From Brachyspira murdochii DSM 12563 (lineage in GTDB: Bacteria; Spirochaetota; Brachyspiria; Brachyspirales; Brachyspiraceae), in contig NC_014150.1 in assembly GCF_000092845.1 (NCBI RefSeq), positions 1,240,001 to 1,304,000 of the forward strand: DNA of 64,000 bases. Direction: 5' to 3'. Position numbers and translations under genes: made by a program. Below are positions 1 through 64,000 of this stretch, one piece after another; positions within the stretch are counted from its first letter, which is position 1; each line of letters opens with the position of its first letter. A model generated the notes under the pieces. That model was not told the DNA's origin. It saw nothing but the letters and a program-made list of their open reading frames with translations, and ran no database searches.

Positions 1-17
1 TCAATCATATTTTTAGT

Positions 18-58
18 TAAAGGCTTTGCTTGTATTTTCAGGTGAAGCCTTTTATTTT
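18..58 (+). terminator. Rho-independent terminator of a gene left of the window
   Basis: An AAAGGCTT / AAGCCTTT stem with an 18-nt loop is followed by a T-rich run. It probably ends a plus-strand gene that lies before base 1. Confidence 0.6.
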
Positions 59-166
59 TGTATGGCTTTTTATATTTATACAAAAATAAAATTCTTAAAA
101 ATTATGACAGTTTTTGCCGCAAACATATGTATAATTAAAGCATAACAAAATTAAAGGAGGCTTTTT

Positions 167-292
167 ATGGCTCAAAACTTTTACTGCGAATATTGCGGTG
201 CTAAATACTCATCTATAGCTTCACTTACTAGCGGTTATTGTCTCAAACACCCTAATGGTCCTAACAAAGGAAAGCATGCACCTGCTTTATAA
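167..292 (+). CDS. 41-residue zinc-ribbon-like small protein
   Basis: This 41-residue ORF begins MAQNFYCEYCGAKYSS. Its ATG sits 6 bases after a strong AAAGGAGG ribosome-binding site. A CxxC pair (C7, C10) is followed by a third Cys and a His in a CLKHPNGPNKGKH stretch, so four metal ligands are plausible. The protein is basic at the C-terminus. Short proteins with FCEYCG...LT.G.C..HP...GKH patterns recur in anaerobic gut bacteria, mostly as uncharacterised proteins; that statement is from memory. It stands alone between two hairpin terminators, so it appears to be its own transcription unit. Function unknown; zinc binding is inferred from the residue pattern only. Confidence 0.8.
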   Translation: MAQNFYCEYCGAKYSSIASLTSGYCLKHPNGPNKGKHAPAL

Positions 293-338
293 TTTATAAT
301 TAATGAAAAATCAATCATAAAATTATCTCACACAAAAT

Positions 339-379
339 AAAGGCAGATAAAAGATTTATACATCTTCTATCTGCTTTTA
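339..379. terminator. Bidirectional terminator
   Basis: AAGGCAGATAAAAGAT pairs with ATCTTCTATCTGCTT around a short loop. T-runs lie on both sides, so it can end the small plus-strand gene and the convergent symporter gene on the minus strand. Confidence 0.8.
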
Positions 380-399
380 TTATATTTTAATCAAATATT

Positions 400-1830
400 T
401 TATTTTGTATTTGAAGCATCAGGCTTAGGCTGTATTATAGCAGAAAGAACTAAAAATACTATTAAGCTAGCAGCTATACCAGGTATTATAGGGTCAACTC
501 CAAATAAATTTATATTTTTATTGTATTGGAAGAATATTGTAACAACACTTCCGGCTATCAATGATCCCATACTAGCAGCTGCAGAGAGTTTTTTGTTTGT
601 ATAGTTTCCAAATAAATACGGAATGAATACTCCTGCCGCACGCAGACTAAATGAAAACATAAGTATTGTTATTAAGTTTGAAGCCTTAAAAGCTATAAAC
701 ATAGATATAAGCCCAACGGCAATCATGCATGCTCTTCCAAGAAAAAGTAACTGTTTGTCAGAAGCATTTTTATTAATATATTTTTTATATATGTCATTTG
801 TTGCTATTACTGACACTGCAAGCATATCAGAGTCCGCAGAAGACATAGTAGCAGATATTAAGGCAGAAAACAATAATCCAACTATAACAGGAGGCATTGT
901 ATTCATAGCAAGCACTGGAAGTATATATCTAGTACCTTCAGAAGTTAAAAGTTCAGAAGTAAGAAGTCCGTCTTTGACTACACTTGAAGCAATAAGTCCT
1001 AAAAAAGCTGGAAACAATGAATACAATATGCATACTAATCCCCCTACTAAAGAACCAATCATAAGTGATTTAGAGTCTCTTGCTGAAAAGAATCTCTGAC
1101 TTATTTCAGGTCCTACAGAATATGAAGCTATATACATTATAGTAAGTGATATTATAGTAGGCCACCCCATACCAGCAGTTAAAGACTTTTGTGACTGTGT
1201 TAAATTAGAAACCACATGCTCAAAACCGCCTGCATAATGCAAAGCAAAAGGTATAGCTGCTAAACTTCCTATAAAAACTAAAGAGCCTTGAATCAAATCA
1301 GTGAAAGCAACACCCCAAAGTCCTCCCATAGAAGAATATGCTGTAACTACTATTGTAACTATTACTACTGATAGTTTATAATTCCAACCTGTCATAACAG
1401 TCAAAATACTTGCGGAAGCTATTATCTGAGCGGCTGTTATACCTATCATAGGAAGCCCCATTATTATTGAAGTTACCAAAGCATTAGCCTTTCCGTATCT
1501 TTTATAAAAATATTCTGATACAGTAGTAACCATTGCATTTCTAAATCTCTGAGCCAAAAAAGCAAGAACTAAATATGCAATAGAAGCAGTTATTACATAC
1601 CAAACAGCAGAAAGTCCCCATTTACCATAGGCCTGCTCTGCTAAACCTAAAGAAGTACCTCCTCCAATATTTGTAGCAGCTAAAGTTCCTGCTAAAAGTA
1701 CAGGTCCTAAATTCCTGCCAGCCAATGCAAAATCATTACTATTGTTAACCTTTTTGCTTGAATATACACCTATAAAAAGCATAGCTGCTAGGTATACAAT
1801 TACTATAATTATTACTATAGTTCCTCCCAT
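400..1830 (-). CDS. Sodium:solute symporter family protein
   Basis: Integral membrane carrier of the sodium:solute symporter (SSS) family, expected to import a small organic solute with Na+. The protein is 476 residues with about 13 hydrophobic segments. The N-terminus is followed by the family-typical NSNDFALAGRNLG and AATNIGGGTSLG stretches, and later by the YSSMGGLWGVAFTDLIQG segment that matches the SSS signature region. The start is the ATG at 1830, 8 bases after AAGGAG; an upstream in-frame TTG is less likely because it lies too close to that site. The substrate cannot be read from the sequence. It is a single-gene unit, with the bidirectional hairpin at 339-379 as its terminator. Confidence 0.9.
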   Translation of the reverse strand: MGGTIVIIIVIVYLAAMLFIGVYSSKKVNNSNDFALAGRNLGPVLLAGTLAATNIGGGTSLGLAEQAYGKWGLSAVWYVITASIAYLVLAFLAQRFRNAMVTTVSEYFYKRYGKANALVTSIIMGLPMIGITAAQIIASASILTVMTGWNYKLSVVIVTIVVTAYSSMGGLWGVAFTDLIQGSLVFIGSLAAIPFALHYAGGFEHVVSNLTQSQKSLTAGMGWPTIISLTIMYIASYSVGPEISQRFFSARDSKSLMIGSLVGGLVCILYSLFPAFLGLIASSVVKDGLLTSELLTSEGTRYILPVLAMNTMPPVIVGLLFSALISATMSSADSDMLAVSVIATNDIYKKYINKNASDKQLLFLGRACMIAVGLISMFIAFKASNLITILMFSFSLRAAGVFIPYLFGNYTNKKLSAAASMGSLIAGSVVTIFFQYNKNINLFGVDPIIPGIAASLIVFLVLSAIIQPKPDASNTK

Positions 1831-1972
1831 ACACAAAACTCCTTAAATATTTTTTGTTTTTTATAAAAATATGAATAAGTCATTATAATATTTTTTTGAT
1901 TTTACAAAGCCATTTTTTTGTAAAAAATACAAAAATTTTTAGATTATTTTAAAAAATCATAATATTTTTATA

Positions 1973-3334
1973 TTAGTTTGTAATATTAGCATTTTTCTGC
2001 CATTTATTAGATTTCAAATAGTAAAGACTAAATAAAGTATTTATTATATAACATATACCCATAGAAGCCCATATACCTATAAGTTCAAAATGAGCTGATA
2101 ATGCATAAGCTAAAATAGTTCTTAATATAAGCGTTGTTGATGTGGTGAAAGCCATTATTACAATAGTTTTTCCTGCTCCGTTTATAACGCCATTACATAC
2201 AAACATCACAGAATAAAAAATAAATATAGGCATGATAGTATAAATATAGCTTTTAGCATATTCAAATACTGAAACATCTTTTGTAAACATTCTTATAAGC
2301 AGATAAGGATTAGTTATTGAAAATATACTCATAACAGAAGATATTATAAGTCCTATTATAATGCCGCTTTTAAATATTTCTTTTACTCTATCTAATTTTT
2401 TAGCTCCAATATTTTGTGCCGACATTGTCATAACAGCATTACCCAAAGCACCTATAGGCATGATAAATAATGATTCCACTCTATTAACAATAGCCACAGT
2501 TGCACTTGCAGCCTCTCCAAAACTACTTATAAGCCTAGTTATTACAAGCCAGCCGAAAGCTACTATAAATTGATTGAATGAAATTGGAATCCCTAATTTC
2601 ATTATTTTTTTAGTCATTTTTAAATCGAATGTGAATATAAAAGGATTAATTTTGATGAAGCTGTTTTTCATTCTTAAATATGTTGTGCTTATAAGTACGG
2701 AAGTAAACTGAGATATTACTGTAGCAATGGCAGCACCTTCAAGTCCCATAGCAGGTATTATCAAAAAGCCTTTTATAAGTATTGGGTCTAATATTATATT
2801 AAGCATAGAAGATATAATTAAAAATATTAAAGGTCTTACAGTGTCTCCTACTGCTCTAAGTATAGAAGATATAAAAAAATAAGCATATGCAAATGGAAGC
2901 CCTATTATAGATATTCTCAAATATATAAGTGCCATGTCCATAGCATTTTCTGGAGTATTCATGATTTTTAATATAGTTCTTGAAAATATAAGCATAAGAG
3001 AGCCTACAGTAAAAAGTATTATAACTCCCAATGTAGTAGATACTTTTATAACATGGCTTACAGTATCATAATCTCTAGCTCCGTAATACTGTGATACTAT
3101 AACCCCGTTAGCCATATTAACTCCGAATGCAAAAGATCCTATTAAAAGCATTATTGGAAAACTCACAGCAACTGCAGAAAGCCCAAGCGGTCCTATAATA
3201 TTACCTATCCAAATACTGTCTGCTATATTATACACAACATTCAGTATATTAGACAATAATATTGGTATAAGAAGTTTTATTAATGTGGGAACGACTTTTG
3301 ATTCTGTGAGGTCTGTTCCTATATGATTGTTCAT
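1973..3334 (-). CDS. MATE family multidrug/organic cation exporter
   Basis: A 453-residue membrane protein with about 12 hydrophobic segments arranged as two similar halves, as usual for MATE (NorM/DinF-like) antiporters. Diagnostic stretches are the N-terminal LTESKVVPTLIKLLIPILLSN region, ADSIWIGNIIGPLGLSAVAVSFP, and in the second half RVESLFIMPIGALGNAVMTM with SAQNIGAKKLDRV. Members expel cationic compounds in exchange for Na+ or H+. It shares orientation with the upstream Bax-inhibitor gene but is separated from it by about 550 bp of repeat-bearing DNA, so it is probably transcribed on its own. A second, clearly different MATE protein lies at 34810-36660. Substrate unknown. Confidence 0.93.
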   Translation of the reverse strand: MNNHIGTDLTESKVVPTLIKLLIPILLSNILNVVYNIADSIWIGNIIGPLGLSAVAVSFPIMLLIGSFAFGVNMANGVIVSQYYGARDYDTVSHVIKVSTTLGVIILFTVGSLMLIFSRTILKIMNTPENAMDMALIYLRISIIGLPFAYAYFFISSILRAVGDTVRPLIFLIISSMLNIILDPILIKGFLIIPAMGLEGAAIATVISQFTSVLISTTYLRMKNSFIKINPFIFTFDLKMTKKIMKLGIPISFNQFIVAFGWLVITRLISSFGEAASATVAIVNRVESLFIMPIGALGNAVMTMSAQNIGAKKLDRVKEIFKSGIIIGLIISSVMSIFSITNPYLLIRMFTKDVSVFEYAKSYIYTIMPIFIFYSVMFVCNGVINGAGKTIVIMAFTTSTTLILRTILAYALSAHFELIGIWASMGICYIINTLFSLYYLKSNKWQKNANITN

Positions 3335-3489
3335 TTTTTATTATACCTTCAAATTAAATTGTAATGAATATTATAAACTAAATAATAATTAATTAAATAG
3401 AAAAATATTATTTTTATAGAGATGAATTTTAATCTGTAATGGGATTTTTATTATAATGGGCGGTGTATAAGACAGCAAATTAAAAAAAC

Positions 3490-3815
3490 GCTAGGGTGGG
3501 CATGCTTTTTTATGTAGATATAAAATAATAGAAGTATAGATTAAAGAGTTTATATTTACTTGCAAAACATAAAGGGTGGGGAGTGAAAATAAAATTCAAA
3601 AAAATTATTTACATACCCCGCCCTCTAAAATTTTATTGCGTTGCTATAATTTATTAATGCTTATTTTTTATGATATTATAATTGTAAAAGCAAGCCCGCC
3701 CAAGCTTTTATTATTTTTAAGAACGTTGTTTAACGCACGATTAATATTTCATAATTATTAAAGCTTAAAAATAAAAAAGAATATAATTTTATTTTTAAAT
3801 CTATTTAGCGTGCGT
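3490..3815. repeat. Structured intergenic element, copy A
   Basis: Inside the 548-bp gap 3335-3882 there is a set of paired G-rich and C-rich arms. Outer arms: GCTAGGGTGGGC at 3490-3501 with GCCCGCCCAAGC at 3694-3705. Inner arms: AGGGTGGGG at 3573-3581 with CCCCGCCCT at 3616-3624. A third pair, ACGCACG (3733-3739) and CGTGCGT (3809-3815), follows. The arms are nested, and each G-rich arm carries a T opposite a G, which pairs as U.G in RNA. Copy B at 41889-42210 has the same arms at almost the same offsets although the DNA between them differs. No protein is encoded here that I would defend. Confidence 0.7.
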
Positions 3816-3827
3816 ATTAATCAATAA

Positions 3828-3862
3828 AAAAGCATGCATATTGTTAATTTATGCATGCTATT
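3828..3862 (-). terminator. Terminator of the Bax-inhibitor-like gene
   Basis: AGCATGCATA (3831-3840) and TATGCATGCT (3850-3859) form a perfect 10-bp stem followed, on the minus strand, by a T6 run. It lies 21 bases past the stop codon of the gene at 3883. Confidence 0.85.
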
Positions 3863-3882
3863 AAATTCAAATTACATAATCT

Positions 3883-4617
3883 TTAATCTCTGCTTCTAGT
3901 TTTAGCTAAAAGTTTTAATATCTCCAAATAAAGCCATACTAAAGTAACAAGAAGTCCAAAAGCAGCATACCACTCAAAATATTTAGGCATATTATACTCT
4001 TCACCTTTCTCCATAAAATCAAAATCCAAAAGAAGATTGAAAGAAGCAATAAGAACTATTACAATACTTATTCCAATACTTAAAGGACTTGAACCATACA
4101 AGAAAGGTATTCTAGTACCAAAAAATGACATTATGAAATTAACTAAATATACAAGACCTATACACAAAGTAGATACCATAATCACACTTCTCAATTTTTC
4201 TGTTACTCTTATTATTCTAAATCTGTATAAAACTAACATTATAAATAAATCTAAGAATGTAAGAAACACAGCCTGAACAACTATACCATTATAGGCAGCA
4301 TTAAATACATAAGAAACAGCCCCTATAGCAATACCTTCTAGTATAGCATAAAGTATAGAAAAAACTTTAGACAATTCTTTTTTGAAAGTCATTATCAAAG
4401 CTAAAACAAAAGCAGCTATAGACGAACCAAAAGCAGCAGGATAAATCATCTCTGGTCTTTTTGCCAAAACAAAGAATACACTTACCATAGCCGAAAGCAT
4501 TAATACTAATGTTAGTATTATTGACTTGTTAATTGCCCCATTAAGAGTCATTGTATTTTCATTTTCATAACTTGATGCATAATTAAATGCCTTATCTGAT
4601 AATACTGGATTTGCCAT
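3883..4617 (-). CDS. Bax inhibitor-1/YccA-like membrane protein
   Basis: A 244-residue protein with about seven hydrophobic segments. It begins MANPVLSDKAFNYASSY, followed by MTLNGAINKSIILTLVLML, the start typical of a bacterial subgroup of the Bax inhibitor-1/YccA family (TMBIM-like). The C-terminal half has the FNLLLDFDFMEKG segment, with acidic residues where the family has a conserved Asp pair linked to pH-gated Ca2+ leak. Its role in bacteria is poorly defined. The ATG follows GGAGG by 9 bases. The leader contains a 30-bp block that recurs before the next small gene. Family assignment is firm; function is only inferred. Confidence 0.88.
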   Translation of the reverse strand: MANPVLSDKAFNYASSYENENTMTLNGAINKSIILTLVLMLSAMVSVFFVLAKRPEMIYPAAFGSSIAAFVLALIMTFKKELSKVFSILYAILEGIAIGAVSYVFNAAYNGIVVQAVFLTFLDLFIMLVLYRFRIIRVTEKLRSVIMVSTLCIGLVYLVNFIMSFFGTRIPFLYGSSPLSIGISIVIVLIASFNLLLDFDFMEKGEEYNMPKYFEWYAAFGLLVTLVWLYLEILKLLAKTRSRD

Positions 4618-4694
4618 TATTTTTAAACCTCCAAAATTATTTTTATTTAAGTTACTATTATATAATAAGTTTAATAAAATACTAGTATAAAGTC

Positions 4695-4725
4695 TAACTT
4701 ATTATTTTAAATAAAGTAATATTTT
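4695..4725 (-). repeat. Duplicated leader block upstream of two membrane-protein genes
   Basis: On the minus strand the block reads AATATTACTTTATTTAAAAT followed by AATAAGTTA. A near copy lies at 5117-5146, before the gene at 4778-5050, and both are followed by an almost identical TTTTGGAGGTTT ribosome-binding region. This looks like a duplicated leader or a shared regulatory site. Confidence 0.5.
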
Positions 4726-4777
4726 TTATATTTTTATGATAAAACTATAAATATAATTCTTATAAGAAAAATTAAAT

Positions 4778-5050
4778 TTATTCATCTTCCTCATATTTTA
4801 CTATTTTCTTTATAAGAATTGCAGCAATTAAAGTAAAAACAAGTAATATAAGTTTATTAAAAATTACTGATATTAGGTGAATGATTATAAATGCTATTAA
4901 AAAAGATACAGCATATTTTGAAAAAGTATTTGGAAGATAAGAAGCATTTTCTAATTTAAGATTATAAATAACTAAAGTAAGCGGTATAACAATTATAATA
5001 CTAAATATAGAACCAGAAATAACCATAATCTTTTTCTTTTCTTTCTCCAT
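4778..5050 (-). CDS. Small two-segment membrane protein, unknown
   Basis: A 90-residue protein with a lysine-rich N-terminus (MEKEKKKIMVISG), hydrophobic segments at about residues 8-29 and 45-83, and an acidic tail (KYEEDE). The charge pattern suggests a hairpin with both ends in the cytoplasm. The start is supported by TTGGAGG 10 bases upstream, almost the same leader as that of the Bax-inhibitor-like gene. I do not recognise a family. It lies between that gene and another small membrane gene, all on the minus strand, so the three could be co-regulated. It is a real gene rather than chance ORF because of the ribosome-binding site and membrane-protein composition. Confidence 0.65.
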   Translation of the reverse strand: MEKEKKKIMVISGSIFSIIIVIPLTLVIYNLKLENASYLPNTFSKYAVSFLIAFIIIHLISVIFNKLILLVFTLIAAILIKKIVKYEEDE

Positions 5051-5191
5051 TATTCACAAACCTCCAAAATGATTTTTATTATATAATAAATAAAAATAGC
5101 TATATAATGTATATATAACTGATTATTTTGAATAAAGTAATATTTTCAATATATCATAAATATAATCTGTATAAATTAGTATGCATTTATA

Positions 5192-5422
5192 CTAATCTTT
5201 CATTCTTCTCTTAATTATCTTAATTATAATAACACATACAAATATAGCAGCAATAAAAGGAATAGCAAAAATAAAAGATACACTAGGAGGAGCGGAAGCC
5301 CCGTCAAATTTAACTGCATAGAACATATAACCATAATTGAAGGCAACTACAGTAACCATCATATAAGAAAATAAGTATGCTATAATTTTAATAGTTTTTA
5401 TAATTCTTTCTTTATTACTCAT
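5192..5422 (-). CDS. Small two-segment membrane protein, unknown
   Basis: A 76-residue protein (MSNKERIIKTIKIIAYLF...) with two hydrophobic segments (about 10-32 and 46-68) and a basic tail KIIKRRMKD. The frame is open further upstream to 5461, but that extension runs through the rRNA terminator hairpin at 5456-5480, so I chose the ATG at 5422. The ribosome-binding site is weak (TATGAG). It may be reached by read-through from the rRNA operon or have its own promoter. It resembles the 90-residue neighbour in layout but not clearly in sequence. Function unknown. Confidence 0.5.
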   Translation of the reverse strand: MSNKERIIKTIKIIAYLFSYMMVTVVAFNYGYMFYAVKFDGASAPPSVSFIFAIPFIAAIFVCVIIIKIIKRRMKD

Positions 5423-5445
5423 AATAAACTCATACAATGAATAAA

Positions 5446-5482
5446 ATAAAAAAAATCCCAACAGAAAAAATCTATTGGGATA
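5446..5482 (-). terminator. Terminator of the 23S-5S rRNA unit
   Basis: On the minus strand CCCAATAGA pairs with TCTGTTGGG (9 bp, one U.G) and is followed by T8. It lies 16 bases past the 3' end of 5S rRNA. Confidence 0.9.
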
Positions 5483-5497
5483 AATATATAATATATA

Positions 5498-5612
5498 CCC
5501 GGCAACGTTCTACTCTCCCGTAAAGCTACCCTTACAGTACCATCGACGATGAAAGGCTTAACTGCCGTGTTCGGAATGGGAACGGGTGTATCACTTTCTC
5601 TATGGTCACCGA
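5498..5612 (-). rRNA. rrf: 5S ribosomal RNA
   Basis: The minus strand carries the standard 5S landmarks: GGTGACCATAG at the 5' end, ACACCCGTTCCCATTCCGAA, CACGGCAGTTAAG, a GGTACTG segment and GGGAGAGTAG before GTTGCCGGG. The two ends pair to close helix I. It lies about 120 bp after 23S rRNA and before a strong terminator. Ends are accurate to a few bases. Confidence 0.95.
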
Positions 5613-5638
5613 AATAATATTAACAAATTAAAAGAACA

Positions 5639-5688
5639 AAGTTTTAAGTATCTTTGTCAGATATATAAGAGCGTAGATTGTCTCATTC
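5639..5688 (-). other. 3' half of the 23S rRNA processing stalk
   Basis: In the 23S-5S spacer, minus-strand GAATGAGAC (5688-5680) and CTACGCTCTTATATATCTG (5676-5658) are complementary to segments of the 23S leader at 8781-8791 and 8952-8987. With the terminal helix they form a nested stalk around 23S, the usual substrate of RNase III. Confidence 0.75.
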
Positions 5689-5734
5689 TACTCTTTTATT
5701 ATGATTTCCTTATTTAAGAAGAAAACGATAATAT

Positions 5735-8722
<2,988 letters not shown>

Positions 8723-8951
8723 ATATTATCCTTTTCTTCTTCATTATTTCTAACATCAAAGCTAAGTTTAATACATCAAATTGAATGAGACTTTTAGCTA
8801 ATTAAAGCTGTTTCTTATCTAATTCTTTAGTAACGCTCCGCTTAATTGTTTCTACTCTAAGACACACAATCTAATTGTGTTTTCTTTATCTAGTGAAGAT
8901 TTTTATAATTGCTGATTTCCGTATTTATGTTGGAAATTACTTTCTAAAAAT

Positions 8952-8987
8952 CTACGCTCTCATATATCTGTCAAAGAACTTTAAGTT
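8952..8987 (-). other. 23S leader: boxA-like site and 5' half of the processing stalk
   Basis: On the minus strand the leader reads AAGTTCTTTGACAG then ATATATGAGAGCGTAG. The second part pairs with the 23S-5S spacer at 5658-5676. GTTCTTTGACA resembles the boxA antitermination sequence of rRNA leaders. The rest of the non-coding stretch 8723-9062 is the transcribed leader. Confidence 0.6.
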
Positions 8988-9056
8988 TTTTTTTCATTTT
9001 CAGTTGGTGTTTCGTTTCTTTCGTTTTGTTTTTTGTTTCTCATCAACTGTTTTATT

Positions 9057-9084
9057 ATTATAGCATACAGCTCTAAAAACGCAA
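9057..9084 (-). promoter_or_regulatory. Promoter of the 23S-5S rRNA unit
   Basis: On the minus strand a -35 TTGCGT (9084-9079), 16-bp spacer and perfect -10 TATAAT (9062-9057) lie about 335 bp before mature 23S. Bases 9085-9372 are AT-rich, hold no gene that I would support, and separate this promoter from the divergent 835-residue gene. Confidence 0.75.
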
Positions 9085-9372
9085 TAGGTTTTAGAGGCGG
9101 TTTTTTAAAAAAATCATTATATTTTTGCAATTTATTGATTTTATACTACATTTTATACAAATTTTGGTGTGATTAAAATTCTTAAAGTTAAAAATACTAT
9201 TTTTGAACCCAAATTTTTTATAAAAAAACACAAATTTGGGCAAATTTTGGCTATTCAAGAGGAAATTTCTAAGCAAAAATTCCAAAAATATACAAAAAAC
9301 TAGCATATTTTAAAAAAATAATATATAATTTTGGAATATTAATAAATATAAAATTAGAGAGAGTTCAAAATT

Positions 9373-11880
9373 ATGAGTGTAAGTATTGAAGAAAACGGAA
9401 ATATTAAATTAAAACCAAATTCTATTATTTTTTATGAAGGAGAAAAAGTACAAAATATATCTATAGTTACTAATGGAGAAATAGATGTTTATATATCTTC
9501 TAAAGACATATTGGGAATTGAAGATGAAAATGAAATTATGCGTTACAGCTGCAGGCTATTTTCAATACCTAAAAATATTATGATTGGTATTGGAAGCTAT
9601 AAAACTAATTCTAAATATATGTTTTCTTTCAAATCAAAAGATGATACTGAAATATATGCTGTAAAAACTCCAAATCAGGAATATGTTAAAACATTTTTTA
9701 AAGTTAATAAATCATACCTTACTAATTTATATCATTCTATAGCTTATGTTATCTTAAAATCTTATGAAGAATATATTAAAATAAAAAGAATTAATGATGA
9801 TGTGAAAATAATATCTTCAAATCTTGCTGTTATATATTTTAATTTGCAGCAGACTAAATCAAAAAATATAAAATCTGAAATGCTAAAAAAATACAAGGAA
9901 ACTTATGAAGATTCTATAAACTCAGGTTTTAACTTCCCTACTTCCTTTGACGTAGATTTTATAAGAGCTGATCACTCTGAAATATACATGCATAATAAAA
10001 ATCAGTTTGACGAAGAAGAAAATACTGAAAAACTAGAATTTGAAATTGATTATGTTAGAAGATTTTTAACTATGCCTAGAAATATTAAAACTCAATTCTT
10101 CTCATACGACACTAATATGAGTTTGGATGCATCGCATATGCTTTATGAAACTCTAAAAAAAATATCATCTTTGCTGAAAACAGAAATAGTTGAAGCTATA
10201 GAAAATATTTTATTTTTATCATCAAATGAAAGCGAATCATTGTTTGGAGAATATGTAAAAACAGCTTCTGAATTAGATAAACAAGGCAAGGATAATGATG
10301 TATGGGTTAAATATATAAGGTTTATGTCAAGTATCATAAAAGATATTTACAGCAAAATAAAAACTCAATATGATTATGACCTTAATATAGATACTGAGGA
10401 AATGGATTCTATATTAAAAAGAATCTCTAAAAATAATTATTCTGCAGATGAAATTAGTCCGGATATAGACGGTATTGATAATATAAAAGTTACTATAGGA
10501 TTTGAGGAACTTCCTAGTGAAGTAAAAGATCCTGCTAAAAAATTAATAGAAATGTCTGGAATTGATGAAAATAAAGCTAAAAGTTTTATGAAATCTCTAA
10601 ATGCATTTAGAAAATTGAGAGATAAATTTAGTACAGAAGACGATGTAAGAAAAATAAGAAGAGGTGTTACAACTGTATTCTTTGAAATATATAAAGAAAT
10701 AGCAAAAAGAGCTATAATAAATGGGGAAAACAGCAGACTTGTAAAAATGTTTCTAAACTTCGGATATATGGACGATCAGCTGCTTACACCAAATCAAATA
10801 ATGGATTTGTACGAAATTAAAGACAAAAGCAAAACAAAAAAAATAAATGTTTTCTATATAGACGAATGGCTTCAGAAAATATACGATAAAGAAGAACCGC
10901 CTTCTGTAAATGGATTTGGTCAGGACTACAGAGAAGCTTTAAGAGAATTAAAAAAACGAGGTACTATAAGCGATAAAGAACTTGAAGAGCATTGGGAAAG
11001 TTCTTCTAAAAGACTTGAGTATGAAGTTGAAAATATGATTGAAACTACTCATAGACTATGCTATGGTCAGGTTAGCGTATATTTCCCTATACTTCATAAA
11101 GATATGATTACAAAAGATTTTGAAAGAGCATTAATACGAAGAGATGTAATGGAAAAATCTATGAAAGATATTACAGATATAGATTTCTCTGCATTCTATA
11201 GAGAGGTATTATATAAAAACAAAGAATTAAATATAGAAAAAGAACTAGTTATGCAGGAAGTACTTCCTAATATAATACTTATGCCTACATTCGGTTCAAG
11301 AGCTATAATGTGGGAAGAACTTTCAAGCAGACAAAAAAACAGTACTGGAAGATTCTTATTCCCTATATTTACTTCAGAAGACTTAGAAGCTCTTCTTATA
11401 CCTACAATCGGGGCATTCAGATGGGAATTATGCAAAACTATGCTTGGACCTGCTTGGAATGATATTACTCAGATGTCTATTACTTCTGAATACAGCGATT
11501 ATGTTCAGTTCTATAAGAAAAATAGAAATTTGTCAGATGAAGCTAAAGAAAAATTAAAAATACAAATTAAAAAATGCAGAAACAATCTAAGAGAAGTATT
11601 TGTTTCAGACTACAACCTATGGATAAAATACGAAAGCAAAGGTATTATGCGTCTTAACAGAGTAGCAAGAGGTATATTATATAGACAAGTTCCTTTTGCT
11701 AAAAACATAAGAGAGGAACTAGCTAAACAGCCTATGTTCTCAGAGATAGCAAACAGATTTAAAAATATCAGAAGCAAAAAAGCTACAGAGCTTGAAAACA
11801 GATATTTTAAATTTACAAAAACAGGAAATCCTCTGCCTTATGAATTACAGCATCATATAGAGTTCTATAAAGATATGTAA
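9373..11880 (+). CDS. Large protein with cyclic-nucleotide-binding-like N-terminus
   Basis: An 835-residue, probably cytoplasmic protein. Residues about 10-120 look like a cyclic-nucleotide-binding (cNMP) fold: IKLKPNSIIFYEGEKVQNIS followed by IVTNGEIDVYIS matches the first strands of CRP-type domains. The phosphate-binding cassette itself is not obvious, so ligand binding is uncertain. I recognise no domain in the remaining 700 residues. They are helical and charged, with EMSGIDENKAKSFMKSLNAF-like segments and a more conserved-looking, Trp-containing block at about 590-790. No signal peptide or membrane segment. It stands alone between the rRNA promoter and a strong terminator. A spirochaete-type regulatory or structural protein is a guess. 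Confidence 0.8.
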   Translation: MSVSIEENGNIKLKPNSIIFYEGEKVQNISIVTNGEIDVYISSKDILGIEDENEIMRYSCRLFSIPKNIMIGIGSYKTNSKYMFSFKSKDDTEIYAVKTPNQEYVKTFFKVNKSYLTNLYHSIAYVILKSYEEYIKIKRINDDVKIISSNLAVIYFNLQQTKSKNIKSEMLKKYKETYEDSINSGFNFPTSFDVDFIRADHSEIYMHNKNQFDEEENTEKLEFEIDYVRRFLTMPRNIKTQFFSYDTNMSLDASHMLYETLKKISSLLKTEIVEAIENILFLSSNESESLFGEYVKTASELDKQGKDNDVWVKYIRFMSSIIKDIYSKIKTQYDYDLNIDTEEMDSILKRISKNNYSADEISPDIDGIDNIKVTIGFEELPSEVKDPAKKLIEMSGIDENKAKSFMKSLNAFRKLRDKFSTEDDVRKIRRGVTTVFFEIYKEIAKRAIINGENSRLVKMFLNFGYMDDQLLTPNQIMDLYEIKDKSKTKKINVFYIDEWLQKIYDKEEPPSVNGFGQDYREALRELKKRGTISDKELEEHWESSSKRLEYEVENMIETTHRLCYGQVSVYFPILHKDMITKDFERALIRRDVMEKSMKDITDIDFSAFYREVLYKNKELNIEKELVMQEVLPNIILMPTFGSRAIMWEELSSRQKNSTGRFLFPIFTSEDLEALLIPTIGAFRWELCKTMLGPAWNDITQMSITSEYSDYVQFYKKNRNLSDEAKEKLKIQIKKCRNNLREVFVSDYNLWIKYESKGIMRLNRVARGILYRQVPFAKNIREELAKQPMFSEIANRFKNIRSKKATELENRYFKFTKTGNPLPYELQHHIEFYKDM

Positions 11881-11906
11881 TAAGACAGTAAAAAATCGTA
11901 CTAAAT

Positions 11907-11944
11907 AAAAGGGCTTGAATTAATTTTCAAAGCCCTTTTTTATA
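11907..11944 (+). terminator. Terminator of the 835-residue gene
   Basis: AAAGGGCTTG and CAAAGCCCTTTTTT form a stem ending in a T-run, 27 bases past the stop codon. Confidence 0.9.
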
Positions 11945-12706
11945 AAACTTATATTAAGCATAATAAAAAAATAAATTAAAAATTGTTATATTGTTATACC
12001 TAGAAAAATTATACTAACATCATAGTAATTATAACATTTAAGCGAGCCTGACATAAAGGAAGCAGACTTAAAGTATTGCAGTAATTTCTAAAGTCTGGAA
12101 AAGCTGAATAAAAAAATTATGAAAAATTAATTATGAATTATGCAAAGAAAAAGAGGGAAATATATTTTTATACTGTTATTTTTACCAAATATATTAAAAA
12201 TTATTCAAAAACAAATTTTCTTAATACACAAAATTACGGCTTTGGACAATTGATTGAAATTAATAATTTGTAATTATACTTGAAATATTCATAATAATAA
12301 AAATTATATAATTAATTCCGGAATTATGTTTGAAGCATTACACACAGAAATGGTATTTTCATAAAAAATATTAAATACATTGCTTATATATTTTTTTAAA
12401 TTTTTACAGTAATTATAGTATTTATAAATTAATATTTATTATTTTTAATCTATAATAAAAAAACATAAAGATAAAACAATAAGTTTATACACCAATATAT
12501 AATAATACAGTATATTACATATAAAAATTTAGCTTATATTAATAATATTACAATAATAAAAATATTATTTTCAAGCAAATTATTTTTTTTTCGATATTTA
12601 ACGCAGGAATTATTAATACTAATATTCATAACTATACTTGCAAAAAAAGTCATAAATTGTTAAAATATATGCAAGTAATTATAGTTTGAAAAAAGAGTAT
12701 TAAAAA
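11945..12706. other. Non-coding gap of about 760 bp
   Basis: Very AT-rich. No ORF with a ribosome-binding site was found. The only GC-richer patch, about 12040-12115, contains a CAGACTT ... AAGTCTG hairpin (arms at about 12065 and 12100) and an AAGGAAGCAG motif. It could encode a small RNA, but no promoter or terminator frames it convincingly. Confidence 0.4.
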
Positions 12707-13174
12707 ATGAGACTTGACTATATAAGACCATTTACAGATGCCTCCAATGAAATACTTCAGAATTATCTAAAAAATGGTATCAAAACTAGCGATATAACTT
12801 TAAAAGGTGATTTTGTCAATGCTTCCGGTATTATAGCAATAGTAGCATTGTCAGAAGATATAGTCGGGCATTTTATAATTGATATGGAAATAGAAACAGC
12901 AAAAAAAATAGTTTCTATAATGAATGATAGTGAAGTAAAAGATATTGATAAGTTATCATTATCCACAGTACAGGAGCTTGTTAATTTAATAGCAGGACTT
13001 GCTGTAACAAAATTAGAAAAGGACGGATATAACGTTGATATATCGCCGCCTGTTATAATGAAAAGCAAGAATTTAGAAGTTTCGATAAGCGACTCGGAAT
13101 TTCTTCATATAAAATTAGATACCTCTATTGGCGATTTTAATATATTAGTTGCCGTAGAATCAGAAAAGGAGTAA
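12707..13174 (+). CDS. cheX: Chemotaxis phosphatase CheX
   Basis: A 155-residue CheX/CheC-like protein that dephosphorylates CheY-P in spirochaete and Thermotoga chemotaxis. The catalytic E-x-x-N motif is present in QELVNLIAG (E90, N93), inside the long helix where the family carries it. The N-terminus MRLDYIRPFTDASNEIL is also typical of CheX. It lies 6 bp before a cheY-like reading frame and is followed by cheR, so the three form a chemotaxis operon. Spirochaetes depend on CheX to end the CheY-P signal that reverses the periplasmic flagella. The ribosome-binding site is weak (AAAGAGT). Confidence 0.93.
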   Translation: MRLDYIRPFTDASNEILQNYLKNGIKTSDITLKGDFVNASGIIAIVALSEDIVGHFIIDMEIETAKKIVSIMNDSEVKDIDKLSLSTVQELVNLIAGLAVTKLEKDGYNVDISPPVIMKSKNLEVSISDSEFLHIKLDTSIGDFNILVAVESEKE

Positions 13175-13180
13175 ATAAAT

Positions 13181-13603
13181 ATGTCTGACATTAATACAAA
13201 AGAAGCTGATGGTATAAATGAATTTGGAAAGCCATACAAAGTTCTAATCGTAGATGACTCTGCATTCGTTGTTAAACAGCTGCAGCAAATTTTTGTATCT
13301 GAGCAGTACAATGTAGTAGGAACTGCATAAAACGGAGAGGAAGGCGTACTTATGTATAAAGAATACAAGCCAGACTTAGTAACTATGGATATTACAATGC
13401 CAAAAATGGATGGTATTACAGCTTTAACAAAAATAATAGAATATGATAAAAATGCCAAAGTAGTTATGGTTAGTGCTTTAGGTAAAGAAGATATGGTTAA
13501 AAAAGCCCTTCTAGCAGGTGCTAAAAACTATATTACAAAACCTTTAGATAGAAAAAAAGTTCTTGAACGTATTAAGATGGTTCTTACAAAAAATAAACAA
13601 TAG
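13181..13603 (+). pseudogene. cheY: CheY response regulator interrupted by an in-frame TAA
   Basis: The frame from the ATG at 13181 encodes a complete receiver domain of 140 codons, but codon 50 is TAA (13328-13330). Both sides are well conserved: the acidic pair in KVLIVDDSAF (D25, D26), then after the stop NGEEG, the phospho-acceptor in LVTMDITMPKMDG (D70), S98 in VMVSALG and K120 in YITKP. A Gln, Glu or Lys codon is expected at position 50, one base away from TAA. The 3' part could restart at the ATG at 13352, but that product would lack the acidic pocket. It may be a true pseudogene, a recent mutation, a sequencing error or a read-through codon. Its place between cheX and cheR argues the gene is normally functional. 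Confidence 0.85.
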
Positions 13604-13626
13604 TTTTTTTACTTATTCTGGAATAA

Positions 13627-14448
13627 TTGATTTTGAATGAACTAAAACTAACTGATAAACAATTTGATCTATTTAGGGATTTTGTATATAGAGAAAGCGG
13701 TATATGTTTTAATGTTATTAATAAAATTATTTTAGAGTCACGCATTGCATCTTCTATGAAAGAGAGAAATCTTGATAAAGTAGAAGACTATTATAAACTT
13801 GTATCTTCTAACAAGGAAGAACTTAGAACTTTTTTAGATAACATTACTACAAACCTTACAAAATTTTTTAGAAATGAACCTAATTTCAAATTACTTAAAA
13901 ATTATGTTCTGCCTAGAATATTAAAAACAAAAAAAATAGGCGAACAAATAAGAATTTGGAGTGCAGGCTGCTCTACCGGTGAAGAACCATACTCTATAGC
14001 TATAACTTGTTTAGAAACTCCGGGAGTTAGAGAGCAAGATATTAAAATATTTGCAAGCGATCTTTCTCTTAATTCTTTGGTTGCCGCCAAAGAAGGAAGA
14101 TACGAAGCCCATAAAGTGGAAAATGTTCCAGAAGACTATTTAAAAAAGTATTTTGACAAACTGCCGTCCGGAGAATATGCAATAAAAAGTAATATAAAAA
14201 AACTTATTACTTTCGATTATCATAATTTAAGACATAGAGGCAGCCAGACAAATATGGACGTTATTTTTTGCAGGAATGTACTTATTTACTTTGATAATGA
14301 ATCTGTAAAACTTACTGTCAATAGATTTTATGATATATTAAATGAACATGGATATTTATTTATAGGACACAGCGAATCTTTATTTGGGCTTGATACCAAA
14401 TTTAAATTTAATAATATAGATAATTCCATAGTATACACTAAAAATTAG
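13627..14448 (+). CDS. cheR: Chemotaxis protein methyltransferase CheR
   Basis: A 273-residue CheR that methylates glutamates of chemoreceptors using S-adenosylmethionine. The N-terminal helical domain covers about residues 1-75. The SAM-binding core follows with IRIWSAGCSTGEEPYSIAI (motif I), FASDLS (ribose-binding acidic residue) and DVIFCRNVLIYF. These are all standard CheR signatures, and the length is normal. The start is a TTG at 13627 giving MILNELKLTDKQF; no in-frame ATG fits, and the upstream signal (CTGGA) is weak. It lies 23 bp after the interrupted cheY frame. Confidence 0.95.
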   Translation: MILNELKLTDKQFDLFRDFVYRESGICFNVINKIILESRIASSMKERNLDKVEDYYKLVSSNKEELRTFLDNITTNLTKFFRNEPNFKLLKNYVLPRILKTKKIGEQIRIWSAGCSTGEEPYSIAITCLETPGVREQDIKIFASDLSLNSLVAAKEGRYEAHKVENVPEDYLKKYFDKLPSGEYAIKSNIKKLITFDYHNLRHRGSQTNMDVIFCRNVLIYFDNESVKLTVNRFYDILNEHGYLFIGHSESLFGLDTKFKFNNIDNSIVYTKN

Positions 14449-14459
14449 GAGTTTTTTTG

Positions 14460-14867
14460 ATGTTTATGAAAAGAAATGAAAGTACGGAATCTAATTCTAT
14501 TATAGGCGAAGGTTCATACTTCAAAGGAGAATTTACATTAAACGGTACTTTGAGAGTTGACGGCTGTTATGAAGGCGAAAAACTAGAAGTTGATAATGTA
14601 TTTGTAGGTCAAACTGGAAAAATAAAATCTAATATAAAAACTGTATCTGCTGTTATTGAAGGTATAATTATAGGAAATATAGAGGCCAAAAACAGAGTTA
14701 TGCTTATGCCTACAAGCAGAGTACTTGGAGAAATCAGAACACCTGAACTTATTATACAAAATGGTGTTATACTCGAAGGATTATGTATAGTTGCCCCAGA
14801 CCCTCTTACTAATCCTAAAGAAACTATACTCTCCTTATATGATAACGGATCTGGAAATAATAACTAA
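14460..14867 (+). CDS. Bactofilin (polymer-forming cytoskeletal protein)
   Basis: A 135-residue bactofilin. The centre is a series of short beta-helix rungs (GEFTLNGTLRVDGCYEG, VFVGQTGKIKSNI, AVIEGIIIGNIEA), which polymerise into filaments that scaffold cell-wall and shape proteins. Start ATG at 14460, 8 bases after AGGAG; an in-frame TTG directly before it is not needed. It sits between cheR and a TPR-mreBCD group, consistent with a role in cell shape or flagellar-pole organisation, but that is inference. Confidence 0.9.
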   Translation: MFMKRNESTESNSIIGEGSYFKGEFTLNGTLRVDGCYEGEKLEVDNVFVGQTGKIKSNIKTVSAVIEGIIIGNIEAKNRVMLMPTSRVLGEIRTPELIIQNGVILEGLCIVAPDPLTNPKETILSLYDNGSGNNN

Positions 14868-14884
14868 CGGATTATGTAAATATA

Positions 14885-15826
14885 ATGCCTTATCTATATA
14901 ATGTTGAAAAAAGAATTAGCATACATATTATCATAATAACCTTAATTGCTGTCCTAGGCATTATTGCAGTTGCTTATCTGTTTACCTCTAACTATATAGA
15001 AAAAAAAAGATTGAAATCTATTTATAATTATATGGCATTAGAGGACTACAATAATGCATCTTTTATATTTAATGAGCTTTATACTAAAAGACCATTAAAT
15101 AAAAATATACTCATCACTGGAATAGATTTATACTATGATATACTAATAAGATCTGATAAAAATGATATTATTACTTCGGCAAGTCAAAATATTATACGAT
15201 ATGCTAAGCAGCTTTTATTAACTTCCAAATTTATAAAAAATAAAAAAATCATATATCAAAGACTCGGATACAGCTATCAAAGACTTGGACATGCTTATTA
15301 TATTGATTCTTACAAAGCATATATAAATGCGGTAAATGACGGGGATAATAGAGTATCAACTACTATAGAACTATCAAAAATATGCTATGAAATAGGACTA
15401 TATAAGGATGCTGTAAAATATTTGGAAGATGCTATTGACAGAGAAATAAGAGAAAACAGCGAAAAGTTTATCAATATGGAATTATACTATGAACTTGCTA
15501 ATGCATATGAAGGGGATAAAGATTATACTAAAGCTATACAAATATTATCATCTATGGATGGTAAATTTAATAATAATTATATGCTGGAAGCAAGAACTTA
15601 TTTCAAATTGGGAGAATTATACTACAGACAGGGACTATATAAAGAAAGTGAATTTTTTTACAAAAAGACTTTAGAGATAGATGACAAAAATCCAGATTTA
15701 TATTATAGTATAGGAACATTATATTTAGAAACTAAAAGAAGAAATGAAGCTATAAAAATGTTTAGAGAAGCTATCAAAATAGATAATTCGTATAAGCCCG
15801 CTAGGGATATATTAAGGAGATTGTAA
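14885..15826 (+). CDS. Membrane-anchored TPR protein
   Basis: A 313-residue protein with one N-terminal membrane anchor (about residues 15-34) and a long helical region that ends in clear tetratricopeptide repeats. Recognisable repeats include [40 protein letters not shown] and [20 protein letters not shown] (residues about 200-300). TPRs are protein-interaction surfaces. It ends 5 bp before mreB and is probably co-transcribed with it, so it may link the MreB elongation complex to other proteins. No specific orthologue recognised. Confidence 0.82.
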
Positions 15827-15831
15827 TAAAA

Positions 15832-16857
15832 ATGTTTAACTGGTTATATAATATGTTCTCAAGTGATATGGGAATTGATTTAGGTACAGCTAATACTTTA
15901 GTATATGTAAAAGGAGAAGGTATTGTTTTGGCTGAACCTTCTGTAGTAGCTATAGAAAAAAGTACGGGAAATGTTATTGCTGTAGGAAATGAAGCAAAAA
16001 GAATGTTGGGTAAAGTGCCTAACTCTATAGCAGCAATAAGACCTATGAGAGACGGAGTTATTGCAGATTTTGAAACTGTTGAAAAAATGATAAGATATTT
16101 TATAAATAAAGTACATAATAAAAGAACTTTAGTAAAACCAAGAATAGCTATAGGTATTCCTACTGGTATTACTGAAGTTGAAAGACGTGCTGTTAGAGAA
16201 AGCTGCGAACAGGCTGGGGCTAGAACTATATTTTTAATAGAACAGGCAAGAGCAGCAGCAATTGGTGCTGATATGCCTATTAATGAGCCGCATGGAAATA
16301 TGATTATAGAAATAGGAGGCGGTACCACTGAGGTTGCTGTACTTTCGCTTGGAAGTATGGTAAGAAGTGCTTCTATACGTGTGGGAGGCGATGAGCTTGA
16401 TGATGCCATTATCAAATACATGCAGAGAACTCATAACCTCTATATAGGTGAAAAAACTGCTGAAGAGATAAAAATAAATATTGGTCATGCTTATAAGGGC
16501 GATATATCAAAAACTATGGACATAAGAGGCCGCGATTCTGTATCCGGACTTCCTAAAACTCTTACAATTAACAGTGCAGAAATTAAAGATGCCATAGCTG
16601 ATATATTGATAGAAATATTAGAAGCTGTAAAATCTGTACTTAATCAGACTCCTCCAGAAATTTCTGCTGATATTGTAGAAAGAGGTATTGTTATGAGCGG
16701 AGGTACTTCACTTCTTCCGGGTTTTACTGACTTAATATCTATGGAAACCGGAGTTCCAGTAATTCTTGCTGAAAGTCCGCTTACATGCGTCGCTATAGGA
16801 TGCGGAAAGTTTATAGAAGAGACTAAAAACTTAAAAAACTATAGAAGATACTCTTAA
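15832..16857 (+). CDS. mreB: Rod-shape determining protein MreB
   Basis: A 341-residue bacterial actin that organises side-wall peptidoglycan synthesis. The N-terminal [26 protein letters not shown] holds a short amphipathic membrane-binding helix and phosphate loop 1. Further signatures are [34 protein letters not shown] (phosphate 2) and [14 protein letters not shown] (adenosine). Length is normal. It begins the mreB-mreC-mreD order seen in most rod-shaped and helical bacteria. Confidence 0.97.
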
Positions 16858-16906
16858 AGTAGGAAAAGTTATAAAACTTTGATTAATATATCCGATACTC
16901 ATAGGC

Positions 16907-17791
16907 GTGAAACTTTTTTTAAAACATAAACTTCTTACTTTGTACATTCTGCTAAACCTCATAGCAGCTATGCTTATGGTATTAAATAGAAGTAATTTTG
17001 CATTCAATTTACAGTCTATTTATGCACTTGGTGTATATCCTATTCAAAGTGCTACCAAAAGCGTTTCAAGAGCTTTTGTATACCTATATACAAGCATAAC
17101 AGACATATTTACATTACAAAGTCAAGTACAGGTATTAAAAGACAGAATAGCAGAATTAAGCGGGGCTGCCTTAGAATACGAACAATTAAGTGCTGAAAAT
17201 GACAGATTAAGAGCATTACTCAATGAAGCTCCTACCGATGAATATGCTTTGGAATATGCTGAAATAGTTTCTAAAGATCCTCAGAACTTCTACACTACTA
17301 TTGTTATTAATAAAGGAAGTGCACATGGTATAGTGGTAGGAATGCCCGTAATATCATATCAAAATGGATACAAGGGCTTAGTGGGTAAAGTAGTTGAAGT
17401 AAGAAGATACAACAGCAGAATACTTTCATTAGTTGATCAAAGATCTCAAATATCTGTAATGCTTGAAAGCTCAAGAACTACTGGTATTATGGTTGGTCAA
17501 AGCCCTAAATCCACACAAACTCATCTTCAGTATATAGATTTGCAAATGGACGTTGAAGAAGGAGAGCGTGTAGTTACAAGCGGTATGGGAGGTGTTTTCC
17601 CAAAAGGTATATTAGTAGGAACTATATTCAAAGTAGAAAAGAAAAACTACGGACTTTTCCATGATCTCTATGTTGAGCCTGCTGTTAATTTCTCTACTTT
17701 GGAAAATGTTTATGTCATAAAAAAAGTGCCGGACCAAGAAATAATTATGCTTGCAAATGAAGAAGATGAAAATAATGGAGAGACAAAATAA
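16907..17791 (+). CDS. mreC: Rod-shape determining protein MreC
   Basis: A 294-residue membrane-anchored periplasmic protein: short cytoplasmic N-terminus, one transmembrane helix (about 10-28), a coiled coil (about 70-110, LQSQVQVLKDRIAELSG) and the double beta-barrel domain with INKGSAHGIVVGMPV and GMGGVFPKGILVGTI. It links MreB to the wall enzymes. The start is GTG at 16907; no closer ATG fits. Its stop overlaps the start of mreD by one base (TAATG), indicating translational coupling. Confidence 0.93.
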   Translation: MKLFLKHKLLTLYILLNLIAAMLMVLNRSNFAFNLQSIYALGVYPIQSATKSVSRAFVYLYTSITDIFTLQSQVQVLKDRIAELSGAALEYEQLSAENDRLRALLNEAPTDEYALEYAEIVSKDPQNFYTTIVINKGSAHGIVVGMPVISYQNGYKGLVGKVVEVRRYNSRILSLVDQRSQISVMLESSRTTGIMVGQSPKSTQTHLQYIDLQMDVEEGERVVTSGMGGVFPKGILVGTIFKVEKKNYGLFHDLYVEPAVNFSTLENVYVIKKVPDQEIIMLANEEDENNGETK

Positions 17792-18333
17792 TGAAAAGGG
17801 TTATAACCGTTATTATTACAACATTAATACTTCTTTTAATACAGTCATCTCCAGCCTATGATTTAATAAGAGTAGCACTTGGAGCAAAGCCTGATTTACT
17901 TTTAATATTTTTAGTATTCATATCATTTAGGTATGGATCTTTTGACGGTATAATATATGGTTTTATTATAGGGCTTTTGCAAGATATAGTGTCAAGCGGT
18001 ACATTTGGTTCTTATGCTATAATATTTTTAAACATAGGTTTCTTTGTTGGTTTCTTCAATACTAGAATATTCATCAAACAAATTGCCGCTGGAATATTCG
18101 TAACTTTAGTTGGTTATTTAATAAAAATTATAGCCTTATTTTTAGTAACTTCTATATATTCAGATCTTTCAAATGTTGCTGTATTGATAAGAGCTGAACT
18201 TTTAGTGGGACTTCCTCTTACTGTTATACTATCCTCACCTGCTTTTATACTATTTGAAAAAGCAGCTCCTATAATATACGATAAACAAGGCATACACGTT
18301 GATGACAGCACAACAAAAGAATACAGCGAGTAA
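17791..18333 (+). CDS. mreD: Rod-shape determining protein MreD
   Basis: A 180-residue protein with about five transmembrane segments, placed directly after mreC with a one-base overlap. GAKPDLLLIFLVFISFRYG and GFIIGLLQDIVSSGTFGSYA match the conserved MreD core. It completes the membrane part of the elongation complex. The penicillin-binding protein 2 and rodA genes that commonly follow are absent here; a CYTH gene follows instead. Confidence 0.92.
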   Translation: MKRVITVIITTLILLLIQSSPAYDLIRVALGAKPDLLLIFLVFISFRYGSFDGIIYGFIIGLLQDIVSSGTFGSYAIIFLNIGFFVGFFNTRIFIKQIAAGIFVTLVGYLIKIIALFLVTSIYSDLSNVAVLIRAELLVGLPLTVILSSPAFILFEKAAPIIYDKQGIHVDDSTTKEYSE

Positions 18334-18338
18334 TAATT

Positions 18339-18887
18339 ATGTCTTCAAACTCTGAAATTGAAATAAAAGCATATGTTAGAGACTTTGACTCTGTATTAAA
18401 TTTCCTATACAAAAATTCTAAATTCAAAAAAAGATATTTTAAAAAAGATATTTACTATGCAAAAGAAAGTGATATAAAAAATAAAAATATAAAAACTAGC
18501 GGCTGCATAAGACTTAGAATAGAACATGGCGGATATACATTTTGTTCTAAAGATAGGGTATTAATTGACGGTGTAGAAGTTAACGAAGAGAGAGAATTAA
18601 AAGTAAGCAAAAAAAAAGCAAGATTTATTATTAACTTTTTATTTCAAATTCAAAAATACAAAGAGTATGTTAGAAAAGAAAAAAAAGGCTATGCTTTCAT
18701 ATATAAAAATGCTTTGGTAGAAGTTTCAAAAATAAAAAATTTGGATAATTTTATAGAAATTGAATTCTTAAACTCTGATAATTCCGTAGAAGAACAAGTA
18801 TCAAAATTGAAATCAATATTAAATGAAATAGGTATAGATGAAAAAGATATAGAAACAGAAGCCTATATTAATTTACTTTCAAAATAA
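18339..18887 (+). CDS. CYTH domain protein (class IV adenylate cyclase/triphosphatase type)
   Basis: A 182-residue CYTH-fold protein. The hallmark ExExK motif is at the N-terminus (EIEIK, residues 6-10). It is followed by the basic and acidic strands expected for the triphosphate tunnel: CIRLRIEHGG, FCSKDR, NEERELKV and FIEIEFL. Members hydrolyse inorganic triphosphate or thiamine triphosphate, or form cAMP as in CyaB; the activity cannot be chosen from sequence. It starts 5 bp after mreD, so it is probably in the mre operon. A cAMP-making role would fit the cNMP-like protein at 9373, but that link is speculative. Confidence 0.87.
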   Translation: MSSNSEIEIKAYVRDFDSVLNFLYKNSKFKKRYFKKDIYYAKESDIKNKNIKTSGCIRLRIEHGGYTFCSKDRVLIDGVEVNEERELKVSKKKARFIINFLFQIQKYKEYVRKEKKGYAFIYKNALVEVSKIKNLDNFIEIEFLNSDNSVEEQVSKLKSILNEIGIDEKDIETEAYINLLSK

Positions 18888-19044
18888 AAATATAATGCTT
18901 ATTATTTTGAAATAGATAGTATATGATAGTATTTTTATATCAAATACCTATTATATGTGATAAAGTATTATTGCTATATAATAAAAAATCTAATATAATT
19001 GTTTATTATACAAATAAAACAAATAAAATTATAAAGATTAACAT

Positions 19045-20049
19045 ATGATAAAAATTATTTTTACTTTAGTAGTAATACTATCATTAAATGCTATTATATA
19101 CTCTCAAGAAAGCAATACTTTAGAAAATAAAATGAATAATTATACACAAAAAGTAAAAATGAAGTGGGAGTTTAATCCATTAAAAAACTATGAAACAGAC
19201 CGCTATTTTTCAGGCTGGCTGGATCCTGATGCTTACAGCAGCAGATTTTGGCTTGGAGATATATTTAATATAGAGCAAATGTATAATAATAATAATTTTA
19301 ATTTTGATAAGATGGATTTTTATTATCAGCCTACACTTGCAACTGAACTTACACCAATAGCATTTAAATATAATGAAGTACATAGATTTAAAATAGGTGT
19401 AGGATATTTAACTCATTTCTTTTTATCAAAATACAAGAAAGGCTATGATCAATATTACGGACAAAGCCTTATGTACGGCACTTATATGCAGGTAGAAGTT
19501 TTTTTTGATTATATATTTAATAATACTTTTAAATTAAGATTTAGTCCGTTAAGACATATATGTGCTCATATAAGCGGGGATATACTTGGAGATGAAAAAT
19601 TATACAATAGAGAAAAAGAGGATTTTAAAGATTCAGGATTTGAACAAATGCATATATCAGCATACTATAAATACGGCTGGTTTACATTTTACGGAGGCAT
19701 GAATTTTGCTATAACAGGCTTTGATAAATCAAACATTGTAAACTTATTCACTACATTTGCAGGAACTGATTTTAGAGTACCTATATGGGGAGAAATAAGT
19801 TTTATAACAGGTATTTATTTTGGAGTAAACTATGATTTAATAAATAATATTTCAAGATATGCAAATGGAGAAAGATACCATATAAATAAACGTTATACAG
19901 AATGGATACCTGAAATAAGCGTAGGAATAGGATTTGAAATTTACAGAATTATCATAGGGCTAAAATATAATTATGCCCGTTCAAAACAGCTATACTCGTA
20001 CAAAACCATGGAAAATAAAATAGGACTCGATATAAGCATTTATTTGTAA
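19045..20049 (+). CDS. Secreted protein, candidate outer-membrane beta-barrel
   Basis: A 334-residue protein with a cleavable signal peptide (MIKIIFTLVVILSLNAIIYSQ). The mature part is rich in Tyr, Phe and Trp, with alternating hydrophobic strands (HRFKIGVGYLTHFFLS, FTFYGGMNFAITGF, EISVGIGFEIYRIIIGLKYNY) that suggest an outer-membrane beta-barrel. It ends LDISIYL; a terminal aromatic such as Phe is more usual for Bam substrates. I recognise no named family. It begins a run of four exported proteins upstream of ftsH. Confidence 0.72.
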   Translation: MIKIIFTLVVILSLNAIIYSQESNTLENKMNNYTQKVKMKWEFNPLKNYETDRYFSGWLDPDAYSSRFWLGDIFNIEQMYNNNNFNFDKMDFYYQPTLATELTPIAFKYNEVHRFKIGVGYLTHFFLSKYKKGYDQYYGQSLMYGTYMQVEVFFDYIFNNTFKLRFSPLRHICAHISGDILGDEKLYNREKEDFKDSGFEQMHISAYYKYGWFTFYGGMNFAITGFDKSNIVNLFTTFAGTDFRVPIWGEISFITGIYFGVNYDLINNISRYANGERYHINKRYTEWIPEISVGIGFEIYRIIIGLKYNYARSKQLYSYKTMENKIGLDISIYL

Positions 20050-20078
20050 AAATTATAAAAACAGTATAAAATAAAATT

Positions 20079-20672
20079 ATGAAACATATATTAATATTAT
20101 TTTTTATGATATCATCATATTCATCACTGCATGCTTATGAACTAAGGCTTCATTTTTCCAGAGGATATATTTATAATGATATGCTTTATGCTGATGTAGA
20201 TACTGGGTTTAATAATGAAGTTTACAGAAATATAAAAAGATATATAGATAATGGTATTATAGTATTTATTAATTTTAGAATAGATTTGGTTAATAAAAAC
20301 TGGTTTATTGACAGTAATGTAAGAGAAATATATTTATACAGAAAAATATATTATGACTTTTTTACAAGAGAGTATGTTGTATTAAATTCTGAAACTATGC
20401 GTGAAATAAGAAATACTAATCTTCAAGTTTTAATGAAAAATGTTTATTCAATTAACAGAATAGAAGTAATTAATATAAATAAATTAAATCAAAAAAATAA
20501 TTTTTTCTTTAAAACAAGATTGTCGATTCAGTTTCAAAATGCCTATCCGTATTTATCTGTATTTTTTAATATTATAACACCAATACAGTATAGAATAAAA
20601 TGGCTGAAATCTAAAGAATTTAATATAAAAGAATTATATTATAACAATATGCAGGCTATTATTTATAATTAA
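20079..20672 (+). CDS. DUF4390-type exported protein
   Basis: A 197-residue protein with a signal peptide (MKHILILFFMISSYSSLHAY). The pattern of the mature part, YADVDTGFNNEVYRNIKRYI then GIIVFINFRIDLVNKNWF and EIYLYRKIYYDFFTREYVV, matches my memory of DUF4390, a periplasmic family of unknown role in spirochaetes and proteobacteria. It follows the candidate beta-barrel gene by 29 bp and precedes two NlpC/P60 genes. Family call is moderate; function unknown. Confidence 0.7.
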   Translation: MKHILILFFMISSYSSLHAYELRLHFSRGYIYNDMLYADVDTGFNNEVYRNIKRYIDNGIIVFINFRIDLVNKNWFIDSNVREIYLYRKIYYDFFTREYVVLNSETMREIRNTNLQVLMKNVYSINRIEVININKLNQKNNFFFKTRLSIQFQNAYPYLSVFFNIITPIQYRIKWLKSKEFNIKELYYNNMQAIIYN

Positions 20673-20721
20673 AAATCCGATTTATAATAGAAAATTAATT
20701 TTTTATATTAGGAGTATTAAA

Positions 20722-21321
20722 ATGCGTTTTTATGCTGGCGTTTTTATAGCTCTCTTTTCATTTTTTACACAATTATTATTTTCTCAAAATAATGAAAGAG
20801 ACGAAATAGTAAAATGGGCTAATTATTATATGAATAAACATTATAAATATAATCAAAGCGATACTATTACTAATCCTTTTACAAAAGAAAAGAAAAAAGT
20901 TAATTTTGACTGTTCCGGATTTGTAGGAGCAGTTTACTTTACAGCTATTGAAAAACCAAGTATAAAATTAAGCGGCTCTACTGCAAATATATTTTATCTC
21001 TTATCAAAAGAAAATAAAACTTATAAAAATACTCTTCCAAATATAGGAGATATAATATTTTTTGACGGCACTACATCAACAGATAAAAAACTTACTCATT
21101 CTGGTATAGTAATAAATGTTGATGAAGATGAAACAATTACTTATGTACATTCAAGTACAAGCAAAGGTCCTATTTTAGGATATATGAATTTAAAATATCC
21201 GGATTTGGCAAGAAAGGACGGAAAAGTAATTAATAGCTATCTTAGAGGAGGCAAAGCACCTTATTCTTTAGCCTCTTATTGTTTTAATAGTTACGGCACT
21301 ATTTTTGAAAAGCCGAATTAA
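20722..21321 (+). CDS. Secreted NlpC/P60-type cell-wall hydrolase, paralogue 1
   Basis: A 199-residue exported protein with signal peptide (MRFYAGVFIALFSFFTQLLFS) and an NlpC/P60-like papain-fold domain. The catalytic Cys is in NFDCSGFVGAVYF, preceded by the usual N-terminal helix IVKWANYYMNKHYKYN. The His is in LTHSGIVINV and a third polar position is in TYVHSSTSKG. Such enzymes cut stem peptides of peptidoglycan. AGGAG lies 7 bases before the ATG. It is about 60% identical by eye to the next gene and lacks its N-terminal insert. Confidence 0.87.
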   Translation: MRFYAGVFIALFSFFTQLLFSQNNERDEIVKWANYYMNKHYKYNQSDTITNPFTKEKKKVNFDCSGFVGAVYFTAIEKPSIKLSGSTANIFYLLSKENKTYKNTLPNIGDIIFFDGTTSTDKKLTHSGIVINVDEDETITYVHSSTSKGPILGYMNLKYPDLARKDGKVINSYLRGGKAPYSLASYCFNSYGTIFEKPN

Positions 21322-21417
21322 AATTTAATAATAAATGATAAAATAAGAATATTGTAAACTGTATTGACTTTTTGCTGATATCTTATAAAATAATTTTCTA
21401 TTATAAGAGTGTGTTTT

Positions 21418-22107
21418 ATGCGTTTTTATATTGCTATATTAATATTATTTATAACGTTATTATCTTCTGTATCATTCGCTCAAACTTACGGCTATGATAA
21501 AGAATATCAAAAGCAGCTTAAAGAAAGCGGTGTAGAGATAACAGATAAACAAAAGGAACAAGTTAGGGAAGATATAAAAAAATGGGCTAACTTTTACCTA
21601 AATAAACATTATGAATACAATGAAAAAGCTCTGCTCACTCACCCAAATTCAAAAGAGAAAAAAACTTTCAATTTTGATTGTTCAGGTTATGTAGCGGCAG
21701 TTTATTGGACTTCAAATATAGCAGTATTTGAAAAGCAGGCTATTTTGGATTCTGGAGGCGTAAAAACTATATATGCCACTTTGTCAAAATACAAAAAAAT
21801 ATACAGCGGAGTGCTGCCTAATGTAGGCGATATAATAATGTTTGACAGAACTACATCAGATACAAAAAAACTCACACATGCAGGTATAGTAATAGATATA
21901 GATGAAGATGATACTGTAACTTATATTCATGCCTCAACAAGCAAAGGTCTTGTTTTAGGTTATATGAACTTAAAATATCCAGACCTTGCTAGAAAAGACG
22001 GCAAAATAATAAACAGTTATCTTAAAAGAGGCGGAGGAGTTGATGCTTTAGCTTCTCACTGTTTTAATAGTTATGGTACTATATTGGACATACCAAAAAA
22101 TAATTAG
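21418..22107 (+). CDS. Secreted NlpC/P60-type cell-wall hydrolase, paralogue 2
   Basis: A 229-residue paralogue of the preceding gene. The signal peptide is MRFYIAILILFITLLSSVSFA, then an extra stretch (GYDKEYQKQLKESGVEITDK) that paralogue 1 lacks. The catalytic Cys is in NFDCSGYVAAVYW, the His in LTHAGIVIDI and the third position in YIHAST. The ATG at 21418 gives the same MRFY start as paralogue 1; an in-frame GTG three codons earlier is unlikely. The end (LKYPDLARKDGK then INSYL) is nearly the same in both, which marks a tandem duplication with divergence. Confidence 0.87.
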   Translation: MRFYIAILILFITLLSSVSFAQTYGYDKEYQKQLKESGVEITDKQKEQVREDIKKWANFYLNKHYEYNEKALLTHPNSKEKKTFNFDCSGYVAAVYWTSNIAVFEKQAILDSGGVKTIYATLSKYKKIYSGVLPNVGDIIMFDRTTSDTKKLTHAGIVIDIDEDDTVTYIHASTSKGLVLGYMNLKYPDLARKDGKIINSYLKRGGGVDALASHCFNSYGTILDIPKNN

Positions 22108-22171
22108 TAAATATTGTTAATTTATTTATAAAACTTTTATAAATAAATACAAAAGATAAATTGGAGAATAC

Positions 22172-24277
22172 ATGAACAATAACAGTAAAAAGAACAAAAA
22201 CAATAGAAGACAATCTATACCGCAGTCTGGCGGAGGCGGAAATCAAATAATCATTATACTGCTTCTTACTATGGTAGTAGTAATGGCTATAATGTATTTC
22301 CAAAAATCACCTCAGGTAAAAGCTGAGGAATGGGATTATTCTACTGTAGTACAAAAAGTTAAAGAAGGGGTTGTTAAAGAGGTAACTATAGTAGATCAAA
22401 ACATAAGAAATGGAAAGGCTATTGAAACTGTTAATGGTAAAATAACAGAGATAAACTTCTACTCATATATACCTTTTACAGCAAGCGGTTTTGTTAATCT
22501 GCTCATAGAAAATAATGTAAAAGTAAGAGGTGAAGCTGAAAAACCAAGTTATCTAAGTCTTATACTTGTAAACTTGCTTCCAATACTATTAATAGGATTT
22601 TTACTTTGGTTTTTTATGTTCAGGCAGGTTCAGGGTTCTAATAACAGAGCTATGAGCTTTGGTAAAAGCAGAGCAAGACTTCTTACTAAAGAAGATGTAA
22701 AAGTAACTTTCAAAGATGTAGAAGGCTGTAAAGAGGCTAAAGAGGAATTACAGGAAGTCGTACAGTTTTTAAAAGATGCAAGCAAGTTTACAAAACTAGG
22801 TGCTAAAATACCTAAAGGCGTACTTTTAGTAGGTCCTCCGGGTACTGGTAAAACTTTACTTGCTAAGGCTGTTGCAGGCGAGGCTAATGTTCCTTTCTTT
22901 AGTATGTCTGGTTCTGAGTTTGTTGAGATGTTTGTAGGCGTTGGAGCTTCAAGGGTAAGAGACTTATTTGAACAGGGAAAAAGATCTGCTCCTTGTATCA
23001 TATTTATAGACGAGCTTGATGCTGTAGGAAGAACTAGAGGTGCAGGATATGGCGGCGGTCATGACGAAAGAGAGCAGACATTAAACCAAATGCTTGTTGA
23101 AATGGACGGTTTCAATACTGATACTAGAATCATAATATTTGCTGCTACTAACAGACCTGATGTACTTGACCCTGCTTTGCTTCGTCCGGGAAGATTTGAC
23201 AGACAAGTTGTTGTTGATTTGCCGGACGTTAAAGGAAGAGAAGGAATATTTAAAGTGCATGTTTCAAAAATACAGCATGATCCTTCTATAGACTTGTATC
23301 ATTTAGCTAGAGCTACTCCGGGTTTTTCTGGGGCTGATATTGCTAATATGGTTAATGAAGCTGCTTTAATTGCTGCTAGAAATGATAAACCAAGAGTGGA
23401 GCTTTCTGATTTTGAAGAGGCTAGAGATAAAGTTATGATGGGTCCTGAAAGAAGAAGTATTTTGATAAGCGAGAAAGAAAAATTAAATACAGCCTATCAT
23501 GAAGCAGGACACACTTTAATGGCAGTTCTTCTTCAAAACACAGACGCTTTACATAAAGTTACTATAGTTCCTAGAGGAAGAAGCTTAGGTGCTACTTGGA
23601 CTTTGCCTCCAGATGGAAGATATACGCTTCAGAGAAAAAAAGCTATTGATGAAATGTCTTTGCTTCTTGGAGGACGTGTTGCCGAAGAGTTCAAATTTGG
23701 AGAAGATTCTGTTACTACTGGTGCTTCTAATGATATAGAAAGAGTTACTGAGCTTGCTAGAAGAATGGTATGCGAATGGGGTATGAGCAGACTTGGACCT
23801 ATATCGTTCGGACAAAAAGAACAGCCTATATTTTTAGGTAAAGAAATAGCAAGACATAAAGACTACAGCGAAGAGACTGCTCAGAAAATAGATGAAGAAG
23901 TTCATAAGTTTGTAATGAAAGCATACGAAAGAACTAAAAAATTAATAGCTGAAAATGCTGATAAGTTTGAGGCTTTATCAAGAGAATTATTTGAAAAAGA
24001 ATCTCTCGATATAGAAGATATAGAGAGAATATGCGAAGTAAAATTGGATAAAGTTAAAGACAAATTAGTTTATGCCGGTAAAGATCCTAAAAGGGGAACT
24101 GATGAGCTTGAAGATCCTTCTGCTTATCAGGAGGGAGAAGTAAAAAGCGTTAAAGAAGAAGTATTTAATTCGCCTCTTAAAGTGAAAGAAGAAAACAAAG
24201 AAGAAGTAAAATCAATAAAAAAATCTAGTGTAAAAAAAGTAACTTCTTCTAAAAAGAAAAAAACAACTGAAGAATAA
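22172..24277 (+). CDS. ftsH: ATP-dependent membrane zinc protease FtsH
   Basis: A 701-residue membrane protease that degrades damaged or short-lived membrane and cytosolic proteins as a hexamer. Transmembrane helices at about 25-43 and 128-150 flank a small periplasmic domain. The AAA+ domain has Walker A GPPGTGKT (221-228), Walker B IIFIDE (276-281) and the second region of homology [17 protein letters not shown]. The zinc site is HEAGH (443-447). A Lys/Glu-rich tail of about 50 residues follows the protease domain, longer than in many homologues. Start ATG follows TTGGAGA; a strong terminator follows. Confidence 0.98.
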
Positions 24278-24296
24278 AAACAAATATTTCTAAATA

Positions 24297-24336
24297 TAAA
24301 AGCCATAGTATAAAAACTACTATGGCTTTTTTAATT
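24297..24336 (+). terminator. Terminator of ftsH
   Basis: AAAAGCCATAGTA and TACTATGGCTTTTTT form a 13-bp perfect stem ending in a T-run. Confidence 0.95.
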
Positions 24337-24398
24337 GCTTAAAAACTATTAAAGACTACAGAATAAAAGAATTTAATTTTTTTATTAATCTATTCTAC

Positions 24399-24417
24399 CC
24401 GCCCGCCCACCCCCAAA
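24399..24417. repeat. Fragment with CCCGCCC/CCCACCC arms
   Basis: ACCCGCCCGCCCACCCCC contains two of the arm words of the structured element described at 3490 and 41889, back to back and without partners. It is probably a remnant of that element or independent simple sequence. Confidence 0.4.
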
Positions 24418-24444
24418 TCTATTCTTTTAATAAACAAAATTAAA

Positions 24445-24483
24445 AAACTAGAAGTACCAATTTAATAAGCACTTCTAGTTTAC
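24445..24483 (-). terminator. Terminator of the P1-family peptidase gene
   Basis: On the minus strand AAACTAGAAGT and ACTTCTAGTTTTTT form an 11-bp stem ending in T6, 35 bases past the stop codon. Confidence 0.88.
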
Positions 24484-24517
24484 TTTTACAAAAACAATAT
24501 TCTAATTTCAATAAGAA

Positions 24518-25504
24518 TTAATTTTTTATTATATCATTATAAGATTTAAAGCCATAAGAAGCCTCAGCATTCTTTACAGCATTGTTAATAGCCCTTCCCA
24601 TAACTATTGCAGCAAGAGTTCCAACAGAATCCAAACTAGCATTAATATCTCCTACACTCATAGCATAAATACTGTCGCCGTCTACTGTAGTATGCACTGG
24701 TTTTATAGCCCTAGCAAAGCCATTATGTGCCATAGAAGCTATTTTTCCCATTTGGGACTTTGTAAACTTGGCATTGGTAATTACAGCTCCTATTGTAGTA
24801 TTTGTAACTATATTGTTATTAGAAGTAAAAGATAAATTATTATTCTGCGTTATTTTTATAAGCTCCTTTTCAGAACTTCTAAACCCGTCTTTATTTTCAT
24901 TGAGAAGACCTGCAATCATTTTTCCATTATCATAATCATAAATATCTCCGAAGGCATTAACAGATACTATAGCCCCCACCTTAACATCATCAACTTGAAC
25001 GGCATAAAAACCAAGTCCAGACTTCATAGCATAATCAGCACCTAGTATTTTTCCAACACTGGCACCTGTACCAGCCCCGTAATTACCCATTTTAGGATTA
25101 TTTTTTTCAGAATCAATACAAGCCTCATAAGCCATATTTATATCAGGACGCACTTTATAATCCCCAACACGCAAATCAAATATACAAGACTGGCAAACTA
25201 AAGGAACCTTTGTAACCCCAACATCAAAACCAATATTTCTCTCTTCTAAATATTTCATAACGCCTCCGGAAGCATCAAGACCGAAAGCACTTCCTCCGCT
25301 TAAAAGTACAGCATGTATAACTTCCGCAGAAGCAAATGGTTTTGTTAATTCGCTTTCTCTGGAAGCAGGTCCTCCGCCTCTAACATCTAGTCCAGTAACA
25401 GCACCTTTCTCGCATATTATAACTGTACATCCTGTTGCTGCTTCTTTATTTTGAGCATTGCCTATTTTGATATTTTCTATATCTGTTATTTTTATCTCTT
25501 TCAT
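24518..25504 (-). CDS. P1 family (DmpA-type, S58) aminopeptidase
   Basis: A 328-residue member of the self-cleaving P1/S58 family (DmpA, BapA), Ntn-like hydrolases that remove N-terminal residues or hydrolyse beta-peptides. Typical stretches are GLDVRGGGPASRESELTKP, HAVLLSGGSAFGLDASGGVM, GNYGAGTGASVGKI and, at the autocleavage site, TNTTIGAVITNA, in which the Thr after NT is the expected new N-terminus. There is no signal peptide. The start ATG follows AGGAC by 7 bases. It is divergent from the symporter unit and has its own terminator. Physiological substrate unknown. Confidence 0.92.
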   Translation of the reverse strand: MKEIKITDIENIKIGNAQNKEAATGCTVIICEKGAVTGLDVRGGGPASRESELTKPFASAEVIHAVLLSGGSAFGLDASGGVMKYLEERNIGFDVGVTKVPLVCQSCIFDLRVGDYKVRPDINMAYEACIDSEKNNPKMGNYGAGTGASVGKILGADYAMKSGLGFYAVQVDDVKVGAIVSVNAFGDIYDYDNGKMIAGLLNENKDGFRSSEKELIKITQNNNLSFTSNNNIVTNTTIGAVITNAKFTKSQMGKIASMAHNGFARAIKPVHTTVDGDSIYAMSVGDINASLDSVGTLAAIVMGRAINNAVKNAEASYGFKSYNDIIKN

Positions 25505-25590
25505 AAAATATGTCCTAATTTTATTTAATTGTTTTTATAATATATGGCGATATTATATACTAAATTGATATAATTGCATAATTTTTTTAG

Positions 25591-25618
25591 TTGACAAAAA
25601 AATTAAAAGTTGTATACT
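25591..25618 (+). promoter_or_regulatory. Promoter of the small accessory/symporter unit
   Basis: TTGACA (25591-25596), 16-bp spacer and TATACT (25613-25618). Transcription would start near 25625, leaving a leader of about 300 nt before the first recognised gene. Confidence 0.65.
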
Positions 25619-25691
25619 TACGCTAAGTAGAAATATTATTGGGCATTTTTATAACTTTATTATATATGCATCAATTTTGGAGTATTTAATA

Positions 25692-25769
25692 ATGAAATAT
25701 CTAAACATTAAAAAATATTCTTCTTCTATCAATGAAGTATCATACCACACATTAGCTCTATTAAGGTGA
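25692..25769 (+). CDS. Possible 25-residue leader peptide
   Basis: An ATG follows TTTTGGAG by 9 bases and encodes MKYLNIKKYSSSINEVSYHT then LALLR. The stop codon lies inside a CTCTAT/ATAGAG hairpin (25756-25774), and AGGT (25764-25767) can instead pair with ACCT (25776-25779). The position between a good promoter and the transporter genes is what an attenuating leader would look like. There is no strong T-run after the hairpin. Translation is unproven. Confidence 0.35.
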   Translation: MKYLNIKKYSSSINEVSYHTLALLR

Positions 25770-25924
25770 TAGAGTACCTCTTTATTTTATCAAATAAAAA
25801 TTAATTATTTTTTCTTTCTTAATAACATAAAAAATAATTGATAATATTCATAAAACTTAAAATAAACAAAACATATTAATAGATTATTACTTTAAGTATT
25901 AATTTATCATTAAAGGAGTACATT

Positions 25925-26035
25925 ATGACTGGTTCATGGCTTATGGATTATTTTATTTACGGCTGTATAATACTTATGATAGTGCCTATTGCCGCATGCA
26001 TCTTAAGAGCTTTAAAAAATAGTAAAAAAAATTAA
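25925..26035 (+). CDS. Symporter small accessory protein
   Basis: A 36-residue, single-span membrane peptide: MTGSWLMDYFIYGCIILMIV then PIAACILRALKNSKKN. AAAGGAG lies 7 bases before the ATG. It ends 27 bp before the sodium:solute symporter gene. Small one-helix proteins directly upstream of SSS-family symporters are known as symporter small accessory proteins and are thought to assist the large subunit. The assignment rests on size, topology and position rather than strong sequence similarity. Confidence 0.72.
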   Translation: MTGSWLMDYFIYGCIILMIVPIAACILRALKNSKKN

Positions 26036-26062
26036 AAGATAGTTATTTAGGAGATAATAAAA

Positions 26063-27568
26063 ATGATTACAAATTGGATTATATTGATAATTTCTTCTAT
26101 TGCCCTCATAGCAATAGGTTACTGGTCGCAGTTAAAAATTAAAGAAGGAGCTTCAGAGGGATTTTTATTAGGAGCTAAATCAATAGGTGCTTTTGTTGGG
26201 GCAGGCACTTTGATGGCTACAGGCTACAGCGGCTGGGGATTTATAGGCTCTCCGGGTACAACTTATGCATACGGAGCTATAGAAATATTTGCTAATTTCT
26301 TCTTTGCCCCTGCTATTACTTTCGGAACTTTATTTTTTGCAGGATTTATGAGAAACAGAGCCGAAGAAAGCGGCGGTTTTACTGTGCCAGAATATATTGC
26401 TAAAACTCATCATGGCAGCGATAAACAAAAAAGAATAGTTCATGGTTTCGGAGGAATTGCTACTTTTGTATTTTTATCTGTTTATATAATAGGTCAAATA
26501 AGAGCTATAGGTTTGGTTGGATCTCAATGGCTTGGAATATCTGAACATACTGCTTCAATTATATTAATGATTGTAATAATTATATTTACTGTTCAAGGCG
26601 GGCTTTTAGCTGTTGCTATAACTGATACTATAATGTGTATAGGAATGTTAATTGCTTCTGTAATAGTTTATTTAACTATTGTAAAAGATATACCTATGCT
26701 TGAGCTTATTCAAAAAGTAGGAGAAATAAAACCAGAGTTTATTAATCCGGAAACTTCTGTTCCCTACGGAAATGCTAAATACAGTGTATTTTTAGTTTTT
26801 ATATATGCATTTTTATTTACTACAACCCTACCCTATATGTCTGTAAGATTTTTATCATTTAAGAAAAATGTTAATATACCTTTAATGTCTTTATATATGG
26901 CACCTATGGGTATAATATTAAGTTTAGTACCTATAGCAGGACTTTATATGTTTTATAAAAATCCTAATCTACAAAACCCAGACAGTGCTATGCCAGTATT
27001 TTTAACAACATATCTTCACCCTGCAATAGGAGGAATGATAATACTATTTATATTATTTGCCATGCTTTCAACTATAAGTTCTGTTTTGCAGGCTTTAGCC
27101 TCTTCGCTTTCGCATGACTTGGTAGTATCTATTACAAATAAGCCAGAAAAAAGCAGTCCTATGACTAACAGACTTGGTGTAATATTTACTGGTATATGGG
27201 GACTTATACTTACATATCTTGCCCCTCAGGGAATGCTTAATAAAATAGCGTATATAGGAACAGGAGGACTTATAGCCATGTTTGTAGGTCCTATAATGAT
27301 GAGAACTATTGTAAAAGCTAATATTACATCTGCCCTTTTATCTATGATTATAGGTTTGATAACAAGCACTATATTTATATTAAAACTTAATATAGGCTGG
27401 GTAGAAGCTCCTATATTTGCAGGGCTTATAGGTTCTGGGGTTTATGTAGTATATGGTTTTATAGCTAATGGTATGAAAAGAGTACCTGAAGAAGAAAAAA
27501 TAAAAGATAGTAAAAATAACATTCAAAATAATAATAAAAAAATAAAAGAAGCTGAAGATACTATATAA
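26063..27568 (+). CDS. Sodium:solute symporter family protein
   Basis: A 501-residue SSS-family carrier with about 13 membrane helices and a Lys/Asn-rich cytoplasmic tail. Family stretches include SEGFLLGAKSIGAFVGAGTL, ATGYSGWGFIGSPGTTYAYG, GGLLAVAITDTIMCIGML and AMLSTISSVLQALASSLSHD. It expects Na+-coupled uptake of a small organic molecule; the substrate is not readable. GGAGA precedes the ATG. Together with the 36-residue accessory peptide it forms a two-gene unit, with a terminator at about 27593. It is clearly distinct from the SSS protein at 400. Confidence 0.92.
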   Translation: MITNWIILIISSIALIAIGYWSQLKIKEGASEGFLLGAKSIGAFVGAGTLMATGYSGWGFIGSPGTTYAYGAIEIFANFFFAPAITFGTLFFAGFMRNRAEESGGFTVPEYIAKTHHGSDKQKRIVHGFGGIATFVFLSVYIIGQIRAIGLVGSQWLGISEHTASIILMIVIIIFTVQGGLLAVAITDTIMCIGMLIASVIVYLTIVKDIPMLELIQKVGEIKPEFINPETSVPYGNAKYSVFLVFIYAFLFTTTLPYMSVRFLSFKKNVNIPLMSLYMAPMGIILSLVPIAGLYMFYKNPNLQNPDSAMPVFLTTYLHPAIGGMIILFILFAMLSTISSVLQALASSLSHDLVVSITNKPEKSSPMTNRLGVIFTGIWGLILTYLAPQGMLNKIAYIGTGGLIAMFVGPIMMRTIVKANITSALLSMIIGLITSTIFILKLNIGWVEAPIFAGLIGSGVYVVYGFIANGMKRVPEEEKIKDSKNNIQNNNKKIKEAEDTI

Positions 27569-27591
27569 AAAACATATTTACGATATATAAA

Positions 27592-27638
27592 AAATTAAGC
27601 AGATGTAAGTTTAATGCCTACTTCTGCTTAATTTTATT
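27592..27638 (+). terminator. Terminator of the symporter unit
   Basis: ATTAAGCAGA and TCTGCTTAAT form the base of a hairpin, with GTAAG/CTAC pairing above it, followed by TTTTATTTT. Confidence 0.85.
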
Positions 27639-27783
27639 TTATAAATGTATTATCAATTTTTTGTCTATACTTATTCAAAGTTTTTATCTTTCGTATATGC
27701 TTCTCGAAAGTGAAAGTGTAAAAATAACGCTAAATAGCACCAATTAAATAAATTATTAAATTTTGTCTTATATATATCCTTTG

Positions 27784-27914
27784 GCAGCGAAAGACTGCAT
27801 ATTTATATACTAAAATAATAGTTTGTACAACATGTAAAACATCATATTTATAATTTTAAACATTAAATAATTTTATATTTAATGTTGTCAAGTAGTTTTG
27901 AAACAAGTCTAATA
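27784..27914 (+). repeat. Dispersed repeat R2, copy 1
   Basis: The segment starts GCAGCGAAAGACTGCAT and ends GTCAAGTAGTTTTG then AAACAAGTCT. It matches copy 2 at 51216-51348 over its whole length with few differences by eye, including the shared centre ATTAAATAATTTTATATTTA. It fills most of the 470-bp gap before the YifB gene; bases 27639-27783 hold nothing else that I can name. Confidence 0.75.
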
Positions 27915-28039
27915 AATAAAAAAATCTTAATTTTTAATTATTTATTATAATTTTCTGTAAATTCTAGGCTTAAAATGATAAAAAAATTTGTTTAACTATA
28001 AGCATATAAATAATAATTAATAAATAACGGAGTTTTTAC

Positions 28040-29563
28040 ATGCATACAAAAATATATTCAGAAGCTCTTTACGGAATAGAAGGAATACCTATTGTAATAG
28101 AAGTTAATATATCAGAAGGACTGCCTAAATTTGATGTTGTAGGGCTTCCAGACCAAGCAGTTAATGAGGCAAAAGAAAGAGTAATAGCTGCAATAAATAA
28201 CAGCGACAGATTTTTTCCTCCAAAAAGAATAACTATCAACTTAGCACCTGCCGATATAAAAAAGACTGGAAGCATGTATGATTTGGCATTTGCTTTGGGA
28301 ATACTATCATCAAGTGCTCAGGTATTTTTTTCAGATTCTATGGAAGAGACTATTATATTAGGAGAGCTTGCTTTAGACGGAAGTGTGAGAGAAGTAAAGG
28401 GAATATTTTCAATGCTTTTAAATGCTAAAGAACTTGGAATAAAAAATGCCATTATACCATTTAACAATATGGAAGAAGCTAATATAATAGAAGGTCTTAA
28501 TCTTTATCCAGTAAAAACACTTAAAGAAGCAATAGATGCAGCCGAAGGAAAAAAGGCTTATATAGTTTCAGAAGGAAGATTTAATTTTGATACTTCTGAT
28601 GATGAAACAATAGACTTTTCAGATGTTAAGGGGCAGGAATATGCAAAAAGAGCCGCAATGATAGCCGCTGCCGGCGGACATAATTTTATAATGATAGGAG
28701 CTCCCGGATGCGGAAAAACTTTAATAGCAAAAAGAATACCTACAATACTCCCGCCTCTAACATTTGAAGAAGCATTAGAGGTAACAAAAATATATTCTTC
28801 TTACGGACTATTGTCAAAAAATATGCCTATAATAAAAAAACGCCCGTTTAGAATACCTCATCATACTTCCTCTTATGTAAGTCTTGTAGGAGGAGGAAGA
28901 AATATAAAGGCTGGAGAAATTACACTAGCACATAATGGAGTTTTATTTCTTGATGAGTTTGTAGAGTTTCAAAGCTCCGCACTTCAAACATTAAGAGAGC
29001 CTATGGAAGAAAAAACTATAACTATAAGCAGGGCAAACGGCAGTATTTCTTTTCCTGCCAACTTCACATTAATCGCTGCTATGAATCCATGTCCATGCGG
29101 TTATTACGGAGATGAAAAACATACTTGCAGATGCTCTGATATAGCTAGAAAAAAATACATCGCCAAACTTTCAGGACCTATACTAGACAGAATAGACATA
29201 TCAATAGAGGTGCGTGCTGTTGATTATAATAAAATGACTTCAAAAGCTGATGGGGAAAGTTCTAAATCTATGCGAAAAATAGTTACAAAAGCAAGAAAAA
29301 TACAGGAAAAACGATTTAAAGAAAACTCACTTAAAATATTTTCAAACTCTTCTATGGGGATAAAAGACACTGAAAAGTTCTGCATATTAGACGATAAAGC
29401 AAAAAATTTACTTAATCTCGCTATGGAAAGATTTTCAATGAGTGCAAGAAGCTATAATAAAATATTAAAAGTATCAAGAACTATAGCCGATTTGGAAGAA
29501 AAAGAGATTATAGGGGTAGACCATATAACAGAAGCACTACAGTACAGGTTTAACTTGAATTAA
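28040..29563 (+). CDS. YifB/ComM family Mg-chelatase-like ATPase
   Basis: A 507-residue AAA+ ATPase of the YifB/ComM family. The N-terminal ChlI-like domain has EVNISEGLPKFDVVGLPDQA; the ATPase core has Walker A GAPGCGKT (220-227) and LFLDEFVEF as Walker B; the C-terminus carries the conserved AAMNPCPCGYYGD and LDRIDI motifs. ComM is a hexameric helicase that promotes branch migration when foreign DNA recombines during transformation. The start follows CGGAG by 9 bases. It is a monocistronic gene between two repeat-bearing gaps. Whether it serves competence here is unknown. Confidence 0.94.
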   Translation: MHTKIYSEALYGIEGIPIVIEVNISEGLPKFDVVGLPDQAVNEAKERVIAAINNSDRFFPPKRITINLAPADIKKTGSMYDLAFALGILSSSAQVFFSDSMEETIILGELALDGSVREVKGIFSMLLNAKELGIKNAIIPFNNMEEANIIEGLNLYPVKTLKEAIDAAEGKKAYIVSEGRFNFDTSDDETIDFSDVKGQEYAKRAAMIAAAGGHNFIMIGAPGCGKTLIAKRIPTILPPLTFEEALEVTKIYSSYGLLSKNMPIIKKRPFRIPHHTSSYVSLVGGGRNIKAGEITLAHNGVLFLDEFVEFQSSALQTLREPMEEKTITISRANGSISFPANFTLIAAMNPCPCGYYGDEKHTCRCSDIARKKYIAKLSGPILDRIDISIEVRAVDYNKMTSKADGESSKSMRKIVTKARKIQEKRFKENSLKIFSNSSMGIKDTEKFCILDDKAKNLLNLAMERFSMSARSYNKILKVSRTIADLEEKEIIGVDHITEALQYRFNLN

Positions 29564-29876
29564 TTACAATTTATAATAGACTTGTTAAAAAACAATTGAA
29601 ATATAATTTTTATAAGTATTTTTATTTCTTATAAAAATATATAATAAATGTATTATATGTTTAATACAAATAAGACCGCAGGTAAATACGGCAAAATAAA
29701 AATTATATCTATATTTTAAAACTAGTCTATTATATTATTTATTTTAAATACAAAATTAATGTATTTTTCACACACTTTTTAGAAAAAAATATATTATTTG
29801 GAAATAATGCTTTAAGAACATACCATATATATGTAATTTTAACCATTTTTAATATATTTAGGTTGATATATATTAA
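29564..29876. other. Non-coding gap with an inverted R2 end
   Basis: AT-rich gap. ATAATAGACTTGTT (29573-29586) is the reverse complement of the AACAAGTCTATTA end of the R2 repeat. I see no gene, tRNA or convincing terminator in the rest. Confidence 0.4.
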
Positions 29877-29899
29877 ATATATGTTATCATAACATATAT
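29877..29899. promoter_or_regulatory. Perfect 23-bp palindrome before the AlbA_2 membrane gene
   Basis: ATATATGTTAT, one central C, then ATAACATATAT: two perfect 11-bp arms. It lies 22 bp before the ATG, where an operator or a short RNA hairpin could control expression. There is no T-run that would make it a terminator for the upstream gene. Confidence 0.5.
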
Positions 29900-29921
29900 A
29901 GGACTTTTATATGGATATGGT

Positions 29922-31400
29922 ATGAAAATTGTATCTGGCAGATTCTTCTCTAAATCTGAATTAAGAAATAGAATATTAAGAGATGTTATTATATCAATAT
30001 TGTTCTTATTTATAGTTTTTTTGGTATATATACAAATGAGAAGCCCTATACCTATTAAATTTATTTTTAAATCCCTATTTCAGGACGTAAAAACTTCTAT
30101 TGTAGAAGAATATTCCAAAATATTTTACCCTACATACTACTTCTCTATGCAGATGACGCCCATATTTGATATAGTAAATCAAGCTCCAGAAGCATATAAA
30201 ATACTTATAACCAATTTTTTTCCAAAGCATCAGTTTATAGAAAAAGCTGCTATGAAAGTAGGAAATAATTATATGTCTATAACCAAAGAAGGAAACGGAT
30301 ATAAGGTTGTAGGACATATTGTAACCAACAGTACTGAAAGCAATCAGTATGCTTCTGTACCTTTTGAACAATTAAGTATAGATTCTTTCTATGTAAAAGA
30401 TGGAAAGCCTTATATACATTTAATATACATAGCAAATGAAAATATAGCATTTGAATATATATCTCAGTTTAACGTTAATTTTAATGATATTGAGCTTAAA
30501 AACATAGAAAACATTTATGCATATCTAGTAACTGGAAACAGTAAAATTACTTTCCCAGTATCATACAACAGTACAAACAGCAATACAAATAATAATATAA
30601 CAGCACTTGATTACAATGCTATAGCCGATATTATGACTAAAGAATTTAACGGTACTAATGAAGACATGATAAAAGTATATTATAAAGATAATGTATATTG
30701 GGGATATAAGGGTTCATTCTCTGTAGCGGACAATAATATAGAAATAGGCATCATCATACCAGAAAAAGCACTTATAAATAAAATACAGGTTCCTATCATA
30801 CTATTCTTAATAGTATTTATTGCTGTTAGTGTAATACTTGTTGTTATATTAGCAATACACTATATTAGAATTATAGAGGACCTTAAAAGAAATCACATGA
30901 ATATAAAGAAAATTATTGAAGAAGGCGAAAACACTAATGTAGAGTTCAAATCCAGCCTGAGATATGACAGCAATACCGAAAAGATTAATAAAGCATTAGA
31001 AGAAGTAATCATGAAATCAATAGCTGCATTCAGCAATACAGAGGGAGGAAGATTATTTATAGGCATATCAAATGACGGTGAAATATTAGGGCTTGAACAT
31101 GACTATAGTACATTAAAACAGGCAAATAGAGATTTCTTTGAGCTTCATTTAAGAACGCTTATTGAAACCTATTATGGAAATGCTTTCTCTGCTGAGGGAA
31201 TAAGAATTGATTTTGTTACTGAAGATGAAAAAGATATATGTATAGTTTATATTAGAAAGGGAAGGGAGCCTGTATATACTAAAATTACAAATAAACAAGG
31301 GGCAAAAGAAGAGAAATTCTATATACGTGTAGGAAACTCTTCAAGAGAAATAGCTAATGCCAGCGAAATAATAGCTTATGTTAAAAAACATTTTAAATAA
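29922..31400 (+). CDS. Membrane protein with extracytoplasmic domain and cytoplasmic AlbA_2 domain
   Basis: A 492-residue two-part protein. The N-terminal half has one transmembrane helix (about 20-40), an extracytoplasmic region of about 240 residues and a second helix (about 287-312). The C-terminal half (about 330-492) is an AlbA_2 (Schlafen/divergent AAA-4) domain: NVEFKSSLRYDSNTEKI, KSIAAFSNTEGGRLFIGISN, DGEILGLEHD and a final FYIRVGNSSREIANASEI. AlbA_2 domains are usually in soluble regulators and are linked to nucleic-acid binding. Here the layout is that of a one-component membrane sensor. The extracytoplasmic part contains a Val/Asn-rich PAS- or Cache-like stretch that I cannot assign. 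Start ATG at 29922 has only a weak ribosome-binding site. Confidence 0.85.
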   Translation: MKIVSGRFFSKSELRNRILRDVIISILFLFIVFLVYIQMRSPIPIKFIFKSLFQDVKTSIVEEYSKIFYPTYYFSMQMTPIFDIVNQAPEAYKILITNFFPKHQFIEKAAMKVGNNYMSITKEGNGYKVVGHIVTNSTESNQYASVPFEQLSIDSFYVKDGKPYIHLIYIANENIAFEYISQFNVNFNDIELKNIENIYAYLVTGNSKITFPVSYNSTNSNTNNNITALDYNAIADIMTKEFNGTNEDMIKVYYKDNVYWGYKGSFSVADNNIEIGIIIPEKALINKIQVPIILFLIVFIAVSVILVVILAIHYIRIIEDLKRNHMNIKKIIEEGENTNVEFKSSLRYDSNTEKINKALEEVIMKSIAAFSNTEGGRLFIGISNDGEILGLEHDYSTLKQANRDFFELHLRTLIETYYGNAFSAEGIRIDFVTEDEKDICIVYIRKGREPVYTKITNKQGAKEEKFYIRVGNSSREIANASEIIAYVKKHFK

Positions 31401-31486
31401 TTAAGTGTTTTATGTATCTAACTTGACTATTTATAATTAATACCATATAATAATTATTATTATTAATAATAAAGGAGTGTTTATAT

Positions 31487-32419
31487 ATGTCTGTATATGA
31501 TAGTATTATAATAGGCGGAGGTCCTGCTGGTCTTTCTGCTATGCTGTATTTGGGCAGAGCTTTAACAAACTCGCTTCTAATAGAGAAAAAAGGAGCTGGC
31601 GGGCAGATGATGAGTACCGACACTGTTGAAAATTACCTAGGCTTTCCAGAAGAGATAAGCTCTTTTGAACTTGTTGCCAAAATGCAGCAGCATGCTGAAA
31701 AGTTTTCTAAAAACGAAATAGTTTATGATGAAGTTATAAAAATAGAAAATATAAAAGAAAAGATAAAAAAAGTTATCACAGCTGACGGAAAAACTTATGA
31801 AACAAAAACAATAATACTTGCTATGGGAGGCTTTGCTAAAAAATTAGGAACTAAAGGCGAGGATACTTTCTCAGCAAAAGGAGTTTCATACTGTGCTACC
31901 TGTGACGGAGCTTTCTACAGAAATAAAACTGTTGCTGTAGTAGGCGGCGGAAACAGTGCTTTTGATGAGGCTTATTTTCTTACAAGATTTGTTAATAAAA
32001 TATATTTAGTTCATAGAAGAAAAGAGTTTAGAGCTGAACCTATAAACGTAAAACATTTAACAGATACTGGAAAGGTAGAATATGTACTTGATTCTGTTAT
32101 AGATGAAATTTGCGGAGACAGTAAAGTTACAAGCATAAAAATAAAAAATGTAGCAGACGGAAGTATTCATGAACAGGCTTTAGACGGAGTATTTATATTC
32201 GTAGGACAAGAACCTGCTACTCATTTCTTAAAAGATACTGGAATAGAATTAAAAGAAAGCGGTCATATAGTTACAAATATGTCTACAATGGAAACTAATA
32301 TTGAAGGCGTATTTGCATGCGGAGATTCTGTATTCAAGCCAATACGTCAGGTTGCCAATGCCGTAGGAGAAGGTGCTGTTGCTGCCGTAAGTGCCACAAA
32401 TTATCTAAACAAAGCATAA
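31487..32419 (+). CDS. trxB: Thioredoxin reductase
   Basis: A 310-residue flavoprotein that reduces thioredoxin with NADPH. The FAD-binding motif GGGPAGLSA is near residue 10, the redox-active pair is in SYCATCDGAFY (C136, C139), and the NADPH-binding motif is VGGGNSAFDEA (about 151-161). The closing FAD motif is GVFACGDSV with RQVANAVGEGAVAA. Length is normal. AAAGGAG lies 8 bases before the ATG. It is a single-gene unit ending in a bidirectional terminator shared with mcsB. Confidence 0.97.
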   Translation: MSVYDSIIIGGGPAGLSAMLYLGRALTNSLLIEKKGAGGQMMSTDTVENYLGFPEEISSFELVAKMQQHAEKFSKNEIVYDEVIKIENIKEKIKKVITADGKTYETKTIILAMGGFAKKLGTKGEDTFSAKGVSYCATCDGAFYRNKTVAVVGGGNSAFDEAYFLTRFVNKIYLVHRRKEFRAEPINVKHLTDTGKVEYVLDSVIDEICGDSKVTSIKIKNVADGSIHEQALDGVFIFVGQEPATHFLKDTGIELKESGHIVTNMSTMETNIEGVFACGDSVFKPIRQVANAVGEGAVAAVSATNYLNKA

Positions 32420-32443
32420 TTAACATTAAAAAATAATAAACTA

Positions 32444-32492
32444 ATAAATAAATGAGCATAACTTAAAAAATTATGCTCATTTATTTTTTAAA
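32444..32492. terminator. Bidirectional terminator between trxB and mcsB
   Basis: AAATAAATGAGCATAA and TTATGCTCATTTATTTTTT form a 16-bp stem. The last codons and stop of the convergent mcsB-like gene lie inside the right arm. Confidence 0.88.
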
Positions 32493-33490
32493 ATATCTCT
32501 TATAACATTAGCTCTCATTTCATCTATATTTTTATAATAATTGCTTTTTTGGTATAACTGCTTTAAATGTCCGCTTCTTCCAGCCGCTATAATATAATAT
32601 AAAGTATCAAGCTCTAAATCCTCAAGTATACCATAATCAATACCTACTCTAAGCCATAAACTGTACTTTATAAGCTCTTTATATTTAAGAGTTCTTGCTG
32701 ATAATAATATTGCTCTGCTTCTGTATATTCTGTCTTCAATTTCTATTCTATCTAATTTTTTTATTCTGCTTCTTATTTTTTTTTCTTTTTCCGATATTTC
32801 TTTAACTTTTTCAATAATACCGTCAAGTATAAACTTCTCAGTAACCCCTATCATAATATTATTTTTTATATACATAAGCCCGTTTTTTATACTAGCTTCA
32901 AAACCCATTTTGGCACATTCATTAATAAAATAATCTATATTATCAGGAGTTTTCCAAATAAGACAAGGTATAGCCAAACATACATTTACACTCATAGCAG
33001 TACCTATTATATCAGGAGAACTTGTTAAAAATCCGAACTTCTTATCATAAGCAAAATCTATTTTTTTATCTAATTCATTTTCTATCTTATACGCCCTATT
33101 AAAACAGTCCTCAAGCTCTAATCCCCTTGCTATAGTCTGTATTTCTAAATGTTCATTAGAGTTTATCAGTAAAGATAAAGATTGATTTATATCCGTATAT
33201 AATGAAGCATTAACCAAATTTTTATTTCTTGGTATAGTAAGATTTTCTATCAGTATTCGTATATTCAAAGGAGGCTCATTAACAAGTTTTATATATTCAA
33301 AATTATGATTTAAATCTTCTATATTTGTTCTTAAAATTGTTTCAGTTTTAGTAAAATCATCTTTATCCATATGATAAAAAAATCGGATATTATCCGCATT
33401 TCTATAAATTGAAACTTTTGAATATAATACTATATTATCATCATTTCCTTTCTGATATATCCAATTTGCTATGCTGTTATTAACGGACAT
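32477..33490 (-). CDS. mcsB: McsB-like protein arginine kinase homologue, probably inactive
   Basis: A 337-residue homologue of McsB, the guanido-kinase-fold enzyme that marks proteins with phosphoarginine for ClpCP. Family architecture is clear: IANWIYQKGNDDNIVLYS at the start, GFLTSSPDIIGTAMSVNV in the middle, and RSRAILLSARTLKYKELIKY then SLWLRVGIDYGI at the end. Yet the catalytic positions are changed. The ATP-phosphate-binding SSRIRLARN becomes YSKVSIYRN; the NEEDH catalytic loop becomes NSNEH; the active-site Cys of TSCPTN is Ser in TSSPDI, and the following GTGLRAS is GTAMSVN. It overlaps mcsA by 11 bp. I infer a pseudokinase that may still bind phosphoarginine or McsA; the family call is firm, inactivity is inferred. 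Confidence 0.85.
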   Translation of the reverse strand: MSVNNSIANWIYQKGNDDNIVLYSKVSIYRNADNIRFFYHMDKDDFTKTETILRTNIEDLNHNFEYIKLVNEPPLNIRILIENLTIPRNKNLVNASLYTDINQSLSLLINSNEHLEIQTIARGLELEDCFNRAYKIENELDKKIDFAYDKKFGFLTSSPDIIGTAMSVNVCLAIPCLIWKTPDNIDYFINECAKMGFEASIKNGLMYIKNNIMIGVTEKFILDGIIEKVKEISEKEKKIRSRIKKLDRIEIEDRIYRSRAILLSARTLKYKELIKYSLWLRVGIDYGILEDLELDTLYYIIAAGRSGHLKQLYQKSNYYKNIDEMRANVIRDILKNK

Positions 33491-34028
33491 CTTTTTTTTC
33501 GCTCTTAGTTTTTTTAGATATTAGATCATGCTGAAGAGTTTCAAGTTTGTCTCTTATTAAAGCAGCCTCTTCAAAATTTTCTATTTTTATTAACAGTTCT
33601 ATTTTTTCTTTATACTCTTCTATTTTTAATTCTATATCTCTGAAACTTAAATTTTTATTAGATATTTTACCTATATGTTTATTCTCTCTATGTATTTTTT
33701 TAACAGCTTTAGACAAATCAGATTTTAAATATTCATAGCATTTAGGACAGCATACCGCCCCTGTTTTCAAAAAGTCTTCCAAAGAATAACCGCAGACTTT
33801 GCATACTTTATTAGAATTAGCAACTTTCTTCTTTTTCTTTTTTGAAGGAAGAGATCTGTAATTAGGAAACACTGTATCAATATTATCAAATTCAAGCTCA
33901 AGACATTTTTCCATAATATTGCCGTTAATCTCGCATTCTTTACATATATTTATCTGATGACGCTCATTACCTATAATTTCCTGAATATGTAATACAGCCT
34001 TCTCTTTACCGCATATATCGCATTTCAA
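33480..34028 (-). CDS. mcsA: McsA-like zinc-binding protein with UVR motif
   Basis: A 182-residue protein with four CxxC pairs (C3/C6, C29/C32, C76/C79, C94/C97), enough for two zinc sites, and a C-terminal UvrB/UvrC interaction motif (about 131-168, IENFEEAALIRDKLETL). This is the layout of McsA, the activator of McsB kinase and adaptor of Clp proteolysis in Firmicutes. The start is TTG at 34028 after AGGGG. It overlaps the mcsB-like gene. clpC and ctsR, its usual partners, are not in the window. Confidence 0.87.
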   Translation of the reverse strand: MKCDICGKEKAVLHIQEIIGNERHQINICKECEINGNIMEKCLELEFDNIDTVFPNYRSLPSKKKKKKVANSNKVCKVCGYSLEDFLKTGAVCCPKCYEYLKSDLSKAVKKIHRENKHIGKISNKNLSFRDIELKIEEYKEKIELLIKIENFEEAALIRDKLETLQHDLISKKTKSEKKDVR

Positions 34029-34105
34029 AATATATAAACCCCTAAATAACTTAGTTGCAAAATTTTATCATTTAATAAAAAAAAAAGCAAATAATTTACA
34101 TACTT

Positions 34106-34804
34106 TTACTTCAATTTAATAAAAATATTCAAGTCATCTTTGCTTGTAATCTTTATATTGTTAGATGAACATAAAACTATTTTTACATTTCCAAAATATT
34201 TACTGTATATTTCAGCATCATCTGTAGCTAGATTGGCATTTTTATCATTGATGTATTTTTCAATAGCTGTCATATAATTATCAAATTTAAATCCCTGAGG
34301 CGTAGCTGCCCTATAAAGGTATGTTCTGTCTATAGTCTCTATTATATTATTATTATCATCAGCTTTTTTTATGGTATCAACAACCTTTGAAGCTAATATT
34401 GCAGCATTATGCTCCAATACAGTATCATATAAAGATTTTATTTCTTTTCTGCTTACAAGAGGTCTAACCCCATCATGAATAAATACATAATCAGTCTTTA
34501 TATTATCTTTTATAAAAACAACAGCATTATATACCGAATATACTCTCTCACTTCCGCCTTCTATGTAGTACATATTTTTTTTTGCTTTTTCTTTTATACT
34601 CTCTTCTTTTTCTATATACTTTTTTATATTTTTTATCTCATCTTTAGAACTTACCAATACAATATTATCAAAATTAAATTTAAGCATATTTATTAAAGTA
34701 TGTATAAATATTGGCTTATTATCTACTTTTATGAACTGCTTTTTTACTTTACCGCCGAAACGTTTGGAATTTCCAGCTATTAATAATACTAAAGTTGTAT
34801 TCAT
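34106..34804 (-). CDS. ispD: 2-C-methyl-D-erythritol 4-phosphate cytidylyltransferase
   Basis: A 232-residue cytidylyltransferase of the non-mevalonate isoprenoid pathway, joining CTP with methylerythritol phosphate. The N-terminal nucleotide loop is LVLLIAGNSKRFGGKVKKQF; further signatures are GGSERVYSVYNAV, FIHDGVRPLV and TPQGFKFDNY with TDDAEIY. Length is normal. The usual partner ispF is not adjacent. It starts 5 bp after the MATE gene ends and is probably co-transcribed with it and with mcsA-mcsB. A related fold (TarI, ribitol-P cytidylyltransferase) is the main alternative. Confidence 0.87.
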   Translation of the reverse strand: MNTTLVLLIAGNSKRFGGKVKKQFIKVDNKPIFIHTLINMLKFNFDNIVLVSSKDEIKNIKKYIEKEESIKEKAKKNMYYIEGGSERVYSVYNAVVFIKDNIKTDYVFIHDGVRPLVSRKEIKSLYDTVLEHNAAILASKVVDTIKKADDNNNIIETIDRTYLYRAATPQGFKFDNYMTAIEKYINDKNANLATDDAEIYSKYFGNVKIVLCSSNNIKITSKDDLNIFIKLK

Positions 34805-34809
34805 AAATA

Positions 34810-36660
34810 TTATATCTCTTTATCATTTTCTTTATTTTTATTTTTTAAATTTTTTCTTTCTTCTTTTAACTTTTCTATTTCTGCCTTTCTTTCATCTCTA
34901 AGTTTATGTCTTGCTTCTCTCCTAGCCTGAACTTCCTCTTTCATTTTCAATTTTTTCTCTTCTTTTTCTCTTTTTCTATTTTCATTATATTCTTTTCTTT
35001 CCTGATTTATCTTATCTCTTTTTTCTTTTATCTCTTCAAGCTGCATCTTCCATTCAGCTCTTTCAAGTCTTCTCATCTCTTCTCGTTTTTTAGCCTTTTC
35101 CTCTCTCTCCTGCATCTTTTCTATTTTTTCTATTTCTTTTTCTCTAAATAGTACAAGTTTTACAGGGTCTTTTATTTTGCTCAATTTATTTCTCATCTTC
35201 TGAATATAATCTTTTCTTTTACCGATATTTTTAGGAAAAAGCTTAGCACCCAAAGAATCTATAAAAAGCCTTGTCCTTAAAACAACACTATTTTGAGTTT
35301 TCAAATTAATAACAGATACCCAAGGAACTTTTGATATAATAATAAGTGCTATAACTCCAGACATAGTATTAGAAAATAAGTTCCCCCAAAATACAGCCCA
35401 ATATGATAAATACTTTGTAGTTACAATAATAAATATAAACCTTAAAAACCATATCCTAAGTATACTAATTATAAGAGGAACCCTCGTTCTTCCAAGTCCT
35501 ATTAAAGCACCCTGCACAACCATAGTAATACCAAAACCTAATACACCTAATGCAAATATAGGCAAAGCTCCATTAGCAACATATAAATCTTCAGCCTCCC
35601 TAGTAAATAGTATAGTGATATAAGGAGTAAGAGGTATAACAATGGCTATAAGTATAATGGCTGTAACGGCACTTAATAACATACCTGTATAGCATGACTT
35701 TTTAGCTTTATCAGCATATTTAGCTCCTATATTCATACTAACCATAGTTGTAACGGCAGAACCAAATGCAGCAGGCAAATTAAAACATACTGTAGTTATA
35801 TTGTTGGCTATACCCTGACCATTTAATATAGTAGCTCCGTATTTTTCTACTTCGGTATTAATTAAGAAAAAACCTAAATTACTTAAAAAAGTAGTAAGCA
35901 TTGAAGGAACACCTATTATCATAAGTTCTTTTAAAATGGAGCTGTCAAATTTAAAATCTTTTAATGATAATTTATCATCGCTCTCTTTTACAAATAAATC
36001 ATAATACATCCAAGCTGTAACTATTAAGTATGTAGAAAATGATGCTAATACACTTCCTACTATCTTTAAATGCATAAAATAGACATATATAAAATTAAAT
36101 ACTATTTTTAGAAGAAGAAGTATAACGCTTCTTATAAAAGTAGCTTCCGGCTTACCATTGGCATTTTTTATACCATTATACAAAGCAGCCAAAAATGTCA
36201 TAGGCATAACAAAACTGTATAATGATAAATACTGATATACATTTTCTTTAATGCCGGTCTGTAAATTCATAGAAACCAATATACTTACAATATAAAGTGT
36301 AGGTCCCATAGCAATGCCGAATAAAACACCAGTAACTACTATTTGAGTTGATATCTTTTTGGCATTTGCAAAATCTCCAAGCCCGTTATACTGCCCCACT
36401 ATCGCCATAGCAGCAACTCCCAGACCTTGAGATAATGCTGTCATCATATTAACTATAGGCTCAGCAAAGTTTACACTGCTTGCTATAATAGTACCTGTAA
36501 CATTATTAAGAAAAAGTCCGTCCATAAGCGGTATTAATGACTGAACTAAAGTCATCATCAGTGTTGGTATAGAAAGCATTATTAATGTATTAGTAATAGA
36601 GCCATGAAGTATTAAATCACGCCTCGCCTCTGTTGACTGACTTTTAAAAAAATTGACCAT
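34810..36660 (-). CDS. MATE family exporter with a long charged coiled-coil tail
   Basis: A 616-residue protein. Residues about 1-460 form a complete 12-helix MATE transporter (TLMMTLVQSLIPLMDGLFLN, VAAMAIVGQYNGLG, TTMVSMNIGAKYADKAKK). About 130-150 further residues are almost purely Lys, Arg and Glu in a heptad-like pattern (EKIEKMQEREEKAKKREEMR and similar), a long cytoplasmic coiled coil that normal MATE proteins do not have. The start is the ATG at 36660 (MVNFFKSQSTEARRD), 8 bases after GAGGA; the frame is open 10 codons further up without a ribosome-binding site. The tail may tether the transporter to a cytoplasmic partner. Substrate unknown. Confidence 0.9.
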   Translation of the reverse strand: MVNFFKSQSTEARRDLILHGSITNTLIMLSIPTLMMTLVQSLIPLMDGLFLNNVTGTIIASSVNFAEPIVNMMTALSQGLGVAAMAIVGQYNGLGDFANAKKISTQIVVTGVLFGIAMGPTLYIVSILVSMNLQTGIKENVYQYLSLYSFVMPMTFLAALYNGIKNANGKPEATFIRSVILLLLKIVFNFIYVYFMHLKIVGSVLASFSTYLIVTAWMYYDLFVKESDDKLSLKDFKFDSSILKELMIIGVPSMLTTFLSNLGFFLINTEVEKYGATILNGQGIANNITTVCFNLPAAFGSAVTTMVSMNIGAKYADKAKKSCYTGMLLSAVTAIILIAIVIPLTPYITILFTREAEDLYVANGALPIFALGVLGFGITMVVQGALIGLGRTRVPLIISILRIWFLRFIFIIVTTKYLSYWAVFWGNLFSNTMSGVIALIIISKVPWVSVINLKTQNSVVLRTRLFIDSLGAKLFPKNIGKRKDYIQKMRNKLSKIKDPVKLVLFREKEIEKIEKMQEREEKAKKREEMRRLERAEWKMQLEEIKEKRDKINQERKEYNENRKREKEEKKLKMKEEVQARREARHKLRDERKAEIEKLKEERKNLKNKNKENDKEI

Positions 36661-36881
36661 ACATAATTTCCTCTTACTTATAAAAAGCACTATAAATATT
36701 ATATACTTAATAAAACAATAAATACATATAATACAAAAAATTATATTGATAAAAAAATTTATATAATGATTTTACCCGCATATAAAGACTATATTATACC
36801 AATAATAATAAAACTTTTAAAGATTATTTTAATAATATTTAAAAAATTATTCTAATTTAATAAAAAATACTAAATATACAT

Positions 36882-39269
36882 TCAGCTTCTTATATTGCCC
36901 ATGCTTGGGTCTTCTATATTATCATTTGGAAGTAAGTATATATTGTTATTATTGTTATTTTGGTTATTATTTTGATTGTCTTGAATATTATTATTATTTT
37001 CTTCCGCTTGATAAGTATTAGTACCTTCTTCTAAAGGAGTATAGTAAAAATCATCATCTTCTTCTGCCGCTTCATTAGTAACAGTATCATTTCTTCTAGT
37101 ACCGCTTCTTATATGGTCTATAGGGCATTGAGTAGATAAATCAACATTTCCTCCAACGGTTAAAGGTGCAACATTTACGCAGGTATGATTTCTAGGAAGT
37201 CCTGAATCCTGACAAATTTCTACAACCAATACATCATTAGGTATAGGCCAATGGAATTCTCTTTTAGATGAAGGCGTTATAGCATTAAGATATTGAAAAG
37301 TTGCTAAAGCAGTAGTAGCTCCTCCTGTTACATTATTTGGCAGCAAATCATTTCTGTCGCTTCCTATCCAAGTAACCGTAACTATTTCATCATTATATGC
37401 TGCAAACCAGTTATCTCTGTGTTCACTTGTTGTACCTGTTTTAGCAGAATATGAAGGGTATGTAAAGCCGTAAGTATTAGCACTTCTATATGCAGTTCCT
37501 CCCGGTGCTATAACTTTCTGCAAGGTAGTATTTAAAAAATAATATGATGAAGGAGAAGTAGCACTTATTTTATGAGGAGTTCTGTCTACCAAAGCTGTAA
37601 CACTAAGCTCATTTCCGTCAATGTCAATAATTTTATCTACTATATAAGGCTTATATTTTATTCCTCCGTTTGCCAAAGCACTATAAGCGGAAGCCAAATC
37701 AAGAGGACTCATCTCCATAGTGCCCAAACCTATAGATAAGGCATTTGGTATATAGGCATTTTCCCCAAAAAACTCTCTTGAATGCTCTATAAAATATGAA
37801 AGCCCTATATCATTTAATAATTTTACTGCTATTGTATTAATTGATTTTGATAAAGCTGTTTCTAAAGTCATCTCTCCTCTGTATCTTCTGTCAAAGTTTC
37901 TAGGAGAATATGCCGGCTTACCAGCACCTTGGGGATAAGTATAATTGGTATCAAGCATAGTAGAAAAAGGCTGTGCCCCGCCTTCAAATGCATACAAATA
38001 TATAAAAGGCTTTATTACGCTTCCTATCTGTCTTTTAGCCTGTACTGCTCTGTTAAACTGATTTTGAAGAGTGTATCCATCGCCTCCTATCATAACAAGT
38101 ATGCCGCCTGTTTTAGGGTCTATAGATACCATTGCTCCCTGATAACTTCTATTGGAAGTGCTTGACTGCAAGTCTCTGATTTTTTCTTTCATTACAGAAT
38201 CGGCTGCTCTGTAGTATCTTTCATTTACTGTTGTGTATATTTTTAAGCCTGATAATGCAAGTTCATCTTTATTAAAATAGTTTAATAACTCCTGTCTTAC
38301 ATATTCATTAACATAGGGAGTTCTATTTACCGTCATTTTCCATTGAGCACCTTTTACCTGTTTATTGATATTGGTATACTCTTTATCAAATAAATCAAGT
38401 TCTTCCTGCATTGTCTTTCTGTCTATAATATTATTTTTTACAAGCCTTGATAATATCTGCTCAACTTTTTTTCTGCTGTTGTCTGGATTATTAACTATAG
38501 AATAGTATGTAGGGTTAGGAAGCATACCCACTAATATAGCATATTCTAATAATCTGCATTGCCTTAAAGGTTTATTAAAATAATGATTGGCAGCTGCTTC
38601 AAATCCGTAATTTCCGTCTCCTAAATAAACAGTATTAAAATACATTGCTAAAATTTCTTTTTTTGTGTATTTCTCTTCTATCTCTCTTGCTGCAAACATT
38701 TCAAATAATTTACGCTCTATAGTTCTTTCGCTTTTTGTAAATAATAGTTTTGCTAGCTGCTGAGTAAGTGTAGAACCACCCCCTACTATTCTTCTTGTTA
38801 AAATAGTCTGAATACCTAAATATGCTGTTCTGAAATAGTTGATACCTTTATGAGAATAGAATTTCTGATCCTCCATTAAAAGAAGAGTCTGCTCTAAAAG
38901 AGGATTAATATCATCTACATTAACAACCTCATAGGCAGGAGGCATATATTCTCCTATAAGTATGTTATTTCTGTCATATATTTTTGTTGGCGGAGAATCC
39001 CCAAACGGATTTAACGGATTAAAATATCTTATTCTCTTTTCATTTCCTCTTATAACTATTATATCATAATATTCAGCAAGCATAGCCATACTTTGATCTC
39101 TTCTTGATACCCAGTCTTTATATACTCCTCCTACAAAGTACATACCTACTATACCCACTGCAATAAATACAAATAAACATATAATAAAAATAGTTAATAT
39201 AAATCTTTTTAATTTGGATTTCTTCTTTTTAACACCGTTATTATTTTCTTGATTTTTTTTCTTAAACAT
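36882..39269 (-). CDS. Class A penicillin-binding protein (PBP1A type)
   Basis: A 795-residue bifunctional peptidoglycan synthase. A Lys-rich cytoplasmic N-terminus is followed by one membrane anchor (about 22-48). The glycosyltransferase (GT51) domain has LLMEDQKFYSHKG and IVGGGSTLTQQLAKLLFT. The transpeptidase domain has the active Ser in GSVIKPF, the SKSIN motif and the AKTGTTSEHRDNWF motif. The last 70 residues are low complexity, rich in Asn and Glu (QDNQNNNQNNNNNN), after two Cys-containing segments. The gene is monocistronic, with a weak ribosome-binding site. Confidence 0.95.
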   Translation of the reverse strand: MFKKKNQENNNGVKKKKSKLKRFILTIFIICLFVFIAVGIVGMYFVGGVYKDWVSRRDQSMAMLAEYYDIIVIRGNEKRIRYFNPLNPFGDSPPTKIYDRNNILIGEYMPPAYEVVNVDDINPLLEQTLLLMEDQKFYSHKGINYFRTAYLGIQTILTRRIVGGGSTLTQQLAKLLFTKSERTIERKLFEMFAAREIEEKYTKKEILAMYFNTVYLGDGNYGFEAAANHYFNKPLRQCRLLEYAILVGMLPNPTYYSIVNNPDNSRKKVEQILSRLVKNNIIDRKTMQEELDLFDKEYTNINKQVKGAQWKMTVNRTPYVNEYVRQELLNYFNKDELALSGLKIYTTVNERYYRAADSVMKEKIRDLQSSTSNRSYQGAMVSIDPKTGGILVMIGGDGYTLQNQFNRAVQAKRQIGSVIKPFIYLYAFEGGAQPFSTMLDTNYTYPQGAGKPAYSPRNFDRRYRGEMTLETALSKSINTIAVKLLNDIGLSYFIEHSREFFGENAYIPNALSIGLGTMEMSPLDLASAYSALANGGIKYKPYIVDKIIDIDGNELSVTALVDRTPHKISATSPSSYYFLNTTLQKVIAPGGTAYRSANTYGFTYPSYSAKTGTTSEHRDNWFAAYNDEIVTVTWIGSDRNDLLPNNVTGGATTALATFQYLNAITPSSKREFHWPIPNDVLVVEICQDSGLPRNHTCVNVAPLTVGGNVDLSTQCPIDHIRSGTRRNDTVTNEAAEEDDDFYYTPLEEGTNTYQAEENNNNIQDNQNNNQNNNNNNIYLLPNDNIEDPSMGNIRS

Positions 39270-39603
39270 TTATTAATAAACACCATATTGACATAATATT
39301 TTACTATATCATACTATAATATATATATCTTTGCAAGCAGAATTTATAATTGACTTATGATGTTTTATATATTAAACTAGCAAAATATGATTTTATATAA
39401 ATAAAGGCTCTATTTATACAAAAAATTCAAAAAAATCATTATTAGCTGTAAGTTTACTATTATTAATAACATGCGGTATATATATGATATATTGGGTATA
39501 TACTACCTAAAAAATATTAATAGAAATGTAAGAAAAATAGACTTTTTTCAAAACTCAATTTCTTAATATGTACAGTTTTTTAATTTAATATTTTTTTATT
39601 ATA
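39270..39603. other. Non-coding AT-rich gap left of the R2 copy
   Basis: No gene, RNA or clear hairpin was found. It must contain the promoter of the minus-strand penicillin-binding protein gene, but no single box pair stands out. Confidence 0.3.
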
Positions 39604-39799
39604 GTTTGGGCTTTGCCCCAAACCTCAGTTCTTTTATTGGTATAAAAGAAACAAAAGAACTGCATTTTTATAGTTTAAATATATAATTTATACAATATAT
39701 AAAATATTTATTTACATAATAACTAATATTATATAATATAGCATAAAATAATAAACTTATAAAAATTGTTTGTCAAGTAGTTTTGAAACAAGTCTATTA
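39604..39799 (+). repeat. Dispersed repeat R2, copy 3 (head and tail)
   Basis: A GC-richer head (TTGGGCTTTGCCCCAA hairpin, then TTCTTTTATTGG and AAAAGAACTGCATTTTTA, to 39672) and the conserved tail GTCAAGTAGTTTTG AAACAAGTCTATTA (39772-39799) flank about 100 bp of AT-rich DNA. The head-to-tail distance is about the same as in copies 1 and 2. Confidence 0.6.
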
Positions 39800-39811
39800 A
39801 TATATATCTAA

Positions 39812-40045
39812 ATGGAAGAAGAATATTTAAATCCTTCACTTTCGGCTATTTTATTATTAGCAGCCTGCGGATTATTTACTGTGTATTGGTTTTATAAATA
39901 TGGTACTATTGTATTTAATGATATGAGCAAAAAAGCTAATTGAGACAGTTATGGAGAGAGTGCTTCAGTTTTGGCTTTACTTCTTCTTGTGCCTTTTGGT
40001 TATATTTATTTCAGCTTTACAGCCAAAACTAAATATTATTTATGA
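39812..40045 (+). pseudogene. Small two-helix membrane protein gene broken by TGA
   Basis: A frame from ATG 39812 encodes MEEEYLNPSLSAILLLAACG then a hydrophobic helix and FYKYGTIVFNDMSKKAN, and meets TGA at codon 44 (39941-39943). The same frame continues with SYGESASVLALLLLVPFGY, a second helix, to a TGA at 40043. A two-helix protein of 77 residues with one nonsense codon is the simplest reading. It begins just 12 bp after the end of an R2 repeat. I do not recognise a family, and a chance continuation is possible. Confidence 0.45.
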
Positions 40046-40115
40046 TAATTACCAGTCATAATGATAAAGAATAACTATCTGTAATACAATTAATAAAATA
40101 AAGGTATATAGGGTA

Positions 40116-40144
40116 TTGACAAAAAACTGTATATATAATAAAAT
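40116..40144 (+). promoter_or_regulatory. Promoter of a tiny orphan transcription unit
   Basis: TTGACA (40116-40121), 17-bp spacer and TAAAAT (40139-40144), close to consensus. Confidence 0.6.
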
Positions 40145-40150
40145 ATTATC

Positions 40151-40228
40151 TATACAATAAGAGAGGATATGAAAAAAAGTAAAAAACTGCGGTCTTATAT
40201 ATAATTTATACGGCTGCAGTTTTATTTA
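40151..40228 (+). ncRNA. Candidate short transcript with 11-codon ORF and terminator
   Basis: Between the promoter at 40116-40144 and the AAAACTGC/GCAGTTTT hairpin (40183-40223, followed by TATTT) lies room for a transcript of about 80 nt. It contains GAGAGG 2 bases before an ATG at 40169 that encodes MKKSKKLRSYI and stops at 40204 inside the hairpin. The layout is that of a small RNA, a leader with early termination or a tiny peptide gene. Bases 40229-40615 downstream hold only AT-rich sequence before the ABC transporter gene. Confidence 0.45.
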
Positions 40229-40615
40229 AAATACAAAATTACACATATAATATTAGCATCATATAAAATTATATTAATAGATAAATATAGTTTCTGTCTG
40301 CAATATATACAATAAAGTTTTAAAACTCAAATTACATACGCCCTCACAATCTATGATTTTGAAATTTATATATTATTTTTCTTTTTTATTTTTATCTGTT
40401 ATTTTTGCACTCCACCACAATCTTCATTTTATTTTTTACCAGATAACAGCATGACTTTTTAATGTGAATATCAGAAATAATTAACTTTACTATTTTACTG
40501 AATATAAAAAAATTTTAAATATATTTTTATAATTTTTAATCTATTGACATTAATATATAATAATGTATATTCTATTAAAAATTTCGCTCATTACAAATTA
40601 TTAGGAGTAAAGAAT

Positions 40616-41860
40616 ATGAAAAAAATATTATTTTTATCTGCTGTTATTCTTATATCAGCATTTCTCGCTATTTCCTGCAGAGGTCAAAAAAGCTCTGAAG
40701 AAAGCTCAATAACAGTAATGGTTCCAGACTGGGCAGTACCTTCTGATGAAATGCTCAATGCGTTTAAAGAAGAAACTGGAATAACTGTTAATATGAATAT
40801 TATAGCATGGGAAAATATAAGAGATAAAATATCAATAGCAGCGGCTGGAGGAACTGCTGCTGCGGATGTTGTGGAAGTAGACTGGTCTTGGGTAGGAGAA
40901 TTTAATAGTGCAGATTGGCTTGAACCTATAGAATTAAGCCAAGAAGAAATTAACGCTATGCCTTCTATACAGCCTTTTATAATAGACGGTAAAGTTTTAG
41001 CTCTTCCTTATGCTAATGATTTCCGTTTAGCTTATTACAATAAAAAACATTTTGAAGAAGCAGGCATTACTGAAGTTCCAAAATCTTGGGACGATGTTTA
41101 TAATGCTTTAATAGCTATAAAAAATGCAGGTGTAACAAAATATCCTTTTTCTATGCCTTTAAATGCTGATGAATCTTGTACTACTTCATTAATATGGATG
41201 GCTTATTCAAAATATGGAATAGTATTTAATGAAGACGGAACTTTAAATAAAGATGCTGTACTTGGAGCATTAGAGTTTATAAACAGAATGGCTAATGTTG
41301 ATAATTTGATTGATCCTGCTTGTAAAACTTCTACAGGTATGGATGCTTATAGAAGAATTAATTCTGGAGAGGCTAGTTTTATAGTAGGTCCTACTTCTTT
41401 TGTAAGCAGAGTGCAAGATCCTAATGAATCTAAAGTGGTAGGAGATGTTATACCTATACTTCTTCCGGGTGCTGATGGACCTTCCACAAAAACTTTTGCT
41501 TTGCCTGAAGGTGTAGGAGTAATAAAATTATCAAAAAACAAAGAAGCTGCAATGAAGTTTGTAAAATGGTTTAATTCTCCGGAAATACAAAAACAATTAA
41601 ACTATGTACAAAATACTATGCCTACAAGAACTTCAGTTATGGAAGAACTTATTAATGAAGGCAAATTAAAAAATACTGGTGCTTTACTTGAAGAATCTAC
41701 TTTAATATCAAGCCCATTCCCAAAAGGTGTTCCTAGTTATTATTCTGAAATGACTACTGCTATATTTAATGCTGTTAATGAAATGGTTTTAGGTGCAAAA
41801 ACTCCAGAAGAAGCATTTAATGCTATGGATACTAAAATAAAAGAATTAGTTTCAAGATAA
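40616..41860 (+). CDS. ABC transporter solute-binding lipoprotein (sugar type)
   Basis: A 414-residue extracellular binding protein of the carbohydrate-uptake family (MalE/UgpB-like, SBP_bac_1). The signal peptide ends in a lipobox (SAFLAISC, Cys21). Diagnostic stretches are ITVMVPDWAVPSDEMLNAFK, AAADVVEVDWSWVGEF, LPYANDFRLAYYNKKHFEEA and SWDDVYNALIAIKNAG. The start is the ATG at 40616 after AGGAG; the open frame further upstream has no such signal. The two permease genes follow after a 570-bp gap that holds the structured element. Substrate is probably a sugar or oligosaccharide, but it cannot be specified. Confidence 0.92.
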   Translation: MKKILFLSAVILISAFLAISCRGQKSSEESSITVMVPDWAVPSDEMLNAFKEETGITVNMNIIAWENIRDKISIAAAGGTAAADVVEVDWSWVGEFNSADWLEPIELSQEEINAMPSIQPFIIDGKVLALPYANDFRLAYYNKKHFEEAGITEVPKSWDDVYNALIAIKNAGVTKYPFSMPLNADESCTTSLIWMAYSKYGIVFNEDGTLNKDAVLGALEFINRMANVDNLIDPACKTSTGMDAYRRINSGEASFIVGPTSFVSRVQDPNESKVVGDVIPILLPGADGPSTKTFALPEGVGVIKLSKNKEAAMKFVKWFNSPEIQKQLNYVQNTMPTRTSVMEELINEGKLKNTGALLEESTLISSPFPKGVPSYYSEMTTAIFNAVNEMVLGAKTPEEAFNAMDTKIKELVSR

Positions 41861-41888
41861 TTAAAAATATATATCATAAATAAAAAAC

Positions 41889-42210
41889 GCTTGGGTGGGA
41901 AGCAAGAATAACAGTGTAAATAAGGAAAGATTGAAAAAATCAAAAAATAACAGACAATATTAGCAAGTTTAAAGGGTGGGGAGTGAGAGTAAATTTCAAA
42001 ATTTTATTTTAATCCCCGCCCTTTTAGATTTTAAAGCTTTATTTTTTAGTATTGACTTTAATTAAATTTATAAACCTATACTTTAAAAGCATGCCCGCCC
42101 TAGCTTTATTTAAATTTGCATTTACTCCACGCACGTAGAATGCATTTTTTTATACAAATAAATTTAGTATTCTCATTTTACCATATATTAAGAATCGATT
42201 AAACGTGCGT
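41889..42210. repeat. Structured intergenic element, copy B
   Basis: Outer arms: GCTTGGGTGGG (41889-41899) with CCCGCCCTAGC (42094-42104). Inner arms: AAGGGTGGGGA (41972-41982) with TCCCCGCCCTT (42013-42023). Third pair: ACGCACG (42131-42137) with CGTGCGT (42204-42210). The span from the first to the fourth arm is 216 bases, as in copy A. A partial second unit follows: CACTTGGGCGGGCA at about 42237-42250 and AAAGGGTGGGAAGTGAGAGT at about 42320-42340. The element fills the gap between the binding-protein and permease genes. Confidence 0.7.
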
Positions 42211-42430
42211 TGAGCGACATTATCAAATTAAAGAGGCACTTGGGCGGGCATTAAAAAATAACAGTAAAAGCTAAAAAATTAAAAAACATTTATAAATAAT
42301 AGATAATATTAAAAAATTTAAAGGGTGGGAAGTGAGAGTAAATTTAAAAATTATTTCAGATAATAATTTATTTGACAAATTTTAGTAATTTAGTTATATT
42401 TTAGAGGAAATTACTAAATATTTTTGGATT

Positions 42431-43303
42431 ATGAAAAAAAATAAAGTATTGCCTTATATATTAATACTGCCTGCTGTTGTAATTATGGCAGTTTTTGTAT
42501 TATATCCTATAATAGTTACATTCTTTTATAGTTTACGAAAAATGAAATTAACAGCCCCGAAAGATACTGCATTTATAGGTTTTGATAATTATATATATAC
42601 TTTAAAATCATTTGATTTTTGGTATTCGCTTCAAAACAGTATAATAATAATGATTATAGTAGTTATAATATGCGTATTATTAGGACTTTTATTTGCAAGT
42701 ATACTTAATTTTGAAAGCCGATTGAAAAATATACTCATGGCTATAGCTGTTATACCTTGGGCTTTACCTCCAGTGGTTAATGGAATACTTTGGAAATGGA
42801 TATTCTATCCGGGATACGGATTTCTTAATAAGATTTTATACAATTTAAATATTATAGATGAACCTATACAATATTTATCTAATAGATATTCATTAATGCT
42901 TATTATAGCAATAGTCGTTGCTTGGAGGAATATACCATTTTGTTCTATTGTTCTTCTTTCATCTATGCGTGCTATACCTGATGTGCTTTATGATGCTGCT
43001 AGTATTGACGGGGCAAATAAGTTTCAAATGTTTACAAGAGTAACTTTACCTCTTTTAGTACCTGCTTTGGGTATTATTATAACTTTTACATCTATATCAG
43101 CAATAAATGTTTTTGATGAGGTTATAACTATTTCAGGCTACAGTAATTTGGGCAAAACTATACTTCTTGAAGACTATATGACAACATTTTCCTTTCTTGA
43201 TTTCGGAAGAGGAAGTGCCTTGACATATTTAGTTATGATAGTATCAGGTACTTTAGGAATATTATATATAAAATCTATGTCTAAGAAAATTGACTATTTA
43301 TAA
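42431..43303 (+). CDS. ABC sugar transporter permease (MalF type)
   Basis: A 290-residue inner-membrane permease with six predicted helices. The cytoplasmic EAA loop that docks the ATPase is DAASIDGANKFQMFTRVTLP. The N-terminus KVLPYILILPAVVIMAVFVL and the PVVNGILWKWIFYP segment are typical of MalF/UgpA-type subunits. The ATG has no strong ribosome-binding site nearby. It pairs with the next permease and with the lipoprotein upstream. Confidence 0.92.
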   Translation: MKKNKVLPYILILPAVVIMAVFVLYPIIVTFFYSLRKMKLTAPKDTAFIGFDNYIYTLKSFDFWYSLQNSIIIMIIVVIICVLLGLLFASILNFESRLKNILMAIAVIPWALPPVVNGILWKWIFYPGYGFLNKILYNLNIIDEPIQYLSNRYSLMLIIAIVVAWRNIPFCSIVLLSSMRAIPDVLYDAASIDGANKFQMFTRVTLPLLVPALGIIITFTSISAINVFDEVITISGYSNLGKTILLEDYMTTFSFLDFGRGSALTYLVMIVSGTLGILYIKSMSKKIDYL

Positions 43304-43355
43304 AACATTTTAATAACTGATAATATATTTAATAAAAAATGAGACATAAATATTT

Positions 43356-44210
43356 ATGAACAATAAAAAGAGTAAAAGCAAAAGAATAAGTTTTTTATAT
43401 TATATATCTGTAATATTTTTTGTATTAATAATTTTGGGTCCTATAGCTTGGGCTTTAATTGTAAGCTTTACACCGGAATATGAGATGTTTAAAAACACTT
43501 CTAATTTTTTGCCTAAAGAACCTACAATAGATAATTATATAAAAATTTTCACAGCCTCTTCAAGACAATCTAAAATGTTTTTTATAGGAGTATTTAATTC
43601 TATAAAGACAGCTTTTATAACAATATTTTTATGTCTTCCTTTTTCGATTATGTGTGCCTATGCTGTATCGAAGATGAAGTTTAAAGGCAGAAACATAGTA
43701 AAAACTTTGATACTTATATCTATGGCAATACCAGCATTTACGACTATAATACCGCTTTATAGAATGTTTTCATTAATGTCAATGCTTGATAATTTATTTG
43801 CATTATCTTTAATATATGTAACTTCATTTCTTCCGATTAATACTTGGTTAATATCCAATTATTTTGAAACCATACCATCTGAGATAGAAGAGGCCGCCTA
43901 TATAGACGGATGCAATGAAATAGATGTTCTTTTTAGAGTAATGATCCCAATATCAGCACCAATTATATTATCAGCATTTCTTCTAGTATTTCTGATGTCT
44001 TGGGGTCAGTTTCAAATACCTCTTATTTTAGCAAGCTCAGCTGCTACAAAGCCAATATCAATAGTTGCTTCAGAATTTGTTTCAAAAGACACTATACAGT
44101 ACGGCATAACAACGGCAGCAGGACTTTTAGCTATATTTCCTCCTGCATTACTCGCTGTAATATTTAGAAAATTCCTAGTAAAAGGCATGACATGCGGAAG
44201 CGGTAAATAG
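43356..44210 (+). CDS. ABC sugar transporter permease (MalG type)
   Basis: A 284-residue permease with six helices and the EAA loop EEAAYIDGCNEIDVLFRVMI. The start region GPIAWALIVSFTPEYEMF and the MAIPAFTTIIPLYRMFSLM segment are typical of MalG/UgpE subunits. It is the last gene of the importer. No ATPase gene is linked, so the importer probably uses a shared MsmK/UgpC-like ATPase encoded elsewhere, which is common for this family. Confidence 0.92.
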   Translation: MNNKKSKSKRISFLYYISVIFFVLIILGPIAWALIVSFTPEYEMFKNTSNFLPKEPTIDNYIKIFTASSRQSKMFFIGVFNSIKTAFITIFLCLPFSIMCAYAVSKMKFKGRNIVKTLILISMAIPAFTTIIPLYRMFSLMSMLDNLFALSLIYVTSFLPINTWLISNYFETIPSEIEEAAYIDGCNEIDVLFRVMIPISAPIILSAFLLVFLMSWGQFQIPLILASSAATKPISIVASEFVSKDTIQYGITTAAGLLAIFPPALLAVIFRKFLVKGMTCGSGK

Positions 44211-44284
44211 TATAAATGTTATGTGAAACTTATTAAGTTTGTAAAAAATATATTTTAATTATACATATGTAATATTTATACTAA

Positions 44285-44476
44285 AAATGCAGTCTTTCGC
44301 GGAAGCGTATCCGAGTTTATTGAGGATATAATGTTCTTTGTGCCAATACCACAGGCACTTCCTACGGTCGCAAAAGAACTGGGGTGTGTGGCAAAGACCC
44401 ACTTATAAAACAAAAATACTAAAAATTAGAATAGTGTAACTACATATTGATTTAGTTTTGAAACAAGTCTATTATT
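44285..44476. repeat. R2-related sequences (rearranged copy)
   Basis: AAATGCAGTCTTTCGCGGAA (about 44286-44305) is the reverse complement of the R2 head word AAAGACTGCAT. It is followed by a GC-richer stretch with GGTCGCAAAAGAACTGGGG and then TTAGTTTTGAAAC AAGTCTATTA (44453-44475), the R2 tail in forward orientation. The rest of the gap 44211-44567 is AT-rich; no gene seen. Confidence 0.5.
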
Positions 44477-44567
44477 TTTTTGTTAAAACACTCTAAATAT
44501 TGACTTTTAAAAAATATTATGTATAATATAGTATTGGAAGTAATATGTTTATTTAAGGTTAATTTTA

Positions 44568-45923
44568 GTGTTTGATAATTTAACAAAATCTATATCAAAT
44601 GTATTCTCTAAAATACATGGCAAAAAAGTGCTAACCGATAAAGATATAACCGATAGCCTTCTTACTATAAAAGAAGCCCTGCTATCAGCCGATGTATCTT
44701 TAGAAGCAGCAAATAAATTCCTAGAAGAAGCTACAAACAGAGCCATAGGAAAAGAAAAAATAGAAGGTGTAGAGCCCGCCAATCAATTTATAGCCGATGT
44801 TCATGATACTTTGGTTAATATGATAGGCGAAGGTGAAAGCGGTCTTAAATTAGAACCTGTAGAAAAAACCACTATCACATTATTGTTCGGTTTGCAGGGT
44901 TCTGGTAAAACTACTACAACAGCCAAATTAGCAAAATATTATAAAGATAAAAGACGCGTTATGATGGTTGGTCTTGACGTACACAGACCTGCTGCTATGG
45001 AACAGCTTGCAGTACTCGCAAGAGAAGTAGGAGTTCCATACCATATAGACACTAAAGAAAAAAAAGCATATAAAATACTCAAAAAAGCTCTTGCTATAGC
45101 CAAAAAAGAACAGTACAACATGATATTAGTTGATACTGCAGGACGTTTGGAAATAGATGAAAATATGATGATGGAGCTTAGACGTGTTGTAAACTCTGCC
45201 GATGTTACTGAAAAATTATTGGTTGTGGACTCTACTGCAGGTCAGAGTGTTTATGATGTGGCTAAAAGTTTCCAAAGCAACATAGGTATAAATGGCGTAA
45301 TACTTACAAAATTTGACTCTGGCGTAAGAGGCGGTGCAGCATTATCATTAAAATATGCTACAGGGTCCCCAGTTAAATTTGTAGGTGTAGGTGAACATAT
45401 AGATGATATAGATGTATTTGATGCAAAAAGAGTTGCAGGTCAGATACTTGGTATGGGCGATATTGTAAAACTTGTAGAAAAAGCCCGTGCTGCTATAAGC
45501 GAAAAAGAAGCTAAAGAAATGCTTCAGAAAGTTATAGAAAATAACTTCGATTATAATGATTTCTTAAAACAAATAGAAGCTACTACTAAAATGGGCGGTA
45601 TCACTAAAATGACTTCTATGATACCGGGTATGGCTAATATTGACACAGAGCTTTTAAGCCGTGAAGAAGAAAAGTTTAAGAAATACAAAGCTATTATACA
45701 GTCAATGACCAAAAAAGAAAGATTAGCCCTATTTCCTTTGAATAATTCAAGAAAAATGAGAATATCCAAAGGAAGCGGTCAAAGTGTTTATGATGTAAAT
45801 CAGTTAATAAAACAATTTACTATGATGAAAAACATGATGGGCAGCACTAAAAAGATGGATAAGCTCGCAAAGTCCCTAGAGGGTATGGGTATGTCTATAG
45901 ATGATTTAAACAAATTAATGTAA
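44568..45923 (+). CDS. ffh: Signal recognition particle protein Ffh
   Basis: A 451-residue SRP54-type GTPase that delivers nascent membrane proteins to the translocon. The N domain covers residues 1-90. The G domain has LFGLQGSGKTTTTAKLA (about 106-122), DTAGR and TKFDSGVRGGAAL. The C-terminal Met-rich M domain (about 330-451) holds MIPGMANID and MTKKERLALFPLNNSRKMRI, which bind SRP RNA and signal peptides. The start is GTG at 44568 after AAGG. It begins the ffh-rpsP-khpA-rimM operon. Confidence 0.97.
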   Translation: MFDNLTKSISNVFSKIHGKKVLTDKDITDSLLTIKEALLSADVSLEAANKFLEEATNRAIGKEKIEGVEPANQFIADVHDTLVNMIGEGESGLKLEPVEKTTITLLFGLQGSGKTTTTAKLAKYYKDKRRVMMVGLDVHRPAAMEQLAVLAREVGVPYHIDTKEKKAYKILKKALAIAKKEQYNMILVDTAGRLEIDENMMMELRRVVNSADVTEKLLVVDSTAGQSVYDVAKSFQSNIGINGVILTKFDSGVRGGAALSLKYATGSPVKFVGVGEHIDDIDVFDAKRVAGQILGMGDIVKLVEKARAAISEKEAKEMLQKVIENNFDYNDFLKQIEATTKMGGITKMTSMIPGMANIDTELLSREEEKFKKYKAIIQSMTKKERLALFPLNNSRKMRISKGSGQSVYDVNQLIKQFTMMKNMMGSTKKMDKLAKSLEGMGMSIDDLNKLM

Positions 45924-45944
45924 TAAACTTGGAGGAAAATAAAG

Positions 45945-46304
45945 GTGGTAAAATTAAGATTAAAACGTATAGGTCGCAAACATGAGCCTCATTATCGTAT
46001 TGTAGCAGCAGATGCTCGTTTCCCACGCGATGGTCGTTTTATTGAAGAGCTAGGTTGGTTTAACCCTAAAGCTAAAGATGTATTGTATAAGTTAAATGTA
46101 GAAGGCTTAAAAAAATGGCTTTCTAACGGTGCACAGCCAACTTATGTAGTAAAAAGTATTCTTGTTAAAGAAGGTCTTATGGAAAAAGATAAAGGTGCTC
46201 CGCTTGAACGCAAGAAAAAAAGAGCATTAAAAAATCCTGAAAAAAGACGCAAACATCGTAAACAAGCTAAGCCTGAATCTGCTGAGGAGAAAAGCGAAGC
46301 TTAA
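45945..46304 (+). CDS. rpsP: Ribosomal protein S16
   Basis: A 119-residue S16 with the standard start [19 protein letters not shown] and [19 protein letters not shown]. The C-terminal 30 residues are Lys/Arg- and Glu-rich, somewhat longer than in E. coli (82 residues). GTG start 9 bases after GGAGG. It lies 21 bp after ffh and is translated at the head of the ribosome-maturation group. Confidence 0.97.
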
Positions 46305-46336
46305 TTTACGTCTTATAATATATAAAGGAGTGTGCT

Positions 46337-46579
46337 ATGACGGAAGAAAAAGAGCTTATTGAGTATTTGGCTAAAAAATTGGTGGATGAGCCTGAGGGTG
46401 TAAGTGTGAAGGTTATTGAGGGTGAGAAGAGTACGATTCTGGAATTGAAAGTGAACCAAAGCGACATAGGTAAAATTATAGGTAAAAGAGGTCGTATTGC
46501 TCATGCATTACGTACTATTCTTTTTGCAGCTTCCATGAAAAGTGGTAAACGTGTAATGCTTGAGATTATTGACAATTGA
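46337..46579 (+). CDS. khpA: KH-domain RNA-binding protein KhpA
   Basis: An 80-residue single KH domain with the RNA-binding loop IGKIIGKRGRIAHALR (GKRG as GxxG). This is the YlqC/KhpA family, found between rpsP and rimM in many bacteria and known to pair with KhpB (Jag) in Gram-positives. The KhpB homologue is also in this window (60366-61061). AAAGGAG lies 6 bases before the ATG. The last codons overlap rimM by 4 bases. Confidence 0.94.
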   Translation: MTEEKELIEYLAKKLVDEPEGVSVKVIEGEKSTILELKVNQSDIGKIIGKRGRIAHALRTILFAASMKSGKRVMLEIIDN

Positions 46580-47085
46580 TTATTTTTTACGCAAAAATTA
46601 CAGGCATACATGGTTTAAAAGGAGAGGTTGAAATGACTTTTTCCGATAAAGGTTATTTCGCCTCTCTTCCTGTTTTAAATAAAAATACATCTATCATTAT
46701 TAACGGCCAAACTTTTACCGTTACAAATGTCAAGAAAAAAAATAAAGCTTTTGTACTCGCCCTAAAAGATATTGATACTTTAGAAAAAGCTAAAGAGTTA
46801 ATAGGTCTTGATATATTTATTGATTCTTCAAATCTTCCAGAGCTTGATAATGACACATTTTATGAAGCAGAGTTAATTGGCTATAAAATAATAGACAGTG
46901 ATAACAACATATACGGTGAAATAACTGATGTATACTCTATCCCTTCTAATTATGTATTTGAAATAAAACTAGCTGAAAACGGAAATATAGTCTCTATTCC
47001 TTTTGTTCATGCATATTTCGGAAAAGCTGATAAGGATAATAAATCAATACAAATCATTCAAAAACCAATATTTGATGATGAGTAA
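46576..47085 (+). CDS. rimM: Ribosome maturation factor RimM
   Basis: A 169-residue protein that binds S19 and helps assemble the 30S head. The N-terminal barrel has the AKITGIHGLKGEVEM motif and the PRC-like C-domain has the FYEAELIGYKI and IPSNYVFEIKL stretches. The start is TTG at 46576, overlapping the khpA stop (TTGA), so translation is coupled. The trmD and rplS genes that usually follow rimM are absent; a convergent gene comes next. Confidence 0.93.
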   Translation: MIIFYAKITGIHGLKGEVEMTFSDKGYFASLPVLNKNTSIIINGQTFTVTNVKKKNKAFVLALKDIDTLEKAKELIGLDIFIDSSNLPELDNDTFYEAELIGYKIIDSDNNIYGEITDVYSIPSNYVFEIKLAENGNIVSIPFVHAYFGKADKDNKSIQIIQKPIFDDE

Positions 47086-47109
47086 AACAAATATATTTTA
47101 TTTAGTATC

Positions 47110-48120
47110 TCATTCATTTTTTAAAAGTGCATCTATTATATAAACCGCCTTCTTAAACCTTGACTGATAATCTCCATTTATAGAATGATATCTGATATTA
47201 AAGCTGTCAAGTATATCTTTTATTTGACTGCTGTATTTTTCTCTGTTATTTTTTATTACTTCGCTTCTGTCTCCGTCCTGAACAAAATCAACATCAGGCT
47301 CTAAAAATAATACCGCATCATATTTATTTATATTAATAATTGCTTTTGCTAATATTTCATTATTAACTATATTTTCATCTTTCAAAAAATGCATATAAAA
47401 ATTTGTAATTACAGCATCAGTATCTATAAATAATATTTTATTGCTATGTTCTAATGCCTTTATTTCGTTTAGTTTATGAGTCAAAAGTATCTCTGTAAAA
47501 TCTTCTGAAAGCATAAGCAAGTCCGTTCCAGATTTTTCTGATAATTCTCTGCCTGCCTCTTCTATATAGTTTGTATTATAATAATTAGCCAAATTGATTG
47601 TAAGGGTCGACTTTCCTGTACTTTCGCTTCCCAAAAGTAAAACCTTTTTTGTATAATAAGGCTTTACTATATTAGGTAAATAATCCCAATATTTATAAAC
47701 ATTTTCTCTAATCTTTGTAGAACTTATTTCATCTCTATCTATAAATACTAACTTTGACTCTTTATAATACCTTGTATAAAAAGAATCTTTATTTTTATAG
47801 TCATCTCCCAAAAATACTGCATCAATCTTTTCACCTATAGCATTTTTAATTTTTATAGAATCCTCTTCCCATAAATCTTCTGTATAATCTTCTTTTGTTT
47901 TTGCATTATCTTCTATAAATATAATTTTTACATTTCCTATGTGTTTGGTTAATTGATAAAGCCATCTATATCTTATTTTTCTATCGATTTCATTTCTATT
48001 ATTTCCAACGCATAAAATTATGAAAAGAGTTTTACATTGATTGGCCGCTTCTATTATGCATCTTACATGTCCAAGATGAATTGGATTAAATGATCCTGCA
48101 TACATTCCCACATTATACAT
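47110..48120 (-). CDS. nadR: NadR-like bifunctional NMN adenylyltransferase/ribosylnicotinamide kinase
   Basis: A 336-residue two-domain NAD-salvage enzyme. Residues 1-150 form a nucleotidyltransferase (GMYAGSFNPIHLGHVRCI with the HxGH motif, and DEISSTKIREN) that makes NAD from NMN. From about 158 a P-loop kinase (LLLGSESTGKSTLTINLA) phosphorylates nicotinamide riboside. The N-terminal repressor helix-turn-helix of enterobacterial NadR is missing, so this form is catalytic only. CGGAG precedes the ATG. The gene follows pnuC in the same direction, 34 bp away. Confidence 0.92.
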   Translation of the reverse strand: MYNVGMYAGSFNPIHLGHVRCIIEAANQCKTLFIILCVGNNRNEIDRKIRYRWLYQLTKHIGNVKIIFIEDNAKTKEDYTEDLWEEDSIKIKNAIGEKIDAVFLGDDYKNKDSFYTRYYKESKLVFIDRDEISSTKIRENVYKYWDYLPNIVKPYYTKKVLLLGSESTGKSTLTINLANYYNTNYIEEAGRELSEKSGTDLLMLSEDFTEILLTHKLNEIKALEHSNKILFIDTDAVITNFYMHFLKDENIVNNEILAKAIININKYDAVLFLEPDVDFVQDGDRSEVIKNNREKYSSQIKDILDSFNIRYHSINGDYQSRFKKAVYIIDALLKNE

Positions 48121-48154
48121 AAAAAACTCCGAATAATATATTTTATTATTTTTA

Positions 48155-48847
48155 TTAATCTATTTTCACAGCATTTGCTTCTTTGTACCATTTTATGAGC
48201 ATAAATAAAGCATTAACTAAATAAACACTCCACATAAGCAAAGCTGCTATATTACCTCCGCCGCTTGAGAAGTTGATATACCATATAGAAATATTTAAAA
48301 TATTTACTAATATCCACATTATCCACTGTTCAGAGCATCTTTTTATGCATAGTATCTGTGCGGTTACAGCAAATACTGTACTTGCACTGTCTACAAAAGG
48401 AAGATAGCCTCCTAATTTTTTTAATATAAGCCCATAAATAAATATTGATATAAAAGACAAAGCAAATATTATAATTTTATACTTATTGTTTAATTTTGTT
48501 TTTATAACTTCTTTGCTTTCATTATTTAAGTTTCTGCTCCAAAGTATAAATCCAGCTATGTTCATTGGTATATAATAAAAAATATTGAGCATAAACTCAC
48601 CATAGTATTTGGCATTAAAAGCAATATAAGAATAAAGAATTGTATTAATCATTCCAAATATATATGAAGATAATTTTCCCTTGCCTGTTAGAATTACGCA
48701 TAATATACCGCTTATTGATGATACTATGCCTATAATATTTTCTTTCCAATATAAAGAAAGAGACAATATTATAGCACTTGCTGTTACAATCCATAATACT
48801 TCTGCAGCTTTCCAATTTTTAAGTTCATTTTTTATAAAATTTTTCAT
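48155..48847 (-). CDS. pnuC: Nicotinamide riboside transporter PnuC
   Basis: A 230-residue membrane protein with about seven helices. Signatures are GIVSSISGILCVILTGKGKL, the SYIFGMINTILYSYIAFNAK and YYGEFMLNIFYYIPMN stretches, and the C-terminal EQWIMWILVNI. PnuC lets nicotinamide riboside diffuse in, and the downstream NadR-like kinase traps it by phosphorylation. The pair forms a short NAD-salvage operon. Confidence 0.93.
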   Translation of the reverse strand: MKNFIKNELKNWKAAEVLWIVTASAIILSLSLYWKENIIGIVSSISGILCVILTGKGKLSSYIFGMINTILYSYIAFNAKYYGEFMLNIFYYIPMNIAGFILWSRNLNNESKEVIKTKLNNKYKIIIFALSFISIFIYGLILKKLGGYLPFVDSASTVFAVTAQILCIKRCSEQWIMWILVNILNISIWYINFSSGGGNIAALLMWSVYLVNALFMLIKWYKEANAVKID

Positions 48848-49043
48848 TGTAGTGTTTTTAATTAATTATACCTAAACAACTATAATTTGTCAAAATTAAT
48901 TTTTTAAATTATTATGCATTTTAATATTAAAATAATAAACTTTAAAAAACTATTTATCAATAGGTGTTGAAAATAAATTTAATAATTTTACCTTTGATTA
49001 TATTCCATAGTTATTAAACTTGAATAAAATTAAAGGATATAAA

Positions 49044-49715
49044 ATGAAACAAATTATAACAATATTTATAGCTTTAATGTCTGCTTTTATAATATCATGC
49101 GGACAAAAAATTTCTGATACTTCTGAAAATTCATCAGCAAATACAGCTAATCATTCATCGCATTCTATGAGTAATATGCATAATAATAATAATAAAGGCT
49201 CTGAAATTATAGACTTGATGCATGCTCCTATGATGGAACAGCCTTTTGAAAAAACTCAGAATATTGATGCTGACTTTTTAGTAAACATGATACCTCACCA
49301 TCAAGGTGCTATTCTTTCTTCAAAAAAATTATTAGAAACAACAACTAATGATGCTTTAATAACTTTGGCTAATAATATAATAGCAGAACAAGAAAAAGAA
49401 GTATCAGAGTTTACAGCTTTAGTTACTGAATTAAAAAATAAAAATACAAGCTACGCAGATATAGATACTCAGGCTTTAGGAAATGAAATGGAAACAATTA
49501 TGAATAACATGATGAAGGATATGTCTTCCATTGAAGTTACAGGAGACAATGATATTGATTTTTTAAAAGGTATGATACCTCATCATCAGGCTGCTGTTGA
49601 TGTTTCTAAAAAGATTTTAGAGTTTACTAAAGATGATAAAATAAAAGAGATTGCTAATAATATTATCGCTTCTCAGGAAAAAGAAATATCAGATATGAAT
49701 AATATGCTTAAGTAA
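49044..49715 (+). CDS. DUF305 lipoprotein with two HHQ repeats
   Basis: A 223-residue exported lipoprotein (signal peptide MKQIITIFIALMSAFIISC, Cys19), then a Ser/His/Asn-rich linker. The DUF305 domain has two ferritin-like half-repeats: VNMIPHHQGAILSSKKLLE and KGMIPHHQAAVDVSKKILE, each ending in IIAxQEKE. The His pairs suggest metal (perhaps copper) binding, as proposed for the family. The start is the ATG at 49044 after AAAGGA; an upstream in-frame TTG adds residues before the signal peptide and is rejected. It has its own terminator. Confidence 0.9.
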   Translation: MKQIITIFIALMSAFIISCGQKISDTSENSSANTANHSSHSMSNMHNNNNKGSEIIDLMHAPMMEQPFEKTQNIDADFLVNMIPHHQGAILSSKKLLETTTNDALITLANNIIAEQEKEVSEFTALVTELKNKNTSYADIDTQALGNEMETIMNNMMKDMSSIEVTGDNDIDFLKGMIPHHQAAVDVSKKILEFTKDDKIKEIANNIIASQEKEISDMNNMLK

Positions 49716-49738
49716 TATTTATTTTTATCATTAAAAAA

Positions 49739-49777
49739 ATAAAAAAAGAGGCTTATAAAAATAGGTCTCTTTTTTAA
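49739..49777 (+). terminator. Terminator of the DUF305 gene
   Basis: AAAAAAGAG pairs with CTCTTTTTT around an inner TTAT/ATAG stem. Confidence 0.8.
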
Positions 49778-49798
49778 TATATTACTGATAATAAAAAA

Positions 49799-49832
49799 AT
49801 AAGGCAGAAGTATAAAAATACCGCTGCCTAAA
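49799..49832 (-). terminator. Terminator of the zinc alcohol dehydrogenase gene
   Basis: On the minus strand AGGCAG, GTAT and their partners ATAC, CTGCCT form a hairpin followed by TATTTTTTTATT, about 25 bases past the stop codon. Confidence 0.82.
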
Positions 49833-49854
49833 AACATATTTATGAACAAAAATT

Positions 49855-50940
49855 TTATAGTGTTTTCATATCTATTACATATCTAAACTTTGCCTGTCCG
49901 CTAGTAAGTTTATTGTATGCCTCATCTATTTGGTTTGCTGATATTATTTCAGTTTCCGGATATATTTTATGTTCAAGAGAAAAATCAAGCATCTCCTGAG
50001 TTTCTTTAATTCCGCCTATCATAGAGCCGTAAACTTTTTTACCTCCAGCAAATACTAATCTTGCTAAATCTATACTTTGTTTAATTTCTGAAGGAGGAAG
50101 TCCTACAATAGCCATCTCACCGCCGTATTTAAGTAAATCAACATAGTTATTAACATCATATCCAGTAGGTATTGTTGATATTATCAAATCAAAACGTACA
50201 GAAACATCTTTTGTAGAAGTAAATAAATCTTTTGCCCCCATTTCTAATGCTTCTTTTTTCTTTTTGTCATTTCTTGCAAATACATAAACTTCTGCTCCCA
50301 TACTAACAGCATATTTCACTGCCATAGAGCCAAGTCCTCCAAAACCAGCAACTCCTACTATATCGCCTTTTTTTACACCAGAAAATTTGAGAGGCGAATA
50401 AGTTGTAATTCCAGCACATAGTAACGGAGCTACTTTTTCCATTGGAGCATCTTTTGGTACTGTAATAGCAAATTTTTCACTTACTACTATATTATTAGAA
50501 TATCCTCCGTAAGTAGGCTCATCATTATGAAAATGATCTTTACAATCATAAGTAAATACAGTTTGTCCTCTTTCGCAGAATTGTTCATGACTTTTTTTGC
50601 AGGCTTCGCATTCTCCGCATGAGTTTACCATACAGCCTACTCCTGCATAATCTCCTATCTTAAACTTAGTAACATTCTTACCAACAGCAACAACTTTACC
50701 AGCAATCTCATGACCTGGTACCATAGGATATATACCCTCATGCCATTCGCTTCTAGCTGAGTGTATATCGCTATGACAAATACCCGCATACATTATTTCT
50801 ATAAGTATATCATTATCTCCCATAGAATGTCTTGAAAACTCAAATGGTTTGAATGTATCTGTTTTGCTGTGAACTGCGTATCCTTTTGCATTAATTCTTT
50901 TTCCAGAATTAGCTTCTTCCAAATTATTATCTAGCAGCAT
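49855..50940 (-). CDS. Zinc-dependent alcohol dehydrogenase (MDR family, cinnamyl type)
   Basis: A 361-residue medium-chain dehydrogenase that reduces aldehydes or oxidises alcohols with NAD(P)H. The catalytic zinc ligands are in GICHSDIH and GHEIAGKV, and the structural zinc site is CGECEACKKSHEQFC. The nucleotide-binding loop is GVAGFGGLGSMAVKYA. The length and the YGGYSNNIVV segment place it with YahK/cinnamyl alcohol dehydrogenases. AAGGAG lies 9 bases before the ATG. The promoter region carries a MerR-type operator, suggesting induction by aldehyde or another electrophile. Confidence 0.94.
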   Translation of the reverse strand: MLLDNNLEEANSGKRINAKGYAVHSKTDTFKPFEFSRHSMGDNDILIEIMYAGICHSDIHSARSEWHEGIYPMVPGHEIAGKVVAVGKNVTKFKIGDYAGVGCMVNSCGECEACKKSHEQFCERGQTVFTYDCKDHFHNDEPTYGGYSNNIVVSEKFAITVPKDAPMEKVAPLLCAGITTYSPLKFSGVKKGDIVGVAGFGGLGSMAVKYAVSMGAEVYVFARNDKKKKEALEMGAKDLFTSTKDVSVRFDLIISTIPTGYDVNNYVDLLKYGGEMAIVGLPPSEIKQSIDLARLVFAGGKKVYGSMIGGIKETQEMLDFSLEHKIYPETEIISANQIDEAYNKLTSGQAKFRYVIDMKTL

Positions 50941-50969
50941 ATTAAATCACTCCTTAAAAATATATGCGT

Positions 50970-51000
50970 ATTATAACATTGAAGTACACTCCAATGTCAA
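50970..51000 (-). promoter_or_regulatory. MerR-type promoter of the alcohol dehydrogenase gene
   Basis: On the minus strand a perfect -35 TTGACA (51000-50995) and perfect -10 TATAAT (50975-50970) are separated by 19 bp, two more than the optimum. The spacer is filled by the dyad ACATTGGAGT GT ACTTCAATGT (50976-50997, one mismatch pair). A long spacer with a GGAGT..ACT dyad is the hallmark of promoters activated by MerR-family regulators. No merR-like gene is in the window. Confidence 0.8.
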
Positions 51001-51149
51001 TATGTATTTTAATTTTTTTATATTTTTTATTTAATTATTATACTTATAAAAATATCCTATTATGACAGTGCACAAACTATATTATAAAATTTTATACTTG
51101 ACAATTATAATTATTATTAATATCACAAACATATGAAACTTTAAGCTCC

Positions 51150-51348
51150 AACAATATCTAAAAGAGTTTATTGTTTGTGACGGCTTTGCTCCCACACTTC
51201 TTTTGCGTGCCTTCAGCAGCGAAAGACTGCATGTTTATACATCAAAAATGATAGTTTATACAACATATAAAACATCATATTTGTAATTTAAAAAATTAAA
51301 TAATTTTATATTTAATATTGTCAAGTAATTTTTGAAACAAGTCTTTTA
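51150..51348 (+). repeat. Dispersed repeat R2, copy 2
   Basis: A GC-richer head (GACGGCTTTGCTCCC, CTTCTTTTGCGTGCC) is followed by GCAGCGAAAGACTGCAT (about 51216-51232) and, after about 90 bp nearly the same as in copy 1, the tail GTCAAGTAATTTTTG AAACAAGTCT (51320-51345). It lies between the alcohol dehydrogenase promoter and the terminator of the first Hsp20 gene. The remaining bases 51001-51149 are AT-rich with nothing recognised. Confidence 0.7.
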
Positions 51349-51388
51349 TAAAAAAATACGGATTAAATAATTAATTTATCGAAATAAA

Positions 51389-51430
51389 AAAGGCGTACAC
51401 AGTTTTATTTTTCTGTATACGCCTCTTTAT
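51389..51430 (-). terminator. Terminator of the first Hsp20 gene
   Basis: On the minus strand AGGCGTATACAG and CTGTGTACGCCT (12 bp, one U.G) are followed by TTTTTTATTTC. Confidence 0.92.
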
Positions 51431-51469
51431 TATTATGGATTATATATTATGAATTAAAGTAAGTTAATT

Positions 51470-51895
51470 TTACTCTCCTTTTACTTCTATTTTTTTCTCA
51501 TATTTAAGCTCTTCTTTTTTTGGAAGAATCACTATCAATACTCCGTTATTCAAATTAGCCTGAATGTTTTCTACATCAATACCTTTTGTACTAATATTAA
51601 AACTTTGTTCATAGCTTGAAACAACTTCTTCTTTTGATTCTCCATTTTCTGCTTTAACCATTTTTTTACGTTTAGCAGAAATAGAAAGTATATTTTCTTT
51701 TATACCTATTTCTAAATCTTCTTTTTTCACACCCGGCATATCCATTTCTATAGAGTAGCTTTTTTCATCTTCTTCTATCCTATAATCAGGCAATCTATTT
51801 TCATAATCTCTATAGCGGTTTAATGCATTATTATATCTATTATTAGCATTTGAAAAAATTGAATGTAAAGTTGGTACAAATATTCTTCTTGACAT
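51470..51895 (-). CDS. Small heat-shock protein (Hsp20), paralogue 1
   Basis: A 141-residue alpha-crystallin chaperone that binds unfolding proteins without ATP. The alpha-crystallin domain runs from about residue 35 to 135 (DEKSYSIEMDMPGVKKEDLE, ILSISAKRKK, NNGVLIVILPKKEE), with a V-I-L motif near the C-terminus. It shares nearly identical C-terminal halves with the paralogue at 52371-52793, including GESKEEVVSSYEQSFNIS. A sigma-70 promoter and a leader hairpin lie upstream. No CIRCE element was seen. Confidence 0.93.
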   Translation of the reverse strand: MSRRIFVPTLHSIFSNANNRYNNALNRYRDYENRLPDYRIEEDEKSYSIEMDMPGVKKEDLEIGIKENILSISAKRKKMVKAENGESKEEVVSSYEQSFNISTKGIDVENIQANLNNGVLIVILPKKEELKYEKKIEVKGE

Positions 51896-51914
51896 ATTAA
51901 CTCCTATTATATAT

Positions 51915-51958
51915 AAAAATTACTCGCTTTAAGGCTCTGTTAGACGCTCGTAATTTTT
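51915..51958 (-). promoter_or_regulatory. Leader hairpin of the first Hsp20 mRNA
   Basis: AAAAATTAC and GTAATTTTT form a perfect 9-bp stem with a 26-nt loop, and occupy most of the roughly 70-nt leader, ending about 10 bases before the ribosome-binding site. An RNA thermometer is possible, but the ribosome-binding site itself is not paired in this hairpin. Confidence 0.4.
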
Positions 51959-51973
51959 ATTTGGCTTTTTCTT

Positions 51974-52002
51974 TATATACTAAAAATTTTTAAGTTTGTC
52001 AA
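51974..52002 (-). promoter_or_regulatory. Promoter of the first Hsp20 gene
   Basis: On the minus strand TTGACA (52002-51997), 17-bp spacer and TATATA (51979-51974). Confidence 0.75.
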
Positions 52003-52027
52003 AAATTAGTTTTTATGTTTTTAATAT

Positions 52028-52138
52028 TTTCGGGGACTAGCCCCCGAACCCCCACTTCTTTTGCCGTCCGCTCTGCGTGCCGTAGGCAAGGCACCTACTC
52101 GGTGGTGACCCAAAGAAGCAAAAGGACTGCATTTTTAC
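52028..52138 (+). repeat. R2 head, copy 5 (no tail)
   Basis: The sequence begins with a hairpin GGGGACTAGCCCC, then ACCCCCACTTCTTTTG, a GC-rich stretch with CGGTGGTGACCC, and AAAAGGACTGCATTTTTA. It resembles the heads at 39604 and 51150. The conserved GAAACAAGTCT tail is absent from the next 230 bp. The rest of the 475-bp gap before the second Hsp20 gene is AT-rich. Confidence 0.5.
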
Positions 52139-52370
52139 TAAAATATAGCTATTGTAATACATTTTATTAATACTCAATAATACTTTATATTATTTACATT
52201 TATAAATAACTAAAATTTTACAAACTATATTTGTTTAAGTATATATAAAATTACTTTATATAACTATCTATTTTATTTAGTTTTATTACAAAATTATTCA
52301 CTTATTTACTTTCTTAAACTGTCAGTGATAATTTTTTAGTTTACCACTGAGCAATTTATATTTTTTTTAA

Positions 52371-52793
52371 TTATTCTATATTTATCTTTTTCTCAAATTT
52401 AAGTTCTTCTTTCTTTGGAAGAATTACTTTAAGAACACCGTTATTCAAGTTAGCTTCAATATTTTCTACATCAATACCTTTTGTACTGATATTAAAACTT
52501 TGTTCATAGCTTGAAACAACTTCTTCTTTTGATTCTCCGTTTTCTGATTTTTTTACTTTTTTACGTTTAGCTGATATAGAAAGTATATTCTCTTTTATTC
52601 CTATATCTAAATCTTCTTTTTTTACGCCCGGCATATCCATTTCTATGCAGTAGCTTTTTTCATCTTCTTCTATATTGTAGTGAGGCATCTTTTTTATTTC
52701 ATCACCAGCATATAAGCTATTAAACGCATTATCAAAACCTCTGAAATCATCTAAAACAGAATGTAAAGCAGGTAAAAATATTCTTCTATCCAT
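52371..52793 (-). CDS. Small heat-shock protein (Hsp20), paralogue 2
   Basis: A 140-residue alpha-crystallin chaperone. The domain begins at about residue 38 (EEDEKSYCIEMDMPGVKKED) and ends with NNGVLKVILPKKEEL. N-terminal 35 residues differ strongly from paralogue 1, while residues 38-140 are about 90% identical by eye. That pattern suggests a duplication followed by divergence of the substrate-binding arm, or gene conversion of the core. AAAGGAG lies 8 bases before the ATG. The leader (52794-52890) contains a GCAGC/GCTGC hairpin. Confidence 0.93.
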   Translation of the reverse strand: MDRRIFLPALHSVLDDFRGFDNAFNSLYAGDEIKKMPHYNIEEDEKSYCIEMDMPGVKKEDLDIGIKENILSISAKRKKVKKSENGESKEEVVSSYEQSFNISTKGIDVENIEANLNNGVLKVILPKKEELKFEKKINIE

Positions 52794-53090
52794 AATTAAA
52801 ACTCCTTTTATATTAATTAACTTTTATATTTCTTAAATCTTATATTAAAGCCTTTATCTTAGCTTTAAGCAGCTTTCATATTTGCTGCACTATTATATAT
52901 GCAAGAATTGTACCAATTATTTTTTAAATATTGTATATTATTTATACGTTTACTGCAGAGTTTTGTCTGATATAATTGTATACAAACAAATATATGTTTA
53001 ATTTTTATACTTAATTTATTATAGTTTTGTATATGAATTATACTAATTTTTTGAAGTGATATTATAAATGTATAAATTTATATATAAAAA
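52794..53090. other. Leader of Hsp20 paralogue 2 and non-coding gap
   Basis: On the minus strand a TATAAT (about 52902-52907) precedes a leader of about 100 nt. It contains GCAGC ... GCTGC (52869-52888) and AAAGC ... GCTTT hairpins before the ribosome-binding site. Bases 52910-53090 are AT-rich with no gene seen. Confidence 0.35.
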
Positions 53091-53128
53091 AATAGGCAGC
53101 TAAAACAAAAATGCTCTAACTGCCTAAT
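53091..53128 (-). terminator. Terminator of the DUF3298 lipoprotein gene
   Basis: TAGGCAG (53093-53099) and CTGCCTA (53120-53126) pair; on the minus strand a T7 run follows. Confidence 0.75.
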
Positions 53129-53151
53129 TATATTTATTTTTTATACTATTT

Positions 53152-54204
53152 TTATATAAACAAATAATAAAGAGGAGATTCTTCTTTTACAAAAGGTTTT
53201 AACTCATTAAAATCAAAACTTATCTCTGTTATTCCAGTAGAATACGGAGCTATATCATAAGCCTGCCATACAAAGTTAATTGAATTAGGAAGTATTCTAA
53301 ATGTTGAACTTTCTAATGTTATGGCATTAAAATCAAAGTAATCTTCTTTAGTGCTTCCAGTATTTAATATTTTTTCTCTCATTAATGATATTAAATTAGG
53401 ATTATTAAAATCGCTTATTAAATCTCTTATAGTAATGAGATTAGAACTCTCCAAAGAAAACACTTCCTGAATATTTGCTGTATTGCCATGAGCTCCTCCT
53501 GTATACATAGATGAATAGTTATCAAGTGCTATTACTCTGCTGTCTATATAGCCTACGTTAACAGTATTATCTATTTCATAAGTTATATTGCTTAAACCAG
53601 AATACAATAAGGATTTCCATTCATTGTAGTAATTATCACATTCTTCTTCTATATATTTGATAGAATTATCAGAATCTGATGCTTCATCTTCATTATTTTT
53701 AATAAATGAAAATGAAGTTCTATGATATGAAAATATAGAATTGCTTATACTGTCATTTTTATAATAATCTACTATATCTGCATAATATACAGGGATATTT
53801 CTATTAAGCGAAAACTCCATATCCTTAACTTCATTACTTTCATCATATTTTATTTCTGCCCTAAAAACTATATCATCACTTAATACTCCATTTATATTGG
53901 CATGCATATTATTATTTTCATCTATTTCCTGCATATTTAATTTATTATTATTAATACTTCCAGTAATTAATGCCTTTTTATTTTTAGTATAATAATATCC
54001 GCTTATACTGTTTTTCTTACTATTAACATACAAATACATAGAAGCCTTTTCTCCTGCTATATTCCCGCTAAGCATATAAAACTTTGATTCTTCTATAGAG
54101 GAGCCATTTTTACTATCTGAATTATTATTATCTGAAGACATATTTTTAGAACATGAAACAATAATTATTATTAATAAGAAAATATATACAAACCTTTTTA
54201 ACAT
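53152..54204 (-). CDS. Lipoprotein with DUF3298 domain
   Basis: A 350-residue lipoprotein (signal MLKRFVYIFLLIIIIVSC, Cys18) followed by a Ser/Asn-rich linker. The C-terminal 200 residues fit a DUF4163/DUF3298 (RsiV-type) domain: a central MYTGGAHGNTANIQEVFSLE stretch with the conserved GGAHG, then LITIRDLISD, and a final FDFNELKPFVKE. RsiV uses this fold to bind lysozyme; other members are of unknown role. The N-terminal part describes a repeated small-strand region of no known family. Start ATG after AGAAGGAA. Confidence 0.82.
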   Translation of the reverse strand: MLKRFVYIFLLIIIIVSCSKNMSSDNNNSDSKNGSSIEESKFYMLSGNIAGEKASMYLYVNSKKNSISGYYYTKNKKALITGSINNNKLNMQEIDENNNMHANINGVLSDDIVFRAEIKYDESNEVKDMEFSLNRNIPVYYADIVDYYKNDSISNSIFSYHRTSFSFIKNNEDEASDSDNSIKYIEEECDNYYNEWKSLLYSGLSNITYEIDNTVNVGYIDSRVIALDNYSSMYTGGAHGNTANIQEVFSLESSNLITIRDLISDFNNPNLISLMREKILNTGSTKEDYFDFNAITLESSTFRILPNSINFVWQAYDIAPYSTGITEISFDFNELKPFVKEESPLYYLFI

Positions 54205-54357
54205 AAAAAATTCCTTCTATTTTTTACTATAACTTTAAATATATAAATAAAAGACAAATAATCAATAAAGTTATTAAAATTATTATAAATAATTGACTTT
54301 TTATAGGATTAATAATATCATTAAAAAATATAAATTTCTTCTAAAAAAGAGGCTAAA

Positions 54358-55203
54358 ATGGACAAAGAAAGAATAGAAAATGTAGAACTAATACTATCTC
54401 ACCCAGATAATTTGAATATAAAATGGACAGGTCAAAGCGATTTAGTGAGACAGATAATGGCAGCTTGGCATGTAATCTCAGAAGATGATATACCTCTAAA
54501 TCCTAGAATAGTAGGCAAACCCGGTGCTGGAAAGACTACACTTTCATACTATGCCGCTAAAGAGCTTCTAAAAAGAGATGTTTATATATTTCAATGTACT
54601 GTTGATACAAGACCGGAAGATTTGATAGTAATACCAGTAATATCTGAAAATAATAAAATTAATTATCATGCTTCAAGTTTGGTAACAGCTATGATTAAAG
54701 GAGGAGTTGCCATACTAGATGAAGGAAACAGAATGAGCGAAAAGACTTGGGCTTCTCTTGCTCCGCTTCTTGATGACAGAAGATATGTAGAAAGTGTAAT
54801 AGCTGGTATAAAAATAAAAGCCCACCCTGATTTTAGAATAATAGTTACTATGAATGATGATGCAAGTACATTTGAACTTCCAGAATATATACATTCGCGT
54901 CTTCAGCCTACTATAGAACTTCCTTTCCCTGATGTTAAAGAAGAGTATGATATATTAAAAATGAATCTTCCTTTTGCTGATGATGAAATATTAAAAATTA
55001 CTGTAGGATTTCTTCAAAAATCACATATACATAATGCTTCTTTCTCTGTAAGAGACGGCATTAATATGGCAAGGTATGCTATGAAACTATATAAAAGCAA
55101 TATTGCATCAAGCCGAGATACAGCATTTTTAATAGCTTTAAAATCTGTACTTGGAACTGAAGGACTTAGAATACTCAGCCTTAATATAGATGATGAAAAA
55201 TAG
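54358..55203 (+). CDS. MoxR-like AAA+ ATPase
   Basis: A 281-residue AAA+ ATPase of the MoxR/AAA_5 group. Walker A is GKPGAGKTT (about residue 58-66), Walker B is VAILDEGNRM, and the sensor-1 region is RIIVTMNDDAS followed by an arginine-finger-like SRLQPTIELPFP. MoxR-type ATPases act as chaperones that insert cofactors or mature protein complexes, usually beside a von Willebrand factor A gene; none is adjacent here. GAGG lies 6 bases before the ATG. Partner unknown. Confidence 0.85.
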   Translation: MDKERIENVELILSHPDNLNIKWTGQSDLVRQIMAAWHVISEDDIPLNPRIVGKPGAGKTTLSYYAAKELLKRDVYIFQCTVDTRPEDLIVIPVISENNKINYHASSLVTAMIKGGVAILDEGNRMSEKTWASLAPLLDDRRYVESVIAGIKIKAHPDFRIIVTMNDDASTFELPEYIHSRLQPTIELPFPDVKEEYDILKMNLPFADDEILKITVGFLQKSHIHNASFSVRDGINMARYAMKLYKSNIASSRDTAFLIALKSVLGTEGLRILSLNIDDEK

Positions 55204-55354
55204 TGCAAGCACAAGATAATATTTTATGTTTTTTTTGTTTATCATATAAAATGAATTGAGTATTTATATGCACATTTTTATAATAACTGACATTTACTAA
55301 AAAATATAAGATAGAACTTCAATTAATAAAATATTTCTGTATTATAATATATAA

Positions 55355-56176
55355 TTAATATTTATTATACACTATAAAGCTGAATTCTTTTCTTATAGGA
55401 AGTATTAATTTGGAGTGTGTTTTGTTGTTTTCATCGTATATTTGTAAATGATTATGCGGTTCTAGGTTTTGATTAAAAAGTCTTAAATCGCATAAAGCAA
55501 GACCAAATCCAGCACTTTCGCTGTTATCAAGCTGCTCTGTAAAGAATTTTTCTATTAAATTTTTATTGTAGTATTCTTTGAAAGTTAATCTTTTGGAATC
55601 TATTCTAGTTCTGCTTATCATAGTTAGCGGTGCATCATTTACTATTTCAAAGTATATATCATTTTTATTTATTCTTGAGAGTAGTTTAATAGTTAATTTA
55701 TTTTTTATATCCTGATTGCATAGCAGTAGTTTTGAGTATTTTATTTCATCTATTGGTATATTATTATCAATATCTTTTATAAGTTTATTTTCTAATCTTA
55801 TATATTCTTTAAGTTCATTTTTAGTATCATCATCTTTTAATATATTAGAATATTCGCTCATTATATCATAATCATCAAAATACTCTCCGCTTTCTATTTT
55901 TTTTGTGAAGTGAGGAAATTTCTCTTCCAGTATTTTTATTGTTATGATATGCAGATATCTTGCCTTAATAGTATTAGATATAAGCTCCATTATAATATAT
56001 ACGGCATCACTTGCATATTTTTCTATTTTATATTTTCTTAATATTTCTTCTACTATAAATATTATTTTTTGTTTAGTGATGTTATCAAGCCAAGTAATAT
56101 AAAATTTAATAGGTTCTTTTTTATGATTTTTTATATACTGCTTTATTTCTTCTATACTAGCTGAAGCATCTATCAT
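55355..56176 (-). CDS. GHKL-fold (histidine-kinase-like) ATPase, atypical
   Basis: A 273-residue protein. Residues about 63-72 (IIMELISNTIKA) resemble the N-box of histidine kinase/anti-sigma GHKL ATPases, and SAGFGLALCDLRLF near residue 220 resembles the G2 box. There is no membrane segment, no dimerisation His box and an unusual helical insert of about 90 residues between the two boxes. It overlaps the lpxB stop by 4 bases (ATGA), so it is translationally coupled to lipid A synthesis. A regulatory or anti-sigma-type switch is possible; I cannot name an orthologue. Confidence 0.6.
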   Translation of the reverse strand: MIDASASIEEIKQYIKNHKKEPIKFYITWLDNITKQKIIFIVEEILRKYKIEKYASDAVYIIMELISNTIKARYLHIITIKILEEKFPHFTKKIESGEYFDDYDIMSEYSNILKDDDTKNELKEYIRLENKLIKDIDNNIPIDEIKYSKLLLCNQDIKNKLTIKLLSRINKNDIYFEIVNDAPLTMISRTRIDSKRLTFKEYYNKNLIEKFFTEQLDNSESAGFGLALCDLRLFNQNLEPHNHLQIYDENNKTHSKLILPIRKEFSFIVYNKY

Positions 56177-57303
56177 GATTTTATAATCTCTTTTGCTATG
56201 CGTTCAAGCACATTTTTTTCGCCTAAAGTTTCTCTTACTCTAAGCAGATTGCTGCTTACTTTTTTATAGTATTCTTTATCAGTTAGATATTTTATAATAT
56301 GACTTGTAATAGCATTAGGATTGCAGTCATTTTGAAGTAATTCCGGAGCAGCTTCTTCATTAAGCAGAACATTAGGCATTCCCACATACTTTATATTTGT
56401 AAGCAATTTTCCAAGAATGAATGTAATATATGATATTTTATAGCATATTACCATAGGCTTACCATAACATGCAGCCAAAAGACTTGCAGTACCGCTTGAC
56501 ATTATTAATGCATCAGAGTATGAATATACATAATCTTTATCCTCGCCTGATAATAGAGAGTAGCTTACATCTTTTAATAAGTCTTTATAATTATCAATAA
56601 TTTTTTTTATAGGTTCTGTATATTCAGGATATGCTATAGGTATTATAAATCTGATATTTGACGAAAGCATATCATTAAGCATTTTCATAGATTTAATAAA
56701 TACTGGAGCAAGCTCTTTTATTTCCTGATGTCTGCTTCCAAAAAGCACGCCTACAGTATATTCTTTTTTAGGCATATTAAGTTCTGGTACTTCTTTGTCA
56801 TAATCCAAGTCAGCAAATGGGTGTCCGCTGTACATTACATCGCAGCCGTATTTTTTATACACATCATAATCAAATAAAAAAGGGGTTATTATTTTTTTAG
56901 CAGATAGAAGTTTCTTGGCATTCCAAGCTCCCCATATACCGACATGAGGCGGAAAATAATAAATATAATCTATATTATTTGCTTTGCAGTATTTAGCTAA
57001 AAGTAAATTAACTCCCTGATTATCAACCAAGAGCATAATATCTACTTTATTTTTTTTAAGATAGTCCTGAAGTATATTGAAAGCACCAAGTTTTTTAAAA
57101 GCATATACCGGATTAGCCCCCTCAAATATTCCCATAGTGGATAAAGTTGACATATCAGACAATATATTGACATTTGCCTTTTGCATTTCAACGCCGCCGA
57201 ATCCGTCTAAGATTATACTAGGGTCTAATTCCTTTATCTTTTTTGCTAATAAAGCTCCCTGAATGTCGCCAGATACTTCGCCTGTAGCTATAAATATTCT
57301 CAT
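56173..57303 (-). CDS. lpxB: Lipid-A-disaccharide synthase
   Basis: A 376-residue GT19 glycosyltransferase that joins lipid X and UDP-diacylglucosamine. It starts RIFIATGEVSGDIQGALLAK, the usual SGD motif; later come YYFPPHVGIWGAW, LFGSRHQEIKELAPVF and SDALIMSSGTASL. Length is normal. It lies 27 bp after lpxA, and a GHKL-like gene follows with a 4-base overlap. Together with lpxA and fabZ it shows that the organism makes lipid A. Confidence 0.95.
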   Translation of the reverse strand: MRIFIATGEVSGDIQGALLAKKIKELDPSIILDGFGGVEMQKANVNILSDMSTLSTMGIFEGANPVYAFKKLGAFNILQDYLKKNKVDIMLLVDNQGVNLLLAKYCKANNIDYIYYFPPHVGIWGAWNAKKLLSAKKIITPFLFDYDVYKKYGCDVMYSGHPFADLDYDKEVPELNMPKKEYTVGVLFGSRHQEIKELAPVFIKSMKMLNDMLSSNIRFIIPIAYPEYTEPIKKIIDNYKDLLKDVSYSLLSGEDKDYVYSYSDALIMSSGTASLLAACYGKPMVICYKISYITFILGKLLTNIKYVGMPNVLLNEEAAPELLQNDCNPNAITSHIIKYLTDKEYYKKVSSNLLRVRETLGEKNVLERIAKEIIKS

Positions 57304-57330
57304 ATTGTTTGTAGTTTTATTTTTAATGAA

Positions 57331-58125
57331 TTATACTGTTTTTTTAGGAGTAATTCCTCTTCTTGCTTTAGAAATAAACTCTACAATACTTCTAGCTATA
57401 TCATTTAATGAATTGTCATTTAAATATGTATCTAAAAACTCTTGTTTTGTTTTATTCCAATTATACCACATATCATAAGCTGCTTCAGCCTGAGATATCT
57501 GCTCAGATGTAAAACCAGCTCTTCTCATACCAACCAAATTTAATTTATAAACAATAGCCTCTCCTGCATGAGCTGTCAAAGCAAAAGGAAGTATATCTCT
57601 TCCTACTGCAGACATACCGCTAATCATAGCATACTGTCCAATAGCACAGAACTGATGTATTACACAGTTTCCAGATATAAAAGCACCTTTTTCTATCCTT
57701 ACATGTCCTGCTGCTAATGCTCCGTTACATATGATAACATTATCCTGTATTTCGCAGTCATGAGCAACATGACCTGTAGCCATTATATAGCAGTTATTTC
57801 CTATTGTTGTTTTGGCATTTTCTTTAGAAGCTCTGTGTAAATTAGCAAACTCTCTAATTTCATTTCCGTCCCCTATTTCTAGGAAAGTTACTGTTTTTCT
57901 ATCAAAGTGTATATCTTGAGGCAGATTACCTATTACAGCATGATCATGAATTATATTATTTTTTCCTATAGTAGTATATTCTTTTATCACTGAATGAGCA
58001 CCTATAACAGTATTTTCACCAATATTCACTTCTCCTTCTATAACAGCATAAGGACCGATTACAGCACTATCTGATATTTTTGCAGATTCAGATATAATTG
58101 CAGTTTTATGTATATTTTCAGACAT
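57331..58125 (-). CDS. lpxA: UDP-N-acetylglucosamine acyltransferase
   Basis: A 264-residue left-handed beta-helix acyltransferase, first step of lipid A synthesis. The N-terminal two thirds are hexapeptide repeats (AVIGPYAVIEGEVNIGENTV). The catalytic His is in GHVAHDC (H122), and the C-terminal domain has AHAGEAIVYKLNLVGMRRAG. AGGAA precedes the ATG by 6 bases; 15 bp separate it from fabZ. Confidence 0.96.
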   Translation of the reverse strand: MSENIHKTAIISESAKISDSAVIGPYAVIEGEVNIGENTVIGAHSVIKEYTTIGKNNIIHDHAVIGNLPQDIHFDRKTVTFLEIGDGNEIREFANLHRASKENAKTTIGNNCYIMATGHVAHDCEIQDNVIICNGALAAGHVRIEKGAFISGNCVIHQFCAIGQYAMISGMSAVGRDILPFALTAHAGEAIVYKLNLVGMRRAGFTSEQISQAEAAYDMWYNWNKTKQEFLDTYLNDNSLNDIARSIVEFISKARRGITPKKTV

Positions 58126-58140
58126 TTTTATTTCCTATTT

Positions 58141-58605
58141 TTATTTATCTATTTTCATGGCTTCTTTATCTACTAAAAACAAGCCCAAATCAGCAGAACA
58201 TGCAAGTTTATCATCTACCTTTACTTCGCCATGAGTTTTAAGTAAAGTACCGTTAAAAGCATCTACTGTAACAAACATATTCATAACATCTCCCGGTATA
58301 ACAGGATTTTTAAACTTTACATTATCTATTTTAGCAAAGAACATAAACTTTTTGCCGTATTCTTCAGGCTTTAATAACTTTGTATAGCAGTATATTCCAG
58401 AAGTCTGTGCCAATGCCTCAACCATTAAAACACCCGGCATAATAGGACTTTCAGGAAAATGCCCTGTAAACTGAGGTTCATTAAAAGTTACATTTTTTAC
58501 AGAATGTATTTTTCCATCTTCAATACTTTCTACTCTGTCTACAAGCAGAAATGGATATCTATGAGGCAATAACTCCATTATTTTATTTATATTAATTTTT
58601 TCCAT
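58141..58605 (-). CDS. fabZ: 3-hydroxyacyl-ACP dehydratase FabZ
   Basis: A 154-residue hot-dog-fold dehydratase of fatty acid elongation. The active-site motif is FTGHFPESPIMPGVLMVEA (H49, E63), and LLPHRYPFLLVDRV is the usual N-terminus. It competes with LpxA for 3-hydroxyacyl-ACP, and the fabZ-lpxA-lpxB order is common in Gram-negative bacteria. The gene starts the operon, 150 bp after the iron alcohol dehydrogenase gene. Confidence 0.96.
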   Translation of the reverse strand: MEKININKIMELLPHRYPFLLVDRVESIEDGKIHSVKNVTFNEPQFTGHFPESPIMPGVLMVEALAQTSGIYCYTKLLKPEEYGKKFMFFAKIDNVKFKNPVIPGDVMNMFVTVDAFNGTLLKTHGEVKVDDKLACSADLGLFLVDKEAMKIDK

Positions 58606-58757
58606 TTGTCATATTTCCTTTAAACAAATAAATATAAAAAATCGTAATAATATTAAGTAAAATTATACCATATAAATATAAACCTTACAAGTAAAAAATA
58701 TGTATGATTTTATTATAAATTCTTTTAATTTTTATATTGTTTATTTTTTATGTTTAG

Positions 58758-59948
58758 TTAAACATTTGCCATCTTAAAAATATTGTAAACATCATCTCTA
58801 TTTAAAGCTCTAAAATGTTTAAACTCTAATTTTCCATCTTTTATACATCTTCTTGTTAAATCGTTAAGAACATCTTCGCTTTGTACTCCAATTCCTAATT
58901 CTGTAAAATTGGTAGGCATGTTTATTTGTTTAAAATATTCTATTGTTTTTTCTATGCCTTTAATTCCAGTATCATCATCATTAATATTCCAAACATTTTT
59001 TGAATACTGAATAAACCTTTGTCTTTTATCTTTAAGACAGTATTTAGCCCAAGAACCCCACATAGTAGAAAGACTTGCCCCATGTGCTGCATCAAATTTA
59101 GCACTCAATTCATGACCGAATTTATGAACTATAAAATCAAAACTAAGTCCAAGACCAGTTAAAGTATTATGCGATAAACTTCCGCACCACATAAGCTCAC
59201 TCATAGCGTCATAATTAGTTTTGTCTTTCATAGCTATTAATCCGTTTTTAAATATTGTTCTCAAAACTGCTTCTGCTATAGCATCTGTTGTCTGATTATT
59301 ATCTCCATTTACTGAACCTTCGCTGTCTCCGAAATATCTGTCGAACGTATGCATAAGCATGTCAGATATACCGCATGCTACCTGATAATAAGGCAGAGTA
59401 AATGTAAGACAAGGATTCATTATTGCAAATTTAGGGCGATTAAACTCTGTAGGAAGTCCTCTTTTATCGAGTGTCTCTTCATTTGTAAGAACTGCCGAAT
59501 TGCTTGTCTCGCTTCCTGCTGCAGATATTGTAAGTATACAGCCTATGGGTATGCTTTTTTCTACATTTTTTACTCTAGTCCAAAAATCCCATATATCAGT
59601 TTCTGGATTAGATGCCCCATGTGCTATTGCTTTGGCTGTATCTATAACGCTTCCGCCTCCTACTGCTAGTATAAAATCGGCATCAAAATCTATTGCCTTC
59701 TTTACTCCTTCTCTTGCATGAGAAAGTGTAGGATTAGCTCTTACATTACCGAATAGTTCATATTCTATATTTTCGTTTTTTAATATGTTTTCTATTTTGT
59801 TAAGAAGTCCGCTTTCTTTTACGCTATTTGTTCCGTAAACTACTAATACTTTTTTGCCTCCCAAATTTTTTATTTCTAGTCCTACTGTATTTTCTGTATC
59901 TCTTCCAAATATTACTTTGGTAGGATTGTTGTATATAAAACTTTGCAT
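58758..59948 (-). CDS. Iron-containing alcohol dehydrogenase (BDH/YqhD type)
   Basis: A 396-residue group III dehydrogenase of the butanol dehydrogenase/YqhD branch. The NAD(P)-binding loop is ILAVGGGSVIDTAKAIAHG, and the metal-binding His residues lie in DMLMHTFDRYF, FIVHKFGHELSAKFD and HGASLSTMWGSWAKY. Such enzymes reduce aldehydes in fermentative metabolism or detoxification. AAGGG precedes the ATG. It is a single gene. Confidence 0.95.
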   Translation of the reverse strand: MQSFIYNNPTKVIFGRDTENTVGLEIKNLGGKKVLVVYGTNSVKESGLLNKIENILKNENIEYELFGNVRANPTLSHAREGVKKAIDFDADFILAVGGGSVIDTAKAIAHGASNPETDIWDFWTRVKNVEKSIPIGCILTISAAGSETSNSAVLTNEETLDKRGLPTEFNRPKFAIMNPCLTFTLPYYQVACGISDMLMHTFDRYFGDSEGSVNGDNNQTTDAIAEAVLRTIFKNGLIAMKDKTNYDAMSELMWCGSLSHNTLTGLGLSFDFIVHKFGHELSAKFDAAHGASLSTMWGSWAKYCLKDKRQRFIQYSKNVWNINDDDTGIKGIEKTIEYFKQINMPTNFTELGIGVQSEDVLNDLTRRCIKDGKLEFKHFRALNRDDVYNIFKMANV

Positions 59949-60318
59949 ATAAATACCCTTAAATAATAAATTATATTTTATAGTATTATAATTATTTTTC
60001 TTTGTTAATCAAGCATATACAATATAGTTTATTTTTTATAATACATAAAATTTTTAAGTTTATAAAAATATATTTTAAAATTTTATTTATTTCTATTCAT
60101 TAAGCAAAAACATTATGAACCACTAATTAATACCGAAATAAAAAAGAAATGCTTTTTATATAACTATATATAGCTGCAAGAAAAATATTTATATATTAAT
60201 CCTATAAATATAATTTTTAATATTTTCATGCATAAAATAATTACACTTTATAAAAAGCTGAAATTACAGTATAAATATTATATAATTTTTTAAATAGATA
60301 TAATGGTTATGTAATAAA
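59949..60318. other. Non-coding gap of about 370 bp
   Basis: Very AT-rich. It must hold the promoter of the minus-strand iron alcohol dehydrogenase gene, but I see no clear boxes, genes or repeats of the families found elsewhere in the window. Confidence 0.3.
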
Positions 60319-60347
60319 AAAGGGAAGCTGATAAAGCCTCCCTTAAA
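60317..60347 (-). terminator. Terminator of the rpmH-rnpA-yidD-yidC-khpB cluster
   Basis: On the minus strand AAGGGAGGC and GCTTCCCTT (one mismatch) are followed by TTTTTTATTAC. Confidence 0.88.
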
Positions 60348-60365
60348 ATTATAATAAATTTTTTA

Positions 60366-61061
60366 TTATCTGTTTCTATAATAAGATTTATTATAATTAT
60401 ATCTTTTATTATTGTTATATCCGCCTTTTCTCTTTGAATAAACTTTCACACTTCTATATGGCGGCTCTCCGTCACTTTTTGTTTCAACATCATTATCATT
60501 TTGAAGCTCTAAATGTATAATTCTTCTTTCATAAGGCGACATAGGATCCAAAGCAACTACTCTTCTTGTTTTTTTAGCCTGCTGAGCAGCCTGACGAGCT
60601 ATATGTTTTAATGTTTCTTCTCTTCTTTCTCTATATCCGTCAACATCTAATATAATATGTCTTTCAGTATCATCATTAAATTTTTTGGAAGCTATTAATG
60701 AAATAACAAACTGCAAAGCCTCTAATGTAGCCCCTTTTTTACCTATTAAAACTCCTGAATCTTCTGTTGAAATGTTAATATAAATTCTTTTTTCACTTTC
60801 TTCTTTAGCAGTAACTTCAGCTTCAACGCCCATATATTTTAATATATTAGATACTATAGATTGAAACTCGCCTAAATTAGTAGAAATTTCTTCATAATAA
60901 ACACGTATAATAGTCGGAGATTCTTCTCCAAAACCTAATAAAGGACGTTTGCCTTTATCTATTACCTCTATTCTAACCTGATCTTCTGTAAGATTAAGCT
61001 CTTCTAGTGCCTTGCTAACGGCTTCCTTTTCTGATTTACCACTAAACTCTTTTACTAACAT
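60366..61061 (-). CDS. khpB: Jag/KhpB RNA-binding protein
   Basis: A 231-residue protein with the three-part Jag layout: Jag_N domain (residues 1-50, LVKEFSGKSEKEAVSKALEE and RPLLGFG), a KH domain with GVLIGKKGATLEALQFV, and an R3H domain with HIARQAAQQAKKTRRVV then LDPMSPYERRIIH. The last 25 residues are basic, rich in Asn and Tyr (NNNKRYNYNKSYYRN). It binds RNA together with KhpA and is linked to cell division and envelope control in Gram-positives. GGAGG precedes the ATG. It follows yidC, its usual neighbour. Confidence 0.95.
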   Translation of the reverse strand: MLVKEFSGKSEKEAVSKALEELNLTEDQVRIEVIDKGKRPLLGFGEESPTIIRVYYEEISTNLGEFQSIVSNILKYMGVEAEVTAKEESEKRIYINISTEDSGVLIGKKGATLEALQFVISLIASKKFNDDTERHIILDVDGYRERREETLKHIARQAAQQAKKTRRVVALDPMSPYERRIIHLELQNDNDVETKSDGEPPYRSVKVYSKRKGGYNNNKRYNYNKSYYRNR

Positions 61062-61126
61062 AGTATCTCCTCCTTTCTATATGATAAGTAATATTTTGTT
61101 ATTACTCCTAATTTGATAAATAATTA

Positions 61127-63007
61127 TTACTTCTTTTTCCTTTTTTTCTTTTTTGTAGTTATTTTTGTTTCCTCTTCTTCTATAATATCATTTGATGATT
61201 TATCTAATTTTGATGTTATAAACTGCTGAGCTACCCCGAATACGTTTTGTGCTGTCCAATACAAAGCAAGTCCGCTTGCAAAATTATAAAACATAAGAAG
61301 CATAATAAGCGGGAAAATAGTAGTCATCATCTTCATTTGTGCGGCGGCCGATGAAGAACCTCCGGCTGAAGAAGAAGGCTGCAGTTTCATGCTTAAATAA
61401 CTTGTAACTGCCATTAATATAGGGAATAAATTAAAGTTAAATCCTCCTAATATAGGCATACCTGCCGGAAACACAAATAATCTGTCTGGAGATGAGAGGT
61501 CTGTTATCCATAAAAAAGGCGTATTTCTAAGCTCTACCATAGACTGCATGAGATAGAAAAATGCTATCAAAAGAGGAAATGGAAGAAGCATAGGAAGACA
61601 GCCTCCTAAAGGATTAATCTTCTCTTTTTTGTATATCGCCATTATTTCGGCATTTAATTTATCCGGATTATCTTTATACTGCTCTCTTATACGCTCTATT
61701 TTAGGATTTACTAACTGCATCTTTTTCATAGACTTATAAGAAGCATTATTCAATGGGAAAGTAATTATCTTAAATAATAATGTAAATAAAAGTATAGCCC
61801 AAGCATAATTTTTGGTTATATTATACAAACCGTTAAGCATAATATCTAATATATAAGTTAAAGGTCTTAAATTAATACCCAAGAAAGATTCCTGAAATAT
61901 TGATTCGTAAGATTCTTCTGCATAATATTTAGAAAATAATCTTCTCACTTTAGGTCCCATAAATACTGAATATGTATCAGTTATAGAAGAACCGCTTTTA
62001 ATACTGTGTTTAGAAACCAAATTTGCTAAATGAAAATCGTTTCTATATTCATTAGTTGAAGGTTTAGAGAATGTCATAGTTTCAAAAACTGTATTATCCG
62101 GCTGTGCTGATGAAGAAATTATAGCAAAATATCTGTTATTTAAAGCTGCCCATTTATCCAAACCCTCATATACACTATATCTCATCTGATTAGTTTTTAT
62201 TCCCCTTGAAGAAGAACCGAATAATCTTGAAAATATATTGTCTTTTACTATATCGCCTGTTAATAATATTTTTGATTTACCATTTCCTTTTATTAAGTAC
62301 TGTGCTTTTGTAGCATCTTCTCTCACAGAATTTTTATCTGTTCTGTAAGGTCCTATTCCAGTACCTAAAAAATAAGAATAAAATAGAGACAAATCTTTTT
62401 CTCCGATATTTTCTATAGTTACAGAGTTTTTTAACTGATAAGGGTCTTCTCCGAAACTGAAAGTCTTTGTAATTCTTACCGGAACATTATCTATAAGAGC
62501 CAATGCACTGTAGCTTACCAAATCATTATTATCATTTGAAATTAACTGATAGTTTAAATTTTCAGGCATCGCAATAGAATTGGAAAGATTCTGAAAAGTT
62601 ACAGTAAAAGGGTAAATTCCTTCATAAACCTGTTCTACCATATCAATAATTTCATTAGTAGCATCTTTTCCCAAATCCTGAGGATAATAATTTTTTAATT
62701 TATAAGAAAATAAAGAGCCGTTTTTGAAAGCGGCTATAACATATTCATTTTCTAATATTTTTTCATTATTTAAAGATAATGTATTAGTATCTTCTATTAC
62801 TGCAAAATTTTGCATTTGAGCGGTATCTAATAAATAATTAGCAGTATTATTATTATTTTCTATATTATTATTTGAAGCTGCTGCTGAATTAGTACTTGTA
62901 TTTGAACTATAAACAGGCTTCATTACTTTAGACTGATAGAACATATATATGAATAATATTATAGCTGTAAGTGCGAATGCTATAACCATTCTTTTATTAT
63001 TGCTCAT
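61127..63007 (-). CDS. yidC: Membrane protein insertase YidC
   Basis: A 626-residue YidC of the Gram-negative type. One N-terminal helix (about 7-25) is followed by a large periplasmic domain (about 30-365) and the conserved five-helix core (about 375-600), including NYAWAILLFTLLFKIITFPL, the KIERIREQYKDNPDKLNAE loop and INPLGGCLPMLLPFPLLIAF. The tail is Lys-rich. YidC inserts membrane proteins alone or with SecYEG. AAGGAG lies 11 bases before the ATG. Confidence 0.96.
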   Translation of the reverse strand: MSNNKRMVIAFALTAIILFIYMFYQSKVMKPVYSSNTSTNSAAASNNNIENNNNTANYLLDTAQMQNFAVIEDTNTLSLNNEKILENEYVIAAFKNGSLFSYKLKNYYPQDLGKDATNEIIDMVEQVYEGIYPFTVTFQNLSNSIAMPENLNYQLISNDNNDLVSYSALALIDNVPVRITKTFSFGEDPYQLKNSVTIENIGEKDLSLFYSYFLGTGIGPYRTDKNSVREDATKAQYLIKGNGKSKILLTGDIVKDNIFSRLFGSSSRGIKTNQMRYSVYEGLDKWAALNNRYFAIISSSAQPDNTVFETMTFSKPSTNEYRNDFHLANLVSKHSIKSGSSITDTYSVFMGPKVRRLFSKYYAEESYESIFQESFLGINLRPLTYILDIMLNGLYNITKNYAWAILLFTLLFKIITFPLNNASYKSMKKMQLVNPKIERIREQYKDNPDKLNAEIMAIYKKEKINPLGGCLPMLLPFPLLIAFFYLMQSMVELRNTPFLWITDLSSPDRLFVFPAGMPILGGFNFNLFPILMAVTSYLSMKLQPSSSAGGSSSAAAQMKMMTTIFPLIMLLMFYNFASGLALYWTAQNVFGVAQQFITSKLDKSSNDIIEEEETKITTKKKKRKKK

Positions 63008-63097
63008 AAAATATCAAAGCTCCTTAAATCAATTATATACAACAAACAAGATTTATTTAAGCAATTAAAAAAGGAAGATGGTCTTTGCAAAAAATAT

Positions 63098-63307
63098 TTA
63101 TGGTACAGGATCATATATTTTTTTTGCTAGAGGATTACATCTCAGTACTCTGGCAATCGCAAGGAAACTGCCCTTTACAGCCCCATATTTAATAACTGCC
63201 TGTTTAGCATATTCCGAGCATGAAGGTATATATCTGCATGAAGGTCTAAGATAAGGGGAGACAGCCTTTTGATAGAAAAAAATTAAAAGTAAAAGAATGT
63301 GTTTCAT
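63098..63307 (-). CDS. yidD: Membrane protein insertion efficiency factor YidD
   Basis: A 69-residue membrane-associated protein with the family motifs FYQKAVSPYL, CRYIPSCSEYAKQAV and RVLRCNPL. It assists YidC-dependent insertion. It starts 5 bp after rnpA ends; the small cytosolic protein is found at this position in most bacteria. Confidence 0.95.
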   Translation of the reverse strand: MKHILLLLIFFYQKAVSPYLRPSCRYIPSCSEYAKQAVIKYGAVKGSFLAIARVLRCNPLAKKIYDPVP

Positions 63308-63311
63308 AATT

Positions 63312-63659
63312 TTATAAAACCTTCTGAAATAACTTTATCAAATCTCTTTTACAATCGCTAAAAGAAGGGGAATAATAACTATCAAATTTATTAACAATAA
63401 TAAAATAATCATATCCGGCAGGGATCTTGTCTTTTTGGCTTCTAAATATTTCTCTTACTATTCTTTTTACCCTATTTCTGCCGACAGAATTAGTTTTATT
63501 TTTCTTGATAGCTACAGCAAACCTGCAATACAAACGGTTATTTTTTAAGACAAGAAGAGTATACCTAAAATTACTTATTCTTTTGACAATATTATTCCTA
63601 TTAAAGAATGATGATATATCATTTCTATGTTTTAACCGCTCTTTACTATATAATTTCAA
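63312..63659 (-). CDS. rnpA: Ribonuclease P protein component
   Basis: A 115-residue basic protein subunit of RNase P. The conserved RNR motif is VGRNRVKRIVREIFR, and FAVAIKKNKTNSV and YDYFIIV are further signatures. The start is TTG at 63659, 8 bases after AGGGAA; no in-frame ATG is nearby. It follows rpmH by 58 bp. Confidence 0.95.
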   Translation of the reverse strand: MKLYSKERLKHRNDISSFFNRNNIVKRISNFRYTLLVLKNNRLYCRFAVAIKKNKTNSVGRNRVKRIVREIFRSQKDKIPAGYDYFIIVNKFDSYYSPSFSDCKRDLIKLFQKVL

Positions 63660-63717
63660 CTATATATTCCCTATCACAGTTTCCATAAGTACTGTTTTTA
63701 ATAATTGCTTAACAGCA

Positions 63718-63861
63718 TTATTCATCTGCTGCAGTTAAGCGGTATCTGCCTTTTCTTCTTCTGCGTTTCAACACATCGCGTCCATGTTTTGTTGCCATAC
63801 GTTTAAAAAAGCCAAATTTTCTAGCACGACGCAGTTTACTTGGCTGATAAGTTCGTTTCAT
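63718..63861 (-). CDS. rpmH: Ribosomal protein L34
   Basis: A 47-residue, strongly basic ribosomal protein. It reads [20 protein letters not shown], then [20 protein letters not shown] and RLTAADE, a full match to L34. AAGGAG lies 8 bases before the ATG. It opens the rpmH-rnpA-yidD-yidC-khpB cluster. Confidence 0.97.
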
Positions 63862-63935
63862 TTATTTTCTCCTTAAAAAAGATTATATTTCTTAATTAGA
63901 TTTTTATCAAAAAAATTATACAAATGTACTGAAGT

Positions 63936-63964
63936 ATTCTACTATAGAAAAAACATTTTGTCAA
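63936..63964 (-). promoter_or_regulatory. Promoter of rpmH
   Basis: On the minus strand TTGACA (63964-63959), 17-bp spacer and TAGAAT (63941-63936). Confidence 0.75.
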
Positions 63965-64000
63965 GTACATAATATATAATCAAAAAAATAACAAAATCAT

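What the first reader, a model, noticed from the sequence alone, without database searches (positions are those of the whole stretch)
3490..3815. Intergenic element with nested G-rich/C-rich helices at nearly fixed geometry, present twice
Seen directly: copy A (3490-3815) and copy B (41889-42210) share six arms in the same order. Offsets from the first base of copies A/B are: inner left arm 83/84, inner right arm 126/125, end of the outer right arm 215/215, ACGCACG 243/242, CGTGCGT 319/315. The DNA between the arms is poorly conserved. In both copies each G-rich arm (GGGTGGG) carries T opposite the G of CCCGCCC, a U.G pair that only makes sense in RNA, or in one-stranded DNA. In the outer arms the mismatch is A.A in copy A and T.T in copy B; each left arm would pair perfectly with the other copy's right arm. 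Conserved pairing and spacing with free sequence between is what structured RNAs or mobile hairpin elements show. I know of no named family that fits.
Basis: partly seen in the sequence, partly recalled or inferred. Interest (0 to 1): 0.75.

Follow-up and report, generated by a model that had tools for sequence, protein, structure and literature searches.

The report
Origin-clustered four-box DNA repeat in Brachyspira
The two odd stretches belong to a family of about 200-bp non-coding DNA modules, found so far only in Brachyspira gut bacteria, that keep four short GC-rich boxes at fixed distances while everything between them changes, and that in two of the three genomes mapped gather around the origin of chromosome replication; they look like binding sites for an unknown protein complex, not like an RNA.

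Summary
The window is Brachyspira murdochii 56-150T. Both copies belong to a dispersed repeat family whose unit is a ~200-bp module: CGCACG (a), 68 bp, CGTGCG (b), 30 bp, GGGYGGG, 71 bp, GGGYGGG. It occurs singly (abGG), as overlapping inverted pairs (CCabGG) and in tandem arrays. This genome has 48 a-b sites; 24 of 26 Brachyspira species have them (up to 147); the reversed control pattern has none, and no credible copy was found outside the genus.

The RNA/hairpin reading fails: beyond the boxes all stems pair less than shuffled partners, facing G/C boxes almost never have a Watson-Crick centre, the sense strand shows U.G and C.A about equally, and folding energies are ordinary. What is kept is box sequence and spacing (SD about 1 bp) between free spacers, which points to double-stranded DNA read by a spaced protein complex.

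Modules are intergenic, enriched 3.7-fold between convergent genes, and 47 of 48 lie in the chromosome half around oriC (42, 16, 0, 1 per Mb with distance) although long gaps are nearly evenly spread. I favour chromosome-organising sites; a domesticated mobile repeat is the main rival. The binding protein is unknown.

The parts
3617..3814 (-). copy A, complete four-box module (abGG read on the minus strand; CCab on the plus strand)
   Evidence: 0 mismatches in all four boxes at family spacing; orthologous module kept in G015 and G008
3494..3580 (+). copy A, extra facing pair G-out GGGTGGG and G-in GGGTGGG, with no a-b of its own
   Evidence: decayed at the orthologous locus in G015 and G008
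42015..42209 (-). copy B, complete four-box module on the minus strand
   Evidence: 0 mismatches
   Evidence: 0 mismatches
41893..41980 (+). copy B, extra facing pair G-out and G-in
   Evidence: whole array absent from the same gene gap in five relatives
3734..3739 (+). box a (CGCACG), copy A
3809..3814 (+). box b (CGTGCG), copy A
3617..3623 (-). box G-in (GGGCGGG on minus), copy A
3695..3701 (-). box G-out (GGGCGGG on minus), copy A
42130..42135 (+). box a, copy B
42204..42209 (+). box b, copy B
42242..42248 (+). box G-out of the second module of copy B (GGGCGGG)
42323..42329 (+). box G-in of the second module of copy B (GGGTGGG)

Best explanation
The element is a four-box DNA site: CGCACG, 68 bp, CGTGCG, 30 bp, GGGYGGG, 71 bp, GGGYGGG. 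It is read as double-stranded DNA by a protein complex that contacts the boxes at fixed spacing along the helix. Dozens of such sites sit in gaps between genes, mostly downstream of genes and around oriC, and mark or fold the origin half of the chromosome. In distribution this is like the sites of the nucleoid-occlusion proteins Noc and SlmA; in placement it is like E. coli BIMEs. Shown: boxes, spacing, intergenic and convergent placement, origin-proximal gradient in two genomes, genus restriction, absence of pairing. Inferred: that a protein binds, and that the role is chromosome organisation. Unknown: the protein.
For: Box spacing is kept to SD 0.7-1.5 bp over 331 modules while spacers carry almost no consensus. 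G/C bases in boxes are kept in orthologues more than G/C bases in spacers (216/252 against 247/352, p = 7e-6). Stems pair less than shuffled partners and RNA folding is ordinary, so the information is in the DNA sites. 1 of 295 arrays overlaps a predicted ORF; odds ratio 3.7 for convergent gaps (p = 2e-11). By distance from oriC the density is 42.5, 16.2, 0 and 1.2 a-b sites per Mb although gaps of at least 250 bp are 25, 24, 17, 20 per 100 kb; 47 of 48 in the near half, p = 8e-11. G004 clusters alike (R 0.62). Noc sites are missing from the terminus region (PMC4331003) and SlmA sites are more abundant near the origin (abstract of PMC4117426).
Against: No binding protein is known; every Brachyspira genome has a single ParB-family protein, so there is no Noc-like paralogue. 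G010 does not show significant clustering (R 0.20, p = 0.29). Two genomes have no a-b site and one has two, so the sites are not essential to the genus. Individual sites are lost or gained quickly. The origin half is also the more plastic half in this genus, which could bias where any repeat survives. oriC is inferred, not measured.
Confidence: 0.42

Rival explanations
1. A domesticated or selfish non-autonomous mobile repeat (MITE-like): the boxes are transposase or recombinase binding sites, copies spread by insertion and tandem duplication, and they survive where they harm least (convergent gaps, the plastic origin half).
For: Presence or absence at collinear loci: copy B missing in five relatives, L305 modules missing at L200; tandem expansions; copy number varies from 0 to 147.
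Against: No terminal inverted repeats, target duplications or defined ends could be found; no Y1/RAYT transposase in any of 26 genomes; spacers have diverged almost completely while boxes and spacing stayed, which calls for continued selection; a 40-fold gradient with distance from oriC is not explained by the supply of gaps.
Confidence: 0.33
2. A transcription-linked 3'-end element (BIME-like): bound by gyrase or another factor to relieve supercoiling or insulate neighbouring genes, with the origin bias a by-product of where highly expressed genes lie.
For: Convergent enrichment (odds ratio 3.7); between codirectional genes the abGG strand is sense in 31 of 41 single modules (p = 0.0015); single modules lie with the a side toward a gene 3' end in 60 of 80 cases.
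Against: Only 55 of 196 nearby 3' ends have a terminator-like hairpin between gene and module by a simple scan; no known gyrase motif tested; does not by itself explain the near absence from the terminus half.
Confidence: 0.17
3. A structured RNA or single-stranded hairpin element.
For: The boxes are complementary in inverted arrays; a slight folding excess on the C-rich strand (z -0.95); some orientation bias to transcription.
Against: Stem extensions pair below the shuffled level; Watson-Crick centres nearly absent; no strand preference of T.G relative to genes; single modules abGG and CCab, which hold no partner for their G boxes, are among the commonest forms; the G arms decay alone in orthologues; no Rfam match.
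Confidence: 0.06

Closest known systems
REP / BIME elements (repetitive extragenic palindromes and their mosaics)
   Same: Dispersed, intergenic, mosaic arrays in alternating orientation, mostly between convergent or unidirectional genes (PMC3733652; here)
   Different: REPs are 20-40 bp palindromes ending in GTAG or CGTC, and GTAG REPs are tied to RAYT transposases; here ~200-bp modules of four separate boxes, no palindromic stem, no Y1/RAYT gene in the genus
Noc-binding and SlmA-binding sites
   Same: Tens of sites, depleted in the terminus region and concentrated toward the origin (PMC4331003; PMC4117426)
   Different: Those are single short palindromic sites of a known protein; here four spaced boxes, intergenic only, protein unknown and no Noc-like paralogue
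MITEs and modular repeats such as BOX or ERIC (from general knowledge)
   Same: Intergenic dispersed repeats of 100-400 bp, some with variable unit number
   Different: Those have conserved lengths of sequence and terminal or internal hairpins; here only the boxes and their spacing are conserved
KOPS / matS chromosome motifs (from general knowledge)
   Same: Chromosome-scale bias of G-rich or specific DNA motifs
   Different: No strand polarity relative to replication, and concentration at the origin rather than the terminus

Membership tests
REP/BIME | 20-40 bp GC-rich palindrome ending in GTAG or CGTC | tested here: not met
   Boxes are 6-7 bp and 68 or more bp apart; stem flanks pair below the shuffled level
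REP/BIME | intergenic placement, mainly between convergent or unidirectional genes | tested here: met
   1 of 295 arrays in an ORF; 89 convergent, 97 tandem, 39 divergent
REP/BIME | associated RAYT (Y1 transposase) | tested here: not met
   PF01797: 0 of 26 genomes, control genomes ring
Structured RNA family | conserved pairing with covariation | tested here: not met
   no Rfam family
Noc/SlmA-type chromosome sites | depletion from the terminus, bias to the origin | tested here: met
   Own genome 34, 13, 0, 1 by 400-kb distance class and G004; not significant in G010 (p = 0.29)
Noc/SlmA-type chromosome sites | a dedicated binding protein (for Noc, a ParB paralogue) | tested here: not met
   One ParB_N protein per genome in all 26; SlmA or other binders not searched
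Noc/SlmA-type chromosome sites | effect on division or DNA positioning | not testable with these tools
   Needs experiment
MITE | terminal inverted repeats, target-site duplication, related autonomous transposon | tested here: inconclusive
   Empty sites found, but flanks too diverged to fix exact ends; only the Y1 transposase family was searched
KOPS-like polar motif | strand bias relative to fork direction | tested here: not met
   G strand leading 16, lagging 12 in two genomes

The most novel reading that the evidence does not exclude
Brachyspira chromosomes carry a previously undescribed set of multi-box DNA address sites around oriC, read by an unknown genus-specific protein complex that organises the origin half of the chromosome or times division, in a genus whose oriC lies far from dnaA.
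Probability: 0.35. Interest if true: 0.85.

Novelty: new variant of a known kind. Interest (0 to 1): 0.62.

Why it matters
Few bacterial repeat families keep box spacing to about one base pair while the spacers are free, and fewer are tied to the origin half of the chromosome. If the modules are bound by a protein complex, they give Brachyspira a candidate for a dispersed chromosome-organising site system that a DNA pull-down can test directly. Even if they are a domesticated mobile repeat, a family with up to 147 a-b sites per genome in 24 of 26 Brachyspira species, not mentioned in the passages I searched of four Brachyspira genome papers, is useful for annotation and typing and for understanding rearrangements (copy B sits at a synteny break).

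Tried and rejected
RNA structure: rejected by pairing tests on all stems, the strand test, folding z-scores and Rfam. Terminus cluster: first suspected because dnaA is at position 495; rejected because skew, gene strand, parS-like sites and two papers put oriC near 1.59 Mb. KOPS-like polarity: rejected. Noc paralogue: not found. RAYT mobilisation: not found. In-place inversion of a module (868 kb against L293): considered, but loss of opposite halves explains it as well. Heterotypic T/C centres as compensatory change: more likely inheritance of two half-unit types, since homologous units align in one orientation with mostly the same states. Control repeat GCTCTGCGTGCC: 9 copies only, no significant clustering, too few to be a strong control. 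The whole genome was not available as a file; I worked from stretches. An early merge of loci assumed minus-strand hits were turned round; they are not, and it was redone.

Full report
IDENTITY AND OBSERVATION. The window is positions 1,240,001-1,304,000 of a single 3,241,804-bp contig, the length published for Brachyspira murdochii 56-150T (PMC3035287). Both copies are as described. Copy A lies between a MatE gene and a Bax-inhibitor-like gene; copy B lies between a solute-binding-protein gene and an ABC permease gene.

THE FAMILY. The pattern CGCACG-N55..85-CGTGCG occurs 48 times in this genome and in 24 of 26 Brachyspira genomes (28-147 copies in 23 of them, two in G019, none in G001 and G003), with zero hits for the pattern read backwards. 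Box order over 263 arrays shows the natural unit: CCabGG 54, CCab 44, abGG 42, abGGCCab 12. The module is therefore a-b-GG, which can overlap an inverted one by sharing a-b (CCabGG) or face one (abGGCCab). Tandem arrays have ~350-bp units or, in G010, ~233-bp head-to-tail units.

CONSERVATION. In 331 modules the a-b span is 80 bp (SD 1.0), b to G-out 30-31 bp (SD 0.7), G-out to G-in 77-78 bp (SD 1.5); spacers carry almost no consensus. Since modules were picked by their boxes, I tested box conservation on orthologous copies found by flanking genes or by place: G/C bases in boxes are kept in 216 of 252 cases, G/C bases in spacers in 247 of 352 (p = 7e-6) and in flanks in 161 of 212 (p = 0.009). 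The fourth base of GGGYGGG changes freely (kept in 6 of 13 cases in the C-rich orientation) while the others are mostly kept.

NOT AN RNA STEM. Beyond the 6-bp core the a-b arms pair less often than shuffled partners (6.63 against 7.17 of 12, SD 0.15). The Gin-Cin and Gout-Cout flanks behave alike. The central pair of facing Gin-Cin boxes is T.G 32, C.A 27, T-A 5, C-G 0. In the sense strand of codirectional genes T.G and C.A are about equal (25 and 20). The likely cause is that facing half-units are of two inherited types. At the copy-A locus the G-rich arms have decayed in G015 and G008 while the other four boxes remain. Folding z-scores are ordinary. No Rfam family fits.

PLACEMENT. One of 295 arrays overlaps a predicted ORF. 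Convergent gaps hold 89 of 225 arrays against 55 of 370 long gaps without a module (odds ratio 3.7, p = 2e-11). Between codirectional genes the abGG strand is sense in 31 of 41 single modules (p = 0.0015). ORFs were called by a simple script, so single gene assignments are approximate.

CHROMOSOME POSITION. dnaA is at position 495, but published work states that oriC is not linked to dnaA in Brachyspira and that leading strands are G-rich (PMC3163572, PMC3532143). My third-position skew by coding strand flips near 1.59 Mb, and the only two parS-like sites in the stretches read lie at 1,592,522 and 1,593,169. Around that point the a-b sites fall 34, 13, 0, 1 by 400-kb distance class, while gaps of at least 250 bp are 25, 24, 17, 20 per 100 kb; 47 of 48 in the near half has p = 8e-11. 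G004 shows the same (R 0.62, mean 1.635 Mb). G010 does not reach significance (R 0.20, p = 0.29), though its mean (1.87 Mb) is near its skew origin, roughly 1.8 Mb. No replication-strand bias was seen. The maps rest on exact-pattern hits, so decayed modules are not counted.

GAIN AND LOSS. Copy B is absent from the same solute-binding-protein/permease gap in five relatives, which instead carry a short gap, in most of them with a terminator-like hairpin and a promoter-like sequence. In the two closest relatives the upstream DNA itself differs, a synteny break. L305 modules are missing at collinear L200 sites. Exact ends could not be defined.

MECHANISM. Fixed spacing with free spacers and no pairing is what a multi-contact protein complex on double-stranded DNA would leave. 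Placement resembles BIMEs; distribution resembles Noc and SlmA sites. Two known agents were tested and are missing: Y1/RAYT transposases and a Noc-like ParB paralogue. I therefore propose chromosome-organising sites read by an unidentified protein (0.42), with a domesticated mobile repeat as the main rival (0.33), a 3'-end transcription or supercoiling element next (0.17), and a structured RNA last (0.06).

Noticed in passing
window 24398-24412: A cluster CCCGCCCGCCCACCC, the strongest GC run in an AT-rich intergenic stretch, is conserved with its flanks in G004 (L214, 95% and 91%), and similar runs occur in G014 and G002 beside the Bax-inhibitor-like gene. It is not a module; possible G-quadruplex or terminator-linked motif.
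   Followed up: no
window 52070-52081 and 8 other sites in the genome: A second dispersed repeat, GCTCTGCGTGCC (9 copies in the genome), seen also in relatives beside sequences such as GGGGCTTTGCCCCCGCTCTGCGTGCC.
   Followed up: partly
G000:C1:1592522 and 1593169: Two parS-like sites (TTTCACGTGAAA) 650 bp apart at the skew-predicted oriC, while dnaA is at position 495 and the single ParB-family gene at 0.68 Mb: an unusual separation of dnaA, parB and oriC.
   Followed up: partly
window 41861-42430: The gap that holds copy B is a synteny break: the closest relatives G008 and G015, with 98-100% identical permease, have unrelated DNA upstream.
   Followed up: partly
G000:C1:1406573-1406897 and 1751799-1752227: Two nearly identical module arrays about 345 kb apart, in opposite orientation, suggest a recent copy or segmental duplication.
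   Followed up: no
G010:C1:2494111-2495553: A head-to-tail tandem array of modules with ~233-bp period in G010, unlike the ~350-bp arrays of the own genome.
   Followed up: no
window 5497-8722: 5S and 23S rRNA genes on the minus strand; no 16S rRNA hit in the window, in line with the split rRNA genes known in Brachyspira (PMC2650404).
   Followed up: no
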